A DNA stretch of 64,000 bases from Corynebacterium otitidis ATCC 51513. Lineage in GTDB: Bacteria; Actinomycetota; Actinomycetes; Mycobacteriales; Mycobacteriaceae. Positions 1 to 64,000 of the stretch are shown here, piece by piece. Under the pieces are notes generated by a model. It ran no database searches. It was not told the origin of the DNA and saw only the letters and a program-made list of their open reading frames with translations. The stretch's first letter is position 1, and each line of letters opens with the position of its first letter. The stretch covers positions 1 through 64,000 of the forward strand of contig NZ_JH815193.1 in assembly GCF_000296405.1 (NCBI RefSeq), given 5' to 3'. Position numbers and translations under genes: made by a program.

Positions 1-2540
<2,540 letters not shown>

Positions 2541-2659
2541 TCTCGTGTGGCTGTGTGTGTGTTGCTGGTGGGTGTCTTGCCGCAATCAATATGTGGTCGT
2601 GGGTTGTGTCTGCTGTGTGGTGTCTGGCGCAGCACCTGGTGGTGTTGTGTTGTGGTTTG

Positions 2660-2779
2660 TGTTGGTGGTTGATGGTGGTGGGGGTCCGCCCGGTTCCGTT
2701 CCGATCCCGGTAGCTAAGCCCATTCACGCTGATGGTACTGCACCTGGTGGGGTGTGGGAGAGTAGGTTACCGCCAACAC
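2660..2779 (+). rRNA. rrf: 5S ribosomal RNA
   Basis: About 120 nt with the conserved CCCGGTTCCGTTCCGATCCC block, the AGCTAAGCCC loop and the GTGGGAGAGTAGG segment. The ends were set by pairing the terminal stem, GTTGGTGGT at 2661 with ACCGCCAAC ending at 2777. It follows the 23S gene after a 120-nt spacer that is very rich in G and T. Confidence 0.95.
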
Positions 2780-2796
2780 TTCAACTTTGAATATGT

Positions 2797-2871
2797 GGGG
2801 TGTGGGGTGTGCCGCCCTCGCCGGTCTCCTTAGTGGGGGTTGGTCGGCGCGGCACACCCCACACCCCTTTT
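2797..2871 (+). terminator. rRNA operon terminator
   Basis: A perfect 19-bp inverted repeat (GGGGTGTGGGGTGTGCCGC at 2797-2815 and its complement at 2849-2867) is followed directly by TTTT. It lies 17 nt after the 5S gene, so it most likely ends the rrn transcript. Confidence 0.92.
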
Positions 2872-2988
2872 GCGTAACTATCTCCGCCCGTGATGGTGGG
2901 GCTATGTTTTGCGTAACCCACATGTCCTTCCGTTTGGGGCTGCTGGTTGGCGGCGGAGCGATCGTCGGGCGGGGCTTCGCGCTCCGGT

Positions 2989-2994
2989 AGGCTT
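2989..2994 (+). promoter_or_regulatory. Candidate -10 box for the TPR-HAD-tlyA run
   Basis: TAGGCT lies 46 nt before the ATG at 3041 and is the only good TANNNT hexamer in this gap. No clear -35 box is visible. It would give a 5' UTR of about 40 nt that contains the AAGG ribosome site. Confidence 0.4.
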
Positions 2995-3040
2995 GTCGCA
3001 GTACGCGTCCGTCGATCGAAGTTGGGGGTAGGGCAAGGCG

Positions 3041-3925
3041 ATGAGTAACGAGCGTGGGGATCGCGACTTCTCGGGCGTCGCCAGGCAGAAACGTTCCGGC
3101 CACAAGCCGAAGCCCTCGTCGCGTAACCGGAAGCCCGGTAGGCCTTCTCGTCACGCCGGCCGCGGTGGGCGAACGCGAGGGTCCGACTCGAACGTGCGCT
3201 ACGCCCCGCAGTCTGAGGCGTTCCGTGATCGGCGGGTGGAGCAGCGCAAGGCCGAGCCCGAGGTTCCCTCCGAGGTGAGCCTGGCTGATCTTGACCCGCT
3301 CGTTCGGCAGGATCTTCGCGTCCTGTCGAAGAAGAACGCCGACGACGTCGGGCTGCATATTGCCGCCGTGTCTCACTTCATCGACGAGGACCCTGAGCGC
3401 GCCCTGGTCCACGGGCGGGCTGCGAAGAACCGGGCGGGTCGGGTGTCTGTCGCCCGCGAGGCCAACGGTGTGGCCGCCTACCGGGCGGGGCAGTGGAAGG
3501 AAGCCCTCGCGGAGCTCCGCGCGGCCCGCCGCATGAGCGGCGGCCCGGGTGCCATGGCGGCGATGGCCGACTGCGAGCGTGCTCTCGCCCGGCCCCGCAA
3601 GGCCATCGACCTTCTTAGCTCCCCGGAGGCGGGTCAGCTCGACCGCGAGGGTGCGATCGAGCTCCGGATCGTCGTGGCCGGGGCGCACCACGACGTCGGC
3701 GAGCACGACGCCGCCCTCGAGGTGCTTGCCGCGGCGCGACCCGCGAAGGACGCAGCAGACGTCACCGGCCTCCGGCTCGCCTACGCGTACGCGGACGCCC
3801 TGCTCGCCGCCGGCAACCCCGTTGAGGCTCGGGAGTGGTTCCTCGCGGTTTCCGCGCACGACGAGGAGGGCTTCTTCGACGCCGCCGAGCGCATTGACGA
3901 GATCGACGCCGCGGGGGCTGAGTAG
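3041..3925 (+). CDS. Tetratricopeptide-repeat-like protein of unknown role
   Basis: 294 aa. The first 60 residues are basic (many Arg, Lys, Ser) and probably disordered. The rest (about 85-290) is alpha-helical and Ala/Leu/Glu-rich, with TPR-like units such as the stretch around AAYRAGQWKEALAEL. This fits the corynebacterial protein normally encoded just before the HAD phosphatase and tlyA. The start has a G-rich ribosome site (GGGGGTAGGG). The stop codon is followed immediately by the ATG of the HAD gene (TAGATG), so the two are co-transcribed. The basic tail suggests RNA or ribosome binding, but that is inference only. Confidence 0.8.
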   Translation: MSNERGDRDFSGVARQKRSGHKPKPSSRNRKPGRPSRHAGRGGRTRGSDSNVRYAPQSEAFRDRRVEQRKAEPEVPSEVSLADLDPLVRQDLRVLSKKNADDVGLHIAAVSHFIDEDPERALVHGRAAKNRAGRVSVAREANGVAAYRAGQWKEALAELRAARRMSGGPGAMAAMADCERALARPRKAIDLLSSPEAGQLDREGAIELRIVVAGAHHDVGEHDAALEVLAAARPAKDAADVTGLRLAYAYADALLAAGNPVEAREWFLAVSAHDEEGFFDAAERIDEIDAAGAE

Positions 3926-4906
3926 ATGTCGGCCTTCGAGGGCTACGACGGCCTGCTTGTCGATCTCGACGGCACGGTGTGGCGCGGCGACGAGCTCATC
4001 CCTGGTGCGGATGAGGCCCTGTCCGCCGGTCCGTCCGCGGTGTTCGCGACGAACAACGCCTCGCGTTCGGCCTCCGCGGTGGCGGAGAAGCTCCGCGCCC
4101 TGGGTGTGCCGGCCGAGGCTGGCGACGTCGTGACCTCCTCGGCGGCCGCCGCGCGGCTCGTCGCCGAGAGCGTGCCGGAAGGCGCCGCGGTGCTCGTCTT
4201 GGGGACCGACGCGCTCGTCGACCTCGTGGCGGCGGAGGGCCTGCGCCCGGTCTCTAGCGCCGAGGACGAGCCCACGGTCGTCATCCAGGGCCACAGCCCA
4301 GAAACGGGTTGGCCCCAGCTCAGCGAGGCTGCGCTCGCGCTGCGCGCGGGCGCGAGGTTCGTGGCGACCAACCTGGATAGCTCGCTGCCCTCGGCCAGGG
4401 GCCTGCTCGTCGGCAACGGCTCGATGGTGCGCGCCGTCGCCAACGCCACCGGGTGGGAGCCGGAGTGCGCCGGCAAGCCCGAGCCGCACATGTACGAGAT
4501 GGCGGTGTCCTCCCGCGGCTGGCGGCGCCCGCTCGTCGTCGGCGACCGGCTGGACACGGACATCGCCGCCGCGGCGCGGGCCGGCTATGACTCGCTGCAC
4601 GTGCTCACGGGCGTCTCCCGTGCGGGGGATCTTCTCGCCGCCCGGGAGGCCGAGCGGCCGACGTTCATCGCCCCTGACTTCGGCGCCGCTTCCCGCGCGC
4701 CGCTCGAGGAGTTCCGCCCCCGGCCGGTCGAGGGCGTCGAGGCCTCCGACGACGAGGATGGCGGTCTCGTCGTTTCGGCCCGGGTCGGTGGCCACGAGGG
4801 GCTTCTTGGGCTCGTGCACGCCGCGTGGTCGCTTCCCGAGCCGCCGCGCGCCGTGCGCGGCGCGGACGACGACAGCCGCCGGGTGCTCGAGGGGTGGGGC
4901 CTGTGA
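3926..4906 (+). CDS. HAD-superfamily (subfamily IIA) hydrolase
   Basis: 326 aa, predicted to be a cytosolic phosphatase of the NagD/PGP type. The catalytic DLDGTVWRG motif has the nucleophile Asp13 and acid/base Asp15; the TNN motif (FATNNASRS) follows near residue 45; GKPEPHMYE supplies the conserved Lys; VVGDRLDTDI is the metal-binding Asp motif. After about residue 265 there is a roughly 60-residue tail with no HAD motif, rich in acidic residues and then Ala/Val. The substrate cannot be told from sequence. The gene abuts the TPR gene and overlaps the next small gene by a GTGA junction. Confidence 0.88.
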   Translation: MSAFEGYDGLLVDLDGTVWRGDELIPGADEALSAGPSAVFATNNASRSASAVAEKLRALGVPAEAGDVVTSSAAAARLVAESVPEGAAVLVLGTDALVDLVAAEGLRPVSSAEDEPTVVIQGHSPETGWPQLSEAALALRAGARFVATNLDSSLPSARGLLVGNGSMVRAVANATGWEPECAGKPEPHMYEMAVSSRGWRRPLVVGDRLDTDIAAAARAGYDSLHVLTGVSRAGDLLAAREAERPTFIAPDFGAASRAPLEEFRPRPVEGVEASDDEDGGLVVSARVGGHEGLLGLVHAAWSLPEPPRAVRGADDDSRRVLEGWGL

Positions 4907-5076
4907 GCGCGCCCGTGCCCCACGACTCACGGGGCCCCTCGGCAGACGAGATCCGCCGCTCGGTGGGCGAGGTCCTCGCCGAGGAGGGCCACGAGCTCGC
5001 CCGCGAGGCCGAGATCCTCGAGCGGGCCCACGAGCTGCTGCGCGGGGCGCTCGACGAGCCGCGCGGCGAGCACTAG
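4903..5076 (+). CDS. Small conserved-type protein between HAD phosphatase and tlyA
   Basis: 57 aa starting at a GTG that overlaps the stop of the HAD gene (GTGA). The sequence is acidic and helical (EIRRSVGEVLAEEGHELARE and beyond), with no membrane segment or known domain. The overlap and the strong G/C third-position bias support it as a real gene. Upstream in-frame starts would make it overlap the HAD gene extensively and were rejected. Function unknown; the position between the phosphatase and tlyA is its only clue. Confidence 0.7.
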   Translation: MSAPVPHDSRGPSADEIRRSVGEVLAEEGHELAREAEILERAHELLRGALDEPRGEH

Positions 5077-5133
5077 CCCGCCGCCGGCGGCTGATTGTTG
5101 ACGGACACGACTACTTTAGGGCGGTTTTCAACC

Positions 5134-5955
5134 ATGGTGGCACGCAGGAGACTCGACGCGGAGCTCGTCAAGCGGCACCTGGCGCGCTCGCGGGAGCAGG
5201 CCAGCGAGCTCATCAAGGCCGGCGCGGTCACCGTCGACGGCTTCGCCGCGAAGAAGCCCGCCACCCAGGTCACCGGCGGGGCGTCCATCCGCGTCGCCGA
5301 GGGCGCCGTCGACGACTGGGCGTCGCGCGGGGCGCACAAGCTCCTCGGCGCGCTCGAGGCGTTCGAGCCGAAGGGCCTCGACGTGGCCGGGCGCCGCGCG
5401 CTCGACGCGGGCGCCTCGACCGGGGGATTCACCGACGTGCTGCTGCGCCGCGGCGTCGAGGAGGTCGTCGCCGTGGACGTCGGCTACGGCCAGCTGCTGT
5501 GGCGCCTGCAGAACGACGCTCGGGTGCTGGTGCGCGACCGGACCAATATCCGCTCTCTCACCACCGCCGACACCGAGGGCCCGGTGGACCTCATGGTCGG
5601 GGACCTGTCGTTCATCTCCCTCGAGCTGGTGCTGCCCGCGATCCGCGACTGCCTCACCCCGGGCGCCGACCTGCTTCCCATGGTCAAGCCCCAGTTCGAG
5701 GTGGGCCGCGAGCGGCTGGGCAGCGGCGGGGTCGTGCGCGATCCGGCGCTGCGCCGCGAGGCCGTGATGGGCGTCGTGGCGGCCGCCCGGAAGCTGGGCC
5801 TGAGCCTGCGCGGGGCGGTGGCCTCCCCGTTGCCGGGGCCGAGCGGGAACGTAGAATTTTTCCTGTGGCTCGTCAACGACGCCGGGGAGAGCGCCCCGGC
5901 CGACGACGTCGCCGGCGAGCTAGTCGACGTTGCCATTAAGGAGGGTCCGCAATGA
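5134..5955 (+). CDS. tlyA: TlyA-family rRNA 2'-O-methyltransferase (hemolysin A family)
   Basis: 273 aa. An N-terminal S4 RNA-binding domain (about 1-60, with ARSREQASELIKAGAVTVDG) is followed by an FtsJ-like SAM methyltransferase domain: ALDAGASTGGFTD is the SAM-binding loop, then DLSFISL and MVKPQFEVG. TlyA in mycobacteria methylates the ribose of cytidines in 16S and 23S rRNA, which makes ribosomes sensitive to capreomycin. The ATG at 5134 gives the usual length and starts at MVARRRLD. The 3' end overlaps the NAD kinase ATG (ATGA at 5952), so the two are translationally coupled. Confidence 0.93.
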   Translation: MVARRRLDAELVKRHLARSREQASELIKAGAVTVDGFAAKKPATQVTGGASIRVAEGAVDDWASRGAHKLLGALEAFEPKGLDVAGRRALDAGASTGGFTDVLLRRGVEEVVAVDVGYGQLLWRLQNDARVLVRDRTNIRSLTTADTEGPVDLMVGDLSFISLELVLPAIRDCLTPGADLLPMVKPQFEVGRERLGSGGVVRDPALRREAVMGVVAAARKLGLSLRGAVASPLPGPSGNVEFFLWLVNDAGESAPADDVAGELVDVAIKEGPQ

Positions 5956-6896
5956 CGTCGGGTTCCCCTGGTTCGCGGGAGATTCTTCTGGTGCCGCACA
6001 TGGGGCGGCGCTCCAACGCGCTCGCCGCGTCGCGGGCCGCGGAGATTCTCCTCGCCGCCGGGATCGGGGTGCGGGTGGTCGAGCACCGCGACCCGAGCCA
6101 GTTCGACGACGACCCGGTGCTGGGCGGGCTGGAGCGCTTCCCGCACACCCCGGCCGCGGCGGAGGGCGTCGAGCTCATCCTCGTGCTCGGCGGGGACGGC
6201 ACGTTCCTGCGGGCCGCGGACCTCGCGCACGACGCGGACCTGCCCGTGCTGGGCATCAACCTCGGCCACGTCGGGTTCCTCGCCGAGTGGGAGGCCGCCT
6301 CGCTCGAGGAGGCGATGCGCCGCGTCGTGGAGCGCGACTACCGCGTCGAGGACCGCATGACCCTGGATGTGTCGATCTCGAACTCGGAGCTCGACTTCCA
6401 CGCCAGCGGTTGGGCACTCAACGAGGTCTCCATCGAGAACCTCAACCGGCGCGGCGTGCTCGACGCGACCCTCGAGGTCGACGGCCGGCCGGTGAGCTCG
6501 TTTGGCTGCGACGGGATCCTCGTGTCCTCGCCGACGGGCTCGACGGCGTACGCGTTCTCCGCGGGCGGGCCGGTGCTCTGGCCGGAGCTTGACGCGCTGC
6601 TCGTCGTCCCGAACAACGCGCACGCGCTGTTCACCAAGCCGCTCGTGGTGAGCCCCTCGTCGGTGGTAGCCATCGAGTCGACGACGACGACCGCGCCGAC
6701 GCTCGCGGTCATGGACGGCTTCCGACCGGTGGCGATGCCGCCCGGCTCCCGGGTCGAGGTCGTGCGCGGCTCCCGCCCGGTGCGCTGGGTGCGGCTCGAC
6801 GACAAGCCGTTCACCGACCGGCTCGTCACCAAGCTGCGCCTGCCGGTCTCCGGGTGGCGCGGCCCCGCCGGCGAGCAGGGCGAGGAGAAGGCCTAG
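5952..6896 (+). CDS. nadK: NAD kinase
   Basis: 314 aa, cytosolic; phosphorylates NAD to NADP using ATP or polyphosphate. It shows the hallmark GGDGT motif (LVLGGDGTFLRAADL, about 78-92), the NLGHVGFLAE segment and the SPTGSTAYAFSAGGP nucleotide-binding loop. Length is typical of actinobacterial PpnK. It overlaps tlyA by 4 nt and is followed, after 81 nt containing a LexA-type box, by recN, the same tlyA-nadK-recN order as in other corynebacteria and mycobacteria. Confidence 0.95.
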   Translation: MTSGSPGSREILLVPHMGRRSNALAASRAAEILLAAGIGVRVVEHRDPSQFDDDPVLGGLERFPHTPAAAEGVELILVLGGDGTFLRAADLAHDADLPVLGINLGHVGFLAEWEAASLEEAMRRVVERDYRVEDRMTLDVSISNSELDFHASGWALNEVSIENLNRRGVLDATLEVDGRPVSSFGCDGILVSSPTGSTAYAFSAGGPVLWPELDALLVVPNNAHALFTKPLVVSPSSVVAIESTTTTAPTLAVMDGFRPVAMPPGSRVEVVRGSRPVRWVRLDDKPFTDRLVTKLRLPVSGWRGPAGEQGEEKA

Positions 6897-6929
6897 CGCC
6901 GCCCCGCCTCGGCCCGCCCCACCGGGCAT

Positions 6930-6945
6930 TCGAACGTCCATTCGA
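6930..6945 (+). promoter_or_regulatory. LexA (SOS) box at recN
   Basis: TCGAACGTCCATTCGA matches the actinobacterial SOS box (TCGAAC-N4-GTTCGA) in 11 of 12 defined positions. It covers the presumed -35 region (TTCGAA at 6941, 18 nt before TAGGCT), which is where a repressor would block transcription. Confidence 0.82.
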
Positions 6946-6964
6946 AAGACGTCCGGCTCCGCGC

Positions 6965-6970
6965 TAGGCT
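6965..6970 (+). promoter_or_regulatory. recN -10 box, leaderless
   Basis: TAGGCT ends 7 nt before the ATG at 6978, so transcription should begin at or next to the start codon. No ribosome site precedes the ATG. Confidence 0.7.
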
Positions 6971-6977
6971 TGGGGCC

Positions 6978-8726
6978 ATGCTCAGCGAGATCACGATCGA
7001 GAACCTCGGGGTCATCCCGCGCGCGACCGCCGAGTTCAGCCCCGGACTGACGGTGGTGACCGGCGAGACCGGCGCCGGCAAGACGATGGTGGTCACGAGC
7101 CTGCGCCTGCTCGCCGGGGCGCGCTCGGACTCGTCTCGGATCCGGCAGGGCGCGGCGAAGGCGATCGTCGAGGGGCTCGTCGACGTCGAGGCCGCGGAGG
7201 AGGGCGCCCGCGCCGCGGCGCTCGACGCGGTCGACGAGGCCGGCGGGACGGTCGACTCCGGCGAGGTCGTCGTCTCCAGGGAGGTCAGCGCCCAGGGCCG
7301 CTCCAAGGCCCGGCTCGGCGGGCGGCTCGTGCCCGCCGCGGCGCTGGCGCGGTTCACCGAGCCGCTCGTCGCGATCCACGGCCAGAACGACCAGCTCCGG
7401 CTGCTCTCCGCGGAGCAGCAGCTCGCCGCGCTCGACCGCTTCGGTGCGGACATCCCGCCGCTGGCGGAGTCCTACCGGGAGGCGTTCCGCGAGTACTCGG
7501 CCCTCGCCAGGGACCTGAAGCGCCGCACCGCGAAGCGGCGCGAGCTCGCCCAGGAGGTCGACCGGCTCGACTACGCCATCGCCGAGATCGACGAGGTCGA
7601 CCCGCAGCCGGGCGAGCTCGAGTCGCTCAGCGAGACGATCAAGCGGCTGCAGAGCGTCGACGGGCTACGCGAGGCGGTGACCACCGCGGTCGCCGCGATC
7701 GACGGGGCGGGCGCGCTCGAGGAGTTCGCCGGCGCGGAGGACGCCGAGGGCGCCGCCGACCTGCTGGGCCGGGCGCAGTCCGCGCTGCAGGGCACCGAGG
7801 ACTCCGAGATCGACGGGATCGCCGCGCGGCTCTCCGAGCTCACCGCCGCGCTCACGGGCATCTCCGGGGAGCTCGGCCAGGTCCTCTCGCAGCTGCCCAC
7901 CGACCCCGAGGCCCTCGAGGGCGCGCTGCAGCGCCAGAGCCAGCTGAAGTCCCTCACCCGCAAGTACGCCCCCGACATCGACGGGGTGATCGAGTGGCGG
8001 CGCAAGGCCGAGCGGCGCCGCTCCCAGATCGACATCAGCCCCGAGGCGATCGAGGAGCTCGAGCGGCGCCTCGCCGAGGCGAAGGAGAGGGTCGAGTCAC
8101 GCGGGGTGAGCCTCAGGGAGGCCCGCCGGGAAGCCGCCTCGCGCCTCGAAGCCGAGGTCACCGAGGAGCTCCACGGGCTCGCGATGCCCAAGGCCTCAAT
8201 CGTCGTCGCGATGCGCGAGTCGAAGCCCACCATCGACGGGCTCGACGAGGTCGAACTCGAGCTCAAGGCCACCGGCGGGGCCAGGCCCGCGCCGCTCGCG
8301 CAGGCCGCTTCCGGCGGCGAGCTCTCCCGCGTCATGCTCGCCGTCGAGGTCGTCCTCGCGAAGACGAGCTCCGGGGCGACGCTCGTCTTCGACGAGATCG
8401 ACGCGGGCGTGGGCGGCCGCGCCGCCGGCGAGATCGGCCGCCGGCTCGCCCAGCTCGCGGAGCACAACCAGGTCATCGTCGTCACCCACCTGCCGCAGGT
8501 CGCCGCGTTCGGCGACCGGCACCTCGTCGTCACCAAGGAGGTCACCGACGAGTCGGTCACCTCCGGGGTGCGCGCCCTGGACGGCGAGGAGCGCGTCTCC
8601 GAGCTCGCGCGCATGCTCGCCGGGCTCGACGACACCGAGACCGGCCGGGCGCACGCCCGCGAGCTCCTCGAGCGCGCCCGCGCAGATGCCGCCCCGCGCG
8701 CCTCAACCACCGCGGCCGCCGGGTAG
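6978..8726 (+). CDS. recN: DNA repair protein RecN
   Basis: 582 aa SMC-like ATPase that acts at double-strand breaks during recombinational repair. Walker A is GETGAGKT (about residues 30-37); a long coiled-coil middle (about 155-380, rich in Glu/Arg/Leu) follows; the ABC signature is ASGGELSRVML; Walker B is TLVFDEIDAGVGG. Length is normal for the family. The LexA box and leaderless -10 directly upstream predict SOS induction. It is separated from steA by only 15 nt, within which steA has its own -10. Confidence 0.95.
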   Translation: MLSEITIENLGVIPRATAEFSPGLTVVTGETGAGKTMVVTSLRLLAGARSDSSRIRQGAAKAIVEGLVDVEAAEEGARAAALDAVDEAGGTVDSGEVVVSREVSAQGRSKARLGGRLVPAAALARFTEPLVAIHGQNDQLRLLSAEQQLAALDRFGADIPPLAESYREAFREYSALARDLKRRTAKRRELAQEVDRLDYAIAEIDEVDPQPGELESLSETIKRLQSVDGLREAVTTAVAAIDGAGALEEFAGAEDAEGAADLLGRAQSALQGTEDSEIDGIAARLSELTAALTGISGELGQVLSQLPTDPEALEGALQRQSQLKSLTRKYAPDIDGVIEWRRKAERRRSQIDISPEAIEELERRLAEAKERVESRGVSLREARREAASRLEAEVTEELHGLAMPKASIVVAMRESKPTIDGLDEVELELKATGGARPAPLAQAASGGELSRVMLAVEVVLAKTSSGATLVFDEIDAGVGGRAAGEIGRRLAQLAEHNQVIVVTHLPQVAAFGDRHLVVTKEVTDESVTSGVRALDGEERVSELARMLAGLDDTETGRAHARELLERARADAAPRASTTAAAG

Positions 8727-8728
8727 GG

Positions 8729-8734
8729 GACAAT
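8729..8734 (+). promoter_or_regulatory. steA -10 box, leaderless
   Basis: GACAAT lies 7 nt before ATG 8742, the spacing seen at other leaderless starts in this window. It supports ATG 8742 over ATG 8733, which would lie inside the hexamer. Confidence 0.5.
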
Positions 8735-8741
8735 GGCGCGC

Positions 8742-9926
8742 ATGAGTCTGTTCTCCCGCAAAGAAGAGCTGCCCGGCCTCAGCGCACCCATCAGGGACTT
8801 AAGCCGGGCGACTCGCGCGAGCAAGGCGGTCCAGAAGGTCGCCGCGGGCGACATCGTCGTCATCGCTGAGCCGAATATCTCCCGCGGTACCGCCCAGCTG
8901 CTCGTCGACCTGGAGCCCGCCGCCGTGGTCAACACGGCGCAGTTCTCGACCGGGAGCGTGCCGCTCTTCGGGCCGCAGATGCTCCTCGACGCCGGCATCA
9001 CCCTCGTCGAGGACGCCGGCGTCGACGTTCTCGAGCACCTCCGCGACGGCAAGACCGCGAGGCTCACCGACTCCGGGGAGCTCTTCCACGGGGAGACGCT
9101 GCTCGGCTCGGGCCGGGTGCTCACCCAGGCGGGCGTGGAGTTCGACTTCTCGGAGGCGGAGCGCAACCTCGTCGAGCGCGTCGAGGCCTACTTCGGCAAC
9201 ACCGTCGAGTTCCTCCGCTCCGAGGCGCCGCTGCTCATCGACGGGCTCGGCGTCCCGGAGACCGGGCTCGACGCCACCGGCGAGGCGGCGCTCGTCATCG
9301 CCCCGGGCCCCGAGCAGGGCCGGGTGCTTAAAGACCTGCGGGGCTTCATCAAGGCGCGCAGCCCGATGATCGTCGCCATCGACGAGGCCGCCGACCTCGT
9401 CGTCGAGCAGGGCTACACCCCAGATGTCGCGCTGGGCGACCCGACCCGCATCCAGGCCGCGACGCTGCGCGCGGCGCGCCGCGTGGTGCTGCCGGCCGCG
9501 CCCGACGGGCACGCCGCCGGCCTCGAGCGGATCCAGGACCTCGGGGTGGGGGCGATGACGTTCCCCGCCGCGACCGAGTCGACGACGGACCTGGGACTGT
9601 TGCTCGCGCACTTCCACGGAGCGGACCTCATCGTCAACGCCTCCGAGCCGCTCACGCTCGACGCGATCATCGGGGAGCGCGCCGGCCTCGGCGAGCCGCT
9701 GCAGTCGCCGGCGGCGCTTCTCACCCGGCTGCGCGTCGCCGATAAGCTCGTCGGGGTCGCCGCGGCCGCCGAGATCGGCACCCGCCGCGAGGGCGCGGGC
9801 GGCGCGTGGCTGCTCGCGATCCTGGGCGTGCTCGCCGCGATCGTCTCCGTCGTGCTCGTCGCCGGGTTCGGCGGCGGCGACGGCTTCGCGGAGAACCTCG
9901 AGCAGACCTTCGGCAACCTCGTCTAA
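8742..9926 (+). CDS. steA: Cytokinetic ring protein SteA
   Basis: 394 aa. The large cytosolic part resembles a thiamine-pyrophosphokinase-like fold (MIVAIDEAADLVVEQGYTPD, ALGDPTRI). A single C-terminal membrane helix follows (WLLAILGVLAAIVSVVLVAG, about 355-375), then a short tail. In C. glutamicum SteA forms a complex with SteB at the division ring and promotes peptidoglycan cleavage for daughter-cell separation. The start is ATG 8742 (MSLFSRKEE), chosen from the leaderless promoter and the typical N-terminus. The neighbour downstream is steB. Confidence 0.9.
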   Translation: MSLFSRKEELPGLSAPIRDLSRATRASKAVQKVAAGDIVVIAEPNISRGTAQLLVDLEPAAVVNTAQFSTGSVPLFGPQMLLDAGITLVEDAGVDVLEHLRDGKTARLTDSGELFHGETLLGSGRVLTQAGVEFDFSEAERNLVERVEAYFGNTVEFLRSEAPLLIDGLGVPETGLDATGEAALVIAPGPEQGRVLKDLRGFIKARSPMIVAIDEAADLVVEQGYTPDVALGDPTRIQAATLRAARRVVLPAAPDGHAAGLERIQDLGVGAMTFPAATESTTDLGLLLAHFHGADLIVNASEPLTLDAIIGERAGLGEPLQSPAALLTRLRVADKLVGVAAAAEIGTRREGAGGAWLLAILGVLAAIVSVVLVAGFGGGDGFAENLEQTFGNLV

Positions 9927-9927
9927 A

Positions 9928-9959
9928 CCGATTCCGCCTCGCAGAGGAGGCGGGGTCGG
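9928..9959 (+). repeat. Hairpin between steA and steB
   Basis: Inverted repeat: CCGA at 9928 pairs with TCGG at 9956 and CCGCCTC at 9934 pairs with GAGGCGG at 9947, with a 6-nt loop. No T-run follows, so it is probably not a full terminator; it may attenuate transcription or protect the mRNA end between the two genes. Confidence 0.6.
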
Positions 9960-9984
9960 GTGACCCCAAGGAGGAACCAAGCAC

Positions 9985-10908
9985 ATGTCAGGACATGCGA
10001 AGGGCGGCATGCTCGTCGCCGGCCTCGGCTTCGGCGTGGCCGCCGGGGTGGCCGCGGGCGCGCTCGTCATCGCCCCGAACCTGCCCGACGGCTCGGCCCA
10101 GGAGATCAACCAGGTGCGCGCCGAGCGCGACGACGCCGAGGAGCGCGCCCAGTCCAACGAGGCGCAGGCGAAGGCCGCCGACGGGGTGGCCGCCGGGCTC
10201 GCGGAGGCGGCGCTCGGCGGGCAGCTCGACGACGTCGGCGTCGTCGTGTTCGCCGCCGCGAGCGCGAACCCGGAGGACCTCTCCGAGGTGGAGCGGCTCC
10301 TGGAGGCCGCCGGCGCCGGCCCGGTGAGCGTCATCGAGCTGACCGACCGGTTCTTCTCCTCGGAGGGCGCCGACGAGCTCAAGTCGCTGGTGAGCAACAC
10401 GCTGCCCGCCGGCGCGCAGCTCAGCGAGGACAACCTCTCGCCGGGCACCCACGCAGGTGAGGCGCTCGCCGCCGCGCTCATCGACGGCGAGGACTCCGAC
10501 GCGGTGAGCGACGAGGACCGCGAGCTGCTCCTCGACACGCTCGCGGACGCGGGCTTCTTAAGCTACGAGGGCGCCGAGCCCGCGGCGGCCGCGGTGTTCG
10601 TCGGCGGCGACTCCGACGGCGCGGGTAACGCCGCGTTCGGCGCGGGGCTCGCCGCGGAGTTCATGACCGCCGTCGCCGGGGAGGCCGACGGCGCGGTGCT
10701 CGCGGCCCGCCCGGGCAGCGCCGCCGACGCCGGGGCGATCGGCCGGGTGCGCTCCGCGGGCGTCGACGGGCTCTCCACGGTCGACTCGCTCGACCGGGGC
10801 TGGGGCCGCGTCGCGACCGTGCTGGCGCTCGCCGAGGCGCTCGACGGCACCACCGGCGACTACGGCGCCGCGAAGGGCGCGGACGCGCCCGTCCCGCGGG
10901 CCAACTAG
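9985..10908 (+). CDS. steB: SteB, MctB/copper-transporter-domain membrane protein
   Basis: 307 aa. One N-terminal membrane helix (about 8-28, LVAGLGFGVAAGVAAGALVI) is followed by a short coiled coil (INQVRAERDDAEERA) and a large extracellular domain of the MctB family (named for a mycobacterial outer-membrane copper protein). The SteAB complex at the septum regulates the cell-wall hydrolase RipA in C. glutamicum. Start ATG 9985 has an excellent AGGAGGAA ribosome site. Pairing with steA makes a division role far more likely than copper transport. Confidence 0.88.
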   Translation: MSGHAKGGMLVAGLGFGVAAGVAAGALVIAPNLPDGSAQEINQVRAERDDAEERAQSNEAQAKAADGVAAGLAEAALGGQLDDVGVVVFAAASANPEDLSEVERLLEAAGAGPVSVIELTDRFFSSEGADELKSLVSNTLPAGAQLSEDNLSPGTHAGEALAAALIDGEDSDAVSDEDRELLLDTLADAGFLSYEGAEPAAAAVFVGGDSDGAGNAAFGAGLAAEFMTAVAGEADGAVLAARPGSAADAGAIGRVRSAGVDGLSTVDSLDRGWGRVATVLALAEALDGTTGDYGAAKGADAPVPRAN

Positions 10909-10987
10909 CCCCGCCGCGGGAGGCCCCGGATCGCCGCCGCGGCGCGGCCCGGGGCGAGGTCGAGACGACGAAGGGAGCGCGACAAGC

Positions 10988-11644
10988 GTGAGCCACACGT
11001 TCGAGGTCACCAGCTCGAGGATCCTGCTCGAGGCGCCGATCATCGCGGTGCGCAGCGACGAGGTCACCATGCCCGGCGGCGGGAGCGCGACCCGCGAGGT
11101 CGTCGAGCACTTCGGCGCCACCGCCATCGCCGCGGTCGACGACGACGGGCGGGTCGCGATGGTGCGCCAGTACCGCCACACCGTCGGCCGGCGGCTCTGG
11201 GAGCTGCCCGCGGGCCTGCTCGACGTCGCGGGCGAGGACCCGCTCGACTGCGCGCGCCGCGAGCTCGTCGAGGAAGCCGGCCTTAAGGCGGAGAGCTGGG
11301 GGCTGTTGCTCGACCTCGTGCCCTCCCCGGGCTACGGCGCGGAGACGATCCGCGTGTTCCTCGCCAGGGGGCTGCGCCCCACCGAGCGGCCCGAGGCCGC
11401 CGAGGAGGAGGCTGACATGGAGCTCGAGTTCTGGGACCTCGACGAGGCGGTCAACGCCGCACTCGACGGCCGGGTGGTCAACTCGATTGCCGTGGCGGGC
11501 CTGTTCGCCGCCCGCGAGGTCCTTTCCGGCCGGCGCGAGCCGCGCAGCACCGACGAGCCCTTCGACCTGCGCCCCGAGGCGCTCGCCCGGCGGCGCCGGG
11601 CCGCCGGCGTCGAGCCGGACATGAAGCGGATCGACCACCCGTGA
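10988..11644 (+). CDS. Nudix hydrolase, ADP-ribose pyrophosphatase type
   Basis: 218 aa. The Nudix box core REL-VEEAGL is at about residues 93-101, preceded by [14 protein letters not shown], as in mycobacterial ADP-ribose pyrophosphatase. It probably cleaves ADP-ribose to AMP and ribose 5-phosphate. Start GTG 10988 follows AAGGGAG at good distance. The stop overlaps the GTG of xerD (GTGA), so the two are coupled. The same nudix-xerD pairing is common in corynebacteria. Confidence 0.88.
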
Positions 11645-12561
11645 CCTCCCCGGCGGAGGCCTCCAAGCGCTGGCTGACGATGCTCGCCGTGGAGCGGGGC
11701 TTAAGCCGCAACACGGTGAGCAACTACCGCCGCGAGGCGGAGCGCTACTCCGCGTGGCTGAAGGAGGCGGGCATAGGCTCGCTCGACGAGGTCACCGCCC
11801 GCCACGTCGAGCGCTACGTCCTCGACCTGCGCCGCGGCGACGGCGATCGCCCGGGCCTGTCGGCCGCGTCGGCGAACCGGGCGCTTTCCGCGGTGCGGGG
11901 CCTGCACCGATTCGCCGCCGCGGAGGGGCTCGCGGCGCGCGACCCCGCCGCCGACGTGCGGCCGAGCCAGCCCGCCCGCCGCCTGCCGGAGACGCTCAGC
12001 ATCGACGAGGTCGAGCGGCTGCTCGCCGCGGCCGACCCCGACGAGGGCGCGGAGGGGCTGCGCGACCGCGCGCTTCTCGAGCTGCTCTACGCCACCGGCA
12101 TGCGGGTGAGCGAGGCGGTGGGCTTGAGCGTCGACGACGTCGCGGAGCTCTCCGGGGAGCTGCCGTTTCTCCAGGTGACGGGCAAGGGCGACAAGCAGCG
12201 CCTCGTGCCCGTCGGCTCGCAGGCGCTCGCCGCGCTCGAGGCGTACCTCGTGCGCGGACGCCCGGCGCTAGCGAAGGGCCGCGGCCCGGCGCTGTTTCTC
12301 AACCTGCGCGGCGGGCCGCTGTCGCGGCAGAGCGCCTGGTCGGTGATCAAGCAGCGCGCGGCTAAGGCCGGCATCGAGCGGGAGGTCTCCCCGCACACGC
12401 TGCGCCACAGCTTCGCGACCCACCTTCTTGAGGGGGGAGCCGACGTGCGCGTCGTGCAGGAGCTCTTAGGCCACGCGTCGGTGGCGACGACGCAGCTCTA
12501 CACGCACGTCACCGCGGAGAGCATGCGCGAGGCGTGGCGAATGGCGCACCCGCGCGCCTAG
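11641..12561 (+). CDS. xerD: Tyrosine recombinase XerD
   Basis: 306 aa. N-terminal SAM-like DNA-binding domain (about 1-90, [19 protein letters not shown]) and C-terminal catalytic domain. The catalytic Arg is in [12 protein letters not shown], the HxxR is in [15 protein letters not shown], the second His in [11 protein letters not shown], and the nucleophile Tyr in QLYTHV. With XerC it resolves chromosome dimers at dif. Its place next to a ParA homologue and scpAB is the standard corynebacterial arrangement, so it is housekeeping, not a mobile-element integrase. Confidence 0.95.
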
Positions 12562-12682
12562 CGCGCGTCCGGGCCGCGGGCCGGGGCCTCGGCCCGCGGC
12601 GGAGGGCGGGCCGGTAGCCTGGCGGTGGCCGGCTGTTGGCTATTTTTTTACATCACGTGCACGCGAGCGAAGGGAAGTGGCC

Positions 12683-13558
12683 GTGAGCGAAGGGCAGTTG
12701 TTCGACTCCAGCGGTCTCGAGGTGGGGCTCACCGGCAGGCCCCGCCGGGAGATCCCCGAGCCCCGCCCGCTCGAGAAGCACGGTCCGGCGACGATTATCG
12801 CGATGTGCAACCAGAAGGGCGGGGTGGGCAAGACCACCTCGACGATCAACCTGGGGGCGTGCCTCGCGGACTACGGGCGGCGGGTGCTCATGGTCGACCT
12901 CGACCCGCAGGGCGCGCTCTCGGCTGGGCTGGGGATCCAGCACGACGAGCTCGACGTCACGGTCTACAACCTGCTGGTCGGCGACGACGTCGACGTCCGG
13001 GAAGTCCGCCACCGCACCGCGATCAAGGATTTGGACTTGATTCCGGCGAATATCGACCTGTCGGCCGCGGAGATCCAGATGGTCAACGAGGTGGGCCGCG
13101 AGCAGACCCTGGCCCGGGCGCTGCGCCCGGTGATGGGGGAGTACGACTACATCATCATCGACTGCCAGCCCTCGCTGGGGCTGCTCACGGTCAACGCGCT
13201 GGCCTGTGCGCAGGGGGTGCTCATCCCCATGGAGTGCGAGTTCTTCTCGCTGCGCGGCCTGGCGCTTCTCACCGACACGGTGGAGAAGGTCCGCGACCGG
13301 CTGAACTTCAACCTCGAGATCCTGGGCATCTTGGTGACGATGTTCGACCGGCGCACCTCGCACAGCCGGGAGGTGATGTCGCGGGTCATCGAGGTCTTCG
13401 GGGACACGGTCTTCGACTCGGTGATCACGCGCACGGTGCGCTTCCCGGAGACGTCCGTGGCGGGCGAGCCGATCACGACGTGGGCGCCGCGCTCGCAGGG
13501 CGCGGAGCAGTACCGGCAGTTCGCCCGCGAGGTCGTCGAGCGCGTCGAGGGGGACTAG
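12683..13558 (+). CDS. pldP: ParA-family ATPase (PldP-like)
   Basis: 291 aa with the deviant Walker A KGGVGKTT (about residues 50-57), the ParA switch segment MVDLDPQGALSAGLG and DYIIIDCQPSLG. A basic/disordered N-terminus of about 40 residues precedes the ATPase. There is no parB next to it. In C. glutamicum the ParA-like protein encoded at this position (PldP) affects division-site placement, not origin segregation. GTG 12683 was chosen because GAAGGGAAG ends 6 nt upstream; the GTG at 12677 would touch the ribosome site. It is followed after 7 nt by scpA. Confidence 0.87.
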   Translation: MSEGQLFDSSGLEVGLTGRPRREIPEPRPLEKHGPATIIAMCNQKGGVGKTTSTINLGACLADYGRRVLMVDLDPQGALSAGLGIQHDELDVTVYNLLVGDDVDVREVRHRTAIKDLDLIPANIDLSAAEIQMVNEVGREQTLARALRPVMGEYDYIIIDCQPSLGLLTVNALACAQGVLIPMECEFFSLRGLALLTDTVEKVRDRLNFNLEILGILVTMFDRRTSHSREVMSRVIEVFGDTVFDSVITRTVRFPETSVAGEPITTWAPRSQGAEQYRQFAREVVERVEGD

Positions 13559-13565
13559 CGCCGCC

Positions 13566-14378
13566 GTGGCGGAACCTACGAACGCCGCCGCGGGCGAGGG
13601 TGGTTTCCGCGTCGCGCTGGCGAACTTCACCGGCCCGTTCGACCTGCTTCTGCAGCTCATCGGGCAGCGCAAGATGGACATCACCGAGGTCGCGCTCGCC
13701 GAGGTGACCGACGAGTTCATCGCCTACACCAAGGAGCTCTCCCGGGAGGCTCGGCTCGAGGAGACCACCGAGTTCCTCCTCGTCGCCGCCACACTCGTGG
13801 ACTTAAAGGCCGCCAGGCTCCTGCCGCGCGGGGAGGTCGACGACGAGGACGACCTCGAGCTGCTCTCCAGGCGGGACCTGCTTTTTGCGAGACTTCTGCA
13901 GTACCGCGCCTACCAGCAGGTCGCCGCGACATTCGCGCGCTGGCAGCGCGCCGCCCGGCGCGCCTACCCGCGCCAGGTGGCCTTAGAGGAGCGGTTCGTC
14001 GACCTCGTGCCGCCGGTGCGGCTTGGCCACGACAAGGACTCGTTCGCGCGGCTCGCGGCGGCGTCGCTGCGCCGCGACCCGCCCGACGAGGTCGAGACGG
14101 ATCACGTGCACCGCCCTGCGGTCTCCGTGCCGGAGCAGGCCGGCCGGCTGCTTTCGGGGCTGAAGGCCGCGGGGCCGGGCTCGTGGCTGAGCTTCGGGGA
14201 GCTGTGCGCCGACTGCGCGGCGTCGATGGAGGTGGTGGGCCGGTTCCTCGCGCTGCTCGAGCTCTACAAGGCCCGCGCCGTGGAGGCCGAGCAGCCCGAG
14301 CCGCTCGGCGCGCTCGACGTGAGCTGGACCGGGCTGGATGTCGACCCCGCGGTCGTCGCGGCGGCGAACTGGGACTAG
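13566..14378 (+). CDS. scpA: Segregation and condensation protein A
   Basis: 270 aa, the kleisin subunit of the SMC-ScpAB condensin. The N-terminal signature (FTGPFDLLLQLIGQRKMDI) and the EFLLVAATLVDLKAARLLP helix are typical. The C-terminus has the winged-helix-like region that closes on the SMC head. Start GTG 13566 lies 7 nt after the parA stop, so it is in the same operon. scpB follows after one intervening sulfurtransferase gene. Confidence 0.92.
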   Translation: MAEPTNAAAGEGGFRVALANFTGPFDLLLQLIGQRKMDITEVALAEVTDEFIAYTKELSREARLEETTEFLLVAATLVDLKAARLLPRGEVDDEDDLELLSRRDLLFARLLQYRAYQQVAATFARWQRAARRAYPRQVALEERFVDLVPPVRLGHDKDSFARLAAASLRRDPPDEVETDHVHRPAVSVPEQAGRLLSGLKAAGPGSWLSFGELCADCAASMEVVGRFLALLELYKARAVEAEQPEPLGALDVSWTGLDVDPAVVAAANWD

Positions 14379-14390
14379 GCGAGGGGTTCC

Positions 14391-14396
14391 TATACT
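14391..14396 (+). promoter_or_regulatory. Leaderless promoter of the sulfurtransferase
   Basis: TATACT, a near-perfect -10 hexamer, ends 7 nt before ATG 14404. This promoter would also drive scpB, rluB, cmk and der. Confidence 0.75.
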
Positions 14397-14403
14397 GGCC
14401 GGC

Positions 14404-15228
14404 ATGGCTGCGATCATCGACGTCTCCCAGCTGCCCCGGCTGCGCCGGCGCGCGACGCTCCTGCACGCGACGATGGGCGGGCACGCCCCCACCGTCGGGA
14501 TCCCCGGCGCGCTGCCCGCCGACTTGGAGGGCGACTTCTCCGACCCGGAGAGCCCCCTGCCGCACACGGTGCCCGCCGACCCGAAGGCCCCCTTCGAGGC
14601 GCGCGGCATCTCTAGCGACACGCCGGTGATCATCTACGACGAGCAGGGCGGCGTGCCCGCGGCGCGCGTGTGGTGGCTCGCGAAGGTCGCGGGCCTGACC
14701 AACGCCGCGGTCCTCGACGGGGGCCTTCGGGCGTGGCTCGACTCGGGCCGCGAGACCGGCGAGCTCGCCGATCTCTCGAGCGTGGGGAAGCCGGGCTCGA
14801 TCGACGCGGCGCCCGAGTGGGAGCGCCTCGTCGACGCCCAGGGTGTGAAGTCCGCGCTGGGGGAGTACAACCACGTCGTCGTCGACGTGCGCCCGCCGGC
14901 GGTGTTCCGCGGCGACGGCCCGGCCCACCCGGCGCTGCGCTCCGGGCACATCCCCGGCTCGGTGAACCTGCCGCTCGGCGAGTTCTACTCGAAGCCCGGG
15001 TACTTCAAGGGCTTCGACGAGCTGCGCGACACGCTCGAGCCGGTCGCGGGCCCGGCCGGGGCGATCGTTTTCACGTGCGGCTCAGGCGTGTCGGCGTGCG
15101 TGGGCGCGCTCGCGGCGAACGTCGCGGGCTATGGCGACGTGCAGGTCTACGAGGGCTCGTGGAGCGAGTGGGGGCACCGCTCGCAGGACGAGGCGGAGTT
15201 CCCCGTCGAGACCGGGCCCGCGGCGTGA
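14404..15228 (+). CDS. Rhodanese-type sulfurtransferase, two domains
   Basis: 274 aa, cytosolic. Two rhodanese domains: an inactive N-terminal one (about 1-125, with VIIYDEQGGVPAARVWWLAK, no Cys in the loop) and an active C-terminal one with the catalytic loop CGSGVSAC (about 224-231). The CGSGVSA form resembles 3-mercaptopyruvate sulfurtransferases more than classical thiosulfate rhodaneses. The start is set by the leaderless promoter; the longer upstream reading frame has no ribosome site. The stop overlaps the scpB GTG. Confidence 0.86.
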   Translation: MAAIIDVSQLPRLRRRATLLHATMGGHAPTVGIPGALPADLEGDFSDPESPLPHTVPADPKAPFEARGISSDTPVIIYDEQGGVPAARVWWLAKVAGLTNAAVLDGGLRAWLDSGRETGELADLSSVGKPGSIDAAPEWERLVDAQGVKSALGEYNHVVVDVRPPAVFRGDGPAHPALRSGHIPGSVNLPLGEFYSKPGYFKGFDELRDTLEPVAGPAGAIVFTCGSGVSACVGALAANVAGYGDVQVYEGSWSEWGHRSQDEAEFPVETGPAA

Positions 15229-15773
15229 CGGAGCCGGTCTCCAGGCTGCGCAGCGCGATCGAGTCGATCCTCCTCGTCGTCGACGAGCCCGCCCCCGTCG
15301 AGGCGATCGCCCGGGCGCTCGACGCGCCCGAGGGCGACGTGCGCGCGGAGCTCGACGCGATCGGGGAGGAGCTCCGCGCGCGCGGCAGCGGGGCGGTGTT
15401 GCGCGGCGGCGAGGAGGGCTACCGGCTCTACACGAGCCCCGACAACGCCGAGGCCGTCGAGGCGTTCCTCGTCTCCGGCTCGCGCTCGAGGCTCTCGCGC
15501 GCCGCGCTGGAGACCCTCGCGGTGGTCGCCTACCGGCAGCCCGCGACCCGCGCGCAGGTCGCCGCGGTGCGCGGCGTCAACGTCGACGGGGTGATGCGCA
15601 CCCTCAACCAGCGCGGCCTCATCCGCGAGACCGAGGAGCCCGAGGGCCACGCCCGCCGCTACGAGACGACCGCGCTGTTCCTCGAGCAGCTGGGCATCTC
15701 CTCGCTCGAGGAGCTGCCCGACCTCGCGCCGCTTTTGCCCGACGTCGACCTCATCGACGAGGAGGACGAGTAG
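15225..15773 (+). CDS. scpB: Segregation and condensation protein B
   Basis: 182 aa, winged-helix dimer partner of ScpA in the SMC complex. The sequence shows the ScpB features LRSAIESILLVVDEPAPVEA at the start, then LSRAALETLAVVAYRQPATR and VDGVMRTLNQRGLI. Start GTG 15225 overlaps the sulfurtransferase stop (GTGA), giving translational coupling. The acidic C-terminal tail (LPDVDLIDEEDE) is common in this family. Confidence 0.92.
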   Translation: MTEPVSRLRSAIESILLVVDEPAPVEAIARALDAPEGDVRAELDAIGEELRARGSGAVLRGGEEGYRLYTSPDNAEAVEAFLVSGSRSRLSRAALETLAVVAYRQPATRAQVAAVRGVNVDGVMRTLNQRGLIRETEEPEGHARRYETTALFLEQLGISSLEELPDLAPLLPDVDLIDEEDE

Positions 15774-15918
15774 CGGCGCGTAGTTGGGGTAGGATCCCAC
15801 ACGGCCGCGCCCCGAGCCGACGCGGCCGCGCGCCCGGGCGGGGAAAAGGACCCGCCGGCGGGCGCGACGACGGGGCGCGATAATCGAACACGACACTTGG
15901 CAGAAACGGAGTATTCCC

Positions 15919-16770
15919 GTGACTGATTCCGCTCGCCGCGATGGCACACCGGGAGGCCCGCCGAGGCCCGACGACGTGCAGCCCAACCTCGCGGCCTCGA
16001 ATCGCCAGCACCCCGACACCGCCGCCGCGGAGCCCGCGGAGCCGATCCGGCTGCAGAAGGCGCTCTCCCGCGCGGGCGTGGCCTCCAGGCGCCACGCCGA
16101 GGCCCTCATCGACGCCCGCCGCGTCGAGGTCAACGGCCGCACCGTCGAGCGCCAGGGCATGCGCGTCGACCCCAACCGCGACGTCATCCGCGTCGACGGG
16201 GTGCGCGTGAACACCAACGAGAACCACGAGTACTTCGTGCTCAACAAGCCGCGCGGCATGCTCTCCACCATGTCCGACGAAAAGGGCCGGCCCTGCATCG
16301 GCGACGTCGTCGGCGAGCGGGTCGCCGCCGGCCAGCGGCTCTTCCACGTCGGGCGGCTCGATGCCGACACCGAGGGCCTCATCCTGCTCACCAACGACGG
16401 GGAGCTCGCCCACCGTCTCACCCACCCGAAGTGGGAGGTGGAGAAGACCTACCTCGCCGAGGTCCTCGGCGAGGCGACCAAGCAGACGGTCAAGGCCCTT
16501 ACCGCCGGCGTCGAGCTCGACGACGGGCCCGCCAAGGCCGACGAGGCGGCCGTCATCGACGTCAACGAGGGCCGCTCGATCATCCGGGTGACCCTCCACG
16601 AGGGCCGCAAGCACATCGTGCGCCGCCTGCTTAAAGAACTGGGCTTCCCCGTCCAGCGGCTGGTGCGCACGAAGATCCACACGGTGCAGCTCGGCGAGCA
16701 GAAGCCGGGCCGGATGCGCGCCCTCAACTCCGCGGAGCTGCGCAGCCTCTACAAGGCGGTGGGAATGTGA
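15919..16770 (+). CDS. rluB: 23S rRNA pseudouridine synthase RluB type
   Basis: 283 aa. A disordered N-terminus (about 1-35, Pro/Arg-rich) is followed by an S4 domain (IRLQKALSRAGVASRRHAEA, about 38-90) and the RsuA/RluB catalytic domain with the active-site Asp in GRLDADTEGLILLTNDGEL. It isomerises a uridine in the 23S peptidyl-transferase region. GTG 15919 has ACGGAG 8 nt upstream. The 145-nt gap before it holds possible -10 boxes (TAGGAT near 15791, GATAAT near 15890), so it may have its own promoter. Confidence 0.92.
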   Translation: MTDSARRDGTPGGPPRPDDVQPNLAASNRQHPDTAAAEPAEPIRLQKALSRAGVASRRHAEALIDARRVEVNGRTVERQGMRVDPNRDVIRVDGVRVNTNENHEYFVLNKPRGMLSTMSDEKGRPCIGDVVGERVAAGQRLFHVGRLDADTEGLILLTNDGELAHRLTHPKWEVEKTYLAEVLGEATKQTVKALTAGVELDDGPAKADEAAVIDVNEGRSIIRVTLHEGRKHIVRRLLKELGFPVQRLVRTKIHTVQLGEQKPGRMRALNSAELRSLYKAVGM

Positions 16771-17513
16771 CCGACAACGACAAGACCCTAAGCAACGCCC
16801 CCGGCGGCGGGCTGCTCGTCGCGATCGACGGGCCGTCCGGCACCGGCAAGTCGACGACCTCGCGCGCGCTCGCCGAGCGGCTCGGCGCGAAGTACCTCGA
16901 CACCGGCGCGATGTACCGCGTCGCGACGCTCTTCACCCTGCGCTCCGCGATCGACCCGCAAGATGCGGACGCCGTCGTCGCGGCGACCCGCGACCTGCCC
17001 GTCGAGGTGAGCGACGACCCCGCCTCCCACGACGTGCTGCTTGCCGGGGAGAACGTCGCCGACGAGATCCGCGGCCCCGAGGTCACCGCCAACGTCTCCG
17101 CGGTCGCGGCGATCCCCGAGGTGAGAGACAACCTCGTCGCCCTGCAGCGCGAGCTCGCCCACAACACCGGGCGCATCGTCGTCGAGGGCCGCGACATCGG
17201 CACCGTGGTTCTGCCCGACGCGCCGGCGAAGGTGTTCCTCACCGCCTCGGCGCAGGTGCGCGCCAAGCGCCGCTTCGACCAGGACACCCGCGCCGGGCGC
17301 GACGTCGCCTACGAGGACGTCCTCGCCGACGTCAAGCGCCGCGACCGCGCGGACTCGACGAGGGAGTCCTCCCCGCTGCGCGCCGCGAACGACGCGACCG
17401 TGGTGGACACCTCGCACTTAAGCCCCGCGGAGGTGCTCGACCGGCTGGTCGGCATCGTCGCGGACTCGGCCAGCCCCGCGCCGCGGGACGGAAGGGAGGC
17501 GCCCCGTGACTAG
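16767..17513 (+). CDS. cmk: Cytidylate kinase
   Basis: 248 aa; phosphorylates CMP/dCMP with ATP. The P-loop GPSGTGKST (about 21-29) is followed by [12 protein letters not shown], the family signature, and [11 protein letters not shown] with the NMP-binding residues. Length is slightly above the roughly 225-aa family average because of N- and C-terminal tails. GTG 16767 overlaps the rluB stop, and the 3' end overlaps der by 8 nt. The rluB-cmk-der order is standard in Actinobacteria. Confidence 0.94.
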
Positions 17514-19005
17514 GGACGCGGACAACGACCAGGAGACCGGCTTCGAGGAGCCGCGCGACGGCGGCGGCTGGGCCGCCCAGGACTTCGATGTCAGCGAGTT
17601 CGGCGGCTTCGACTTCCCCGAGGAGTCCGACGAGGACTCGTGGCGCGAGGTCGAGGAGTCCTTCGGCGTCGAGCACGCCCCGAAGGAGAAGCTCTTCACC
17701 GTCGCGATCGTCGGGCGCCCCAACGTCGGCAAGTCCTCGCTGGTCAACCGGGTGCTCGCCCGCCGCGAGGCCGTCGTCGAGGACACCCCCGGCGTGACGA
17801 GGGACCGCGTGTCCTACCTCGCGGAGTGGCAGACCACGCGCTTCTGGGTGCAGGACACCGGCGGCTGGGACCCCAACGCCAAGGGCATCTTCGGCGCCGT
17901 GGCCCGCCAGGCGGAGGCCGCGATGGCCACCGCCGACGCGCTCGTCTTCGTGCTTGATGCGAAGGTCGGCGTCACCGAGACCGACGCCGTCATGGCCGAG
18001 AAGCTCCGCCGCGCCGACCAGCCCGTCTTCGTCGTGGCGAACAAGTTCGACTCCGACCAGCAGTACGGCGACGTCGCGGAGCTCTACTCGCTGGGCCTGG
18101 GCGAGGTCTACCCGGTCTCGGCGCTGCACGGCCGGGGTGCTGCCGACCTGCTCGACGCGGTCGTCGCGTCGTTTAGCGGCACCCCGCGCGCCGGCGAGCT
18201 CGAGGAGGGCCCGCGGCGCGTCGCGCTCGTCGGCAAGCCGAACGTCGGCAAGTCCTCGCTGCTCAACAAGATCTCCGGCGGGGACCGCTCCGTCGTCGAC
18301 GACGCCTCCGGCACGACCGTCGACCCGGTCGACGAGATCGTCCAGCTCGACCGGCGCGCCTGGCGCTTCGTCGACACGGCGGGCCTGCGCAAGAAGGTGA
18401 AGAACGCCTCGGGGCACGAGTACTACGCCTCGCTGCGCACCCGCGGCGTCATCGACGCCGCCGAGGTGTGCGTCGTGCTCATCGACGCCTCCGAGCCGGT
18501 CTCCGAGCAGGACCAGCGCGTCATCAACATGGTGCTCGACGCCGGCAAGGCCCTCGTCTTGGCGTTCAACAAGTGGGACACCGTCGACGAGGAGCGCCGC
18601 TTCGAGCTCGAGCGGGAGATCGACCTGCAGCTGCAGAGCCTGCCGTGGGTGACGCGGGTGAATATCTCCGCGCTCACCGGCCGCGCGCTCAACAAGATCG
18701 AGCCCGCGATGATCGAGGCCCTAGAGAACTGGGACGAGCGGGTGCCCACCGGGAAGCTCAACTCGTGGGTGCGCGACACCATCGCGAAGAACCCGCCGCC
18801 GATGCGCAACAACCGGCTGCCGCGGATCCTCTTCGCAACGCAGGCCTCGACCCGCCCGCCGACGATCGTGCTGTTTACCACCGGCTTCCTCGATGCCGGC
18901 TACCGCCGCTACCTCGAGCGGCAGTTCAGGGAGTCCTTCGGCTTCCACGGCACCCCGGTGCGCATCGCCGTGCGCGTCCGCGAGCGCCGCGGCAAGAAGA
19001 AGTAG
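17506..19005 (+). CDS. der: Ribosome-associated GTPase Der (EngA)
   Basis: 499 aa with two GTPase domains in tandem and a C-terminal KH-like domain; needed for 50S subunit assembly. The first P-loop is GRPNVGKSS (about residue 71), the second GKPNVGKSS (about residue 245), each followed by its DTAG-type and NKxD motifs (DTGGWD/ANKFD and DTAGL/FNKWD). An acidic N-terminal extension of about 60 residues precedes the first domain, as in other corynebacteria. It is the last gene of the run; a bidirectional terminator follows. Confidence 0.95.
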
Positions 19006-19040
19006 CCTCCCGGCCCGGCCCGCCCTCGGCGGGAGCGAGA

Positions 19041-19100
19041 GCCCCGGCCCCTCGACCCGGCGCCCCTGAGCGGGCGCCCGGCGGGGGCCGGGGCCCTTTC
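19041..19100. terminator. Bidirectional terminator between der and the methyltransferase
   Basis: GCCCCGGCCCC at 19041-19051 pairs with GGGGCCGGGGC at 19084-19094, with a smaller internal stem; CCTTTCT follows on the plus strand. It sits between converging genes. Confidence 0.82.
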
Positions 19101-19882
19101 TATTGCGCGGCGCGGCGCAGCACGAACGCGTCGGTGCGGTAGGGAAGCGCGACAGCCTCGTCCTCGCTGAGTCCCGTGTGCTCGAAGAAGTACCACTCGA
19201 GGTTCGACTCGACGCGGCTTCTTATCTCCTCGCCGGAGCGCAGCCAGTAGGAGCGGGTGCGGGTGAGCTCCACGAGGTCGGCGAAGGTCTTCTCCTGCGC
19301 CCAGCGCAGCCTCAGGGTCTCCGCGACGCGCCACGGCCCGGCGGTCTTCGGCACGAAGCCCTCGGCGAGCACGTCGCCGGAGTGCATGATCCGGGCGAGC
19401 CGAAGCACCCAGGGGTCCGCGACGTCGATGGTGTTCCACGCGAGCACGACGACCCCGCCGGGGCGCACCACCCGGTCGAGCTCCCGGCAGGCGGCGGCGT
19501 GCTCGAGCCAGTGCCACGTCTGCGCGCACGCCGCCGCGTCGACCGAGGCGTCGGCGAGCGGCAGCGCCTCGGCGCGGGCCCGCACCGCCGGAATACCCGC
19601 GCTGCCTCGAAGGAAGCCGGCCATCTCGGCGCTGGGGTCGAGGCCTAAGACCCGGTGGCCGCGCCTCGCGAGCGGCGCGGCGAGCTTGCCCGTGCCCGCG
19701 CCGACGTCGAGGACGACCTGTCGCCCTGAGAGCAGGTCGAGGACCTCGTCCGGGTAGCCGGGGCGCGCGTCGTCGTAGGCGCGGGGCGAGCCGACGAAGG
19801 CGCCGGCGGAGCGGGCGCGCTGCGCCGTGGAGCGGAAGCGCGGCTGCGCCTGCCGCGAGCGGCGGCCGGCCGGTTTAGCCAT
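19100..19882 (-). CDS. Class I SAM-dependent methyltransferase (UbiE/Methyltransf_11-like)
   Basis: 260 aa. The first 35 residues are basic. The SAM-binding motif I is VVLDVGAGTGKLAAPLARRG (about 55-75), motif II is LGLDPSAEM, and the PLADASVDAAACAQTWHWLE stretch is typical of the Methyltransf_11 fold. The substrate cannot be deduced. It is a single gene facing der, with no obvious partner. The adjacent siderophore locus points the other way across a 100-nt gap. Confidence 0.82.
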   Translation of the reverse strand: MAKPAGRRSRQAQPRFRSTAQRARSAGAFVGSPRAYDDARPGYPDEVLDLLSGRQVVLDVGAGTGKLAAPLARRGHRVLGLDPSAEMAGFLRGSAGIPAVRARAEALPLADASVDAAACAQTWHWLEHAAACRELDRVVRPGGVVVLAWNTIDVADPWVLRLARIMHSGDVLAEGFVPKTAGPWRVAETLRLRWAQEKTFADLVELTRTRSYWLRSGEEIRSRVESNLEWYFFEHTGLSEDEAVALPYRTDAFVLRRAAQ

Positions 19883-19940
19883 CGCTAACCACTCCCTGAG
19901 CTAGAGCTTTGGTTTCCTTGTGCATTCAAACAGAAGGATG

Positions 19941-19959
19941 ATAAGTTGAGGTAACGCTT
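19941..19959 (+). promoter_or_regulatory. Weak DtxR-box-like site upstream of the siderophore locus
   Basis: ATAAGTTGAGGTAACGCTT shares about 11 of 19 positions with the DtxR consensus TTAGGTTAGGCTAACCTAA, better in its left and centre than on the right. Iron control through DtxR would be expected for this operon, but the match is poor and may itself have degraded. Confidence 0.3.
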
Positions 19960-20937
19960 CAGAGGCCTAAGTTTATCTCAGTCGCCGCGGTGCTCACCGC
20001 CGGGGCGCTCGCGTTTTCCGGCTGCACGAACTCCGCGCAGCCCGCCGACGAGGGCTCGGGCGCGGCCGAGGGCCGCACCGTCGAGGGCCAGCTCGGCCCG
20101 GTGACCGTGCCTGAGAACGTCGAGTCCGTCGTCGTCCTCGAGGGGCGCCGCGACCTCGACATCGCGCTCTCCCTCGGGCTCCCGCTCGTGGGCTTCCCCT
20201 ACCAGGAGGAGGGCACCCACGACCTCGACGCGCCGTTCGCCGAGGAGCTCGCCGAGGCGGAGGACAACGGCGCCGAGCCGCTCTTCCTGCGCGAGGAGCC
20301 CAACGTCGAGGCGATCGCCGCCGCCGACCCGGACCTCATCATCAGCCGCGTCGACGACGTCGAGCCGCTGCGCGACGAGCTCGAGGCCGTCGCGCCGGTG
20401 CTCGCCATCGGCGACCAGAACGTCTCCACCTGGCAGGAGGACCTCAAGCTCGTCGCGGAGGCCACCGGCCGCGAGGACGAGGCCGAGCAGATTATCGCCG
20501 ACTACGAGGCGGAGGTCGCCTCGCTGCGCGAGGAGTTCGCCGAGGTCCTCGACCAGCACACCTTCGCGCCGATGGGCTACAACTCCGAGGAGATCAACGT
20601 CGCGCCCAACCGGCTGCTCTCCACCGTGCTGCGCGACCTCGAGGCCACCCCGTCCGAGGCGTTCGCCGACGCCATCGAGAAGGACGACGGCACCCAGTCC
20701 TACAGCCGCGAGCAGATCGTCGACGCGTTCGGCGACGCGGACGCGCTCATCGCGATCATCAACGACAAGGAGACCTGGGACGAGGCCAACGACAACGACC
20801 TCTTCAACCAGCTCCCCTCGGTCGAGGAGGGCCACGTCGTGCGCTCCGACCGGCAGACCCACGAGGGCGCGGCCCTGACCGCGAAGCACTGCCTCGAGCT
20901 CATCCGCGAGCTGCTCGAGACCTTCGAGGACGCCTAA
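19954..20937 (+). CDS. Siderophore-binding lipoprotein, start codon apparently lost
   Basis: An iron-siderophore substrate-binding protein (FecB/FepB type; PF01497-like) for the ABC importer encoded downstream. The lipobox is LAFSGC, followed by an acidic linker and the two-lobed binding domain (VESVVVLEGRRDLDIALSLG and PDLIISRVDDVEPL). The signal-peptide frame clearly extends upstream to LQRPKFISVAAVLTAG, but that segment has no ATG, GTG or TTG; an ACG at 19954 sits where an ATG would be expected. The first normal start is GTG 19990, which would leave a signal peptide without its basic end. Either the start has mutated or export is impaired. Confidence 0.75.
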   Translation, partial: TLQRPKFISVAAVLTAGALAFSGCTNSAQPADEGSGAAEGRTVEGQLGPVTVPENVESVVVLEGRRDLDIALSLGLPLVGFPYQEEGTHDLDAPFAEELAEAEDNGAEPLFLREEPNVEAIAAADPDLIISRVDDVEPLRDELEAVAPVLAIGDQNVSTWQEDLKLVAEATGREDEAEQIIADYEAEVASLREEFAEVLDQHTFAPMGYNSEEINVAPNRLLSTVLRDLEATPSEAFADAIEKDDGTQSYSREQIVDAFGDADALIAIINDKETWDEANDNDLFNQLPSVEEGHVVRSDRQTHEGAALTAKHCLELIRELLETFEDA

Positions 20938-20941
20938 GCCC

Positions 20942-21966
20942 GTGACCCGAACCGCCCACCCCGGCCCCAGGCTCGCGGCCGCCGGGCTCATCGGGGTTGG
21001 CGTCGTCGCGATCCTCGCGGCGGCGTCGGTCTTCGTCGGCGCCCGGGGCTTGAGCCCCGCCGAGGTCGTCGACGCGATCACCGGAGCCGGCACCCCGGAG
21101 GCCGCCGCGATCGTCGGGGGCCAGCGCGTGCCCCGCACGGTCGTCGGGCTCATCGGCGGCGCCGCGCTCGGCGTCGCCGGGGCGCTCATTCAGGGCCACA
21201 CGCGAAACCCGCTCGCCGACCCGGGGCTCCTCGGCGTCACCTCCGGCGCGTCGGTCGCGGTGGTCGTCGGGTTGTCCTTCTTCGGGCTCACCGGCAGCGC
21301 CGGGATCCTCATCTCCTCGCTGGTCGGCGCGGCCGCCGCGACGGTGCTCGTCGGGGTGCTGGGCGCGGTCGCGGGCCGCAAGCGCGACGCCTCGCCGGCC
21401 GCGCTCGTGCTCGCCGGCGCGGCGCTCTCGGCGTTCCTCGGCTCCGCGACGGGGATCCTTCTGCTCATGGACTCCTCGGCGCTCGACATCTTCCGCTTCT
21501 GGACGGTCCGCTCGCTGGCCTCCGGCTCGCGCACCGTCGACCTGCTGCCGCTCGTCGGCCCGCTGCTCGTCGCCGGCTTCCTTCTGGCGCTGCCGCAGCT
21601 GCGGGTGCTCGACGCGCTCGCGCTGGGGGAGGACACCGCCCGCTCGCTGGGCCGCAACCTCAAGTGGAGCAGGATCGCGGGCCTGGCGTCGATCGCGTCG
21701 CTCGCCGGCGGGGCGACGGCGATCATCGGCGCGGTCAGCTTCGTCGGGCTCGCCGCCCCGCACATCGTGCGCGGGCTCGTGGGCCGCGACTACCGGCTCG
21801 TCGTGCCGCTCTCCGCGCCCGTGGGCGCGGCGCTCGTGCTCGCCGCCGACATCATCGGCCGCATCGTCGTGCAGCCCGCGGAGCTTGCCGTCGGCGTCGT
21901 GCTCGGCATCGTCGGCGGGCCGGGTTCCTCCTGCTCGTCTACCGGCTATATCGGAGGCGCAAGTGA
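20942..21966 (+). pseudogene. Siderophore ABC permease 1 (FecCD family), frameshifted near its end
   Basis: About 340 aa of a FecCD permease with some nine or ten membrane segments; GAALGVAGALIQGHTRNPLADPGLLG is the family signature. After VVLGIVGGP the frame runs into unrelated residues and stops at 21991. One extra base in the G-run near 21922 would instead give GFLLLVYRLYRRRK and a stop at 21964-21966 that overlaps the GTG of the next permease (GTGA), exactly the normal end of this family. The simplest reading is a 1-bp deletion in the G-run. The last membrane helix would be lost, so the protein is probably impaired; a sequencing error is the alternative. Confidence 0.82.
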
Positions 21967-23045
21967 CCACTACCACCACGGCACCGGATAAGACGCCCGC
22001 GCCGCGGGTCGTGGCGCGCCGCCCGCAGCGCCTCACCCGCGGGCCGGTCGTGTGGGTCGCGGCGGCGGCCGCGCTCGTCCTCGCCGCGACGGTCGCGCTC
22101 GGGGCGGGGGACTACGGGCTTAGCCCCGACCGCATCCTCGCGACGCTCACCGGCCACGGCGAGCCGCTCGAGGAGCTCGTCGTCTACCAGCTGCGGCTGC
22201 CCAGGCTCGTGCTCGGGCTCGCGGTCGGCGCGATGCTGGGGATCTCCGGGGCGATCACGCAGACCACCGCGCGCAACGGCCTGGCCTCCCCGGACCTCCT
22301 CGGCGTCACCAACGGCGCGTCCGCGGGCGCGGTCGCCGTCATCGTGCTCGGCGGCGGCACCGGAAGCGAGCTCACCTCGGTGCTCGGCGGGCTCGGGGTG
22401 ACCGCCGCGGCGCTTATCGGCGGGCTCGTCTCCGCCGCGCTCGTCGGCGCGCTGCTCTACCTCACCAGCGGCGGGGCGCTGCAGGTCGTGCTCGTCGGCG
22501 TGGGCGTCTCCGCGTTCTTCAGCGGATTGACGAGCTGGCTGCTCGTCGAGGCCTCCATCGACGACGCGGAGCGCGCCTCCGCGTGACTCATGGGCTCGCT
22601 CGGCGGCGGGCGCAGCATGACCGAGGCGACCCTCGCCCTCGGGGCGCTCGCCGTCGCGGTGGCGATCCTCGTCCCCACCGCGCGGAGCCTCGGGGCGCTG
22701 CAGCTGGGCCGCGACCAGGCCACCGCGCTCGGCTACGACGTCGCGAAGAGCAGCGCCGCGGTGCTGCTCGCGGCGGTGATTCTCGCCTCCGTCGCGGCGG
22801 CCGTCGCCGGGCCCATCGGGTTCATCGCGCTGGTCGCGCCGCACGTCTCCCGGCTGGCGTCCGGCGCGCCGCGCGCTCCGCTGCCGCTCGTCGCCATCGT
22901 CGGGGCCGCGCTCGTCGTCGGCAGCGACGTCGTCGCGCGGCTCGTCATCGCCCCGCTCACCCTGCCCACCGGATCGGTCACCGCGCTCGTCGGCGCGCCG
23001 TTTCTGGTGTGGCTGCTCGTCAGAGACCGAAAGGCAGGTTCCTAA
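21963..23045 (+). pseudogene. Siderophore ABC permease 2 (FecCD family), in-frame stop
   Basis: The frame from GTG 21963 encodes a FecCD permease (MLGISGAITQTTARNGLASP) but hits TGA at 22584-22586 after DDAERASA, then continues in the same frame as LMGSLGGGRSMTEATLALG to 23045. Family members read WLxGSL here, so TGA replaces the conserved Trp codon TGG. Together the halves make a normal 360-aa permease. Without read-through, only the N-terminal 207 residues and possibly a 151-aa piece from ATG 22590 would be made. This is a second, independent lesion in the operon. Confidence 0.85.
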
Positions 23046-23051
23046 GTCACC

Positions 23052-23858
23052 ATGACCGCGACCACCACCACCGCGCTCGAGGCGAAGGGGCTGACCGTCC
23101 GCATCGACGGCAAGGAGATCCTCCACGGGATCTCCGCGGCCGTGCCGAGCGGCAAGATCACCGCGATCGTCGGGCCCAACGGCTCGGGCAAGTCGACGCT
23201 TCTGCGCTCCTGGTCGCGCCTGCAGCGCTACGCCGGGCACGCGACCGTCAACGGCGACGAGATCTCCCGGGTCAAGCCCAAGGACTTCGCGCGCCGCGTG
23301 GCGCTCTTGCCGCAGAGCCCGCTCGCCCCGGAGGGCCTGACCGTCGAGGGGCTTGTCTCCCGGGGCCGCGACCCGCACCGCCGCTGGTGGGAGCCGTGGC
23401 GCGAGTCCGACCGGGAGATCGTCGCCCACGCCCTGGAGCTCACCGACCTCTCCGAGCTTGCCGGCCGGGAGCTCGACTCGCTCTCCGGCGGGCAGCGGCA
23501 GCGCGCGTGGATCGCTCTCGCGCTCGCGCAGTCGACGGGCATCGTGCTCCTCGACGAGCCGACGAACTTCCTCGACATCACCTTCAAGCTCGAGGTGATG
23601 GACACCGTCAAGCGCCTCAACGAGGACACAGGGCTCACCGTCGCGATGGTGCTCCACGACCTCGACCTCGCGGCGCGCTACGCGGACAGGATCATCGTCG
23701 TCAACAACGGGGAGATCGCCGCCGAGGGCAGCCCCGCCGACGTCATCACCGAGCTCATCCTCGGCGAGGTCTTCGCCGTCGAGGCGAGCCTGCTCACCGA
23801 CCCCAGGAGCGGCTCCCCGGTCATCGCGCCCTACCGGCCGCTGCGCTCCCGCCACTAG
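23052..23858 (+). CDS. Siderophore ABC transporter ATPase (FecE/FepC type)
   Basis: 268 aa, apparently intact. Walker A is GPNGSGKST (about 36-44), the signature is LSGGQRQRAW, Walker B is GIVLLDEPTNFLD and the switch His is in MVLHDLDLAARY. It would energise the uptake of ferric siderophores through the two upstream permeases, both of which are damaged. Start ATG 23052, 6 nt after the permease stop. Confidence 0.93.
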   Translation: MTATTTTALEAKGLTVRIDGKEILHGISAAVPSGKITAIVGPNGSGKSTLLRSWSRLQRYAGHATVNGDEISRVKPKDFARRVALLPQSPLAPEGLTVEGLVSRGRDPHRRWWEPWRESDREIVAHALELTDLSELAGRELDSLSGGQRQRAWIALALAQSTGIVLLDEPTNFLDITFKLEVMDTVKRLNEDTGLTVAMVLHDLDLAARYADRIIVVNNGEIAAEGSPADVITELILGEVFAVEASLLTDPRSGSPVIAPYRPLRSRH

Positions 23859-24311
23859 GGGCGCCGGCCCGCTCCCCGGGGCCGAGGCAGGGGAGAGGCG
23901 CTTCCTCTCGGCGGAGCGGGGCTGCTCATATCTCTTCGTGCCTGGCGATGTCCGCGTCCTCTAGCGCGGGTAGGGATCCTCTCGACAGAAGCCCGCGCTC
24001 CGCGGGCTTCTTTGTTTGTTCGGGGAACGACCCGGTTACGACTCGTCGGCGCGGGCTCGCGGCCTGCGTCGTGGATCGACGAGGCCGCCGCTCGGGCCGC
24101 CCCGGAAGAGGAGGGGAACGGCTCGAAAGCGCCGCTGTATCCGCAGGTTGTCGGACGCGTTGCGCTCGTGTGTTCGAACCCAAAAGAGTCGCGTCCAACC
24201 GGGCTGGAAATATCCGGTGTGTCCACAAACCAGACACCGGGCGCGAGCGGGGATGACCGCCGCGACGCACCCCGGTCTTCCAGCCGGGCGACCGGCGAGA
24301 AAGGATCTCCC
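23859..24311. other. Gene-free stretch between the siderophore locus and the Ltp gene
   Basis: 453 nt without a convincing gene. It contains a terminator (23987-24019) and a small hairpin (CCGGTGT at 24214, ACACCGG at 24234). The frame of the Ltp gene stays open through the last 300 nt, but the translation has no signal, domain or ribosome site and the good start is ATG 24312. Confidence 0.6.
23987..24019 (+). terminator. Rho-independent terminator after the siderophore locus
   Basis: AGAAGCCCGCG, a 3-nt loop CTC, CGCGGGCTTCT, then TTGTTTGTT. It lies 130 nt after the ATPase gene and is one of the cleanest terminators in the window. Confidence 0.92.
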
Positions 24312-24773
24312 ATGACGATTCGACACCGTGCCCTCACCGCCGCGGCCGCGCTCGTGGCGCTGGCGTGCGCCGCCTGCGAGCCGGTCGACGACGCCTCCGA
24401 GCCGGCGGAGGATACCGCCGCCGAGGCCCAGGAGGTCGAGCAGGCCGACGCCGCCCCCGAGGCCGAGGATGTGCCCCGCGAGCACGCCGCGGCGCTGAAG
24501 CAGGCCGAGCGCTACATCGAGTTCTCGGCGTTCTCCGAGGCGGGCCTCTTCGAGCAGCTCACCAGCGAGTACGGCAGCGGCTTCCCGCCCGAGGCCGCGC
24601 AGTACGCGATCGACAACCTCGAGGTGGACTGGAACGAGCAGGCGCTGAAGCAGGCGAGGAGCTACCTCGAGACGTTCCCGATGAGCGACCAGGAGCTCCG
24701 GGAGCAGCTCATCAGCGAGTTCGGCGGCCAGTTCACCCCGGAGCAGGCCGACTACGCGCTCGCGAACCTCTAG
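24312..24773 (+). CDS. Ltp-family surface lipoprotein with two Ltp repeats
   Basis: 153 aa. A lipoprotein signal peptide (MTIRHRALTAAAALVALA, with Cys19 or Cys22 as the lipidated residue) precedes an acidic linker (about 25-60). Two copies of a roughly 45-residue helical repeat follow: ALKQAERYIEFSAFSEAGLF at about 60-105 and ALKQARSYLETFPMSDQEL at about 110-153. This is the PF07553 (host cell surface-exposed lipoprotein) pattern, named for the Ltp protein of Streptococcus phage TP-J34, which blocks DNA injection by other phages. Many Actinobacteria carry chromosomal copies of unknown role. RBS GAGAAAGGA is well placed. It lies on the 3' side of a tRNA-Pro gene. Confidence 0.85.
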   Translation: MTIRHRALTAAAALVALACAACEPVDDASEPAEDTAAEAQEVEQADAAPEAEDVPREHAAALKQAERYIEFSAFSEAGLFEQLTSEYGSGFPPEAAQYAIDNLEVDWNEQALKQARSYLETFPMSDQELREQLISEFGGQFTPEQADYALANL

Positions 24774-24828
24774 CGGCCCGGCGCCGCGGAAAGCGCCGCG
24801 CGGGAGGTAGGGAAACGGAAATAAGAAA

Positions 24829-24874
24829 ACAACGCGGGCCGCGACCCAGAAAGTGGGCGCGACCCGCGTCGTTG
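24829..24874 (-). terminator. Terminator of the tRNA-Pro gene
   Basis: A long imperfect hairpin (ACGCGGG/CCCGCGT, CGCG/CGCG, CCCA/TGGG). Read on the minus strand it is followed by GTTGTTTTCTTATTT, so it most likely ends the tRNA transcript. Confidence 0.78.
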
Positions 24875-24884
24875 CAATAGAAAA

Positions 24885-24961
24885 TGGTCGGACTGACAGG
24901 ATTTGAACCTGCGACCCCTACACCCCCAGTGTAGTGCGCTACCAAGCTGCGCCACAGTCCG
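24885..24961 (-). tRNA. tRNA-Pro (anticodon GGG)
   Basis: 77 nt including an encoded CCA end. The acceptor stem CGGACTG pairs with CAGTCCG, the D arm is GCGCAGCTTGGTAGCGC, the anticodon stem CTACA/TGTAG encloses the loop CTGGGGG, and the T arm holds GGTTCAAATCC. The loop gives anticodon GGG, which reads CCC and CCU. Confidence 0.96.
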
Positions 24962-25171
24962 CCGCCGCCCTTTCAGCGACGGGAGAGACTGTAGCCCACC
25001 GTCCCCGGTTCTTAAAAAACCCGCAGGCCAACGGGGCCTAACCCGGCGCCGGGCCCGGCCTTCGATAGAGTTTGTCGATGGCGCACCCGCGCGGCCCGCC
25101 GGCCGCGCACCGGTGCAATTGTCAGCAACCTCGCACGTCGTCGGCAGGGAGGCGGATTCCAGGTGGCAAGG

Positions 25172-27451
25172 ATGTCGTGGCTCTGGCGGGCGCTCGGCGC
25201 GTCGACGGGCAGCCACCGCCGGCGCAGCGGGCAGCTCGCCGACCGGGCGCTCGAGCGCGCGGGCGAGCTCGCCGGGGCGGGCGAGCGGGCCGTCGCCGAG
25301 GAGGCGCGCGCCGCCACGAAGGGCGGGAAGATCAACGACGAGGCGGCGCTGCTCGCCGCGCTCGCCGCGGGTTCGCGCCTGAGCCTCGGGATTGAGCCCT
25401 ACCGGGTGCAGCTCCAGGCCGTCTCGCGGCTGCTCGCCGGCGACGTCATCCAGATGGCCACCGGCGAGGGCAAGACCCTTGTCGGCGCGCTCGCCGCCGC
25501 GGGCTTCGCCTTAAGCAGCTGCGACGTGCACGTGCTCACCGTCAACGACTACCTCGCCCGCCGCGACGCGGAGTGGATGGGCCCGCTCCTTGAGCTCTTC
25601 GGGCTGTCGGTCGCCTCGCTGGGGCAGGACTCCACCAGCGCCGAGCGACAGGAGGCCTACCGGGCGAGCGTGCTCTACTCGCCGATCAACGAGGTCGCCT
25701 TCGACGTGCTGCGCGACGCGCAGGCCGCGGACCTTAACGAGACGGTCCACCGCGACGCGCCCGTCGCGCTCGTCGACGAGGCCGACTCCGTGCTCGTCGA
25801 CGAGGCGCTCGTGCCGCTCGTGCTCGCCGGCGCCGAGCACGCCGCCGCGCCCTCGGGCGAGATCACCGCGGCCGTCTCCCGGCTCGAGGCCGACCGCGAC
25901 TTCGAGGTCGACAGCGCCGGGCGCGCGGTCTACCTCACCGACGACGGCGCCGAGGAGGTCGAGCGGGCGCTGGGGATCGAGTCGCTCTACTCCGACGAGC
26001 ACGTCGCCACCACGCTGGTGCAGGTCAACCTCGCGCTCCACGCCCGAGCGCTGCTCGCCCGCGACGTCGACTACATCGTCGCCGACGGGAAGGTGAAGCT
26101 CGTCGACGCGTCCCGCGGGCGCGTCGCCGCGCTGCAGCGCTGGCCCGACGGCCTCCAGGCCGCCGTCGAGGCCAAGGAGGGCCTCGAGATCACCGAGGGC
26201 GGCCGCATCCTCGACTCGACGACCGTGCAGGCCCACATGGCCCGCTACGAGACGGTCTGCGGCATGACCGGCACCGCCGTCGACGCCGTCGACCAGTTGC
26301 GCCAGTTCTACGACCTGCGCGTCTCCGAGATCGAGCGCAACCAGCCGACGAAGCGGGTCGACGAGCCCGACCGGATCTACGCCACCGCCGAGGACAAGCT
26401 CGCCGCCGTGACCGAGCGCATCGCCGCCGAGCACGCCGCCGGGCGTCCCGTGCTCGTCGGCACCGACGACGTCGCCGAGTCCGAGCGCGTCGCGGGGCTC
26501 GCGAGGGAGCGCGGCATCGACGCCGCCGTCCTCAACGCGAAGAACGACGAGGAGGAGGCCGGCATCATCGCCGAGGCCGGGCGCCCCGGGGCGGTGACGA
26601 TCTCCACGCAGATGGCCGGCCGCGGCGTCGACATCAAGCTCGGCGGCGCCGACGAGGCGGAGCGCGACCGCGTCGTCGACGCCGGCGGGCTGTGCGTCAT
26701 CGGCACCTCCAGGCACCGCACGAGGCGCCTCGACGACCAGCTGCGCGGCCGCGCGGGCCGGCAGGGGGACCCGGGCTGCTCGGTGTTCTTCGCCTCCCTC
26801 GAGGACGACGTCGTGCGCGTCGGCGGCGCCGGCGAGAAGGTCGTCGCCACCCCCGGGCCCGACGGGCGGCTCGACGAGAAGGAACTCTCCGGCTTCGTCG
26901 CGCACTGCCAGCGCGTCACCGAGGGCCAGCTGCTCGAGATCCACGCGCAGACGTGGCGCTACAACAAGCTGCTCGCCGACCAGCGCGAGATCATCGACCG
27001 GCGCCGCGCGCGCCTGCTGGAGACGGACGCCGCGCTCGACGAGCTCGCCGAGCGCGCCCCTAGCCGCGTCGAGGAGCTCTCCCCGCTGCCCAAGGAGGCG
27101 CTACTGCGCGCCGCGCGGCAGGTCATGCTCTTCCACCTGGGCGACGAGTGGAGCCGCCACCTGGAGACCATGGACGACGTGCGCGAGTCGATCCACCTGC
27201 GCGCCATCGCCCGGGAGACCCCCATCGACGAGTTCCACAAGATCTCCATCGAGGAGTTCCGCGACCTCGCGCGCCGCGCCGTCGACCGCGCCGTCGAGAC
27301 CTTCGAGTCCGTGCCCGTCGACGAGGACGGCGCGCACCTGGACGAGGCGGGGCTGGCCCGCCCGTCGGCGACGTGGACGTACATGGTCTCCGACAACCCG
27401 CTCGATCAGCACGGCTCCGCGGCCTCGGGCATCCGGTCGATCTTCACCTAG
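25172..27451 (+). CDS. secA2: Accessory Sec translocase ATPase SecA2
   Basis: 759 aa, shorter than a housekeeping SecA (about 840 aa or more in these bacteria) and lacking the C-terminal zinc tail. The DEAD motor has MATGEGKT (Walker A), VNDYLARRDAEWMGP, and VDEADSVLVDEAL in place of Walker B; the second motor half has TISTQMAGRGVDIKLGG and LRGRAGRQGDPG. SecA2 in Actinobacteria exports a subset of proteins through SecYEG. ATG 25172 was chosen because AGGTGG lies 5 nt upstream. Substrates are not evident; the Ltp lipoprotein gene is nearby but separated by the tRNA. Confidence 0.92.
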   Translation: MSWLWRALGASTGSHRRRSGQLADRALERAGELAGAGERAVAEEARAATKGGKINDEAALLAALAAGSRLSLGIEPYRVQLQAVSRLLAGDVIQMATGEGKTLVGALAAAGFALSSCDVHVLTVNDYLARRDAEWMGPLLELFGLSVASLGQDSTSAERQEAYRASVLYSPINEVAFDVLRDAQAADLNETVHRDAPVALVDEADSVLVDEALVPLVLAGAEHAAAPSGEITAAVSRLEADRDFEVDSAGRAVYLTDDGAEEVERALGIESLYSDEHVATTLVQVNLALHARALLARDVDYIVADGKVKLVDASRGRVAALQRWPDGLQAAVEAKEGLEITEGGRILDSTTVQAHMARYETVCGMTGTAVDAVDQLRQFYDLRVSEIERNQPTKRVDEPDRIYATAEDKLAAVTERIAAEHAAGRPVLVGTDDVAESERVAGLARERGIDAAVLNAKNDEEEAGIIAEAGRPGAVTISTQMAGRGVDIKLGGADEAERDRVVDAGGLCVIGTSRHRTRRLDDQLRGRAGRQGDPGCSVFFASLEDDVVRVGGAGEKVVATPGPDGRLDEKELSGFVAHCQRVTEGQLLEIHAQTWRYNKLLADQREIIDRRRARLLETDAALDELAERAPSRVEELSPLPKEALLRAARQVMLFHLGDEWSRHLETMDDVRESIHLRAIARETPIDEFHKISIEEFRDLARRAVDRAVETFESVPVDEDGAHLDEAGLARPSATWTYMVSDNPLDQHGSAASGIRSIFT

Positions 27452-27513
27452 CGCGACCCGCCTCGCCGGGGTTGGTGACGAGCGCGCCGCCCGGGCCGGG
27501 CGGTGGCGTGCAC

Positions 27514-27519
27514 TATGAT
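27514..27519 (+). promoter_or_regulatory. odhI -10 box
   Basis: TATGAT lies 47 nt before the odhI ATG, leaving a 5' UTR of about 40 nt with the GGAGG ribosome site. No clear -35 box. Confidence 0.6.
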
Positions 27520-27566
27520 CGAGGGTGACGTGACAAGTTTCGCCGTTGGAAGCGGAGGTTCCACAC

Positions 27567-28001
27567 ATGGCTGACAGCAACGACTACCGCGAGCCCCAGG
27601 CGGAGACCACCTCGGTCTTCCGCGCCGACCTGCTCAAGGAGATGGAGAACGGCTCGGAGGCCCCCGAGCAGGACCTCGGGCAGGACCTCCCCGCGGGCGC
27701 CGGCCTCGTGGTCGTCAAGCGCGGCCCCAACGCCGGGGCGCGCTTCCTCCTCGACCGCGACGTCACGCTCGCCGGCCGCAACCCCGAGGCGGACATCTTC
27801 TTGGACGACGTCACCGTATCGCGGCGCCACGTCGAGTTCCGCCGCACCGGCTCCGGCGGCTTCGAGGTCGTCGACCTGGGCTCGCTCAACGGCACCTACG
27901 TCAACCGGGAGCCGCGCAACGCGAGCGCCCTGAGCTCCGGCGACGAGATCCAGATCGGCAAGTTCCGCCTCGTGTTCGTCGCGGGCCCCGGCGAGAAGTA
28001 G
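27567..28001 (+). CDS. odhI: FHA-domain regulator OdhI (GarA)
   Basis: 144 aa. The N-terminal phospho-motif ETTSVF places Thr14 and Thr15 exactly where OdhI of C. glutamicum is phosphorylated by PknG and other Ser/Thr kinases, which confirms the ATG at 27567. The FHA domain (about 50-140) shows GRNPEADIFLDDVTVSRRHV and LGSLNGTYVNR. Unphosphorylated OdhI binds and inhibits the E1 (OdhA) subunit of 2-oxoglutarate dehydrogenase, steering carbon to glutamate. ftsR follows 25 nt downstream with its own leaderless promoter. Confidence 0.96.
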   Translation: MADSNDYREPQAETTSVFRADLLKEMENGSEAPEQDLGQDLPAGAGLVVVKRGPNAGARFLLDRDVTLAGRNPEADIFLDDVTVSRRHVEFRRTGSGGFEVVDLGSLNGTYVNREPRNASALSSGDEIQIGKFRLVFVAGPGEK

Positions 28002-28012
28002 GCCCGCCCGGC

Positions 28013-28018
28013 TAGACT
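28013..28018 (+). promoter_or_regulatory. Leaderless promoter of ftsR
   Basis: TAGACT ends 8 nt before GTG 28027. It lies in the 25-nt gap after odhI, so ftsR may be expressed both alone and by read-through. Confidence 0.65.
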
Positions 28019-28026
28019 GGAGCGCC

Positions 28027-28728
28027 GTGACTTCCCCGCAACCGAGCTTCCAGCCGCGCCGCACCATGTCGATTGGTGCGGTGCTCGACCAACTGCGCCG
28101 GGAGTTCCCCGATGTCACGCTCTCCAAGCTGCGCTTCCTCGAGTCCGAGGGGCTCGTCTCCCCGTCGCGCACGCCGGCGGGCTACCGCCGCTACGACGAT
28201 TCCGACGTCGAGCGGCTGCGCTACGTGCTGCTCGCGCAGCGCGACCAGTACCTCCCCTTAAAGGTCATCCGCAGCCAGCTCGAGTCGCTCGACTCCGGGG
28301 AGGTCACCGCGCTGACCGGCGCGCGCTCGGCGCGCCAGGTCGTCACCGCGGACAGCTTCCGCCGGCCGCGCCGGGTGCGGCTCACCGACGAGGAGGCCGC
28401 GGAGCGCGCGGGCGTGAGCGAGGACTTCCTCGCCGAGCTCGTGCGCGCGGGCCTCATCACGCCGGACGGCTCGGGCTACTTCGCCGCCGAGGACGTCGAC
28501 ATCGCCTCCTCGGCGAAGGCCCTGGAGTCCTTCGGGCTGGACATGCGCCACCTGCGCGCGGTGCGTCAGGCCGCCCAGCGGGAGGCGGACCTCATCACCC
28601 AGGCGGCGGGGCCGATCGCCAGGCGCGACGAGCCGGACGCGCAGGCCCGCGCCGAGGAGTTCGCCCGCGAGATGAGCGCGACGCTCGTCTCGCTGCACGC
28701 GAGCGTGCTGAAGTCCCGGCTGCGCTAG
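28027..28728 (+). CDS. ftsR: MerR-type regulator FtsR
   Basis: 233 aa. An N-terminal MerR winged helix (MSIGAVLDQLRREFPDVTLS, LRFLESEGLVSPSRTPAGYR) and a C-terminal helical part (about 105-233). The protein encoded after odhI in C. glutamicum is FtsR, which activates ftsZ and couples growth to division. No metal-binding Cys cluster is visible, so it is not a metal sensor. Start GTG 28027 from the leaderless promoter. Confidence 0.87.
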   Translation: MTSPQPSFQPRRTMSIGAVLDQLRREFPDVTLSKLRFLESEGLVSPSRTPAGYRRYDDSDVERLRYVLLAQRDQYLPLKVIRSQLESLDSGEVTALTGARSARQVVTADSFRRPRRVRLTDEEAAERAGVSEDFLAELVRAGLITPDGSGYFAAEDVDIASSAKALESFGLDMRHLRAVRQAAQREADLITQAAGPIARRDEPDAQARAEEFAREMSATLVSLHASVLKSRLR

Positions 28729-28831
28729 CCGGCACCCGCCCCGCGCCAAGTACGCGGCGCCGGGGCCGCCGCCTTACCCTCGCCGCGGGCGCATCGGCGA
28801 GGTCAACGAGAGAGGGATGGAAGGGATTCAC

Positions 28832-29413
28832 ATGGGAGAGAACGCTGTGGCGGCCGAGCTCATCGCCGTCGAGGCGATCGGCCCGGAGTCCTTCCCGCTG
28901 GCGCTGTTGCGCGCCACCGACGAGAGCCGGGTGCTGCCGATCTGGCTCACCCCGGTCGCGGCCGCGCGGCTGCGGATGCGCGGCGCGGGCCAGGGCTTCC
29001 AGCGCCCCGACGCGCTCGACCTCGTCGTCGACCTCGCGGAGGCGACCGGCCAGGAGATCGCCGAGGTGCGCATCGCGAGCGCGTACCGCGGGGTGTTCCA
29101 CGCGGTGATCACCTTCGACAGCGGCGTGGAGCTCGACGCGCGGGCCTCGGACGCGATGGCGCTGGCGGTCGCCGCGGAGCTGCCCATCCTCGTCGAGCGC
29201 GACGTGTTCGCCGAGTGCGGGGTGTTCGCGACCGCCGCGACGATCGCCGACGCGCTCGGCGTCGACGTCCCGGAGGGCGCCGCCGAGGGCGAGGAGCCCG
29301 ACTCGGCCTCAGGCGACGCGGCCGCGGACCGCGAGTTCGAGGAGCTCATGCGCTCGCTGGGGGTCTCCGAGTCGGACCTCGACGGCGACGACGGGGAGGG
29401 CCCCGGCGACTAA
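28832..29413 (+). CDS. Bifunctional nuclease family protein (DUF151)
   Basis: 193 aa. The DUF151/BFN domain spans about 1-140: LPIWLTPVAAARLRMRGAGQ, then RPDALDLVVDLAEATGQEI and DARASDAMALAVAAELPILV. Some members show RNase and DNase activity, but the role in Actinobacteria is unclear. The acidic tail (about 150-193, EEPDSASGDAAADREFEELM) is low-complexity. ATG 28832 is favoured because GAAGGGA lies 6 nt upstream; ATG 28817 touches its ribosome site. It sits between two MerR genes, as in C. glutamicum. Confidence 0.86.
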   Translation: MGENAVAAELIAVEAIGPESFPLALLRATDESRVLPIWLTPVAAARLRMRGAGQGFQRPDALDLVVDLAEATGQEIAEVRIASAYRGVFHAVITFDSGVELDARASDAMALAVAAELPILVERDVFAECGVFATAATIADALGVDVPEGAAEGEEPDSASGDAAADREFEELMRSLGVSESDLDGDDGEGPGD

Positions 29414-29593
29414 AACACCCGAAACGGATGTGACTGGTGTGGGTAAAGTTTCTTCTGTTGCGGCGTGTTGCCGGGCCGGCGGCCGGGCGGGCGCTACGAT
29501 GGGGGTCGTCTTGGCCGCGGGGCGCATAATAGAGGCGTTCCCCGCGCGCAACGCTTATTCGAGGACCCAGCGAACCACCAGGAGTGTGCCAGC

Positions 29594-30139
29594 GTGACGA
29601 GTGCCCACGGCGAAGCCGTCCAGGAGGCCCTATTCGACCTCGGCCCCGACGAGTCGGTCGGCTACCGGGTGCCCATCGCCTGCCAGGTCGCGGGCATCAC
29701 CTACCGCCAGCTCGACTACTGGGCGCGCACCGACCTGGTGAAGCCCTCGATCCGTAACGCGCGCGGCTCGGGCTCGCAGCGGCTCTACTCCTTCCGCGAC
29801 ATCCTCGTCCTCAAGATCGTCAAGCGGCTCCTCGACACGGGTATCTCCCTGCAGAACATCCGACTCGCGGTCGGGAAGCTGCGCGACCGCGGCGTCGACG
29901 ACATCGCCGAGATCACGCTCGTCTCCGATGGGACGACCGTCTACGAGTGCCGCTCGGCCGACGAGGTCATCGACCTGCTCGGCGGGGGACAGGGCGTCTT
30001 CGGCATCGCGGTCCCGGGCCTCATGAAGGAGCTCTCCGGGGAGATCGCGAACTTCCCCGCGGAGCGCGTCGCCGGCGGCGGCGCGGAGGTCATCGGCGTC
30101 GACGAGCTCGCCGCGCGGCGCCGCCGCAAGTCCTCCTAG
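29594..30139 (+). CDS. MerR-family transcriptional regulator
   Basis: 181 aa. The winged helix (GYRVPIACQVAGITYRQLDY, then ARTDLVKPSI and GSGSQRLYSFRDILVLKIVK) is followed by a dimerisation helix and a C-terminal part with GVFGIAVPGLMKELSGEIAN. It belongs to the group encoded beside DUF151 in corynebacteria and mycobacteria; its targets are unknown. GTG 29594 has AGGAG 10 nt upstream. Possible -10 boxes are TACGAT (29495) and CATAAT (29525). Confidence 0.86.
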   Translation: MTSAHGEAVQEALFDLGPDESVGYRVPIACQVAGITYRQLDYWARTDLVKPSIRNARGSGSQRLYSFRDILVLKIVKRLLDTGISLQNIRLAVGKLRDRGVDDIAEITLVSDGTTVYECRSADEVIDLLGGGQGVFGIAVPGLMKELSGEIANFPAERVAGGGAEVIGVDELAARRRRKSS

Positions 30140-30156
30140 GAAAACAGAGAAAAGAA

Positions 30157-30199
30157 AAGCCGCCCGGCCCTCGCTACTGCGGGGCCGGGCGGCTTTGGC
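30157..30199. terminator. Bidirectional terminator between merR and the secreted protein gene
   Basis: AAGCCGCCCGGCCC (30157-30170) pairs with GGGCCGGGCGGCTT (30182-30195). The minus strand runs on into TTTTCTTTTCTC, the stronger U-tract, and the plus strand into TTTGG. Confidence 0.9.
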
Positions 30200-30300
30200 G
30201 TGGGCGTCGGTCCGGGCGGTAGGCGCGCCGCCTGGCACACCCCGCGCGGGAGGGGAGGGGCGGCCGCGGCGGCACTCCGGCACCGGAGGGGCCGGCCGGG

Positions 30301-31281
30301 CTACTCCTCGGGCGGACCCTCGGCCGGCGGCTCGTCGGCGGGCGGCTCCGGCGGGGCCTCGGGCTCGGGGGCCGGCGGCTCCTCGGCCGGGGGATCGGGC
30401 GCGAAGTTCTCGATGACCGGCTCCTCGTGCTCCGGCGGCTCCTCGCCCTCGCCCTCCTCCTCGGGCGGCTGCTCGCCTAAGAGCTGGTCGTAGAGCGGCT
30501 GGCGCTCGCGCGGCTCGTCCTCGGGGCCCTCGTAGCGCCCGCCCGCGAACTGCGCGAGGTCCTCGGCGGTGCGGGCACGCTGCTCGCCCTCCTCGGAGGA
30601 GGCCGTGGGCTGAAGCACGATGACGCGGTAGACCTTGTCGGCGCCCTCGATGGGGTGGAACGGGCGGCGGTAGTCCTCGGCGGTCTCGGTGGTGACGACG
30701 GCCTCGGCGTCGTCGATGAGCGCGTCCTCGACGGTGACGTCCCGGTCGCGCTCGAGGAGCTCGCCGGCCTGCTCGCCCTCGGCGAGCGCGGCGAGCGCCG
30801 CGATCCCGGCGTCCCCGTCGGAGCCGAGCGCGAAGGACACGGCCGCCGGCTCGAGGCCCGCGGGGTCGTCCGCGGTGGAAAGGAGGCCGACGCCCTCGGC
30901 GAAGGCGGGCTGCGGCTCGCCCTCGGCGCGCTCCCGGTTGGCGGCGGCGAGCAGGTCGTCGGCGACGGGGGAGTCCACGGCGATAAGCGCGGCCGCCTCG
31001 GAGACGTTGGTGGTGAGCGTGGGGCGCACGCAGCGGTCGTCCTGCCGGGGCCCATCGGCGAGGTAGTCGTCGAGGAGCGCCTCGGTGAGGGCGGTGTTCT
31101 GCGTGGCGATGGGGACCTCGAGCTCGCCGGCGGGGCAGTCGCCGGCCGCGTTCGCGTCCTCGTCGTCGCGGCCCACGAGCCACGTCACGAGCGCCGCGAC
31201 GAGCAGCGCGGTGGTGATCACGGCGACCACGATCCACCCCGAGACCTGCGCGTTGCCCTTTCCGGAGCGGTGTCTGGCCAC
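30301..31281 (-). CDS. Membrane-anchored extracellular protein of unknown function
   Basis: 326 aa. After a basic N-terminus there is one membrane helix (about 15-36, GWIVVAVITTALLVAALVTW), then an extracellular domain. Two cysteines (CPAGELEVPI and DRCVRP, about residues 49 and 84) could form a disulfide. The domain looks like a reduced substrate-binding fold (LIAVDSPVADDLLAAAN), but no family could be assigned. The last 70 residues are a Pro/Glu repeat tail (EEPPAPEPEAPPEPPADEPP), probably spanning the cell wall. Start ATG 31281 with AAAGGACG. Confidence 0.78.
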   Translation of the reverse strand: MARHRSGKGNAQVSGWIVVAVITTALLVAALVTWLVGRDDEDANAAGDCPAGELEVPIATQNTALTEALLDDYLADGPRQDDRCVRPTLTTNVSEAAALIAVDSPVADDLLAAANRERAEGEPQPAFAEGVGLLSTADDPAGLEPAAVSFALGSDGDAGIAALAALAEGEQAGELLERDRDVTVEDALIDDAEAVVTTETAEDYRRPFHPIEGADKVYRVIVLQPTASSEEGEQRARTAEDLAQFAGGRYEGPEDEPRERQPLYDQLLGEQPPEEEGEGEEPPEHEEPVIENFAPDPPAEEPPAPEPEAPPEPPADEPPAEGPPEE

Positions 31282-31376
31282 AGGCGTCGTCCTTTCGTTG
31301 AACGTTTCACGAGGCGGGCGGCCGGTCGTCGCCCCGCGGGATCACCGCTCGGGGTCCGGGGACCGCCCTAAGCGAC

Positions 31377-32261
31377 CTAGTCTATAGGCATTCCCGCGCG
31401 GGCGAGGACGCCGAGCAGGCGGGCGCGCAGCCGCCGGCCGCGCGCCGCGAGCCGCTTCTGGCGGGCGACGTAGGTGCGCTTGCCCTCGGGTGTCTCGATG
31501 GGCACGACGCCGTAGCCCAGGCCGCGCACGTCGTAGGGGGATGCCTCCATGTCGAGGACGCGGGTGTCGCGCGCGAGCTCGAAGCAGTCGAGCAACAGCT
31601 CGCCCGGCACGAGCGGCCCGAGCTTTCCCGCCCACTTGTAGAGGTCCATCGTCGCGTGCAGGCAGCCCTCCTGCTCGCAGGCGGGCTGGGTGTCGCGGCT
31701 CAGCCGCGTGGCGTTCCTGGGCCTGGCCTCGGGCGTGAAGAAGCGGTAGGCGTCGAAGTGGGTGCAGCGCAGCTCGTGGGACTCGACGACCTCGTCGCTG
31801 CCGGCGCTCCCGAGGCGCAGCGGCAGGTCGTGGCGGGTGTTCTCGGCGCGGTAGACCATCGCCCACTCGTGCAGCCCGAAGCAGTCGAAGTGCGCGGGGC
31901 GCTGCGCCGTGCGGCGCAGGAGCTCGGCGATCTCGCGGGCCTTGGCGCCGTGGCGCTGGAGGAACTCGTCGGCGTCGACCGCGAGCGTCCCGTCGGGGCG
32001 GGGCGAATAGAACGCCCGCCCGGCGAGCTCGCCAGCGTCCTCGAGCGCGACACCGACGCCGGGGTGCCAGGTTTTGAGCTTGCCGGGGCTGAGCCAGTAG
32101 TAGTCGAAGAGGAAGTCCTGCACCGGCTCCTTCTCGTGGCGCCGCCGGCGCTTGAGGTGCGCGTCGGTGAGGCGCTCGGCGCGGCGGCGGTGCCGGGCGG
32201 CGCGCTCGCGCCAGCGGGCCGGGTTTAGGGTCAGGGGAGCGGCGAGCGTTGTGGGCGTTAT
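31377..32261 (-). CDS. 3-methyladenine DNA glycosylase-like protein, no normal start codon
   Basis: Resembles the corynebacterial protein annotated as 3-methyladenine DNA glycosylase; motifs include DFLFDYYWLSPGKLKTWHPG, HFDCFGLHEWAMVYR and LRCTHFDAYRFFTPEARPRN. The conserved N-terminus (ARWRERAARHRRRAERLTDA) lies upstream of the first ordinary start, GTG 32123, so translation should begin near 32261. There the codon is ATA, overlapping the TAA stop of the upstream gene; one G-to-A change would turn a usual ATGA overlap into ATAA. With ATA the protein is 294 aa, from GTG 32123 only 248 aa. Name and enzymatic activity are from family resemblance. Confidence 0.72.
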   Translation of the reverse strand: MTPTTLAAPLTLNPARWRERAARHRRRAERLTDAHLKRRRRHEKEPVQDFLFDYYWLSPGKLKTWHPGVGVALEDAGELAGRAFYSPRPDGTLAVDADEFLQRHGAKAREIAELLRRTAQRPAHFDCFGLHEWAMVYRAENTRHDLPLRLGSAGSDEVVESHELRCTHFDAYRFFTPEARPRNATRLSRDTQPACEQEGCLHATMDLYKWAGKLGPLVPGELLLDCFELARDTRVLDMEASPYDVRGLGYGVVPIETPEGKRTYVARQKRLAARGRRLRARLLGVLARAGMPID

Positions 32262-33310
32262 CCTTCCGCCTCCTCGTGGGTCCAGTCGGAGACCGTGCCG
32301 ACGTATTCCTCGATCAGGTCCTCGAGCGTGACGATACCGCGCAGCCGGCCCGCGGTGCGCACCTGGGCCATGTGCGCGGAGCGCCGGTGCATCGCGTGGA
32401 GCGCATCGTCGAGCGGGGAGTCCCCGTCGAGGGTGATGAGGGGGCGCAGCAGCCCGCGGGGGATCGGCTCGCCGGTGCGGCCCAGCCGGTCGAGCACGTC
32501 CTTGACGTGTACGTAGCCCAGGTAGGCGCCGCCGGGGTCGGTGACGGGGAAGCGGGAAAACCCCGTCTCGCGGACCGCCTCCTCGAGCTCCCCGATGGTG
32601 GGCCCGCCGGGCCTGAACGGCAGGGTGCGGACCTTCTCGACGGGGATGAGCACGTCGCTTAGGGGCCTCCCCTCGGAGCGCAGCGCCTTGGTGAGGCGGG
32701 CGTGCTCGTCGGCGTCGAGGAAGCCCTCCTCGCGGGACTCGGCGATCATGTCGGCGAGCTGCTCCTGGTCGACGGTGGAGTCGAGCTCGTCCTTCTGCTC
32801 GATGCCGAGCGCCTTGAGCACCATCCGCGACAGGAAGTTCAAGAACAGGATGAAGGGGCGGGTGAGCCGCACCCAGCCGAGGATGAACGGCGCGACCCAC
32901 ATGCCGATGGTCTCCGGGTTGGCGATGGAGAAGTTCTTCGGGATCATCTCGCCGATGATGATGTGCAGGTAGGTGATGATCGCCAGCGCGATGAGGAACG
33001 CCGCGGGGTGGAGGAGCTGCTCGGGCACGCCCAGCCAGGTGAACGGCTGCTCGATGTAGTGGGCGATCGCTGGCTCGGCGACCTTGCCGAGCACGAGCGA
33101 GCACAGCGTGATGCCGAACTGGCTGCCCGCGAGCATGACGGAGAGGTTCTCCGTCGCGGTGAGCAGCCGCTTGGCGGCCTTGCTGCCCTGGTCGATGAGC
33201 GCGGTGATGCGGTCCTTGCGCGAGGAGATGAGCGCGAACTCGCTGGCGACGAACACGCCGTTGCCGGCGAGCAGCGCGGCGATGAGCACTACGGACCAGA
33301 CGATTTCCAT
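32258..33310 (-). CDS. CNNM/CBS (HlyC-CorC family) membrane protein, short copy
   Basis: 350 aa. A DUF21/CNNM membrane domain with about four segments (about 1-180, VWSVVLIAALLAGNGVFVAS, FGITLCSLVLGKVAEPAIAH, IIIGEMIPKNFSIANPET) is followed by a CBS pair (about 205-335, VLIPVEKVRTLPF, FPVTDPGGAYLGYVHVKDVL, GIVTLEDLIEEYVG). The family is linked to Mg2+ or Co2+ efflux and ion homeostasis. It lacks the CorC_HlyC C-terminal domain of its neighbour. The start overlaps the upstream gene stop (TGATG), forming a tandem operon. Confidence 0.9.
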   Translation of the reverse strand: MEIVWSVVLIAALLAGNGVFVASEFALISSRKDRITALIDQGSKAAKRLLTATENLSVMLAGSQFGITLCSLVLGKVAEPAIAHYIEQPFTWLGVPEQLLHPAAFLIALAIITYLHIIIGEMIPKNFSIANPETIGMWVAPFILGWVRLTRPFILFLNFLSRMVLKALGIEQKDELDSTVDQEQLADMIAESREEGFLDADEHARLTKALRSEGRPLSDVLIPVEKVRTLPFRPGGPTIGELEEAVRETGFSRFPVTDPGGAYLGYVHVKDVLDRLGRTGEPIPRGLLRPLITLDGDSPLDDALHAMHRRSAHMAQVRTAGRLRGIVTLEDLIEEYVGTVSDWTHEEAEG

Positions 33311-34689
33311 CAGAGATACTCCTGCGCTTCCGCGGTCGTGACCGGGGTGAGGATGAGCGAGTCGACGCGGCGCTCGTCCATGACGTCGACGCGGGCGAGC
33401 CAGCGGCCCTCGTCGGCGGGCTCCCCGCCGCTAAAGCCACCGGACTCGGCGGGCGGGAGGACGGCGACGTCGCCGACGGCGGGGATCCGCCCGAGCGCGG
33501 CCATGACGAGCCCGCCGGCGGTCTCGTACGGCCCGTCGGGAGCGCGATAGCCGGTCTCCTCGGCCAGGTCGTCGAGCCGCGCGAGGCCCGTGACCCGCCA
33601 GCTCTTGCCGAAGCGCTCGAAGTCCTGCTCGGCGGCGCGGTCGTCGTGCTCGTCGTAGACCTCGCCTAAGATCTCCTCGACGACGTCCTCGATGGTGACG
33701 ATGCCGGCGGTGCCGCCGTACTCGTCGGCGACGAGGATGAGCTGGGAGCCCGCCGAGCGCACCGCCGTTAACACCGCGTCGCCGTCGAGCGAGGCCGGCA
33801 CCGTGGGGATCGCGCGCGCCAGCGGCGCGAGCGTCGTCGTGGCGCGGTCTTTTTCGGCGACGCCGAGCGCGTCCTTGATGTGCACCACGCCGAGCGTGTT
33901 GTCGAGGTCCCCGTCGACGACGGGGAAGCGCGAGTGCCCGGTCTCCCGGGCGAGCGCCACGAGGTCCGCGACCGTCTGGTCGCCCTCGAGCACGTCGGTC
34001 GTGGCGCGCGGGGTCATGATCGCCTCGGCGGTGACGTCGCCGAACTCGAGCGAGGCCTCGAGCATCTCGGCGAGGTCGGGCTCGATGGAGCCCTCTCCCG
34101 CGGAGTTGCGCACCAGCGAGCCGAGCTCCTGGGGGCTGCGCGCCGAGGCGAGCTCGTCGGCCGGCTCGATCCCGAAGCGGCGCACCGCCCAGTTCGACGT
34201 GCGGTTCATCGACCGGATGAACCACGCGCACGCCTTCGTGAACGCCTGCATCGGCATGACGACGAAGCGGGCGGTGGCCAGCGGCATGGTGATCGCGATG
34301 TTCTTCGGCACGAGCTCGCCGAAGATCATCGACAGCACCGTCGCGACGATCAGAGCGAGGATGAGCGCCACCGGCTGCGAGGCCGAGGCCGAAAGGCCCA
34401 CGAGGTCGAGGAGCGGCTCGAAGTAGCCGGCGAGCACCGGCTCGGCGAGGTAGCCGGTCGCCAGCGTCGTGACGGTGATGCCGAGCTGCGAGCCGGACAG
34501 CAGAAACGACAGGTGGGTCACGCCCTCGCGCACGGCCTTCGCGCGCCGGTCGCCGACCCGCTCGACGTGGTTGTTCACCGTCGAGCGCTCCAGCCCCGTC
34601 AGCGAGAACTCCACCGCGACAAACAGGCCCGTCAGCGCGGTGAGCAGGACGAACCCGACGAGCGAGGCGATGCTGATGACGATGTCCAT
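33310..34689 (-). CDS. CNNM/CBS/CorC-domain (HlyC-CorC family) membrane protein, long copy
   Basis: 459 aa. A CNNM membrane domain (about 1-200, IASLVGFVLLTALTGLFVAV, MIFGELVPKNIAITMPLATA), a CBS pair (about 220-345, FPVVDGDLDNTLGVVHIKDA, GGTAGIVTIEDVVEEILG) and the C-terminal CorC_HlyC domain (about 360-450, FGKSWRVTGLARLDDLAEET). Probably a divalent-cation exporter or sensor. It forms a tandem pair with the short copy. ATG 34689 lies 15 nt after the helicase stop; a TAGACT hexamer 12 nt before it may add transcription. Confidence 0.9.
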   Translation of the reverse strand: MDIVISIASLVGFVLLTALTGLFVAVEFSLTGLERSTVNNHVERVGDRRAKAVREGVTHLSFLLSGSQLGITVTTLATGYLAEPVLAGYFEPLLDLVGLSASASQPVALILALIVATVLSMIFGELVPKNIAITMPLATARFVVMPMQAFTKACAWFIRSMNRTSNWAVRRFGIEPADELASARSPQELGSLVRNSAGEGSIEPDLAEMLEASLEFGDVTAEAIMTPRATTDVLEGDQTVADLVALARETGHSRFPVVDGDLDNTLGVVHIKDALGVAEKDRATTTLAPLARAIPTVPASLDGDAVLTAVRSAGSQLILVADEYGGTAGIVTIEDVVEEILGEVYDEHDDRAAEQDFERFGKSWRVTGLARLDDLAEETGYRAPDGPYETAGGLVMAALGRIPAVGDVAVLPPAESGGFSGGEPADEGRWLARVDVMDERRVDSLILTPVTTAEAQEYL

Positions 34690-34704
34690 GGCTGATAGTG
34701 GAGT

Positions 34705-36036
34705 CTAGCGCCTAGGCCGCCCGCCGCGGCGGCGCGGGCCGCGGCGCCGACCGCGCGAACCCGACCCCGGGCCGGGGGCGGGAGCGCCCTTCTTCTGCCC
34801 GGGCTGGCCCTTCGGCCCCCGGGCGGGACCCTTCCCGCCGGGCTGGGGCGCGCCGAACGGCGCGAGCGCCTCCCCGGAGGGCTTCCGGGCGCCGGTGAGC
34901 TCGCTCAGGCGCTCGTCGCCCGGCTCGACGCGCTCCGCCGGCGCGTCGACCCCGGCCTTCTTCAAGAGCTTTGCCACCTCGTCCTCGCGGTCCTCGGTGA
35001 CCAGCGTGACGACCCGGCCGGCGCTGCCGGCGCGGGCGGTGCGCCCCGCGCGGTGCAGGTAGGTCTTGTGCTCGACGGGCGGGTCGACGTGGCAGACGAG
35101 GTCCACCCCGGAGACGTCGATGCCGCGCGCCGCGATGTCGGTGGCCACGAGCACCGGCACCGAGCCGTCGGCGAACCCGTCGAGCGCGCGCTGCCTCGCG
35201 CCCTGCGCCTTGTCGCCGTGCAGGCCCGCGGCGTTGATGCCCGCGCGGCGCAGCTTTTTCACCAGCCGGTCGACGCCGCGCTTGGTGCGCACGAACATGA
35301 TCGTCGTGCCCCGACGCGCGGCGATCCACGTCGCCACCGCGTTGCGGTTCTTCCCGTCGCCGACGAGCAGCCGGAAGTGCTCCATCGTCTCCACGCTCGC
35401 CGCGACCGGCGCGGTGGAGTGCTCCGCGGGCTCATCAAGGAACTCGTCGACGAGCCTGGAGACCTCCCCGTCGAGCGTCGCGGAGAACAGCAGCCGCTGC
35501 CCGCCCTTCGGGGTGGCGCGCAGCAGGCGGCGCACCTGCGGCAGGAAGCCCATGTCGGCCATCTGGTCGGCCTCGTCCAGCGCGGAGATCGCCACGCCCG
35601 CGAGGTCGAGCGCCCCGCGGTCGACGAGGTCCTGCGCGCGCCCCGGCGTCGCGACGAGCAGCCCCAGGGGCTTGGTGAGCAGCCTCTCGTGGCGCGCGAC
35701 GGGCACCCCGCCGACGACCGCCGCGACGCCCACGCCGACGGCGCGGCCGTGCGGCTCGAGGCGCTCGGCGATCTGCACGGCGAGCTCCCTGGTGGGGGCG
35801 AGCACGAGGCCGCCCGGCCGGTACGCCGCGGGCTTGACCCCGGCGAGCCGCTGGAGGATGGGAAGCCCGAAGGCGAGCGTCTTGCCCGAGCCGGTCGGGC
35901 CGCGGCCCAGCACGTCCCGGCCGGCGAGCGCGTCGGGGATCGCGGCGGCCTGGATGGGGAAGGGCTCCGTGAGCCCCTGCGCCTCGAGCGAGTCGACGAG
36001 CGCGGGGTCAAGCCCCAGGGTGGCGAAGGTGGTCAT
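34705..36036 (-). CDS. DEAD-box RNA helicase (RhlE-like)
   Basis: 443 aa. The Q motif (LVDSLEAQGLTEPFPIQAAA), Walker A GRGPTGSGKT, the Ia motif PTRELAVQ, motif II SALDEADQMADMGF (a DEAD), motif III SAT and motif VI HRAGRTARAG are all present. The C-terminus (about 390-443) is Gly/Pro/Arg-rich and probably binds RNA. Likely role: ribosome assembly or RNA turnover at low temperature. Leaderless promoter TAGGGT, 7 nt upstream of the ATG. Confidence 0.93.
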   Translation of the reverse strand: MTTFATLGLDPALVDSLEAQGLTEPFPIQAAAIPDALAGRDVLGRGPTGSGKTLAFGLPILQRLAGVKPAAYRPGGLVLAPTRELAVQIAERLEPHGRAVGVGVAAVVGGVPVARHERLLTKPLGLLVATPGRAQDLVDRGALDLAGVAISALDEADQMADMGFLPQVRRLLRATPKGGQRLLFSATLDGEVSRLVDEFLDEPAEHSTAPVAASVETMEHFRLLVGDGKNRNAVATWIAARRGTTIMFVRTKRGVDRLVKKLRRAGINAAGLHGDKAQGARQRALDGFADGSVPVLVATDIAARGIDVSGVDLVCHVDPPVEHKTYLHRAGRTARAGSAGRVVTLVTEDREDEVAKLLKKAGVDAPAERVEPGDERLSELTGARKPSGEALAPFGAPQPGGKGPARGPKGQPGQKKGAPAPGPGSGSRGRRRGPRRRGGRPRR

Positions 36037-36043
36037 TCGGTCA

Positions 36044-36049
36044 ACCCTA
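36044..36049 (-). promoter_or_regulatory. Leaderless promoter of the DEAD-box helicase
   Basis: Minus-strand TAGGGT ends 7 nt before the ATG at 36036. It probably drives the two CNNM genes as well. Confidence 0.68.
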
Positions 36050-36067
36050 GCGCCGCGGCCTAAAGGT

Positions 36068-37522
36068 TTAGGAGACGGGCTTCTCCGCGCGGTCGCCGGA
36101 CCAGTCGGTGTGGAAGCTGCCCTCGGCGTCGACGCGGCGGTAGGTGTGCGCGCCGAAGAAGTCGCGCTGCCCCTGGATGAGCGCGGCGGGCAGCCGGTCG
36201 GCGCGCAGCGCGTCGTAGTACGCCAGCGAGGACGCGAACACCGGCGCCGGCAGCCCGAGGCGCGCCGCGGCGGCGACGACGCGGCGCCACGGGTCGATGA
36301 GGTCGGTGAGCTGCCCGGAGAAGTACGGCGCCGCGAGCAGCGAGCCGAGGCCGGGATCCTCGTCGTAGGCCTCGACGATGCGGTTGAGGAACGTCGCGCG
36401 GATGATGCAGCCGCCGCGCCAGATGCGCGCCAGGTCCCGCGGGTCGACGTCCCAGCCGTGCTCGCTCGAGCCGGCGGCGATCTCGTCGAAGCCCTGCGCG
36501 TAGGCCACGAGCTTCGAGGCGTAGAGCGCGCGGCGCACGTCCTCGACGAACTCCTCGCGGCTTAGGCCCAGGTCCTCGAAACGCGCGGTCGTGCCGCCCG
36601 GCAGGTCGCCGGCGGCGTCGCGCTGCCCGGCCGCGGAGGACAGCGCGCGGGCGAAGACCGCCTCGCCGATCGCGCTCACCGGCGCGCCCAGGTCGAGCGC
36701 CGCCTGCACCGTCCAGCGCCCGGTGCCCTTCTGCCCGGCGGCGTCGACGATGACGTCGACGAGCGGCTTGCCCGTCTTCTCGTCGACCTGCGCGAGCACC
36801 TCGGCGGTGATCTCGATGAGGTAGGAGTCCAGGTCGCCCTTGTTCCACTCGCGGAACACCTCGGCGATCTCCCTCGGCTCGAGCCCCGCCCCGTAGCGCA
36901 GCAGGTGGTAGGCCTCGCCGATGACCTGCATGTCGGCGTACTCGATGCCGTTGTGCACCATCTTCACAAAATGGCCCGCGCCGTCGGGGCCGATGTGCGT
37001 GCAGCACGGCTCCCCGTCGACCTTCGCGGAGATGTCCTCGAGCAGCGGGCCGAGCGACTCGTAGGACTCCTTCGGCCCGCCGGGCATGATCGAGGGCCCG
37101 TTGAGCGCGCCCTCCTCCCCGCCGGAGATGCCCGCGCCCACGAAGTGCAGGCCCCGCTCGGCGAGCTCCCGCTCGCGGCGGATCGTGTCCGTGTAGAGCG
37201 CGTTGCCGCCGTCGACGATGACGTCGCCCGGCTCCATCTCCGCGGCGAGCTCCCCGATGACCGCGTCCGTCGCCGCGCCCGCCTGCACCATGACGATCGC
37301 GCGCCGCGGCCGCTCGAGCGAGGCGACGAACTCCTTCACCGACGCGGCCGGGCGGAACTCGCCCTCCTCGCCGAAGGAGTCGATAAACGCGTCCGTCTTG
37401 GCGGCGGTGCGGTTGTACACCGCGACAGCGTGGCCGTGCCGGGCGAAGTTGCGCGCGAGGTTCGAGCCCATCACCGCGAGCCCGACGACCCCGACCTGGG
37501 CTAAGGGAGAAGAGTGAGTCAT
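36068..37522 (-). CDS. gnd: 6-phosphogluconate dehydrogenase, decarboxylating
   Basis: 484 aa, normal for the long Gnd form. Oxidises 6-phosphogluconate to ribulose 5-phosphate with release of CO2 and NADPH in the pentose phosphate pathway. The N-terminal Rossmann motif is VVGLAVMGSNLARNFARHG; NR(T) at about residue 40 suits NADP; the catalytic region is GAGISGGEEGALNGPSIMPG and GHFVKMVHNGIEYADMQ. ATG 37522 was chosen because TAGCCT lies 8 nt upstream; the extended frame offers only a TTG inside the promoter. Confidence 0.96.
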   Translation of the reverse strand: MTHSSPLAQVGVVGLAVMGSNLARNFARHGHAVAVYNRTAAKTDAFIDSFGEEGEFRPAASVKEFVASLERPRRAIVMVQAGAATDAVIGELAAEMEPGDVIVDGGNALYTDTIRRERELAERGLHFVGAGISGGEEGALNGPSIMPGGPKESYESLGPLLEDISAKVDGEPCCTHIGPDGAGHFVKMVHNGIEYADMQVIGEAYHLLRYGAGLEPREIAEVFREWNKGDLDSYLIEITAEVLAQVDEKTGKPLVDVIVDAAGQKGTGRWTVQAALDLGAPVSAIGEAVFARALSSAAGQRDAAGDLPGGTTARFEDLGLSREEFVEDVRRALYASKLVAYAQGFDEIAAGSSEHGWDVDPRDLARIWRGGCIIRATFLNRIVEAYDEDPGLGSLLAAPYFSGQLTDLIDPWRRVVAAAARLGLPAPVFASSLAYYDALRADRLPAALIQGQRDFFGAHTYRRVDAEGSFHTDWSGDRAEKPVS

Positions 37523-37530
37523 GGCACCCA

Positions 37531-37536
37531 AGGCTA
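37531..37536 (-). promoter_or_regulatory. Leaderless promoter of gnd
   Basis: Minus-strand TAGCCT, 8 nt before the gnd ATG. It faces the thioesterase promoter about 100 nt away. Confidence 0.62.
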
Positions 37537-37630
37537 CCCGAGCGGCCCCGCCCGGGCGCCGGGCGATCCCCGGGCCGCCGCCGCGCGGAACCCGATCGGC
37601 GAACCGCGCCCGAACGCCGCGGCGCTGGCT

Positions 37631-37636
37631 TAGGCT
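37631..37636 (+). promoter_or_regulatory. Leaderless promoter of the thioesterase
   Basis: TAGGCT, 8 nt before ATG 37645; no ribosome site is present. Confidence 0.65.
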
Positions 37637-37644
37637 GAGGGGCC

Positions 37645-38082
37645 ATGGAGATCATCAACTGGTATCGCAAGGCCTCGGAGCGGGACTTGAGCGCCGACGA
37701 GCTCGACGTCCTCAACGGGCAAAAGGTCGGCCTCGCCGGGCACCTGGGCATCGAGTTTTCCGCCCTCGGGCCGGAGTCGGCGGCGGCGCGCCTCGAGGTG
37801 GGCCGCGAGCACCTTCAGCCCGCGGGCCTCGTCAACGGCGGCGTGTTCGCCTCGATCGGGGAGACGGTCGCCTCCGTCGCGGGCATCGTGCGCGCCGGCG
37901 GCGTCGCCGTCGTGGGCGTCAACAACGACACGAACTTCATCCGCTCGGTGCGCTCCGGGGTCATCGAGGCGACCGCCGAGCCCATCCAGCTGGGCCGGCG
38001 CACCCAGCTGTGGCGCGTCGACATGCGTAACGAGGACCGCCTCGCCGCGCAGACCATCCTGCGCACCATGGTGGTCGGCTAA
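37645..38082 (+). CDS. PaaI-type hotdog thioesterase
   Basis: 145 aa. A single hotdog domain with the PaaI/YbgC-like core HLQPAGLVNGGVFASIGETV, whose NGG-x(7)-E pattern carries the catalytic acid, and VNNDTNFIRSVRSGVIEATA. Likely hydrolyses acyl- or aryl-CoA esters in the cytosol; the substrate is not evident. It is a single gene divergent from gnd. A gene order of gnd next to a thioesterase recurs in corynebacteria. Confidence 0.88.
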   Translation: MEIINWYRKASERDLSADELDVLNGQKVGLAGHLGIEFSALGPESAAARLEVGREHLQPAGLVNGGVFASIGETVASVAGIVRAGGVAVVGVNNDTNFIRSVRSGVIEATAEPIQLGRRTQLWRVDMRNEDRLAAQTILRTMVVG

Positions 38083-38089
38083 CGACAAA

Positions 38090-38131
38090 CGGGGCGCCCG
38101 AACCGCGGCGGTTCCTCGCTCCGGAGCCCCG
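38090..38131. terminator. Hairpin between converging thioesterase and ABC-transporter genes
   Basis: Outer stem CGGGGC/GCCCCG and inner stem GAACCGC/GCGGTTC form a two-part hairpin. The T-run is weak, so termination efficiency is uncertain. Confidence 0.55.
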
Positions 38132-38136
38132 CGACC

Positions 38137-39189
38137 TTATTCCTCCGACGACCGCTCGTAAGCCAGCGCGCCGTCGACGACGAGGCCCACGGGCTCGCCC
38201 TCGACCGGGCGGCGGGTCCCGGCGTCGGCCCGAAAGGTCTCGCCGCCGGCGAGCACCGTGGCGCTGTAGCCGCGCCCCGTAAAGAGGGCAGAGGAAATAA
38301 TCCCCCGCAGCGCGCCGGGCTCCTCCGGCGAGACCAGCCGGGTGTGCGTCGCGGTGAGCGCGAGCGTCATCGCCGCCGCCCGCGGCGCGCCGTCGAGCCG
38401 AGCCACGGGCAGGCGCAGCGCCCCGCCCAACGCCACCGCCTCATCGCCCTCGCGGGCGGCGGGAACGAGGGTGGCGTCCGCGATGAACTGCGCCACCGCG
38501 GAGCTCGCCGGGCGCTCCAGCAGTTCGGCCGGGGTCGCGAGCTGGCGGAGACGCCCCTCAGAGAGCACCGCCACCCGGTCACCCAGCGCCAACGCCTCCG
38601 AGCGGTCGTGCGTGACGTGGATGGCGGTGAGCCCCTCGCGCTTGGTCAAACCCACGAGCTCACGCCGCAGCGCGTCGCGCAGCGGCTCGTCGAGGGCCGA
38701 CAGCGCCTCGTCGAAGAGCAGCACCAAGGGCTGGGCGACCACCGCACGCGCCAGCGCCACCCGCTGCCGCTGTCCACCGGAAAGCTGCTCCGGGCGGCGC
38801 CGCCCTAGGCCGGGCAGCCCCACGAGCCGAAGTACCCGCTCCACGCGCTCGGCGACCTCGCCGCGCGGCAGTCTACGGCGCTCCAAGGGATACGCGATGT
38901 TCTTCGCCACGCTCAGGTGCGGCCAGACGGCGTGCGACTGGAAGACCATGCCGATCTCTCGGCGCTCGGGAGGAAGCCCGGTCACGTCGCGCCCGGCGAT
39001 CGAGACCGATCCTGCGCTGGGCTGCGCGAAGCCCGCGACGGCCCGCAGCAGCGTCGTCTTGCCCGAGCCCGAGGGCCCCACCAGCGTGAGAAACTCGTGC
39101 GGCTCGACGGCCATCGAGACCCCGTCGACGCCCAGGGTGCCGTCGGGGAACTCGACCTGAAGACCCGCGATGTCGATGGCGGGAGTCAT
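38137..39189 (-). CDS. fbpC: Ferric-iron-type ABC transporter ATPase (FbpC)
   Basis: 350 aa. Walker A GPSGSGKTT (about 37-45), Q-loop VFQSHAVWPHLSV, signature LSGGQRQRVALARA, Walker B VLLFDEALSALD (the usual P after DE is A), and a C-terminal TOBE-like regulatory domain (about 245-350). The domain set fits FbpC/PotA-type importers. The ATG overlaps the permease stop (ATGA). Iron is inferred from the binding-protein type; thiamine or polyamine cannot be excluded from this subunit alone. Confidence 0.88.
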   Translation of the reverse strand: MTPAIDIAGLQVEFPDGTLGVDGVSMAVEPHEFLTLVGPSGSGKTTLLRAVAGFAQPSAGSVSIAGRDVTGLPPERREIGMVFQSHAVWPHLSVAKNIAYPLERRRLPRGEVAERVERVLRLVGLPGLGRRRPEQLSGGQRQRVALARAVVAQPLVLLFDEALSALDEPLRDALRRELVGLTKREGLTAIHVTHDRSEALALGDRVAVLSEGRLRQLATPAELLERPASSAVAQFIADATLVPAAREGDEAVALGGALRLPVARLDGAPRAAAMTLALTATHTRLVSPEEPGALRGIISSALFTGRGYSATVLAGGETFRADAGTRRPVEGEPVGLVVDGALAYERSSEE

Positions 39190-40808
39190 GCTCTGCTCGC
39201 TCCTTTCTTCGTCCCTCGGCCCGGCGACCGGACCACGAGAGCCAGCGCGGCGACCCCCACCACAGCGAAAAGCAGCGCGAGGGCGGCGGCCTGGTTATAG
39301 TTGCCCGCCTGCTGCAGGTTAAATAGCTGCACCCCCAGCGTGGTCGAACCCGGAGCGATGAGCAGCACCGACACCGTGAGCTCCCGCACCGCGGTGACGG
39401 CCACGAGCGCGGCGCCCGCGACCGCGGCGGGCAGCGCCAGCGCCCCGGTGGTGCTCAGCAGCGCGCGCAGCTCCCCGGCGCCGGCGACGCGGGCGGCCTC
39501 CTCGAAGGCCGCGGGGCTCGAGGAGAGCGGGCCGCGCACCGCCTGCACCACCAGGGCGGTGAACGCACAGACGTAAGCGCCGAGAATCACCCAGTGGGTG
39601 TTATAGATCCCGGTGTAGCGCCCGAGGATCAGCCAGCCCACGCCGATGATGAGGCCCGGCAGCGCGGTAGGCAGCAGGACGGTGAGGGTGAGGGCGACGT
39701 TGCTGCGCGCCGGCACGCGCGTGGTTACCAGCGCGATGAGCCAGCCCAGTGCTCCGCAGATGAGTGCCGCCGAGAGCGCCAGGGTCACCGAGGTGGCGAT
39801 GGCCTGGCTGGTGCGCGGGTTGGTGAGCGCGGCCGTGAAATTGCCCAGGGAGATGGTCTCCAAAGTGAACGGCACGCCGGGCGCGGGCAGCAGGGCTCGA
39901 TAGACGAGCGCGAGGATCGGGGCGAGCGTCGCGGTCAGCCCGAGCACCCAGCCGACGACCGTGGCCGGCAGCCGCAGGGCCCCGAGCCTGGTGATCGCCG
40001 CGGCACCGCCGTCGGAGCGAGACCGGCCGGCGCGCCGGGACACCACGAAGTCCGCGATGACCGCCACCACGCCCAGGACCAGCAGCACCACGCCGATGGT
40101 GGAGACCGTCTGCAGCGGGTTGGACACGGTGCCGGACTCCATGAAGCGGTACATCATCGTGGCGAGGGTCTCGACGCCCGCGGGAGAACCGATAATCGCC
40201 GGGATCCCGAAGTCCGCGAGGTTGGCGACCGCTGTGAGGGTGAAGGCGCTCAGCAGCGCGGGGCGCAGCAGCGGGAGCGTCACGGTGCGCAGCACGGTAA
40301 ATGGCCCGGCCCCGGAGAGCGCGGCGGCCTGCTCGAGGTCGGCGGGGATGGCTCGCAGGCCCGCGGAGACCACGACGTAGACGATGGGGTAGGAGTGCAG
40401 CGTGAGCAGGACAATCACGCCGTCGAGGCCGTAGATATTCCACAGCTCGCCCTCGACCAGCCGGTTGATGCCCTGGTTGGGCCCGGCGAGCTGCAGCCAG
40501 GCGATCGCCCCGACGAACGGCGGCATGACGAGCGGGGAGAGGAGCAGCAGGCGCAGGGGCCCGGAGCCGTAGGCGTCGGAGTGGTCGAGCAGGAGCGCCA
40601 CGGCCGTTCCGATGACGACCGCGAGGACGGCCGAGACCGTCGTCGAGATCAGCGAGTTGAGCGCCGCCTCGCCCAGGCCCCTCGACAGCAGCTCGGGCAG
40701 TTGATTGCCGCCAAGCGCGAGGCTGATGACTAGGCCCAAGGGCGTGAGGATCACGCCCGCGACGACCAGCCACAGGGCGAGGCGCAGCAGGCTAACCCTT
40801 GACGGCAT
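39186..40808 (-). CDS. fbpB: Ferric-iron-type ABC permease (FbpB), double-length
   Basis: 540 aa with about 12 membrane segments and two internally related halves. Each half has a BPD_transp_1 EAA loop (LEQAAALSGAGPFTVLRTVT and FEEAARVAGAGELRALLSTT). Fused permeases of this kind are typical of FbpB. The ATG lies 17 nt inside the end of the binding-protein gene, a strong sign of co-transcription. Confidence 0.92.
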   Translation of the reverse strand: MPSRVSLLRLALWLVVAGVILTPLGLVISLALGGNQLPELLSRGLGEAALNSLISTTVSAVLAVVIGTAVALLLDHSDAYGSGPLRLLLLSPLVMPPFVGAIAWLQLAGPNQGINRLVEGELWNIYGLDGVIVLLTLHSYPIVYVVVSAGLRAIPADLEQAAALSGAGPFTVLRTVTLPLLRPALLSAFTLTAVANLADFGIPAIIGSPAGVETLATMMYRFMESGTVSNPLQTVSTIGVVLLVLGVVAVIADFVVSRRAGRSRSDGGAAAITRLGALRLPATVVGWVLGLTATLAPILALVYRALLPAPGVPFTLETISLGNFTAALTNPRTSQAIATSVTLALSAALICGALGWLIALVTTRVPARSNVALTLTVLLPTALPGLIIGVGWLILGRYTGIYNTHWVILGAYVCAFTALVVQAVRGPLSSSPAAFEEAARVAGAGELRALLSTTGALALPAAVAGAALVAVTAVRELTVSVLLIAPGSTTLGVQLFNLQQAGNYNQAAALALLFAVVGVAALALVVRSPGRGTKKGASRA

Positions 40809-41823
40809 CCTGGAACGCCTCGACGGCGGCCTCCTGGTCGCGGGTGACGGCCTCCAGATCCGGGGTGAGGAGCTCGATCTCGCTGAGCGCGGCGGCTCCC
40901 TCCGGGGTGCCGGCGTCCTCGCGCACGGGAAGGTAGTTCTGTTCCACGGCGAGCCCCTGGCCCTCGAGGGAGATGAGGAACTCGAGGTACTTCTTCGCGG
41001 CGTCCTGGTTCTTCGAGTCGGCGAAGATGCCCGCGGGCTCGGTGACGAAGGGGGCGCCCTCCTCGGGGTAGATCACCTCGACGGGGGAGCCCTGCTCCTT
41101 GAGGTCGCGCGCCAGGTAGTCGACGAAGACGCCGTAGGGGTGCCCGCCGGAGGCGACCTCCTGCGAGGTGGGGCCGTTCGACTCCGCGATCATCGGGGAG
41201 TTTTCGCCCAGCGCCTCGAACCAGTCGTCCCCGAGGGAGGGCTCGTTCCGCCACACACTCGCGTTGAAGGCCGCGGCCCCGGACACCGCCGGGTCCGGCA
41301 TGACGATCTGGTCCTGGTACTTCGGGTCGGCGAGGTCCTGCCAGGAGCTCGGGCGGTCGGCCTCCTCCGTCTCGTTCTCGTTGTAGGCGATGACGGTCGG
41401 GATAATCCGGGTGCCGACGTAGTTCTCGGTGCCGCGGGCCTCCTCGATGACCTCGGAGGTGTCGAGATCGCTGATATCGGCGAGCACCCCGTCCTCGGCG
41501 TAGGTATCGAAGGTCGCGGAGTCGGCGGCCCAGAGGATATCCGCGCCGATCTCCCCGGCCTGCTGCTCGGCGGCGATGCGGGCCTTGAGGTCCCCGGTGC
41601 CGGCCCGGTAGACCTCGACGTCGATGTCCGGGTTCTGCTCGGTGAAGGCGGCGTTGATCTCGTCGACCTTGTCCTCGGGCTCGGACGTGTAGACGGTGAG
41701 GGTGACGGTCTCGTCGCCCGAGGCGGTGTCGGTGGGTTCGGGGTCGGCTGCGGGCTCGGAGCAGGCGGCGAGGGTGAGGGCACCGCACGCCGCGACGGCG
41801 GCGGTGAGGGGACGAAGGCTCAT
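40792..41823 (-). CDS. fbpA: Ferric-iron-binding lipoprotein (FbpA)
   Basis: 343 aa. Lipoprotein signal peptide (SLRPLTAAVAACGALTLAAC, lipid on Cys21), then an acidic linker and a type II periplasmic-binding domain: VTLTVYTSEPEDKVDEINAA, ADILWAADSATFDTYAEDGV, FVTEPAGIFADSKNQDAAKK and LPVREDAGTP. The Fbp family carries ferric ions or ferric-citrate-like chelates. RBS GAGGAG is 6 nt from ATG 41823. No DtxR box could be recognised upstream. Confidence 0.88.
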   Translation of the reverse strand: MSLRPLTAAVAACGALTLAACSEPAADPEPTDTASGDETVTLTVYTSEPEDKVDEINAAFTEQNPDIDVEVYRAGTGDLKARIAAEQQAGEIGADILWAADSATFDTYAEDGVLADISDLDTSEVIEEARGTENYVGTRIIPTVIAYNENETEEADRPSSWQDLADPKYQDQIVMPDPAVSGAAAFNASVWRNEPSLGDDWFEALGENSPMIAESNGPTSQEVASGGHPYGVFVDYLARDLKEQGSPVEVIYPEEGAPFVTEPAGIFADSKNQDAAKKYLEFLISLEGQGLAVEQNYLPVREDAGTPEGAAALSEIELLTPDLEAVTRDQEAAVEAFQDAVKG

Positions 41824-41861
41824 GGTGGCTCCTCAGGAAACTGGATAGCGATTGTCTCTCG

Positions 41862-41940
41862 TATTGTGACACGCACTATGCCGGTCTGCAGGACGAGGAA
41901 TTCGCCGGTGGCTATCCGCTAAACGGCGCACTGGTGGAGC
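41862..41940 (+). pseudogene. Possible gene remnant upstream of fbpA
   Basis: One plus-strand frame reads YCDTHYAGLQDEEFAGGYPL and then NGALVELHW without a start and with coding-like composition, unlike the flanking spacer. It may be the leftover 3' end of a lost gene. I could not name the family, and the stretch is short, so chance cannot be excluded. Confidence 0.3.
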
Positions 41941-42030
41941 TGCACTGGCCGCCCTCGCCGTCGTGTCCTCTCTACGCTCGTGCCCCGACCGTCGCGGAGA
42001 GGAAAAGGGCGAGGCCCCCAGAGAGACAAG

Positions 42031-42075
42031 AAAACCCCCGGCCCACCGCGAATAGCGGCGGGGCGGGGGTTTCTT
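42031..42075. terminator. Bidirectional terminator downstream of ndh
   Basis: AAACCCCCG-CCC-CCGC pairs with GCGG-GGG-CGGGGGTTT across a short loop; on the minus strand TTTTCTTG follows and on the plus strand TTTCTTT. It lies just after the ndh stop. Confidence 0.85.
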
Positions 42076-42103
42076 TCCGCGGCTACGGCCGCGGTTGAGA
42101 GCC

Positions 42104-43477
42104 CTACTTGTTCTTGCGGCTGTAGATCGCCTCGAACTCCTCAGGCTTCTCCTCGGCGAGCTTGTCGAGGCCGGTGCGGCCGACGACCTGCTGCCGGGTG
42201 GTGGTGAGCTCTCCGCGGCGGCGGGAGAAGATGTTGCTCACCCAGGAGACGAGGGCGTTGAAGCGGCTGCGGCGGCCGGACATGTACCACAGGTGCACGC
42301 CGAGCCACATGAACCACGGGACGAGGCCGGCGAGCTCCGAGTCGCCGATCTTCGCGACCGCCTTGAAGCGGGAGATGATCGCCATGGAGCCCTTGTCGTA
42401 GTAGGAGAAGGGCTCGCGGTCCTTGGGGTCCTCGCCCTCGGCGCGCTTGGCGATCTGCTGCGCGGCGTAGACGCCGGACTGGATCGCGACCTGCGCGACG
42501 CCGGGGAGCTTGTCGCGGGACATGACGTCGCCGACGATGAAGACGTTGTCCTTGTCGCCGACGGTGAGGTCCTCATTCACCGGGATCTTGCCGCCGCGGT
42601 CGGGGTCGATGCCGACCTGCTCGGCGATGCGCGCGCCGAGCGAGGAGGCGGACACGCCGGCGGACCAGACCTTGGCGTAGCTCTCGAGGGTGACCTCGTC
42701 GCCGTCCTTGGTCTTGTAGCTCACCGAGGTGGCGTCCACGTTGGAGACCATCGCGTTGAGGCGGACCTCGATGCCGAGCTTCTCGAGCATGCGCTGCGCC
42801 TTGCGGCCGAGCTTCTTCCCGAACGGGGGAAGGACCTGCGGCGCGCCGTCGAGGAGGTAGATCTTGACGTTGTCGGGGTTAATGTTGCGGAACTCGCCGG
42901 AGAGGGTGCGGTGGGCCATCTCCGAGAGCTGGCCGGCGAGCTCCACGCCGGTGGGGCCGGCGCCGATGATGACGAAGTTGAGGAGCTTCTGGCGCTCCTC
43001 GGGGTCGTCGGTGAGCTCGGCGCGCTCGAAGGCGTCGATGAAGCGGCCGCGGATCTCGAGCGCGTCGTCGAGGGTCTTCAGGCCGGGGGCGTACTGCGCG
43101 AAGTGGTCGTTGCCGAAGTACGACTGGTTGCCGCCCGAGGCGAGGATAAGGTCGTCGTACTCGAAGTCGCGGCGGCTCGGCCCGATATCGGCGGTCACCG
43201 TCTGCTCGTCGACGTTGATGTCCTTGACCTCGCCCTTGACGATGTAGAGGTTGTCGAGGTCGTCGAGGATCTGCCGGTTCGCCGGGGCGATATCGCCGGG
43301 GCTAAGGAGCCCGGTGGCCACCTGGTAGAGCAGCGGCGAGAACAGGTGGTGGTTCTCGCGGTCGATGAGGGTGACATCGACGTCGGCGTTCTTAAGCTCG
43401 CGGGCAGCGAACACGCCGGCGAAGCCGGCGCCGACGATAATGACGTGACGGCGCCCGGTATCGGGACGGAAAGCCAT
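42104..43477 (-). CDS. ndh: Type II NADH dehydrogenase
   Basis: 457 aa. Single-subunit, non-proton-pumping NADH:menaquinone oxidoreductase at the inner face of the membrane. Two dinucleotide-binding motifs: HVIIVGAGFAGVFAARELKN for FAD (about 11-30) and FVIIGAGPTGVELAGQLSEM for NADH (about 170-190). The C-terminal amphipathic region (WFMWLGVHLWYMSGRRSRFN) is the usual membrane anchor. ATG 43477 has a near-consensus AAGGAGG. A TACAAT box at 43617-43622 on the minus strand would give a 5' UTR of about 135 nt. Confidence 0.96.
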   Translation of the reverse strand: MAFRPDTGRRHVIIVGAGFAGVFAARELKNADVDVTLIDRENHHLFSPLLYQVATGLLSPGDIAPANRQILDDLDNLYIVKGEVKDINVDEQTVTADIGPSRRDFEYDDLILASGGNQSYFGNDHFAQYAPGLKTLDDALEIRGRFIDAFERAELTDDPEERQKLLNFVIIGAGPTGVELAGQLSEMAHRTLSGEFRNINPDNVKIYLLDGAPQVLPPFGKKLGRKAQRMLEKLGIEVRLNAMVSNVDATSVSYKTKDGDEVTLESYAKVWSAGVSASSLGARIAEQVGIDPDRGGKIPVNEDLTVGDKDNVFIVGDVMSRDKLPGVAQVAIQSGVYAAQQIAKRAEGEDPKDREPFSYYDKGSMAIISRFKAVAKIGDSELAGLVPWFMWLGVHLWYMSGRRSRFNALVSWVSNIFSRRRGELTTTRQQVVGRTGLDKLAEEKPEEFEAIYSRKNK

Positions 43478-43823
43478 AATCGTCCTCCTTTTCACGCGTA
43501 AGTGTGTGCCGTTTGTCCACCGTAGCGGGAGGCCCGGGCAGCCGCCTGGGCCTTTTCGGACCCTCGGCGCGGCCCGTGTTGCATAAAACACCCGCGGGCC
43601 TCCGTTACGGGCGCCCATTGTAGTACGTGTGTCCTATTCCGCGAGCACACCGCCGCCACCGGCCTTCGTCGGGCCGGTATGTCGCGCCTCCTCGCTGGCG
43701 AAACGCCCGCTAGGATTGCGCATCGGGCGCCGCCTGCCTTAGGCCGCGCCGCGCGGGCATCCCCGGGCGGCGGGGCGGGGGCCGGCGGCCTGAGACCGGA
43801 AGCGTTGGCGTGGCGAAGGGGGC
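43478..43823. other. Divergent spacer between ndh and the CFA-like methyltransferase
   Basis: 346 nt without a gene. It holds the putative ndh -10 (TACAAT, 43617-43622, minus strand) and a TAGGAT hexamer at 43711-43716 (plus strand) for the methyltransferase. Nothing else was recognised. Confidence 0.55.
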
Positions 43824-45095
43824 GTGGGCGAGGACGTGTCGGGGGATCATCTGTCGCACATCGACGCCGCCTCGTGGCCCGGGGTGGCCGCGGTGCCCGC
43901 GCCGCCGCTCATCAGGCTCAAGGCGCGCGCCGCGGAGGCCGGCTTCGCGCGCGCCTGCCAGGCCGCCGGCGTGGAGCTCGACCCGGACGAGGGAGCGGAC
44001 CTCACCGTCGACCACGAGGAGCTCTTCGCCCGGCTCGCCGCCGGCGGCTGGGTGGGGCTCTTGGAGTCCTACCTCGCCGGCGAGTGGCGCGCCGAGGACC
44101 TCGCGGGCGTGCTCGAGGCGCTGCTTCGCGCCGGCTACCAGCCCTCGAGGCGCCGCCTCAAGGCGGGGGAGGCGACCGGCGGGGCGCTGCCGCCCCGGCT
44201 CGTCGCGCTGTGCTCCACCGACGGGGCGAGCCACTTCTTCGGGCGCTTCGCCTCCTCGGTGGGGACCAGCGTGCGCGAGACGCTCCCGGCCGCGGGCCGC
44301 GAGGAGCCGCGCCGCTTCGTCGAGCGCACCCGCTACTCGCGCCCCGTCGACGTCGCCCGCGCGGACCTGAGGGAGGCGCAGCGCCGCGCCGCGGAATCGC
44401 TGCTCGACCTCGCGCGGGTCCGCCCGGGCAGCCACCTGCTCGAGCTGCCCGCCTCGGGCGGGGTGCTCGCCGGCCTCGCAGCGCGCCGCCAGGCGACCGT
44501 CGACGTGCTCAGCGCCGACGAGGCGAGCCTCGAGGCGCTGCGCGAGCGGCTCGTGCTCGACGGGGTGGGCGACCAGGTCCACGCCGAGCACGTCGACGCC
44601 GCGGTGCCCAGGGGCGTGCCGGGCCGCTTCGACGCGGTCGTCTCCATCGAGTACCTCGAGACGCTCTCGCCGAAGCAGCGGCGCCGCTTCTTCCGCTTCC
44701 TCGACCACGTCGTCGGGCCCCGCGGGGAGGTCGCCCTGCAGTCGGTGGTGCGCGGCGCGGCGCTCGGGCCGGCGGGCGAGGCCGCGCTCGACGGGCTTCG
44801 GGCCTATATCTGGCCCGGGCTGTCCTACCCCTCGGACGGGGAGGTCTACCGGCTCGTCGACCAGGACACGGGGCTCCGGCTCGTCGAGGAGCACCGGCTC
44901 GACGTCCACGCGGAGGAGACGCTGCGCCTCCAGGCGGAGCTGTTCCGCGCGCGCCGCCGGGAGGCCGCGGCCGCCGGCTTCGACGTCGTCTTCCGCCGGC
45001 TGTGGGACTTCCAGTACGCGCTGCGCCTCGCGCTGGTGCGCATCGGCGCGCTCGAGGCGAGGCAGTGGCGCCTCGTGCGCCGCCGTCCCCGCTAG
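43824..45095 (+). CDS. Cyclopropane-fatty-acid-synthase-like SAM methyltransferase
   Basis: 423 aa. The layout follows CFA/mycolic acid cyclopropane synthases: an N-terminal helical part (about 1-180, with WVGLLESYLAGEWRAEDLAG), a SAM domain with a degenerate motif I (LLELPASGGVLAGLAARRQA, where ExGxGxG is normal), VVSIEYLETL and a C-terminal WPGLSYPSDGE segment (family WIFPGG region). The degraded SAM loop makes catalytic activity doubtful. Start GTG 43824 with GAAGGGGG. A lipid-modifying role is inference. Confidence 0.8.
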   Translation: MGEDVSGDHLSHIDAASWPGVAAVPAPPLIRLKARAAEAGFARACQAAGVELDPDEGADLTVDHEELFARLAAGGWVGLLESYLAGEWRAEDLAGVLEALLRAGYQPSRRRLKAGEATGGALPPRLVALCSTDGASHFFGRFASSVGTSVRETLPAAGREEPRRFVERTRYSRPVDVARADLREAQRRAAESLLDLARVRPGSHLLELPASGGVLAGLAARRQATVDVLSADEASLEALRERLVLDGVGDQVHAEHVDAAVPRGVPGRFDAVVSIEYLETLSPKQRRRFFRFLDHVVGPRGEVALQSVVRGAALGPAGEAALDGLRAYIWPGLSYPSDGEVYRLVDQDTGLRLVEEHRLDVHAEETLRLQAELFRARRREAAAAGFDVVFRRLWDFQYALRLALVRIGALEARQWRLVRRRPR

Positions 45096-45179
45096 ACCCG
45101 GGCAGAGAACACCGCCGGCCCGCGGGCCCCGACGATGCGGGGCGCGGGCCGGCGGCGCAGTAGCGCGGCTTGTGCTCGG

Positions 45180-46532
45180 CTACTCGATGTCCTCGAGCGC
45201 GGTGGAGCGGGTCTCGCGCATCATGAAGATCGCGACGAGCGAGGCGCCCGCGGCGATCGCGAGGTAGAGGCCCACCGCGCCGACGCCGAAGCTGTAGACC
45301 AGCTGCGTGGCGATGAGCGGGGCGACCGCGGCGCCGAGGATCGCGGAGAGGTTATAGGCGATCCCGGAGCCGGTGTAGCGGATCGCGGTGGGGAAGAGCT
45401 CGGGCAAAACGATGGCCATCGGCCCGAAGATCAGCCCCATGAGGAACATCCCGATCCCCAGGAACACGCCCACCGAGGCGAGGCTGGCGTTCTCCGGGGC
45501 GAGGAACAGCTCGAAGGTGAAGGAGAACGCGAGAATCCCCAGCGTCGTGACGAGCAGGGTGGGCTTGCGGCCGAACCGGTCGGCGCACCACCCGGCCAGC
45601 GGGATGCCCACCATGAACGCGACGACGGTGACGAGCTGCACCTTGAGGAAGTCCTCGTAGGCGAAGCCCAGCCCCGCGCCCGACTCGGGATCCTCGATGC
45701 CGAAGGAGAGGATCCACGTCGTCACGAGGTAGAAGAGCGTGTAGCAGCCCACCATGATGAACGTGCCGGCGATAACCGGGCGCCACGCCTTGGTGAACAC
45801 GTCGCGCAGCGGGGCGCTCGCGCGCTTCCCCTGCGCCACCGAGTGCGTGTAGACGGGCGTCTCGTCGAGCTTGAAGCGCACCCACAGCCCGATGGCGACC
45901 ATGATCGCCGAGGCGAGGAACGGCACGCGCCAGCCCCACTGGAGGAACGCCCCGCCCGGGTCCGTCGGGGCCTCGTCGAAGGCGGTCACGAGGATGAGGA
46001 AGAGCCCGTTGGCGAGGAAGAAGCCGAACGGCGCGCCGAGCTGCGGCCACATCGCCGCCTGCGCGCGCTTGCCCGAGGCGGCGTTCTCCCCGGCGAGCAG
46101 CGCGGCGCCCGACCACTCGCCGCCGAGCCCGATGCCCTGCCCGAAGCGCATGAGCGCGAGCAACAGCGGCGCGAGGAAGCCGATCTGCTCGTAGGTGGGC
46201 AAAAGCCCGATGATGAACGTCGCAATACCCATGGTGAGCAGCGCGAAGACGAGCGAGTGCTTGCGGCCCACCTTGTCGCCGAAGTGCCCGAAGATCACCG
46301 AGCCCAGCGGGCGGGCCACGAACGCGAGCCCGAACGTTGCGAACGACGCCATGAGGTTGACGAAGCTGCTGCCCACGTCGGGGAAGAAGAGCACGGGGAA
46401 CACGGCCACCGCGGCGGTCGCGTAGACGTAAAAGTCGTAGAACTCGATGGTGGTGCCCACCGTCGAGGCGGTGATCACCCGGGCGCGCTCGCGCCGGCTC
46501 GTCGCCGGCGGGCGCTTCAGTGTCGTCGTCAC
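45180..46532 (-). CDS. MFS transporter, metabolite:H+ symporter (MHS) family
   Basis: 450 aa with 12 predicted membrane segments. The family signature GTTIEFYDFYVYATAA opens the first segment; PLGSVIFGHFGDKVGRKHSL is the MFS loop 2-3 motif; GLGGEWSGAALLAGENA is typical of ProP/ShiA/KgtP-type carriers. Substrates in this family include betaine/proline, shikimate, dicarboxylates and aromatics; the sequence does not decide. GTG 46532 was preferred because AAAGGAGG lies about 10 nt upstream. Confidence 0.9.
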   Translation of the reverse strand: MTTTLKRPPATSRRERARVITASTVGTTIEFYDFYVYATAAVAVFPVLFFPDVGSSFVNLMASFATFGLAFVARPLGSVIFGHFGDKVGRKHSLVFALLTMGIATFIIGLLPTYEQIGFLAPLLLALMRFGQGIGLGGEWSGAALLAGENAASGKRAQAAMWPQLGAPFGFFLANGLFLILVTAFDEAPTDPGGAFLQWGWRVPFLASAIMVAIGLWVRFKLDETPVYTHSVAQGKRASAPLRDVFTKAWRPVIAGTFIMVGCYTLFYLVTTWILSFGIEDPESGAGLGFAYEDFLKVQLVTVVAFMVGIPLAGWCADRFGRKPTLLVTTLGILAFSFTFELFLAPENASLASVGVFLGIGMFLMGLIFGPMAIVLPELFPTAIRYTGSGIAYNLSAILGAAVAPLIATQLVYSFGVGAVGLYLAIAAGASLVAIFMMRETRSTALEDIE

Positions 46533-46568
46533 CGGAGAGACGCCTCCTTTATTTCTCTGTGCGGTTGT

Positions 46569-46591
46569 CGGCGTTGCGGCCGGCAACGCCG
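46569..46591. repeat. Inverted repeat in the MFS leader
   Basis: CGGCGTTGC and GCAACGCCG, a perfect 9-bp inverted repeat around a 5-nt loop, 37 nt upstream of the MFS start. It could be an operator or a leader hairpin. Confidence 0.55.
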
Positions 46592-46624
46592 TCGGCTAAA
46601 TGCCAGACACCCTACACCGCCATC

Positions 46625-46663
46625 CCGCAAAATGATACATCCGTACCGCAAAATGGGACACCC
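46625..46663. promoter_or_regulatory. Two tandem 18-bp direct repeats between the MFS gene and panB
   Basis: CCGCAAAATGATACATCC (46625-46642) and CCGCAAAATGGGACACCC (46646-46663) match at 15 of 18 positions and are spaced 21 bp start to start, two helical turns. A looser copy (TAAATGCCAGACACCC) lies at 46597-46612. The arrangement fits tandem binding of a regulator. Confidence 0.5.
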
Positions 46664-46707
46664 GCCGACCGCGGGCCCGAGCCGCCGGGCCGCGCCCTAG
46701 CGCCGGC

Positions 46708-46713
46708 TAGGAT
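46708..46713 (+). promoter_or_regulatory. Candidate -10 box for panBC
   Basis: TAGGAT at 79 nt before the panB ATG; no clear -35. It would leave a leader of about 72 nt. Confidence 0.4.
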
Positions 46714-46791
46714 GAGGCCACGCCCGCCCGAGCCGGCACCGGCCAACACCGCCGGCCCTGGCCCCGCAACGCTCATTCAGGGAGGAGCTTC

Positions 46792-47595
46792 ATGCCGACA
46801 CGCCTCACGGACCTCGCGAAGTGGAAGAAGGAGGGCCGCCGCTGGGCGATGCTCACCGCCTACGACTTCTCCACCGCCCGGGAGCTCACCGCCGCCGGCA
46901 TCGAGGTCCTGCTCGTCGGCGACTCCGCCGCCAACGTCGTCTACGGCTACCGCGACACCCAGCAAGTCTCCCTCGACGAGATCACCTACCTCACCGCCGC
47001 CGTCGTCCGCGGCGCCGGCGACGCCCTCGTCGTCGCCGACCTCCCGTTCGGCACCTACGAGGCCTCCGACGAGCAGGCCGTGAAAAGCGCCACCGAGCTC
47101 ATGGGCCGCACCGGCGCCCACGCCGTGAAGATCGAGGGCGGCGAGCGCATCGCCCCGCGCATCGCAGCCCTCGCCGCCGCCGGCGTGCCAGTCTTCGGCC
47201 ACATCGGCTTCACCCCGCAGTCCGTCCACCAACTCGGCGGCTTCAAGGTCCAGGGCCGCGGCAACAAGGCCGACGACCAGCTCCGACGCGACGCCCGCGC
47301 CGTCGCCCGCGCCGGCGCCAGCGCCATGGTGCTCGAGATGGTGCCCGCCCCCGCCGCCCGCGACATCACCCGCGAGGTCGACGTGCCCACCATCGGCATC
47401 GGCGCCGGGCCCGACACCGACGCCCAGGTCCTCGTCTGGGCCGACGCCGCCGGATTCCCCTCCGACCGCAAGGCCGCCCGCTTCGTCCACCGCTTCGCCG
47501 AGGCCGGCCAGGAGATCCGCGCCGCCGCCAGCCGCTTCAAGGAGGCCGTCGAGGCGGGAACCTTCCCCGACGCCACCCACTCCTTCCGCGACTAA
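46792..47595 (+). CDS. panB: 3-methyl-2-oxobutanoate hydroxymethyltransferase
   Basis: 267 aa. First step of pantothenate synthesis: transfers a hydroxymethyl group from methylene-tetrahydrofolate to 2-ketoisovalerate. Motifs: [33 protein letters not shown] (metal-binding Asp), [12 protein letters not shown] and [31 protein letters not shown] is ideal. It forms an operon with panC, as in C. glutamicum. Confidence 0.96.
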
Positions 47596-47653
47596 AACCA
47601 CCCAAACCCGCGCCCGCAGCGCCGCCGCTAACCGAAGGAGCACCACTAAAGCC

Positions 47654-48490
47654 GTGACCACGCCCCGCGTCATCACCACCACCGAGGGGCTCGCCGCGTT
47701 CCGCGCCGAGTCCCAGACACCCATCGCGCTCGTGCCCACGATGGGCGCCCTCCACGACGGACACCTCTCGCTCGTCCGCGCCGCCGCCGCGCCGGGCGAC
47801 GCGCGGGTGGTAGTCTCCATCTTCGTTAACCCGCTCCAGTTCGCGCCGGGCGAGGACCTCGACGCCTACCCGCGCACCCTGGATAGGGACCTCGAGCGCC
47901 TCGAGGGCGAGGGCGTCGACGCCGTCTTCGCGCCCACCGAGGACGAGATGTATCCCGCCGGCAAGCGCACGACGATCCACCCCGGGCCGACGGGCCAGGT
48001 CCTCGAGGGGGAGAGCCGCCCCACCCACTTCGCCGGGGTGCTCACCGTCGTCTACCGGCTCTTTCGCGTCACCGGGGCGCGACGCGCGTACTTCGGGCAG
48101 AAGGACTACCAGCAGCTCGTGCTCGTGCGGCAGATGGTCGAGGACCTAGGCCTCGGCGTCGAGGTCCACGGCGAGCCCATCGTCAGGGAGGGCGACGGGC
48201 TGGCGCTCTCCTCGAGGAACGTCTACCTCGACCCCTCGCAGCGCCGCGCCGCCGCCGCGATCCCCGCGGCGATCGACGCCGCGACCACGGCCGCGCCCCG
48301 CGGCAGGCAGGCCGCCCTCGACGCCGCGGCCGAGGCTCTCGTCGCCGAGCCCACCGTCGAGGTCGACTACATCTCCGTGCGCGGCGCGGACCTCGGCGAG
48401 CCGCCGAGTAGCGGCGAGGCCCGCGTCCTTATCGCCGCGCGGGTGGGCACCACCCGGCTCATCGACAACTCGCCGATCGACCTCGGGTAG
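47654..48490 (+). CDS. panC: Pantothenate synthetase
   Basis: 278 aa; joins pantoate and beta-alanine with ATP. The HIGH-like motif is PTMGALHDGHLSLVR (about 28-42), with VSIFVNPLQFAPGEDL, AYFGQKDYQQL and the KMSKS-like LALSSRNVYLDPSQR. Start GTG 47654; AAGGAG lies 14 nt upstream, rather far. 58 nt separate it from panB. panD is not in the window. Confidence 0.96.
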   Translation: MTTPRVITTTEGLAAFRAESQTPIALVPTMGALHDGHLSLVRAAAAPGDARVVVSIFVNPLQFAPGEDLDAYPRTLDRDLERLEGEGVDAVFAPTEDEMYPAGKRTTIHPGPTGQVLEGESRPTHFAGVLTVVYRLFRVTGARRAYFGQKDYQQLVLVRQMVEDLGLGVEVHGEPIVREGDGLALSSRNVYLDPSQRRAAAAIPAAIDAATTAAPRGRQAALDAAAEALVAEPTVEVDYISVRGADLGEPPSSGEARVLIAARVGTTRLIDNSPIDLG

Positions 48491-48497
48491 CGGCGAC

Positions 48498-48536
48498 GGC
48501 CGGGCGGGGAAGGGGAGAGGTCCCGCCCGCCCGGCC
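48498..48536. terminator. Hairpin between converging panC and the Dcu-type gene
   Basis: GGCCGGGCGGG at 48498-48508 pairs with CCCGCCCGGCC at 48526-48536. No U-tract follows, so it may act as an mRNA-end barrier rather than a full terminator. Confidence 0.6.
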
Positions 48537-48548
48537 GCGGCTTAGCTT

Positions 48549-49853
48549 CTAGAGGATCACCTCGCCGAGCAGGAAGCCCAGCCCCACGGCGACGGCCAGG
48601 CCGACGATGCCGGGCAGGAGGAACGGGTGGTTGAACACCCAGCGCCCGATCCGGGTGGAGCCGGTGTCGTCCATCTCCACGGCCGCGACGAGCGTGGGGT
48701 AGGTGGGCAGGACGAACAGTCCCGAGGTCGCCGCGAAGCTCGCGACGGCGGTCACCGGCCCGACGCCGAGCGCAAGCGCTGCGGGCATCATCGTCTGCGT
48801 CGTCGCGGCCTGCGAGTAGAGCAGCGTCGAGGCGAGGAACAGCACGACGGCGAGCAGCCACGGGAAGTCGGCGAGCAGATCGCCCGCGAGGTCGGTGAGC
48901 TGATCGAGGTAGTGGTTGATGAACGTCGCGCCGAGCCACGCGACGCCGAGCACGCACACGCACGCCGACATGCCTGAGCGGAACACCGGAGCGCCGAGCA
49001 GGTCCTTCGGGCTGGTCTTGCACGTCGCGACGATGACGAGCGCGGCGGTGAGCATGACCGTCATGATCGCCTCGTTGCGCCCCAGCGTCGGCTCCTCGAT
49101 GAGCCCCAGCTGCTCGGAAATCAGCGTCGCGTACGCCATCACGGCGACGACGGCGACGAGGAAGATGAGCACCGAGCGCTTCGCCGCCGGGCCCGACTCG
49201 TGGCCGCCCGGCCGCGGCGGCTCGACCTCGCCGCGCTCGAGGCGCTCCCGGTAGACGGGGTCCTGGTCGAGCGGCTTGCCCAGCCGGTTCGCGACAAACG
49301 CCATCGGCAGGATCGCGAGCGCCGTGGCCGGCACCGCGACCGCCAGCAGCTGCAGGTAGCCCACGCCGAGCGGCTCGACAAGGCTGGCCATGAGCACGAC
49401 CGCAGCCGAGATGGGGGAGGCGGTGATACCCATCTGGGAGCCGACCACCGCGGCCGACAGCGGCCTAGAGGGCCGCACGCCGCCCTCCTTGGCGACCTCG
49501 GCGATGACCGGCAGCGTCGAGAACGACGTGTGCCCCGTGCCGGCAAATAGCGTCATCGAGTAGGTGACGTAGGGGGCGAGGTAGGTGACCTTCGAGGGGT
49601 TCTTGCGAAGAAGTCGCTCCGCGAGGCCGACGAGGTAGCTCATGCCGCCGGCCGACTGCATCGCGGCAATCGCGGCGATGACCGACATGATGATGCCGAT
49701 GACGTCCCAGGGGATGTCCTCCCGGTCGACCGGAATGCCGGTCGCGCCGAGCAGCATCACCCCGAGCCCGCCGGCGAGCCCGATTCCGATGGATCCCTTC
49801 CGGGCGCCGATGATGATCGCGCCGAAGAGGATGATCAGGTGGACTATGACCAT
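48549..49853 (-). CDS. Anaerobic C4-dicarboxylate transporter, DcuA/DcuB type
   Basis: 434 aa with about 10-12 membrane segments. Family features are VHLIILFGAIIIGARKGSIG at the start, FAGTGHTSFSTLPVIAEVAK and GVRPSRPLSAAVVGSQMGIT. It probably exchanges fumarate, malate, aspartate and succinate, useful for succinate export or fumarate respiration without oxygen. ATG 49853 was preferred (GCGAGG 5 nt upstream). Confidence 0.88.
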   Translation of the reverse strand: MVIVHLIILFGAIIIGARKGSIGIGLAGGLGVMLLGATGIPVDREDIPWDVIGIIMSVIAAIAAMQSAGGMSYLVGLAERLLRKNPSKVTYLAPYVTYSMTLFAGTGHTSFSTLPVIAEVAKEGGVRPSRPLSAAVVGSQMGITASPISAAVVLMASLVEPLGVGYLQLLAVAVPATALAILPMAFVANRLGKPLDQDPVYRERLERGEVEPPRPGGHESGPAAKRSVLIFLVAVVAVMAYATLISEQLGLIEEPTLGRNEAIMTVMLTAALVIVATCKTSPKDLLGAPVFRSGMSACVCVLGVAWLGATFINHYLDQLTDLAGDLLADFPWLLAVVLFLASTLLYSQAATTQTMMPAALALGVGPVTAVASFAATSGLFVLPTYPTLVAAVEMDDTGSTRIGRWVFNHPFLLPGIVGLAVAVGLGFLLGEVIL

Positions 49854-49937
49854 GCCGGCCTCGCTTTCGCTCGCACACCAGGGGCGACCGCGGGCAGATC
49901 GCCCGGGGTCTCTGCACTCCACTATGCGCCAAGCAGC

Positions 49938-49966
49938 TTGACAAAAGGGTGATGTGAGCGCATTAT
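49938..49966 (+). promoter_or_regulatory. Strong sigma-A-type promoter without an evident gene
   Basis: TTGACA at 49938-49943, a 17-nt spacer and CATTAT at 49961-49966. It is the only perfect -35 box noticed in the window. The nearest plus-strand gene, acr3, is 1 kb away and has arsR in between on the other strand. Confidence 0.68.
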
Positions 49967-49971
49967 CACCC
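49947..49971. promoter_or_regulatory. Operator-like inverted repeat within the 49938 promoter
   Basis: GGGTGAT (49947-49953) and ATCACCC (49965-49971), perfect 7-bp arms 11 nt apart, lying between -35 and over -10. Position and symmetry fit a repressor site. Confidence 0.55.
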
Positions 49972-50383
49972 GGCTATATGAGCGGCCCCACAAGGGGTAG
50001 ATCGAAGGGTCGGGGAGCGGTGCGCGGTACCGCCTCTTTGGCGGGGAGAAACCCGACGGCCAGGCCCCGCGGACCGGTAGCAAGCTTCACGAGATTGCGC
50101 AGCGTGCGAGGCAAAGGGAAGGACTCGCGCCTTGGGGCGAGCCAACGCCATCAAGAGCGACGAACCGGCCGAATACCGGCGTGAGGACAGGTCGGCGAAC
50201 GCGCGCCGCGGGCAAGACCGGCGACCGTGCGATGCGGCGACACGTACGGCCGCCGGGCCGGTTCGCGGCGCGTGGGGCCGGCGGCCTTGCGGAGGATGGG
50301 GGCAGGCCACGGGGCGCGCGGAGAGGCAGCCTGGCCGGCGAGAGCCGCCAACGGTGGGGAGCGGGAGCCGCCGCTGATCTGAC

Positions 50384-50397
50384 ATAATATATATTAT
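50384..50397. repeat. AT-only palindrome
   Basis: ATAATATATATTAT, a perfect 14-bp palindrome in DNA that is otherwise about 70% G+C. Possible regulator site or easily melted DNA. Confidence 0.6.
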
Positions 50398-50538
50398 CGG
50401 CGTTTAAGGGGTGGTGGCCGGTAGCGGTCGTATGCACGGCTCATCGGCATCGACACTCCAGGTCGTCGCGCTCGCCGCCCGCTGTCGTGCCACCAGTTCC
50501 GCCCTGAGCCCACCTGGCCAACACTGCGAGGCGTGTCC

Positions 50539-50895
50539 TCAACCGATCTGAAGCACGGTGCGCAAATCGGCGAAGGCCTCCGGGCGGACCTGATGGATCA
50601 CGCTGCGCCTCTCGCGGCGACGCTCCAGAAGCCCCGCCTCGGTCATCTTCTTCAAATGGTGCGAGATCGTCGGCTGGCTCAGACCCATCATGTCGGCGAT
50701 GTCGCCGACGCTCGCCGGTTCGCACCCCGCGGCGGCCAGCTCGGACAGGATCCGTAGCCGCACCGGCTCCGCCAGGACCTTAAACACTTCGGCGTAGCGA
50801 ACCGATTCGTCCTCGGTTAGCGGCCCGGTGCCCAGCGAACAACACCGCGAGTTGTTTAGGACGTCGGCGTCGGATACGGGACGGGTCGGGCTCAT
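50539..50895 (-). CDS. arsR: Arsenic-responsive repressor ArsR
   Basis: 118 aa winged-helix repressor. Helix-turn-helix: SVGDIADMMGLSQPTISHHL. The As(III)-binding cysteines are Cys18, Cys19 and Cys58 (SRCCSL and AAGCEPAS); their spacing equals Cys15/Cys16/Cys55 of C. glutamicum ArsR, a site distinct from the CVC type of E. coli. It is divergent from acr3 with an 84-nt gap holding an inverted repeat; it should repress both until arsenite or antimonite binds. Confidence 0.93.
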   Translation of the reverse strand: MSPTRPVSDADVLNNSRCCSLGTGPLTEDESVRYAEVFKVLAEPVRLRILSELAAAGCEPASVGDIADMMGLSQPTISHHLKKMTEAGLLERRRERRSVIHQVRPEAFADLRTVLQIG

Positions 50896-50938
50896 GCACA
50901 CCACGCTACATTGACGCACATCGATTTCGGAACTATTT

Positions 50939-50964
50939 TCATATATAGATCCACGTCGATATGA
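50939..50964. promoter_or_regulatory. Candidate ArsR operator between arsR and acr3
   Basis: TCATAT (50939-50944) and ATATGA (50959-50964) form an inverted repeat 15 nt before the acr3 ATG, in the only AT-rich part of the divergent gap. Confidence 0.55.
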
Positions 50965-50979
50965 AAGAGGTAGGATCCC

Positions 50980-52083
50980 ATGACTCCGCCTTCGGCTCCG
51001 GGCGTAGCGCCGCCCCGCATGTCGTTTCTCGACCGCTTCTTGCCCGTCTGGATCATCCTGGCCATGGCCGCGGGCCTGGCGATCAGCCGCCTGGCCCCTG
51101 GCATCGGTGACGCCCTGGGCGCCGTCGAGGTCGGCGGGATCTCCATTCCCATCGCCCTTGGTCTGCTGGTGATGATGTACCCGCCGCTGGCCAAGGTTCG
51201 CTACGACAAGGCCGGCAAGATCGCCACAGACGCGCGGCTGATGGGCGTGTCTCTCGTCCTCAACTGGGTCGTCGGCCCACTGTTCATGTTCACCCTCGCC
51301 TGGATCTTCCTGCCGGACCAGCCAGAACTTCGCACCGGTTTGATCATGGTCGGCCTCGCCCGCTGCATCGCGATGGTGCTCGTCTGGTCGGACCTCTCGT
51401 GCGCCGACCGGGAGGCCACCGCGGTGCTGGTGGCAATCAACTCGGTGTTCCAGGTGATCATGTACGCCGTTCTCGGCTGGTTCTACCTGCAGATCCTGCC
51501 GTCCTGGCTGGGTTTGGAGACGACCTCGGCGGAGTTCTCCTTCTGGACAATCGCCGCCGCGGTGCTGGTGTTCCTGGGGATCCCGCTGCTGGCCGGGGCG
51601 GCCTCCCGGCTGCTCGGCGAGAAGATCAAGAGCCGCGACTGGTACGAGAACACCTTCCTTCCGCGGGTCTCGCCGCTGGCGCTCATCGGCCTGCTGTACA
51701 CGATCGTGCTGCTCTTCTCGCTGCAAGGCGATAAGGTAGCGGCCAATCCGTGGGCAGTGGCGCGGTTGGCGCTTCCGCTGGTGCTCTACTTCCTGGGCAT
51801 GTTCGCCCTCGCGCTGATCACGGCGAAGCTCGCCAACCTCAACTACGCCCAGTCGGCATCGGTGTCGTTCACCGCGGCGGGCAACAACTTCGAGCTGGCC
51901 ATCGCGGTGTCCATCGGCACCTTCGGCGCCGCCTCGGGCGAGGCGCTGGCGGGGACGATCGGCCCGATGATCGAGGTGCCGATCCTCGTCGCGCTGGTCT
52001 ACGTCATGCGCTGGCTGGGGCCGAAACTGTTCGCGGGCGACCCGACCCTGCCGCACGCCCAATTCGCCAGGACGGCCGCCTGA
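50980..52083 (+). CDS. acr3: Arsenite efflux transporter Acr3
   Basis: 367 aa with ten predicted membrane segments. The residues known to be essential in the C. glutamicum protein are in the same positions: Cys129 in GLARCIAMV and Glu305 in GNNFELAIAV. Opening FLDRFLPVWIILAMAAGLAI is typical. It expels As(III) and Sb(III) with the proton gradient. No arsenate reductase (arsC) is next to it, so arsenate would need a reductase encoded elsewhere. RBS AAAGAGG about 9 nt upstream. Confidence 0.95.
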   Translation: MTPPSAPGVAPPRMSFLDRFLPVWIILAMAAGLAISRLAPGIGDALGAVEVGGISIPIALGLLVMMYPPLAKVRYDKAGKIATDARLMGVSLVLNWVVGPLFMFTLAWIFLPDQPELRTGLIMVGLARCIAMVLVWSDLSCADREATAVLVAINSVFQVIMYAVLGWFYLQILPSWLGLETTSAEFSFWTIAAAVLVFLGIPLLAGAASRLLGEKIKSRDWYENTFLPRVSPLALIGLLYTIVLLFSLQGDKVAANPWAVARLALPLVLYFLGMFALALITAKLANLNYAQSASVSFTAAGNNFELAIAVSIGTFGAASGEALAGTIGPMIEVPILVALVYVMRWLGPKLFAGDPTLPHAQFARTAA

Positions 52084-52271
52084 CCCATCCCGCATGCGAC
52101 CGACGCCCCGTCGTCGACGACGCATGGCCGTTTTCCGCCGCCGCGAGAGCCCGGCCACTTCCCCGTCACGCCGCCCCGCCGTCTGCGCCCCGCAATGCTC
52201 CTGCGCAACGCGGACGGCGTCGGTGTGTCCGGACGCAGGCGGGCGCAAACACCACATCCGGGGGTGGGCTG

Positions 52272-52291
52272 TATCACAAACCGATGTGATA
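52272..52291. promoter_or_regulatory. Operator-like inverted repeat upstream of the SDR gene
   Basis: TATCACA-AACCGA-TGTGATA: perfect 7-bp arms with a 6-nt spacer, ending 26 nt before the SDR start. The order of half-sites (TCACA then TGTGA) is the reverse of a CRP/GlxR site, so a TetR- or GntR-type repressor is more likely. Confidence 0.6.
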
Positions 52292-52317
52292 GTTGTTTTT
52301 CTGGTTACGGTTACCCC

Positions 52318-53100
52318 ATGACACGCACAGTATTCATCTCGGGCGCGGCTCAGGGCATCGGGCGCGCCACCGCGCAGCGCCTGGCCGGCCGCGGCTGGAG
52401 CGTCGGGGCCTACGACATCAGCGACAACTTCGACTGGGCGACCGGGCCCAACCTCCACACCGGGCACCTCGACGTCACGGACCCCGAGGGCTGGGAGAAC
52501 GCCCTCTCGGAGTTCGCCCAGGCCGTGGGCGGGCACATTGACGTCGTCGTCAACAACGCCGGCATCCTCTACGGCGGCCCGTTCGTCACCGAGGGCTCGT
52601 ACAAGAAAGACGCCGCCCTCGTCGACGTCAACGTCAAGGGCGTGCTCTTCGGCGCCCGCGCCGCCTACCCCTGGCTCCAGAAGAGCCCGGACGCCCGGCT
52701 CGTCAACATCGCCAGCGCGGCGGCGATCTACGGCACCCCGGACATGGCCGTCTACTCCACCACGAAGTTCGCGGTCCGCGGCATCACCGAGGCCCTCGAC
52801 CAGGAGTGGGACCAGGACGACATCACCGTCACCTCGCTCTGGCCGCTCTACGCCAAGACCGGGATGCTCGACGGCGTAGAGACTAGCGGCACCAAGCCCA
52901 TGGGCGTGAGCCTTTCGGCCGAGGACATCGCGGAGGCCATCACCAAGGTCGTGGAGGCCCCGCGTTCCAAGCCCACCAAGGTCCACCACCCCGTGGGGCG
53001 TCAGGCCAAGATCATGTACCTGGCCTCGCACTTCTCGCCCAACTGGCTGCTCCGCTTCATCAACGCGAAGCTCACCACCGACCGCAAGGTCCGGTTCTAG
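52318..53100 (+). CDS. Short-chain dehydrogenase/reductase
   Basis: 260 aa. Cofactor motif SGAAQGIGRATAQ (TGxxxGxG type, about 8-20), DVT for the adenine-binding loop, NNAGILYGG, the catalytic Ser in NIASAAAIYG and YSTTK (Tyr-x3-Lys). Asp37 at the end of strand 2 (GAYDIS) predicts NAD(H) preference. No ribosome site lies before ATG 52318, so it may be leaderless. The substrate is unknown; the upstream operator suggests inducible expression. Confidence 0.88.
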   Translation: MTRTVFISGAAQGIGRATAQRLAGRGWSVGAYDISDNFDWATGPNLHTGHLDVTDPEGWENALSEFAQAVGGHIDVVVNNAGILYGGPFVTEGSYKKDAALVDVNVKGVLFGARAAYPWLQKSPDARLVNIASAAAIYGTPDMAVYSTTKFAVRGITEALDQEWDQDDITVTSLWPLYAKTGMLDGVETSGTKPMGVSLSAEDIAEAITKVVEAPRSKPTKVHHPVGRQAKIMYLASHFSPNWLLRFINAKLTTDRKVRF

Positions 53101-53124
53101 TCAGCCGGCTGAGGCTCTCGGGAC

Positions 53125-53175
53125 GGCACGTGTAACACCGAGGCGTCTGCGCCTCGGCCTCACACGTGCCTTCGT
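53125..53175 (+). terminator. Nested hairpin after the SDR gene
   Basis: Outer stem GGCACGTGT/ACACGTGCC and inner stem CCGAGGCG/CGCCTCGG, followed by TTCGT. Probably terminates the SDR transcript. Confidence 0.7.
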
Positions 53176-53231
53176 ATCGGCGTCATTCCTCGAAGGCCGC
53201 GCGATTTCGCCCCGATGACCCGCTGATCTGC

Positions 53232-53237
53232 TAGTTT
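53232..53237 (+). promoter_or_regulatory. Leaderless promoter of the nitronate monooxygenase gene
   Basis: TAGTTT ends 7 nt before ATG 53245. Confidence 0.62.
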
Positions 53238-53244
53238 GGCGCGC

Positions 53245-54297
53245 ATGAGCGGAATCGACGACCTGTGTCGGCTGCCGATCGTGCTCGCCCCGATGGCGGG
53301 CGGCCCCTCGACCCCGGAGCTCACCGCCGCGGTCAGCGAGGCCGGCGGCCTTGGGGTGCTCGCCGGGGGATATCTCTCACCCGAGGAGCTGGGCCGTCGC
53401 ATCGCCGCCGTCGAGCGGCTCACCGACCGGCCCTTCGGGGCGAACCTCTTCTCCCCGCCCGCGCGCGCCGAGACCTCTCCTGAGCAGGCCGCCGAGCTGC
53501 GCCGCTACCGCGAGCTGCTCGTTGAGCTCGGCTACCCACCCGAGCTGCTGCCCGAGACGCCGGTGTTCGACGACGACGGCTACCGCGCGAAACTCGAGGT
53601 CGTCGCAGATTCGCGCGCGGCGGTGGTGTCGACGGCCTTCGGCTACCCGGACGAGGCCGCCACGAGGCTGCTGCGCTCCCGGGGCAAGGCAATCGCGCTC
53701 AAGGCGACGACCCCGGAGGAGATCGAGTACCTCGACAAGGCGGACTGCGACGCGATCGTCGTGCAGGGCCGGGAGGCCGGCGGCCACCGGGCGACGGTGC
53801 TCTCCCCGCCCGAGGCCGGCTCGTCGTTCACGCTTAGTGAGCTCCTCGACCACGCCCGCGGCGCGACGTCGAAGCCGGTCGTCGCCGCCGGCGGGATCGC
53901 CACGGCCTCAGACGTCGAGGGCGCGCTGCGCCGCGGCGCGGCGGCCGCGCAGGCGGGCACGGCGTTCCTCCTCGCCGAGGAGGCCGGGACCAAAGAGACT
54001 CACCGCCGCGCCTTGCAGGAGCTGCGCGGCCGGTCGACGACGCTGACGCGGGCGTTCAGCGGTCGGCTGGCCCGCGGGATCGGCAACGCGTTCATCGAGT
54101 GGGTCGGCGAGCGCGCCCCGGGCCTCTACCCGGAGCTCCACCACCTCACCTCCGGGCTGCGCGCCGAGGCCAACGGCGCCGGCGACGCCGAGGCCCTCAA
54201 CCTGTGGGCCGGTGTCGGCTTCCCCAGCGCAGAGGCCGCGCCCGCCGCCCGGATCGTCGAGGCCCTGGCGGCGGGCGCGGCGGCGCAGACCAAGTAG
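53245..54297 (+). CDS. Nitronate monooxygenase-like flavoenzyme
   Basis: 350 aa TIM barrel binding FMN. Typical segments: LPIVLAPMAGGPSTPELTAA, GGLGVLAGGYLSPEEL, DAIVVQGREAGGHRA and KPVVAAGGIATASDVEGALR. Oxidises alkyl nitronates or related compounds; some members are enoyl reductases or detoxify propionate-3-nitronate. Start ATG 53245 by the leaderless promoter. No linked pathway genes. Confidence 0.88.
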   Translation: MSGIDDLCRLPIVLAPMAGGPSTPELTAAVSEAGGLGVLAGGYLSPEELGRRIAAVERLTDRPFGANLFSPPARAETSPEQAAELRRYRELLVELGYPPELLPETPVFDDDGYRAKLEVVADSRAAVVSTAFGYPDEAATRLLRSRGKAIALKATTPEEIEYLDKADCDAIVVQGREAGGHRATVLSPPEAGSSFTLSELLDHARGATSKPVVAAGGIATASDVEGALRRGAAAAQAGTAFLLAEEAGTKETHRRALQELRGRSTTLTRAFSGRLARGIGNAFIEWVGERAPGLYPELHHLTSGLRAEANGAGDAEALNLWAGVGFPSAEAAPAARIVEALAAGAAAQTK

Positions 54298-54308
54298 CTG
54301 CCGCTTCC

Positions 54309-55055
54309 CTACTTCACGTCGCGGCGCTGGTTGACGACCAGCGCGCCCGCGACGGCGACGACGAGCCAGGCGACGACGACCGCCCCATTGAGCACGAAGG
54401 AGCTCCCGAGGAGGGGCTCGGGCGTGGTCTCGAAGAGGCTGGTTAGGCTCTGGGCGTTGAAGAACGGCATCAACGCCTGCAGGAAGGGCATCCGGCCGAG
54501 GAGTCCGCCGAGGATCCCCTCGACCACGGCCATCCAGATGAGCGGCAGCGCCACGGAAAGCCCCTGGCTCCCGATGATCGCCGACAGGCCCATGACGATG
54601 ATGAGCACGGAGGTCTGCATGAGCGGCTGCCCGACGAGGACGACGGGGAGCCCCTCGTTGACGAAGCCGTCGAAGAAGACGAGCCCCAGCACGGCGTCGA
54701 CGAGCAGCGCGACGAGGAACACGAGGATGAGCCCCACCGCGGTGACGAGCATCTTCGCCACGAGCCAGTGCCAGCGGCTCTTCTGGGTGAGGAAGGCCTG
54801 GGCGTACATCGAGGTCTTGATGTCGGTCGTCGTGCTCACCGCGCCGAACGCGACGGCGACGAACGTGGCGGTCATCGAGGCGATCATGACCATGCCCCAG
54901 CCGAAGATGACCTCCTGGTGATTGATCGACTTGACGATGATCGCCACGGCGATCGGCAGAATGGTGATAATCGCGTAGATCGCGGCGAAGACGGCGGTGC
55001 TTTTTCTGGTGAGGAGCTTGGTGAGCTCCGAACGGAGGGCGGCGGCGAAGGCCAT
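54309..55055 (-). CDS. ABC-2 type membrane protein (permease)
   Basis: 248 aa with six predicted membrane segments and the N-terminal AALRSELTKLLTRKSTAVFA that is typical of ABC-2 permeases working with a separate ATPase. Segments include IYAIITILPIAVAIIVKSIN and ILVFLVALLVDAVLGLVFF. It is the partner of the ATPase encoded 81 nt upstream on the same strand. The substrate (antimicrobial, lipid or peptide) is unknown. Confidence 0.87.
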   Translation of the reverse strand: MAFAAALRSELTKLLTRKSTAVFAAIYAIITILPIAVAIIVKSINHQEVIFGWGMVMIASMTATFVAVAFGAVSTTTDIKTSMYAQAFLTQKSRWHWLVAKMLVTAVGLILVFLVALLVDAVLGLVFFDGFVNEGLPVVLVGQPLMQTSVLIIVMGLSAIIGSQGLSVALPLIWMAVVEGILGGLLGRMPFLQALMPFFNAQSLTSLFETTPEPLLGSSFVLNGAVVVAWLVVAVAGALVVNQRRDVK

Positions 55056-55136
55056 CGGTTTCCGGAACCTTTCTTTATCCTGGTGCGAATTAAACGGAGT
55101 ACGAATACCTCGGGCAGGAGAGGTAAAACCGGCCGG

Positions 55137-56090
55137 TTAGGAGGCTCGGCCCTCTCGCGACTCGGCAGCTTGAAACTCCTCGGCGCCCTCCGTGGCGCTG
55201 AGGTAGGTCTCCTCGAGGCTGCTCTGCTTGGTGTAGAGCTCGGTGATCGCGACCCCGGCCTCGAGGGCGGTCTCCCCGACGAGCGCGCGCACCCGCTCGG
55301 GAGCCCAGCCCTCCGGCACGGCGACCGAGCGCGCGTCCTCGCCCTCGCCCTGGGGCGCGCCCGAGACGGTCAGCCCCTTGCCCTCGAGGTGCTCGACGAG
55401 CGCGGCGATGCTCGGGGAGCTCACGACGACGCTCGCGCCCGCGGAGAGGAACTCCGCCATCTCGTGCTCGCCGAGCAGCCGGCCCCGGCCGAGCAGCACG
55501 ACCCGGTCGGCGGTCTGCTGCATCTCGCTGAGCAGGTGGGAGGAGACGAGCACCGCCTTGCCCTCGGCGGCGAGGTGCTTCAGCGTGCGGCGCACCCACG
55601 CCACGCCCTCCGGGTCGAGGCCGTTGACCGGCTCGTCGAAAACAAGGTTCTGCGGGTCGCCGAGCAGCGCCGTCGCCACCCCGAGGCGCTGCTTCATGCC
55701 AAGGGAGAAGGCCCCGACCTTCTTGTTAGCCACCGAGGCGAGCCCCACGAGCTCGAGGAGCTCGTCGACCCGCGTATCCGGGATGCCCGCGCCGCGGGCG
55801 ATGACCCGCAGGTGCGAGCGCGCGCTGCGCGAGGGCACGAACCAGCCCGCGTCGAGGAGCGCGCCCGCGGCCGCCGGCTTGTTCGCGATCGCCGCGAAGG
55901 GCTCGCCGTCGACCGTCGCGCCCCCGCCGCTCGGCCTATCGAGGCCAAGCACGCACCGCATCAGCGTCGATTTTCCCGCCCCGTTCGGCCCCAGTAGCCC
56001 CGTCACGGCGCCATCGGGGACGCTAAACGACACGTCGTGGAGAACCGCATTCTTTCCGTAGGATTTCGATAAACTCTCGACCGAGATCAT
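55137..56090 (-). CDS. ABC transporter ATPase (exporter, DRA/BcrA-like)
   Basis: 317 aa. Walker A GPNGAGKST (about 38-46), signature SLGMKQRLGVATALLG, Walker B NLVFDEPVNGLDPEG, switch His in VSSHLLSEMQQ, then a C-terminal extension (about 215-317). The SLGMKQR signature fits the bacitracin/daunorubicin-type exporter ATPases. ATG 56090 was chosen; a TAGGAA hexamer 8 nt upstream indicates a leaderless mRNA. The 12-bp palindrome further upstream may control it. Confidence 0.9.
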   Translation of the reverse strand: MISVESLSKSYGKNAVLHDVSFSVPDGAVTGLLGPNGAGKSTLMRCVLGLDRPSGGGATVDGEPFAAIANKPAAAGALLDAGWFVPSRSARSHLRVIARGAGIPDTRVDELLELVGLASVANKKVGAFSLGMKQRLGVATALLGDPQNLVFDEPVNGLDPEGVAWVRRTLKHLAAEGKAVLVSSHLLSEMQQTADRVVLLGRGRLLGEHEMAEFLSAGASVVVSSPSIAALVEHLEGKGLTVSGAPQGEGEDARSVAVPEGWAPERVRALVGETALEAGVAITELYTKQSSLEETYLSATEGAEEFQAAESREGRAS

Positions 56091-56098
56091 GGGGTCGA

Positions 56099-56104
56099 TT
56101 CCTA
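56099..56104 (-). promoter_or_regulatory. Leaderless promoter of the ABC exporter
   Basis: Minus-strand TAGGAA, 8 nt before ATG 56090. The last base is A, not T, so this is weaker than the other examples. Confidence 0.45.
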
Positions 56105-56131
56105 CCCGATTACCGGCGAGAACACAAGATT

Positions 56132-56143
56132 GAATGTACATTC
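56132..56143. promoter_or_regulatory. Perfect palindrome between the ABC exporter and the SBF gene
   Basis: GAATGTACATTC, a perfect 12-bp palindrome located near the -35 region of the exporter promoter. Probably a repressor site; the regulator gene is not in the neighbourhood. Confidence 0.55.
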
Positions 56144-56236
56144 TTTTGCCTACGCATCGTGATGGATTTCGCCGCGACCACGGAGGACGTTTTGGTGGAC
56201 ATCACCGCGCCCGACCGAGTCCTCGACGCGGGACCG

Positions 56237-56242
56237 TAGGCT
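56237..56242 (+). promoter_or_regulatory. Leaderless promoter of the SBF-family transporter
   Basis: TAGGCT, 8 nt before ATG 56251. Confidence 0.65.
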
Positions 56243-56250
56243 TGGGCGTC

Positions 56251-57279
56251 ATGGCTCGCTCCCCGTCCGGCTCCCCGAGCGCGGCTCAGACGGCGGTAGG
56301 ATTCCTCGACCGCTTCCAGGTGCCGCTCTACTTCGCGGCCGCGGCGCTGGGCGCCGCGCTCGGCCTCTCGTTCGAGGCCCCCGCCGCGATTGCCGGGCGC
56401 CTCGTCGAGCCCGCGCTCGTGGCGCTACTCTTCGCGACGTTCCTCGGGGTGCCGTCTACCAGGCTCGGCCGGGCGGCGCGCGACTGGCGGTTTCTTAGCG
56501 TCGTCGCGCTGGTGAACTTCGTGCTCGCCCCGGCGGTCGCCTGGCTGGTGACCCGCCCCATCGCCGGCGACGAGGCGCTGGTGACCGGGGCGCTCATCGT
56601 GCTTTTGTCCCCGTGCGTCGACTACGTCATCGTCTTCTCAGGCCTGGCCGGCGGCGACCGGGAGCGGCTGCTCGCCGTGACGCCGGCGGTGATGCTCTTG
56701 CAGATCGTTCTCGTCCCCGCCTACCTGTGGCTGCTCGCCGGCGGGGACGTCGCCGCCGCGATCGAGCCCGAGCCATTCGTGCGGGCGTTCCTGCTCTTCA
56801 TCGCCGCGCCGCTCGCCGCGGCGGCCGGGGTGCAGGCGCTCGAGGGGCGCCACCGCGCGGCGCGGGCGATCCACCGCGGCTTCGAGGCGGCGATGGTGCC
56901 GCTCATGATGCTCGTGCTCGGCTCGGTGGTCTGCTGGCAGGCCGCCGACGTCGCGGGCCAGGCCGGGCGGCTCGCGCCGGCGGCCGGCGGCTACGCGGCC
57001 TTCGCGGTGCTCATGGCTCCTATCGGCTGGCTCGTCGGCCGGGCGCTGGGGCTCGGCGAGCCGGCGCGCCGCGCGGTGGGTTTCGCGGGCGTGACGAGGA
57101 ACTCGCTTGTCGTGCTGCCGCTGGCGCTCGCGCTGCCGGCCGGCTTCGAGGTCGCGCCCTTCGCGGTCGTCACGCAGACCATGGTGGAGCTCCTCGTCAT
57201 GGTCGCGCTCGTCTGGCTGGGGCGCCGCGTCCCCGCTCGCACCGCGGCGGGCCCGGGCGTGCGGAGAGCTAGGGCTTAA
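56251..57279 (+). CDS. SBF/bile acid:sodium symporter-like transporter
   Basis: 342 aa with about ten membrane segments (for example LVEPALVALLFATFLGVPST and LIVLLSPCVDYVIVFSGLAG). The SPC-x2-Y segment and GVTRNSLVVLPLALALP resemble the Acr3/SBF superfamily, and some relatives are annotated as arsenic resistance proteins. It lacks the RCIAMV motif seen in the Acr3 of this window, so arsenite transport should not be assumed. It converges with yceI, and the two stop codons overlap. Confidence 0.8.
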   Translation: MARSPSGSPSAAQTAVGFLDRFQVPLYFAAAALGAALGLSFEAPAAIAGRLVEPALVALLFATFLGVPSTRLGRAARDWRFLSVVALVNFVLAPAVAWLVTRPIAGDEALVTGALIVLLSPCVDYVIVFSGLAGGDRERLLAVTPAVMLLQIVLVPAYLWLLAGGDVAAAIEPEPFVRAFLLFIAAPLAAAAGVQALEGRHRAARAIHRGFEAAMVPLMMLVLGSVVCWQAADVAGQAGRLAPAAGGYAAFAVLMAPIGWLVGRALGLGEPARRAVGFAGVTRNSLVVLPLALALPAGFEVAPFAVVTQTMVELLVMVALVWLGRRVPARTAAGPGVRRARA

Positions 57280-57974
57280 GAGCCGGCCTTCTCGAAGGCG
57301 AGGCGGATGTTGATCTCGCCCTCCTCGGCGATCTTCGCGGCGACGAACTCGGGCGCCTCGAGGTTGAAGTCCTCGCGCTTGATCGGCAGGTCCCCGGAGA
57401 GGATGACCCGGTCGCCGTCGCGCAGCGCGCGCAGCTCGGCGGTCACGGGCCGGGTGGCGTCCTTGATGGTGAGCTTCCCGGAGACCGTCACCGTCGCCGC
57501 CGTGCCGTCATCGGGCAGGTGGGAGACGTCCTCTCCCCCGTCGAGCGTGAGGTGCGCGGTGGGATAGGTGTCGGTCTCGAGGATCTTGCGGCGCACGTTC
57601 TCGTCGCGGACCTGCTTGTCCGAGGAGACGTCCGTGACGTCCACGGTGACCTGCCCGTCCTGGATCTTCTCGCCGGCGATGGTGACCGTGCCCTCGATGT
57701 CCTGCGTGGACCCGGAGGTCACCCGCTCGTCGACGGGGAGGATCTCGGCGAACGTGTAGCCGAGCGAGGAGGTGTTGCGCCCCGAGCCGGAGACGACCTC
57801 CCAGGTGCCGTCCATCTCCTCGGTGGCGGGGCTGGCGCCGCTGTCGCTCAAGCCCTCGGTCTTCACGCCGGGCCCCAGGATCGCGGAGAAAACCATGGGT
57901 GCCACGCCGATCGTGGCGACGAGCACGATGGCGACGATGAAGCAGGTGATAATGAGTTTCCGGTGACGCAACAT
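57276..57974 (-). CDS. YceI-family protein with N-terminal membrane anchor
   Basis: 232 aa. Membrane helix or signal anchor at about 8-30 (IITCFIVAIVLVATIGVAPM), then the YceI lipocalin-like domain (about 55-230): GTWEVVSGSGRNTSSLGYTF, then YPTAHLTLDGGEDV and GDLPIKREDFNL. YceI proteins bind isoprenoid-type lipids in an eight-stranded barrel. It is extracellular-facing here. AGAGG precedes ATG 57974. Confidence 0.9.
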   Translation of the reverse strand: MLRHRKLIITCFIVAIVLVATIGVAPMVFSAILGPGVKTEGLSDSGASPATEEMDGTWEVVSGSGRNTSSLGYTFAEILPVDERVTSGSTQDIEGTVTIAGEKIQDGQVTVDVTDVSSDKQVRDENVRRKILETDTYPTAHLTLDGGEDVSHLPDDGTAATVTVSGKLTIKDATRPVTAELRALRDGDRVILSGDLPIKREDFNLEAPEFVAAKIAEEGEINIRLAFEKAGS

Positions 57975-57988
57975 GGTGCCTCTAAAAC

Positions 57989-58324
57989 TTACCTGAGTCT
58001 CTCGATGTCCTTGGCCATGGCGACGAGCTCCTCACTGAGCGCGGCGATCTCCGAACCGTCGGCGCCCTCCCTGGCCGCGGTGGCGACGTCCTCGGCGGCG
58101 CAGCGCAGCGCGAACAGCGAGTCGCGCAGCCTGTCCGCCCGCTCGGCGCGCAGCACGACGTCGCCCTCCTTGACGCGGCGCCCGGCGAGGCCGCGGCGCT
58201 GCTCGTAGGCCGCCTGCCGGCACGACGCCGAGCAGAACTCCTTGGGCCGGCCGCGCCCGCCGGTCTGTAGCTCCCCGCCGCACCAGCGGCAGCGCCGCGT
58301 CGGGGCGGTCCGGGCTTCTTCCAC
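57989..58324 (-). CDS. Small zinc-ribbon protein
   Basis: 111 aa. N-terminal zinc site CRWCGGEL-x(11)-FCSASCRQAAYEQ (CxxC...CxxxC type), followed by a coiled-coil-like helix (VVLRAERADRLRDSLFALRC and AALSEELVAMAKDIERLR). Actinobacteria have many such small proteins of unknown role; nucleic-acid or protein binding is plausible. GTG 58324 is set by a leaderless -10 box; longer versions overlap the divergent promoter. Ends 14 nt before the yceI start. Confidence 0.72.
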   Translation of the reverse strand: MEEARTAPTRRCRWCGGELQTGGRGRPKEFCSASCRQAAYEQRRGLAGRRVKEGDVVLRAERADRLRDSLFALRCAAEDVATAAREGADGSEIAALSEELVAMAKDIERLR

Positions 58325-58331
58325 GCGGCTG

Positions 58332-58337
58332 ATGCTA
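58332..58337 (-). promoter_or_regulatory. Leaderless promoter of the zinc-ribbon gene
   Basis: Minus-strand TAGCAT, 7 nt before GTG 58324. Confidence 0.6.
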
Positions 58338-58389
58338 CCCGCCGGGCGCGCGGAAATGGGAACGGGAACACTGGCCCACCCGGCCGCGT

Positions 58390-58395
58390 TATGAT
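58390..58395 (+). promoter_or_regulatory. rbpA -10 box
   Basis: TATGAT, giving an rbpA leader of about 95 nt. No clear -35 was recognised. Confidence 0.55.
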
Positions 58396-58496
58396 AGGTG
58401 GCCCGGTAAGCCCCCGCCCCCGGCCGTGCGCGGGCGGGGCGAGAACGAGGACGATCGGCGGCAGCGATTCTAGCGCCGCGAAAGGATGGATGCGAG

Positions 58497-58889
58497 ATGG
58501 CAGACCGCGTTCTGCGAGGCAGCCGCATGGGCGCCGTGAGCTACGAGACGGACCGCGACCACGACCTGGCCCCCCGGCAGACCGCCAAGTACAAGACCGA
58601 GTCCGGCAAGATCCACGAGGTGCCCTTCGCCGAGGACGCCGAGATCCCCGAGACCTGGCTGTGCAAGGACGGCGAGTGGGGCACCCTCATCGAGGGCAAG
58701 GGCGTGGCCTCGAAGCCCTCGAAGCCGCCGCGCACCCACTGGGACATGCTCCGCGAGCGCCGCTCTTTGGAGGAGCTCGACGAGCTCCTCGAGGAGCGCA
58801 TCGACCAGCTCCGCAAGCGCCGCCGCGAGGCGACCCGGCTGCTCAAGCAGCAGAAGAAGGAGGAAGAGGCGGCCAAGGCCAAGAAGTAA
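58497..58889 (+). CDS. rbpA: RNA polymerase-binding protein RbpA
   Basis: 130 aa, found only in Actinobacteria. The N-terminal tail (DRVLRGSRMGAVSYETDRDH) reaches the polymerase active site, the core domain is about 25-72 (VPFAEDAEIPETWLCKDGEW), the basic linker is KPSKPPRTHWDML and the sigma-interaction helix is RRSLEELDELLEERIDQLRK. It stabilises the open complex with the principal sigma factor. A Lys/Glu-rich tail of about 15 residues is longer than in M. tuberculosis. Confidence 0.97.
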   Translation: MADRVLRGSRMGAVSYETDRDHDLAPRQTAKYKTESGKIHEVPFAEDAEIPETWLCKDGEWGTLIEGKGVASKPSKPPRTHWDMLRERRSLEELDELLEERIDQLRKRRREATRLLKQQKKEEEAAKAKK

Positions 58890-58921
58890 GGCCCGCCGCT
58901 CCCCTCTCGAGCTGAGCTCAG

Positions 58922-58975
58922 CGACGACGCGGCCCGCCCCGGGTAAGAGACCCTGGGGCGGGCCGCGTCGTCGTG
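58922..58975. terminator. Strong hairpin terminator after rbpA
   Basis: A perfect 19-bp stem (CGACGACGCGGCCCGCCCC at 58922-58940, complement at 58955-58973) around a 14-nt loop that can pair further. The U-tract is minimal (TGTCT). Lies between converging rbpA and ppm. Confidence 0.78.
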
Positions 58976-59038
58976 TCTAGGGCTGAAGTCGTGGCCGCGC
59001 GCCGCTCGCGTCGCGCGGGAGCCGCGTGCGGCGGTTCC

Positions 59039-59809
59039 CTAGCGGCCGCGGCGCGAGCCCGCGATCGCGCGCAGCGGCGCGGCGATCTGGTTGAAGCGGT
59101 GGCGGATCGCCCAGCGGGTGACCTCGATGAGCGAATGGGCGACGAAGCTGCCCGAGAGCTTCGACTCGCCGAGCTCCCGGTCGGCGAAGGTGATGGGCAC
59201 CTCGTCGATGCGGAAGCCCGCCTGCGCCGCGCGGAAGGTGAGCTCGACCTGGAAGATGTAGCCCTTGTTGGAGAGCGTCTCCGCCTCGCACTCGCGCAGC
59301 ACCTCCGGCCGGTAGGCGCGGAAGCCCGCGGTCGCGTCGCGCACCCCGAGCCCGAGCGCGACCGAGATGTAGAGGTTGCCTGCCTTGGAGAGCAGCCGGC
59401 GCTTGGCGGGCCAGTCGACGGTGCGCCCGCCGGGCACGTAGCGCGAGCCGATCGCGAGGTCCGCGCCATCGTCGATCGCCTCGAGCAGCGCGGGCAGCTG
59501 CTCGGGGCGGTGCGAGCCGTCGGCGTCCATCTGGCAGAGCACCCCGAAGCCGTGCTCCTCGCCCCACGCGAAGCCAGCGAGGTACGCGGCGAGCAGCCCC
59601 TCCTTGTTCTCGCGGTGGAGGACGTGGATGCGCTCGTCGTCGGCGGCGAGCCGGTCGGCGATCTCGCCGGTGCCGTCGGGGCTGTTGTCGTCGGCGACGA
59701 GCAGGTGGACCGAGGGGTTCGCGTCGAGCAGCCGCGCCGCGATCGTCGGGAGGTTCTCCGCCTCGTTGAAGGTCGGGATGATGACCAGCGCCTCGTCGCG
59801 TGCCGCCAT
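59039..59809 (-). CDS. ppm: Polyprenol monophosphomannose synthase
   Basis: 256 aa GT2-family glycosyltransferase; transfers mannose from GDP-mannose to polyprenyl phosphate, the donor for lipomannan, lipoarabinomannan and protein mannosylation. Motifs: VIIPTFNEAENLPTIAARLL, VADDNSPDGTGEIADRLA, MDADGSHRPEQLPALLEA and FAYRPEVL region. Soluble form without a membrane domain, as in corynebacteria where the Lnt/Ppm2 part is a separate gene, here 78 nt upstream. RBS AAGGAG. Confidence 0.94.
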   Translation of the reverse strand: MAARDEALVIIPTFNEAENLPTIAARLLDANPSVHLLVADDNSPDGTGEIADRLAADDERIHVLHRENKEGLLAAYLAGFAWGEEHGFGVLCQMDADGSHRPEQLPALLEAIDDGADLAIGSRYVPGGRTVDWPAKRRLLSKAGNLYISVALGLGVRDATAGFRAYRPEVLRECEAETLSNKGYIFQVELTFRAAQAGFRIDEVPITFADRELGESKLSGSFVAHSLIEVTRWAIRHRFNQIAAPLRAIAGSRRGR

Positions 59810-59887
59810 GAGCTCGTCGGCTCCTTACCAGGGTCTATCCGGGGATGAGATTTGCCGGGGCGGCGGGTAGCGCCGCCGGCTCCGGCT

Positions 59888-61426
59888 CTAGGCGGCCGAC
59901 CGCACCGTCGCGGCCCGGCGGTTGAGCCCCGCGGGCGCGGCTCCGAGCAGCGCGGCCGCCGCTATAGCGCAGCCCATGATAACGGCGCCCAATTCCAGCC
60001 AGAAACTCGCCCACGTCGCGGGCGTGCGGGTCTCCTTGAGCGGCAGCTCGTAGATGAGCGTCGCGGGCCGCCACAGCTCGGTCTTCTCCTCGACGGTGCC
60101 GTCGGGGTTGATGATCGCCGAGGAGCCGGTCGTCGCGGCGACGACGACCGCCCGGTCGTGTTCAATGGCCCGCAGCCGGCTCATCGCCATCTGCTGGTAC
60201 GTCATGTCCGTCTCGCCGAAGGTGGCGTTGTTCGTCGGGGTGGCGAGCAGCTCGGCGCCGGCGTCGACGGCGTCGCGGTAGGCGGGGTCGAAGGCGACCT
60301 CGTAGCAGGTCGCCACGCCGAGTCTCACGCCGGCCATCTCCACGACGCCGTTTCCGTTGCCGGGCTTGAAGTCGCCGGCGTAGTCGACGAGGTCGGTGAC
60401 GTGGCGCAGCGTGTCGCGCAGCGGCATCGTCTCCCCGAAGGGCTGGAGGTACTTCTTGTGGTGGACGTCGCCCACCCGGCCGGAGGTCTCGATGACGGCC
60501 ATGGTGTTGCGCTCGCCTACCTCGTCGGTGGTGCGGGTGCCCACGAGCACGGGCGCATCGACGGCGCGCGCCGCCCGCGCGACGCGGGTGCGGGCCTTGG
60601 GGTTGTCGACGGCGTCGACGTCGGAGGAGTTCTCCGGCCAGATGACGAGGTCGACATCCTCGTCGATCCGCTCGGTGACCTCGGCGTGGTTGTTGAGCAC
60701 GGTGAGCGCCTGACGGGTCTCATCGAGCCCGGTGCGCGGCACGTTGCCCTGCACGGCCGCGACGCGCGCGGTGCCGGTGACCTCCCCGCTGCCGACCCTC
60801 GAGCCGGCGAGAAGCGCCGCTAGCGTCACCGCGAAGATCACGACGAGCCCGGCGACGCGGCGGCCGCGCAGCCCGACGAGCGCGGCGAGTGCGCAGCCCA
60901 CGAGCGCCGCGGCGAGGCTCACCAGCGCGGGCCCGCCCCAGCGGGTGAGCGCCTCCAGGGGGCCGCCGACCTGCCCCCAGGCGAGCCGCACCCACGCGAA
61001 CCCGCCCCACGGGAAGTGGGAGCGGGCGTACTCGACGGCGACGTAGAGGAACGGGAAGGCGAGAAAGCCCAGCCGCCAGCGCGCGACCAGCACCCCGAGC
61101 GCGCCGGTGAGCAGCGCGTAGAGCGACAGCGCGACGACGAGCGCGAGGTAGGGCATCGCGCCGACGAACGACGCGATCCACGGCAGGAGGATGAGGTACT
61201 GGGCGGCGGCGTGGACGAAGCCGATGAGCGCCCCGCTCGAGGCCTTCGGATAGGGGTAGCGCTCGTCGGGCGCGCCGGCGACGCCGAGGCGGCGCCGCCA
61301 GGGCTTGAGCGCCGCGAAGAGCAGCGCCATCCCCACCAGCGCCGCGGGCCACCAGCCGGCGGGCTGGAAGGAGGCGGCCACCAGCGCCCCGGACGCGGCG
61401 GCAACAAGCAGTCGGAGCGGAAGCAC
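59888..61426 (-). CDS. lnt: Apolipoprotein N-acyltransferase
   Basis: 512 aa. N-terminal membrane domain of about six segments (about 1-195) and a C-terminal nitrilase-type domain outside the membrane. The catalytic triad candidates are Glu in YLQPFGETMPLRD, Lys in the ARVARAARAVDAP region downstream, and Cys in GVATCYEVAFDP. It adds the third acyl chain to lipoproteins such as FbpA and Ltp in this window. GTG 61426 with GGGGAGGG. The lnt-ppm pairing equals the fused Ppm1 of mycobacteria. Confidence 0.92.
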   Translation of the reverse strand: MLPLRLLVAAASGALVAASFQPAGWWPAALVGMALLFAALKPWRRRLGVAGAPDERYPYPKASSGALIGFVHAAAQYLILLPWIASFVGAMPYLALVVALSLYALLTGALGVLVARWRLGFLAFPFLYVAVEYARSHFPWGGFAWVRLAWGQVGGPLEALTRWGGPALVSLAAALVGCALAALVGLRGRRVAGLVVIFAVTLAALLAGSRVGSGEVTGTARVAAVQGNVPRTGLDETRQALTVLNNHAEVTERIDEDVDLVIWPENSSDVDAVDNPKARTRVARAARAVDAPVLVGTRTTDEVGERNTMAVIETSGRVGDVHHKKYLQPFGETMPLRDTLRHVTDLVDYAGDFKPGNGNGVVEMAGVRLGVATCYEVAFDPAYRDAVDAGAELLATPTNNATFGETDMTYQQMAMSRLRAIEHDRAVVVAATTGSSAIINPDGTVEEKTELWRPATLIYELPLKETRTPATWASFWLELGAVIMGCAIAAAALLGAAPAGLNRRAATVRSAA

Positions 61427-61454
61427 GGCGGCCCTCCCCTATCTCGTTTTCTGG

Positions 61455-62021
61455 CTAGTCGTCCCCGCGGGGCTTGTCGTCGCCCGGGCGTCCGAAGTCC
61501 TCCGGAGAGATATCGCGCATGAGGCGCTCGACTTCGTCGTTGTCGATGACCTCGCCCGCGCCGCTTCCGCCGGCGGGGCCCGCGTTGCCGGTCGCGTCGG
61601 ACTCGTCGCGCATGGTGCCGTAGACGGTGTGGGGGAAGCGCGCGGCGGAGCGCTCGTAGCCGCGCACGCCCATGGTCTCGACGTGGGCCTTGAGCCGCCC
61701 GGCGAGCAGCCCCCGAAGGAGCGCGCGGGTCGGCGGGAGGATGAAGAGCAGGCCCACCAGCGCGGTGAACAGCCCGGGCAGCGCGACGAGCAGCGCGCCG
61801 ACGGCGGTGAGCCCGACGTCGGCGAGCGCGCGGCCGGCGTCCGTGCCGCGCGACTGGGCGTCGATGGCGATGCGCCTCATCTGCCAGCGCGCCAGCGCGA
61901 GCCCCCCGAACAGGGAGAGCAGCAGGGCGAGGATCGCCCAGCCGGGGCCGACCCAGCTGATGACGAGCGCGAGGAAGGACACCTCGAGGACGATGTAGGC
62001 GATGAGCAGCAATATAGGCAC
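61455..62021 (-). CDS. FxsA-family membrane protein
   Basis: 188 aa with about three to four membrane segments: ILLLIAYIVLEVSFLALVIS, GPGWAILALLLSLFGGLALA and GLTAVGALLVALPGLFTALV. The FxsA fold and the LILPP-type motif FILPPTRALLR are clear; the E. coli protein counters phage T7 exclusion by F plasmids, but its cellular role is unknown. The C-terminus (about 130-188) is hydrophilic and acidic. Start GTG 62021 by the leaderless box. Confidence 0.86.
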   Translation of the reverse strand: MPILLLIAYIVLEVSFLALVISWVGPGWAILALLLSLFGGLALARWQMRRIAIDAQSRGTDAGRALADVGLTAVGALLVALPGLFTALVGLLFILPPTRALLRGLLAGRLKAHVETMGVRGYERSAARFPHTVYGTMRDESDATGNAGPAGGSGAGEVIDNDEVERLMRDISPEDFGRPGDDKPRGDD

Positions 62022-62028
62022 GCCGTCC

Positions 62029-62034
62029 AGCCTA
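62029..62034 (-). promoter_or_regulatory. Leaderless promoter of the FxsA gene
   Basis: Minus-strand TAGGCT, 7 nt before GTG 62021. Confidence 0.65.
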
Positions 62035-62086
62035 TCCGGCCGGGGTCGGGCTCCTCGAGGCGCGAGCCTGTGATCGGCGTTCGCCC

Positions 62087-63208
62087 TTAGCGAAGGACCC
62101 GCGGGTTGGCGTTGAGGTGCTCGACGCCGTTGGCCGTGACGGTGACGATGTCCTCGATGCGCGCCCCGTAGCGGCCGCGCAGGTAGATCCCCGGCTCGAT
62201 GGAGAAGCACATCCCCTCGCGCAGCGGCACCTCGGAGCCGGGCAGGAGGAAGGGTTCCTCGTGGCCGGCGAGCCCGATGCCGTGGCCGAGCCGGTGGAAG
62301 AACGCGTCGCCGAAGCCGGCGGCCTCGATGACGTCGCGGGCGGCGGCGTCGACCGAGCCTGCGGCGACACCCGGGCGCGCGGCCTTGGCGGCCGCGGCGA
62401 AGGCCTCCTCGAGGACCTCGTAGAGGTGGCGCTCCTCCTTAGAGAGGGACTCTGGGTCCCCGCCGACGACGTAGGTGCGGGTGCAGTCGGAGTGGTAGCC
62501 CACCCCGAAGCTCCCGCCGAGGTCGACGACGACGAGGTCGCCCTCGCTCAAGATCCGGTCGGAGTGCGAGTGGTGCGGGTTCGCGCCGTTGGGCCCGGAG
62601 CCGACGATGACGAAGTCGACCTCGTCGTGCTCGGCGCGGATGAGCCGGTCGAGCTCCGCGGCGACCTCGTTCTCGGTGCGCCCGGGGATGAGCAGGTCGG
62701 GCACGCGGGCGTGGACGGCGTCGATGGCGCGGGCCGCGCCGCGCAGCTGCTCGATTTCGTCGGGCTCCTTGACAACGAAGAGCTCGGCGAGCGCGCTCGT
62801 CGCGAGGCGCGCCTCGCGGCCGGGAAGCTTCTCCATCAACGGGAGGAGGTGGTCGGCGGTGAGCGACGCGCCGTAGCCCACGGGGCCGGGCGCCTCGCCG
62901 AGGCGGTCCGCGGCCAGCTGGTGGGCGTCGTCCCCGTCGCGCCAGGCAAGCACGTCGACATCGAGGCCGGGCACGGCCGACTCGTCGAGGTCCGCGAGGT
63001 CAGTCTCGGGGCTGACTACCGCGGGCCTGCCCTCGGCGGGGATCACCAGCGCGGTGAGCCGCTCGTGCGAGGAGGCCTTCGAGCCGAGCAGGTACTCGAA
63101 GTCCGCGCCGGTACCGATGATGAGGCCGGCCAGGCCGTCGCGGCGGCACACCTCGGCCGCCTTGTCCAGGCGCCGGGCGTAGGTATCGGTGTCGAATAGC
63201 GCTGTCAT
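62087..63208 (-). CDS. pepQ: M24-family metallopeptidase (Xaa-Pro dipeptidase type)
   Basis: 373 aa. N-terminal creatinase-like domain (about 1-135) and C-terminal pita-bread fold. The five metal ligands are visible: Asp in VVDLGGSFG, Asp in HSDCTRTYVV, His in HRLGHGIGLAGHE, Glu in CFSIEPGIY and Glu in ARIEDIV. Probably removes dipeptides ending in proline. TATCGT lies 8 nt before ATG 63208, again a leaderless start. Confidence 0.9.
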   Translation of the reverse strand: MTALFDTDTYARRLDKAAEVCRRDGLAGLIIGTGADFEYLLGSKASSHERLTALVIPAEGRPAVVSPETDLADLDESAVPGLDVDVLAWRDGDDAHQLAADRLGEAPGPVGYGASLTADHLLPLMEKLPGREARLATSALAELFVVKEPDEIEQLRGAARAIDAVHARVPDLLIPGRTENEVAAELDRLIRAEHDEVDFVIVGSGPNGANPHHSHSDRILSEGDLVVVDLGGSFGVGYHSDCTRTYVVGGDPESLSKEERHLYEVLEEAFAAAAKAARPGVAAGSVDAAARDVIEAAGFGDAFFHRLGHGIGLAGHEEPFLLPGSEVPLREGMCFSIEPGIYLRGRYGARIEDIVTVTANGVEHLNANPRVLR

Positions 63209-63216
63209 GACCGCCC

Positions 63217-63222
63217 ACGATA
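63217..63222 (-). promoter_or_regulatory. Leaderless promoter of the M24 peptidase
   Basis: Minus-strand TATCGT, 8 nt before ATG 63208. Confidence 0.58.
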
Positions 63223-63299
63223 GCCCCGCGGCTGAAGGCGGGTGTGCGCCGCCCGGCTCGCGGGGCCCGGGGAGCGTGCGCCTCGCGCGGGTGCTCGCA

Positions 63300-63588
63300 C
63301 TAAGCAGTATCGGCGTTGGCCTCGAGCCCGAGGACCCGGGTGATGCGTTCGGCGGCGTCGTCGCTGCTACACGAGACGATGACGGGCATGCGGGTGAGCC
63401 GCTCGACCTTGATGAGTGGCGTGCCGGCGGCGAACAGGATGCCCATCGGGTGCCACATCACTCCGAAGAGCCACCTCGTAGCCCACGGCGAGCCGCGTCG
63501 GCAACGGGGCGAAGACGATCGATCTGACGTTCTCGCCCTGCCCATCCGAGGCGGAACCGGCGCTTAGTTCGGGCCGCTGCGAGGCCAT
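63300..63588 (-). pseudogene. Small gene broken by a frameshift
   Basis: From ATG 63588 one frame reads GENVRSIVFAPLPTRLAVGYE with good codon bias; the adjacent frame then continues WLFGVMWHPMGILFAAGTPL and IKVERLTRMPVIVSCSSDDA to a stop at 63300. One surplus base near 63474 separates them. Joined, they give a protein of about 95 aa that I could not assign to a family. A canonical leaderless box (TAGGAT, 7 nt upstream) shows the gene was once expressed. As it stands, translation ends at 63367 after about 73 aa. Confidence 0.65.
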
Positions 63589-63595
63589 GCGGCCG

Positions 63596-63601
63596 ATCCT
63601 A
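63596..63601 (-). promoter_or_regulatory. Leaderless promoter of the frameshifted gene
   Basis: Minus-strand TAGGAT, 7 nt before ATG 63588. Confidence 0.62.
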
Positions 63602-63663
63602 GCGTGCCGTGTCCCCCTCGCGGCGGCGCTGTGCGCGCCCGATTCGAGGGGTCGGCGAACCGG

Positions 63664-63981
63664 CTAGCTCCCGGCGAGGCTCGCGCCGAGGTAGTACACC
63701 GCGACGGTGAGCAGGGCGCTCAGCGCGATGGCGGCAACCACGGCGATCGCCGCGACGGTGCCGCTCCGTGGCTTTGGCCTGGTCTGCACCCAGCCGAGCG
63801 CCGCGGCGATGCCGAGGCCGGCGCCGGCGACGAGCGAGTAGGAGACCTCTCCCCCGATGCCGCGGCCGAGCGCCCGGTAGAGCACGACGACGATCCAGAT
63901 GAGCCCGGTCCCGAGCGCCACCCAGGCCGCCGGCCACCAGTCAAGGTTCCTGGCGCCCGGTGCTGGCTCGGTCGTCGTCAT
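63664..63981 (-). CDS. Small membrane protein with three membrane segments
   Basis: 105 aa. Predicted helices at about 17-36 (AAWVALGTGLIWIVVVLYRA), 46-64 (YSLVAGAGLGIAAALGWV) and 76-97 (VAAIAVVAAIALSALLTVAV), with a short hydrophilic N-terminus. No family recognised. ATG 63981 has GGAGGG 9 nt upstream. It may be followed, 75 nt on, by the frameshifted gene on the same strand. Confidence 0.75.
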   Translation of the reverse strand: MTTTEPAPGARNLDWWPAAWVALGTGLIWIVVVLYRALGRGIGGEVSYSLVAGAGLGIAAALGWVQTRPKPRSGTVAAIAVVAAIALSALLTVAVYYLGASLAGS

Positions 63982-64000
63982 GGCGTTATCCCTCCGCGCG

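Follow-up and report, generated by a model that had tools for sequence, protein, structure and literature searches.

An in-frame TGA at a conserved tryptophan of a FecCD permease in a probably decaying siderophore importer operon of Corynebacterium otitidis

Introduction

The closest described relatives of the locus considered here are ABC importers of siderophores, vitamin B12 or haem with permeases of the FecCD family (PF01032), among them FepD/FepG, FhuB, BtuC and HmuU. Two further systems bear on an in-frame TGA. Corynebacterium aurimucosum ATCC 700975 carries selABCD and a selenocysteine-containing formate dehydrogenase (FDH) and inserts selenocysteine, as described in PMC2830990. The reading of UGA has been linked to a 4-bp anticodon stem and to the changes A9C and G24A of tRNA-Trp (PMC13092985).

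The DNA analysed, hereafter the window, is a stretch of 64,000 nucleotides from Corynebacterium otitidis ATCC 51513 (NZ_JH815193.1, positions 1 to 64,000). Its contig breaks at an rRNA operon: it opens with a 23S rRNA gene that lacks its 5' end (1-2539), and a 5S rRNA gene (2661-2778) follows. The window encodes a siderophore importer of the FecCD type in which one permease gene is interrupted by TGA.

Operon architecture and orthologues

The importer is encoded by a four-gene operon at 19.9-23.9 kb on the plus strand that comprises a siderophore-binding lipoprotein with a Peripla_BP_2 domain, two FecCD permeases and an ABC ATPase. The lipoprotein gene (19945-20937) scores 71.6 bits against Peripla_BP_2, and its product is 57% identical to the orthologue of G151, a genome of the same genus. 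Permease 1 (20942-21991) covers FecCD profile positions 2-303 of 311, and permease 2 (21963-23045) contains a single internal TGA. The ATPase gene (23052-23858) has FecE and enterobactin-type proteins as its nearest NCBIfam models, with scores under the curated cut-offs; in a search of genome contigs, the ATPases among the matches listed were at most 48% identical. Just 3' of the ATPase (24312-24773) lies a gene for an Ltp-type host cell surface-exposed lipoprotein with two stretches of PF07553. The best local plus-strand match to a DtxR box consensus has 11 of 19 positions (19875-19893), compared with 12 of 19 elsewhere in the window.

All four genes are found in the same order in G151 and in two genomes from another family of the order, G324 and G391. 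Identities between the window's genes and their nearest orthologues range from 52 to 60%. None of the three orthologous operons has an internal stop, and the C-terminus of permease 1 is full-length in each of them.

An in-frame TGA at a tryptophan column of permease 2

The first-pass annotation described permease 2 as one frame with a single interruption, and this proved correct: between the GTG at 21963 and the terminal stop at 23043-23045 there is exactly one internal stop, the TGA at 22584-22586. It takes the place of residue 208 of 360, in the context ...DDAERASA*LMGSLGGG..., and the transmembrane helices are consequently not all encoded by a single uninterrupted frame. Residues 1-207 match PF01032 profile positions 2-159 with 117.5 bits, and the sequence beyond the TGA matches positions 167-311 with 122.4 bits, both far above the cut-off of 26.5. 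The read-through sequence reaches 248.3 bits against the same gathering score. One half thus takes up the FecCD profile about where the other leaves off, which places the TGA inside one gene. The genomic context is also that of a FecCD permease, with a binding protein, a second permease and an ATPase alongside.

The TGA had been placed at a conserved tryptophan, and an alignment of 36 rows, one of which is the window itself with its stop, bears this out. All 35 other FecCD rows carry Trp at the column; they represent 33 distinct genes because two genes were each seen twice (L001/L004 and L005/L008). A separate alignment shows Trp at this column in the permease 2 orthologues of G324 and G391 too. 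The surrounding WLxGSL motif, as originally written, was too strict: the tryptophan is conserved, but the motif actually reads W-[L/M/Q/T]-x-G-[S/R]-L. There are ten FecCD matches in the 2.12-Mb genome, and only permease 2 has an internal stop. Among the matches listed from other genomes, those of G145 and G120 also show a stop within the FecCD match, but in these the stop either precedes the permease or falls at its N-terminal edge.

Lesions in permease 1 and the binding protein

Two of the neighbouring genes look damaged as well. Permease 1 loses its frame after 21922. In the three orthologues the protein runs 14 residues beyond a GGP motif, and in the window an unrelated tail of 22 residues stands in place of these 14. 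The matching C-terminus, FLLLVYRLYRRRK, is encoded in another frame (21923-21966) at the end of an ORF spanning 21664-21966, where it stops at a TGA that overlaps the start of permease 2.

The binding-protein gene has a start-codon problem. Reading all three frames of 19920-20050 revealed no in-frame ATG, GTG or TTG between the stop at 19942 and a GTG at 19990. This GTG already falls among the hydrophobic residues of the signal peptide, and starting there removes the charged n-region; the G151 binding protein, unlike that of the window, has an ATG start. All three lesions fall in a span of about 2.6 kb of the operon. Lesions in three of the four genes, as first suggested, are borne out by the comparison with three intact orthologous operons, and the ATPase (23052-23858) is intact, as had been stated.

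Predicted consequence and redundancy

Translation of permease 2 would end after 207 residues, about half of a protein that we take to have ten helices, like BtuC. The product would end midway through the membrane domain and lack everything beyond, GPIGFIALVAPH at residue 283 among it. This is the position of the conserved GPxGFxxLxxPH segment, which by analogy with BtuC presumably contacts the ATPase. No working transporter would be made. The loss might be tolerable because the genome has further FecCD genes at four places outside the operon: there are eight strong FecCD matches, of which the six outside the operon are stop-free and distributed over these four places, plus two weak ones.

The first-pass annotation instead suggested that an FbpABC importer may have made the operon dispensable. 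An importer with this gene architecture is indeed present and intact at 38137-41823, with an ATPase (38137-39189), a permease (39186-40808) and a binding protein (40792-41823). Its causal role does not follow, however, and the FecCD genes elsewhere could account for redundancy at least as well.

Decay or assembly error

The TGA is probably a true premature stop, one of three lesions in an importer operon undergoing decay in this lineage. The clustering of the three lesions favours decay over random error. The damaged genes show no sign of accelerated divergence, and the case for decay accordingly comes from the lesions themselves. Substitutions found only in the window, compared with those found only in G151, number 44 and 30 for permease 2, 64 and 35 for permease 1, 38 and 29 for the binding protein, and 37 and 30 for the ATPase. 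Relative to the ATPase, Fisher p-values are 0.73, 0.26 and 1.0 for permease 2, permease 1 and the binding protein, respectively. Within permease 2, window-only changes affect 19 of 169 columns before the TGA and 25 of 151 after it (p 0.19). An older decay revealed by excess substitution was considered and set aside, as no comparison with the ATPase was significant (all p > 0.25).

The decay had been called recent. The single stop, the absence of a significant substitution excess and the maintained G+C at codon position 3 of permease 2 (0.966 before the TGA, 0.947 after) agree with this, but the same signs fit an undamaged gene with assembly errors equally well. With orthologues only 52-60% identical, the timing of each lesion cannot be placed.

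Sequencing or assembly errors, by which the operon would be intact in the organism and the draft wrong at up to three positions, are an unlikely explanation, though the best placed of the alternatives. The assembly is a draft of six contigs, and runs of N (gaps or masking) occur in 11 of the 20 stretches sampled, none of them in the window. Codon composition stays normal past the stop and divergence is not in excess, as would be the case for a functional gene. Errors should scatter, yet the lesions cluster. Translation of 15 window genes gave no internal stop, and comparison with three relatives returned stops in only 3 of the 42 best window stretches; one of these is an antisense shadow of intact genes, and in the other two the stop sits close to the end of the alignment, 6 and 11 residues away.

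Scans by codon usage covered 436 kb in 20 stretches, or 20.6% of the genome, at a sample G+C of 0.71. The stricter scan, which misses the TGA of the FDH gene, detected 16 in-frame stops flanked by coding signal. Nine of them precede an apparent start of the next gene by a few codons and six are low-scoring; the stop in permease 2 is the one that homology places within a gene, which counts against the error explanation. A homology survey for frameshifts was noisy from antisense ORFs (12 frame-split query pairs), and frameshifts may occur elsewhere.

Translational bypass of the stop

A second alternative is that the stop is bypassed in translation. UGA could be read by tRNA-Trp, or translation could restart at the ATG that begins 3 bases 3' of the stop, one codon on, and either event would keep some permease function. 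Near-cognate read-through would restore the ancestral protein, given that relatives have Trp at this position, and a restart could yield the product of a 151-codon ORF (22590-23045). FecCD signatures are kept in both halves of permease 2. In E. coli, a C directly after UGA makes the stop leaky; some full-length product may accordingly be made here, and some basal leakiness of UGA is possible. By eye, however, the restart ATG is without a good ribosome-binding site.

TGA is also rare as a terminal stop in this genome, which could hint at weak termination at UGA. Of 50 homology-supported genes in 80 kb (the window and the next 16 kb), 7 end in TGA, and a count based on codon usage only gives 34 of 259, a measure that is unreliable for relatives, in several of which few genes were found. 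The homology-supported frequencies in relatives vary widely: 7/47 in G192, 27/42 in G048, 12/27 in G155, 3/17 in G093 and 4/20 in G105. TGA is the commonest terminal stop in G048, although this genome and the window's own (G000) both have about 71% G+C. Because G192 is equally TGA-poor, the low use of terminal TGA is not peculiar to the window's genome.

The tRNA-Trp gene (C4:100020-100095), the single match to the CCA-tRNA pattern, argues against efficient reading of UGA. Its anticodon stem has five pairs, from 27A-43U to 31U-39A, and there is a G at position 24 and at position 9 (in our own numbering). Neither the 4-bp stem nor A9C nor G24A is present in it, and A27:U43 and G24 are not the forms tied to UGA reading. 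A search for further tRNAs with a UCA anticodon returned no pattern matches, a weak negative, since the same pattern misses the known tRNA-Sec. In the softer codon-usage scan, just two TGAs in the 436 kb have coding signal on both sides, namely those of permease 2 and the FDH selenocysteine codon, which indicates that TGA is not generally sense and that read-through is not general. A code with UGA as Trp or a suppressor tRNA is therefore unsupported, by the CCA tRNA-Trp with its 5-bp stem, by the scan for intragenic TGAs and by the use of TGA to end 7 of the 50 homology-supported genes.

Two more bypass events would be needed, one for the start of the binding protein and one for the frame of permease 1, and we regard bypass as very improbable. 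Even less credible is an operon still in use, in which UGA read-through or stop-restart, the permease 1 frameshift and the non-canonical start of the binding protein throttle the importer; it would combine three recoding events within a single operon, in a genome with few terminal TGAs. The preferred reading is still a premature stop in a decaying operon.

Selenocysteine machinery and the permease TGA

The first-pass annotation overlooked that this genome possesses selenocysteine machinery, which had to be tested before the TGA was called a lesion; the test was negative. The machinery is encoded outside the window (G000:C2:490411-502257; L152, L162, L170 and L209) and includes SelB, SelA, tRNA-Sec and an FDH with one in-frame TGA, followed by a SECIS hairpin with a GGUCU loop. 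The tRNA-Sec has a UCA anticodon and scores 78.9 bits (cut-off 47), SelA scores 384.2 bits, and SelB, matched along profile positions 2-339 of 581, scores 279.7 bits (cut-off 242.25). The genome thus very probably decodes one UGA, that of FDH, as selenocysteine. SelA exceeds the cut-off in 78 of the 242 genomes of the genus, the window's own included. In G088, two FDH matches with an internal TGA each (C1:1053173-1053922 and 1062994-1063734) lie about 10 kb apart and may be a duplicated Sec-FDH.

A SECIS covariance model was built from the 48 bases that start at the FDH TGA, aligned for 19 genomes of the genus. A total of 20 FDH stretches had been fetched, and L215 (G112), a minus-strand match with one TGA in it, was left out of the model; it provides no counter-example. 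The model gives 77.9 bits at the genome's own FDH, a score that is high by construction because this site is in the model, and -0.4 bits at the permease TGA. Six other sites within the same 401 bases outscore the permease TGA. Selenocysteine insertion through an FDH-like SECIS, the type covered by the model, is thereby rejected. A GC-rich hairpin can be drawn 3' of the permease TGA, but its stability does not exceed that of shuffled sequence (z-scores at three lengths: 0.12, -0.79 and -0.51). The GU that all 19 FDH sites carry in the loop is missing from it. Rfam returned four matches on 19850-24300 at E up to 5, none at the gathering score.

That the permease 2 UGA encodes selenocysteine in a novel selenoprotein has a negligible chance of being right, despite the tRNA-Sec, SelA, SelB and Sec-type FDH of this genome, given the SECIS score, the hairpin and the presence of Trp, not Cys, at this column in relatives.

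Distribution and genomic location

The operon has few counterparts. Among the 241 other genomes of the genus, permease 2 has one close counterpart, that of G151 (54% identity, E 2.5e-98), and beyond it no match at E <= 1e-66. A search with the binding protein across 298 genomes of the order, the window's own included, recovered G324 and G391 at 59-60% identity and, more weakly, G405 at 44%. In the 13 kb fetched from G405, the binding protein is the sole match to the operon.

The window operon sits between a methyltransferase gene and secA2 (interval 19882-25163). The surroundings in G151 differ, as der, the methyltransferase and secA2 are unmatched among the 12 G151 ORFs compared. In all five relatives whose methyltransferase-secA2 interval was compared (G048, G192, G155, G093 and G105), neither the binding protein nor permease 1 finds a match within it, and the ATPase query meets only other ABC ATPases at 28-31% identity. 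The interval measures 5.5-13.6 kb in these relatives and also differs in content, which may mark a hot spot for insertions. The variable interval and the scarcity of operon matches together mark the importer as a sporadic accessory module.

Comparison with known systems

The window's genome shares tRNA-Sec, SelA, SelB and an FDH with an in-frame TGA with the selenocysteine system of C. aurimucosum. The permease TGA is not a member of such a system: unlike the Sec-FDH codon, it has no FDH-like SECIS and falls at a Trp column. We conclude that wherever a genome encodes a selenocysteine system, any in-frame TGA needs a SECIS test before it is called a lesion.

The likeness to FecCD importers is clear. 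With X at the stop, the read-through sequence of permease 2 matches the FhuB, HmuU and BtuC chains in the PDB. The nearest NCBIfam models of its halves include enterobactin, dicitrate and hydroxamate permeases, and the halves, scored apart, fall under the NCBIfam cut-offs shown, short of an assignment to one siderophore. For annotation, the operon fits a pseudogene label, or a resequencing check, and not that of a working siderophore importer. Set against the FecCD permeases, the window's gene is one broken by a TGA at an invariant Trp, and the locus is most likely an ordinary siderophore importer that has recently decayed into pseudogenes.
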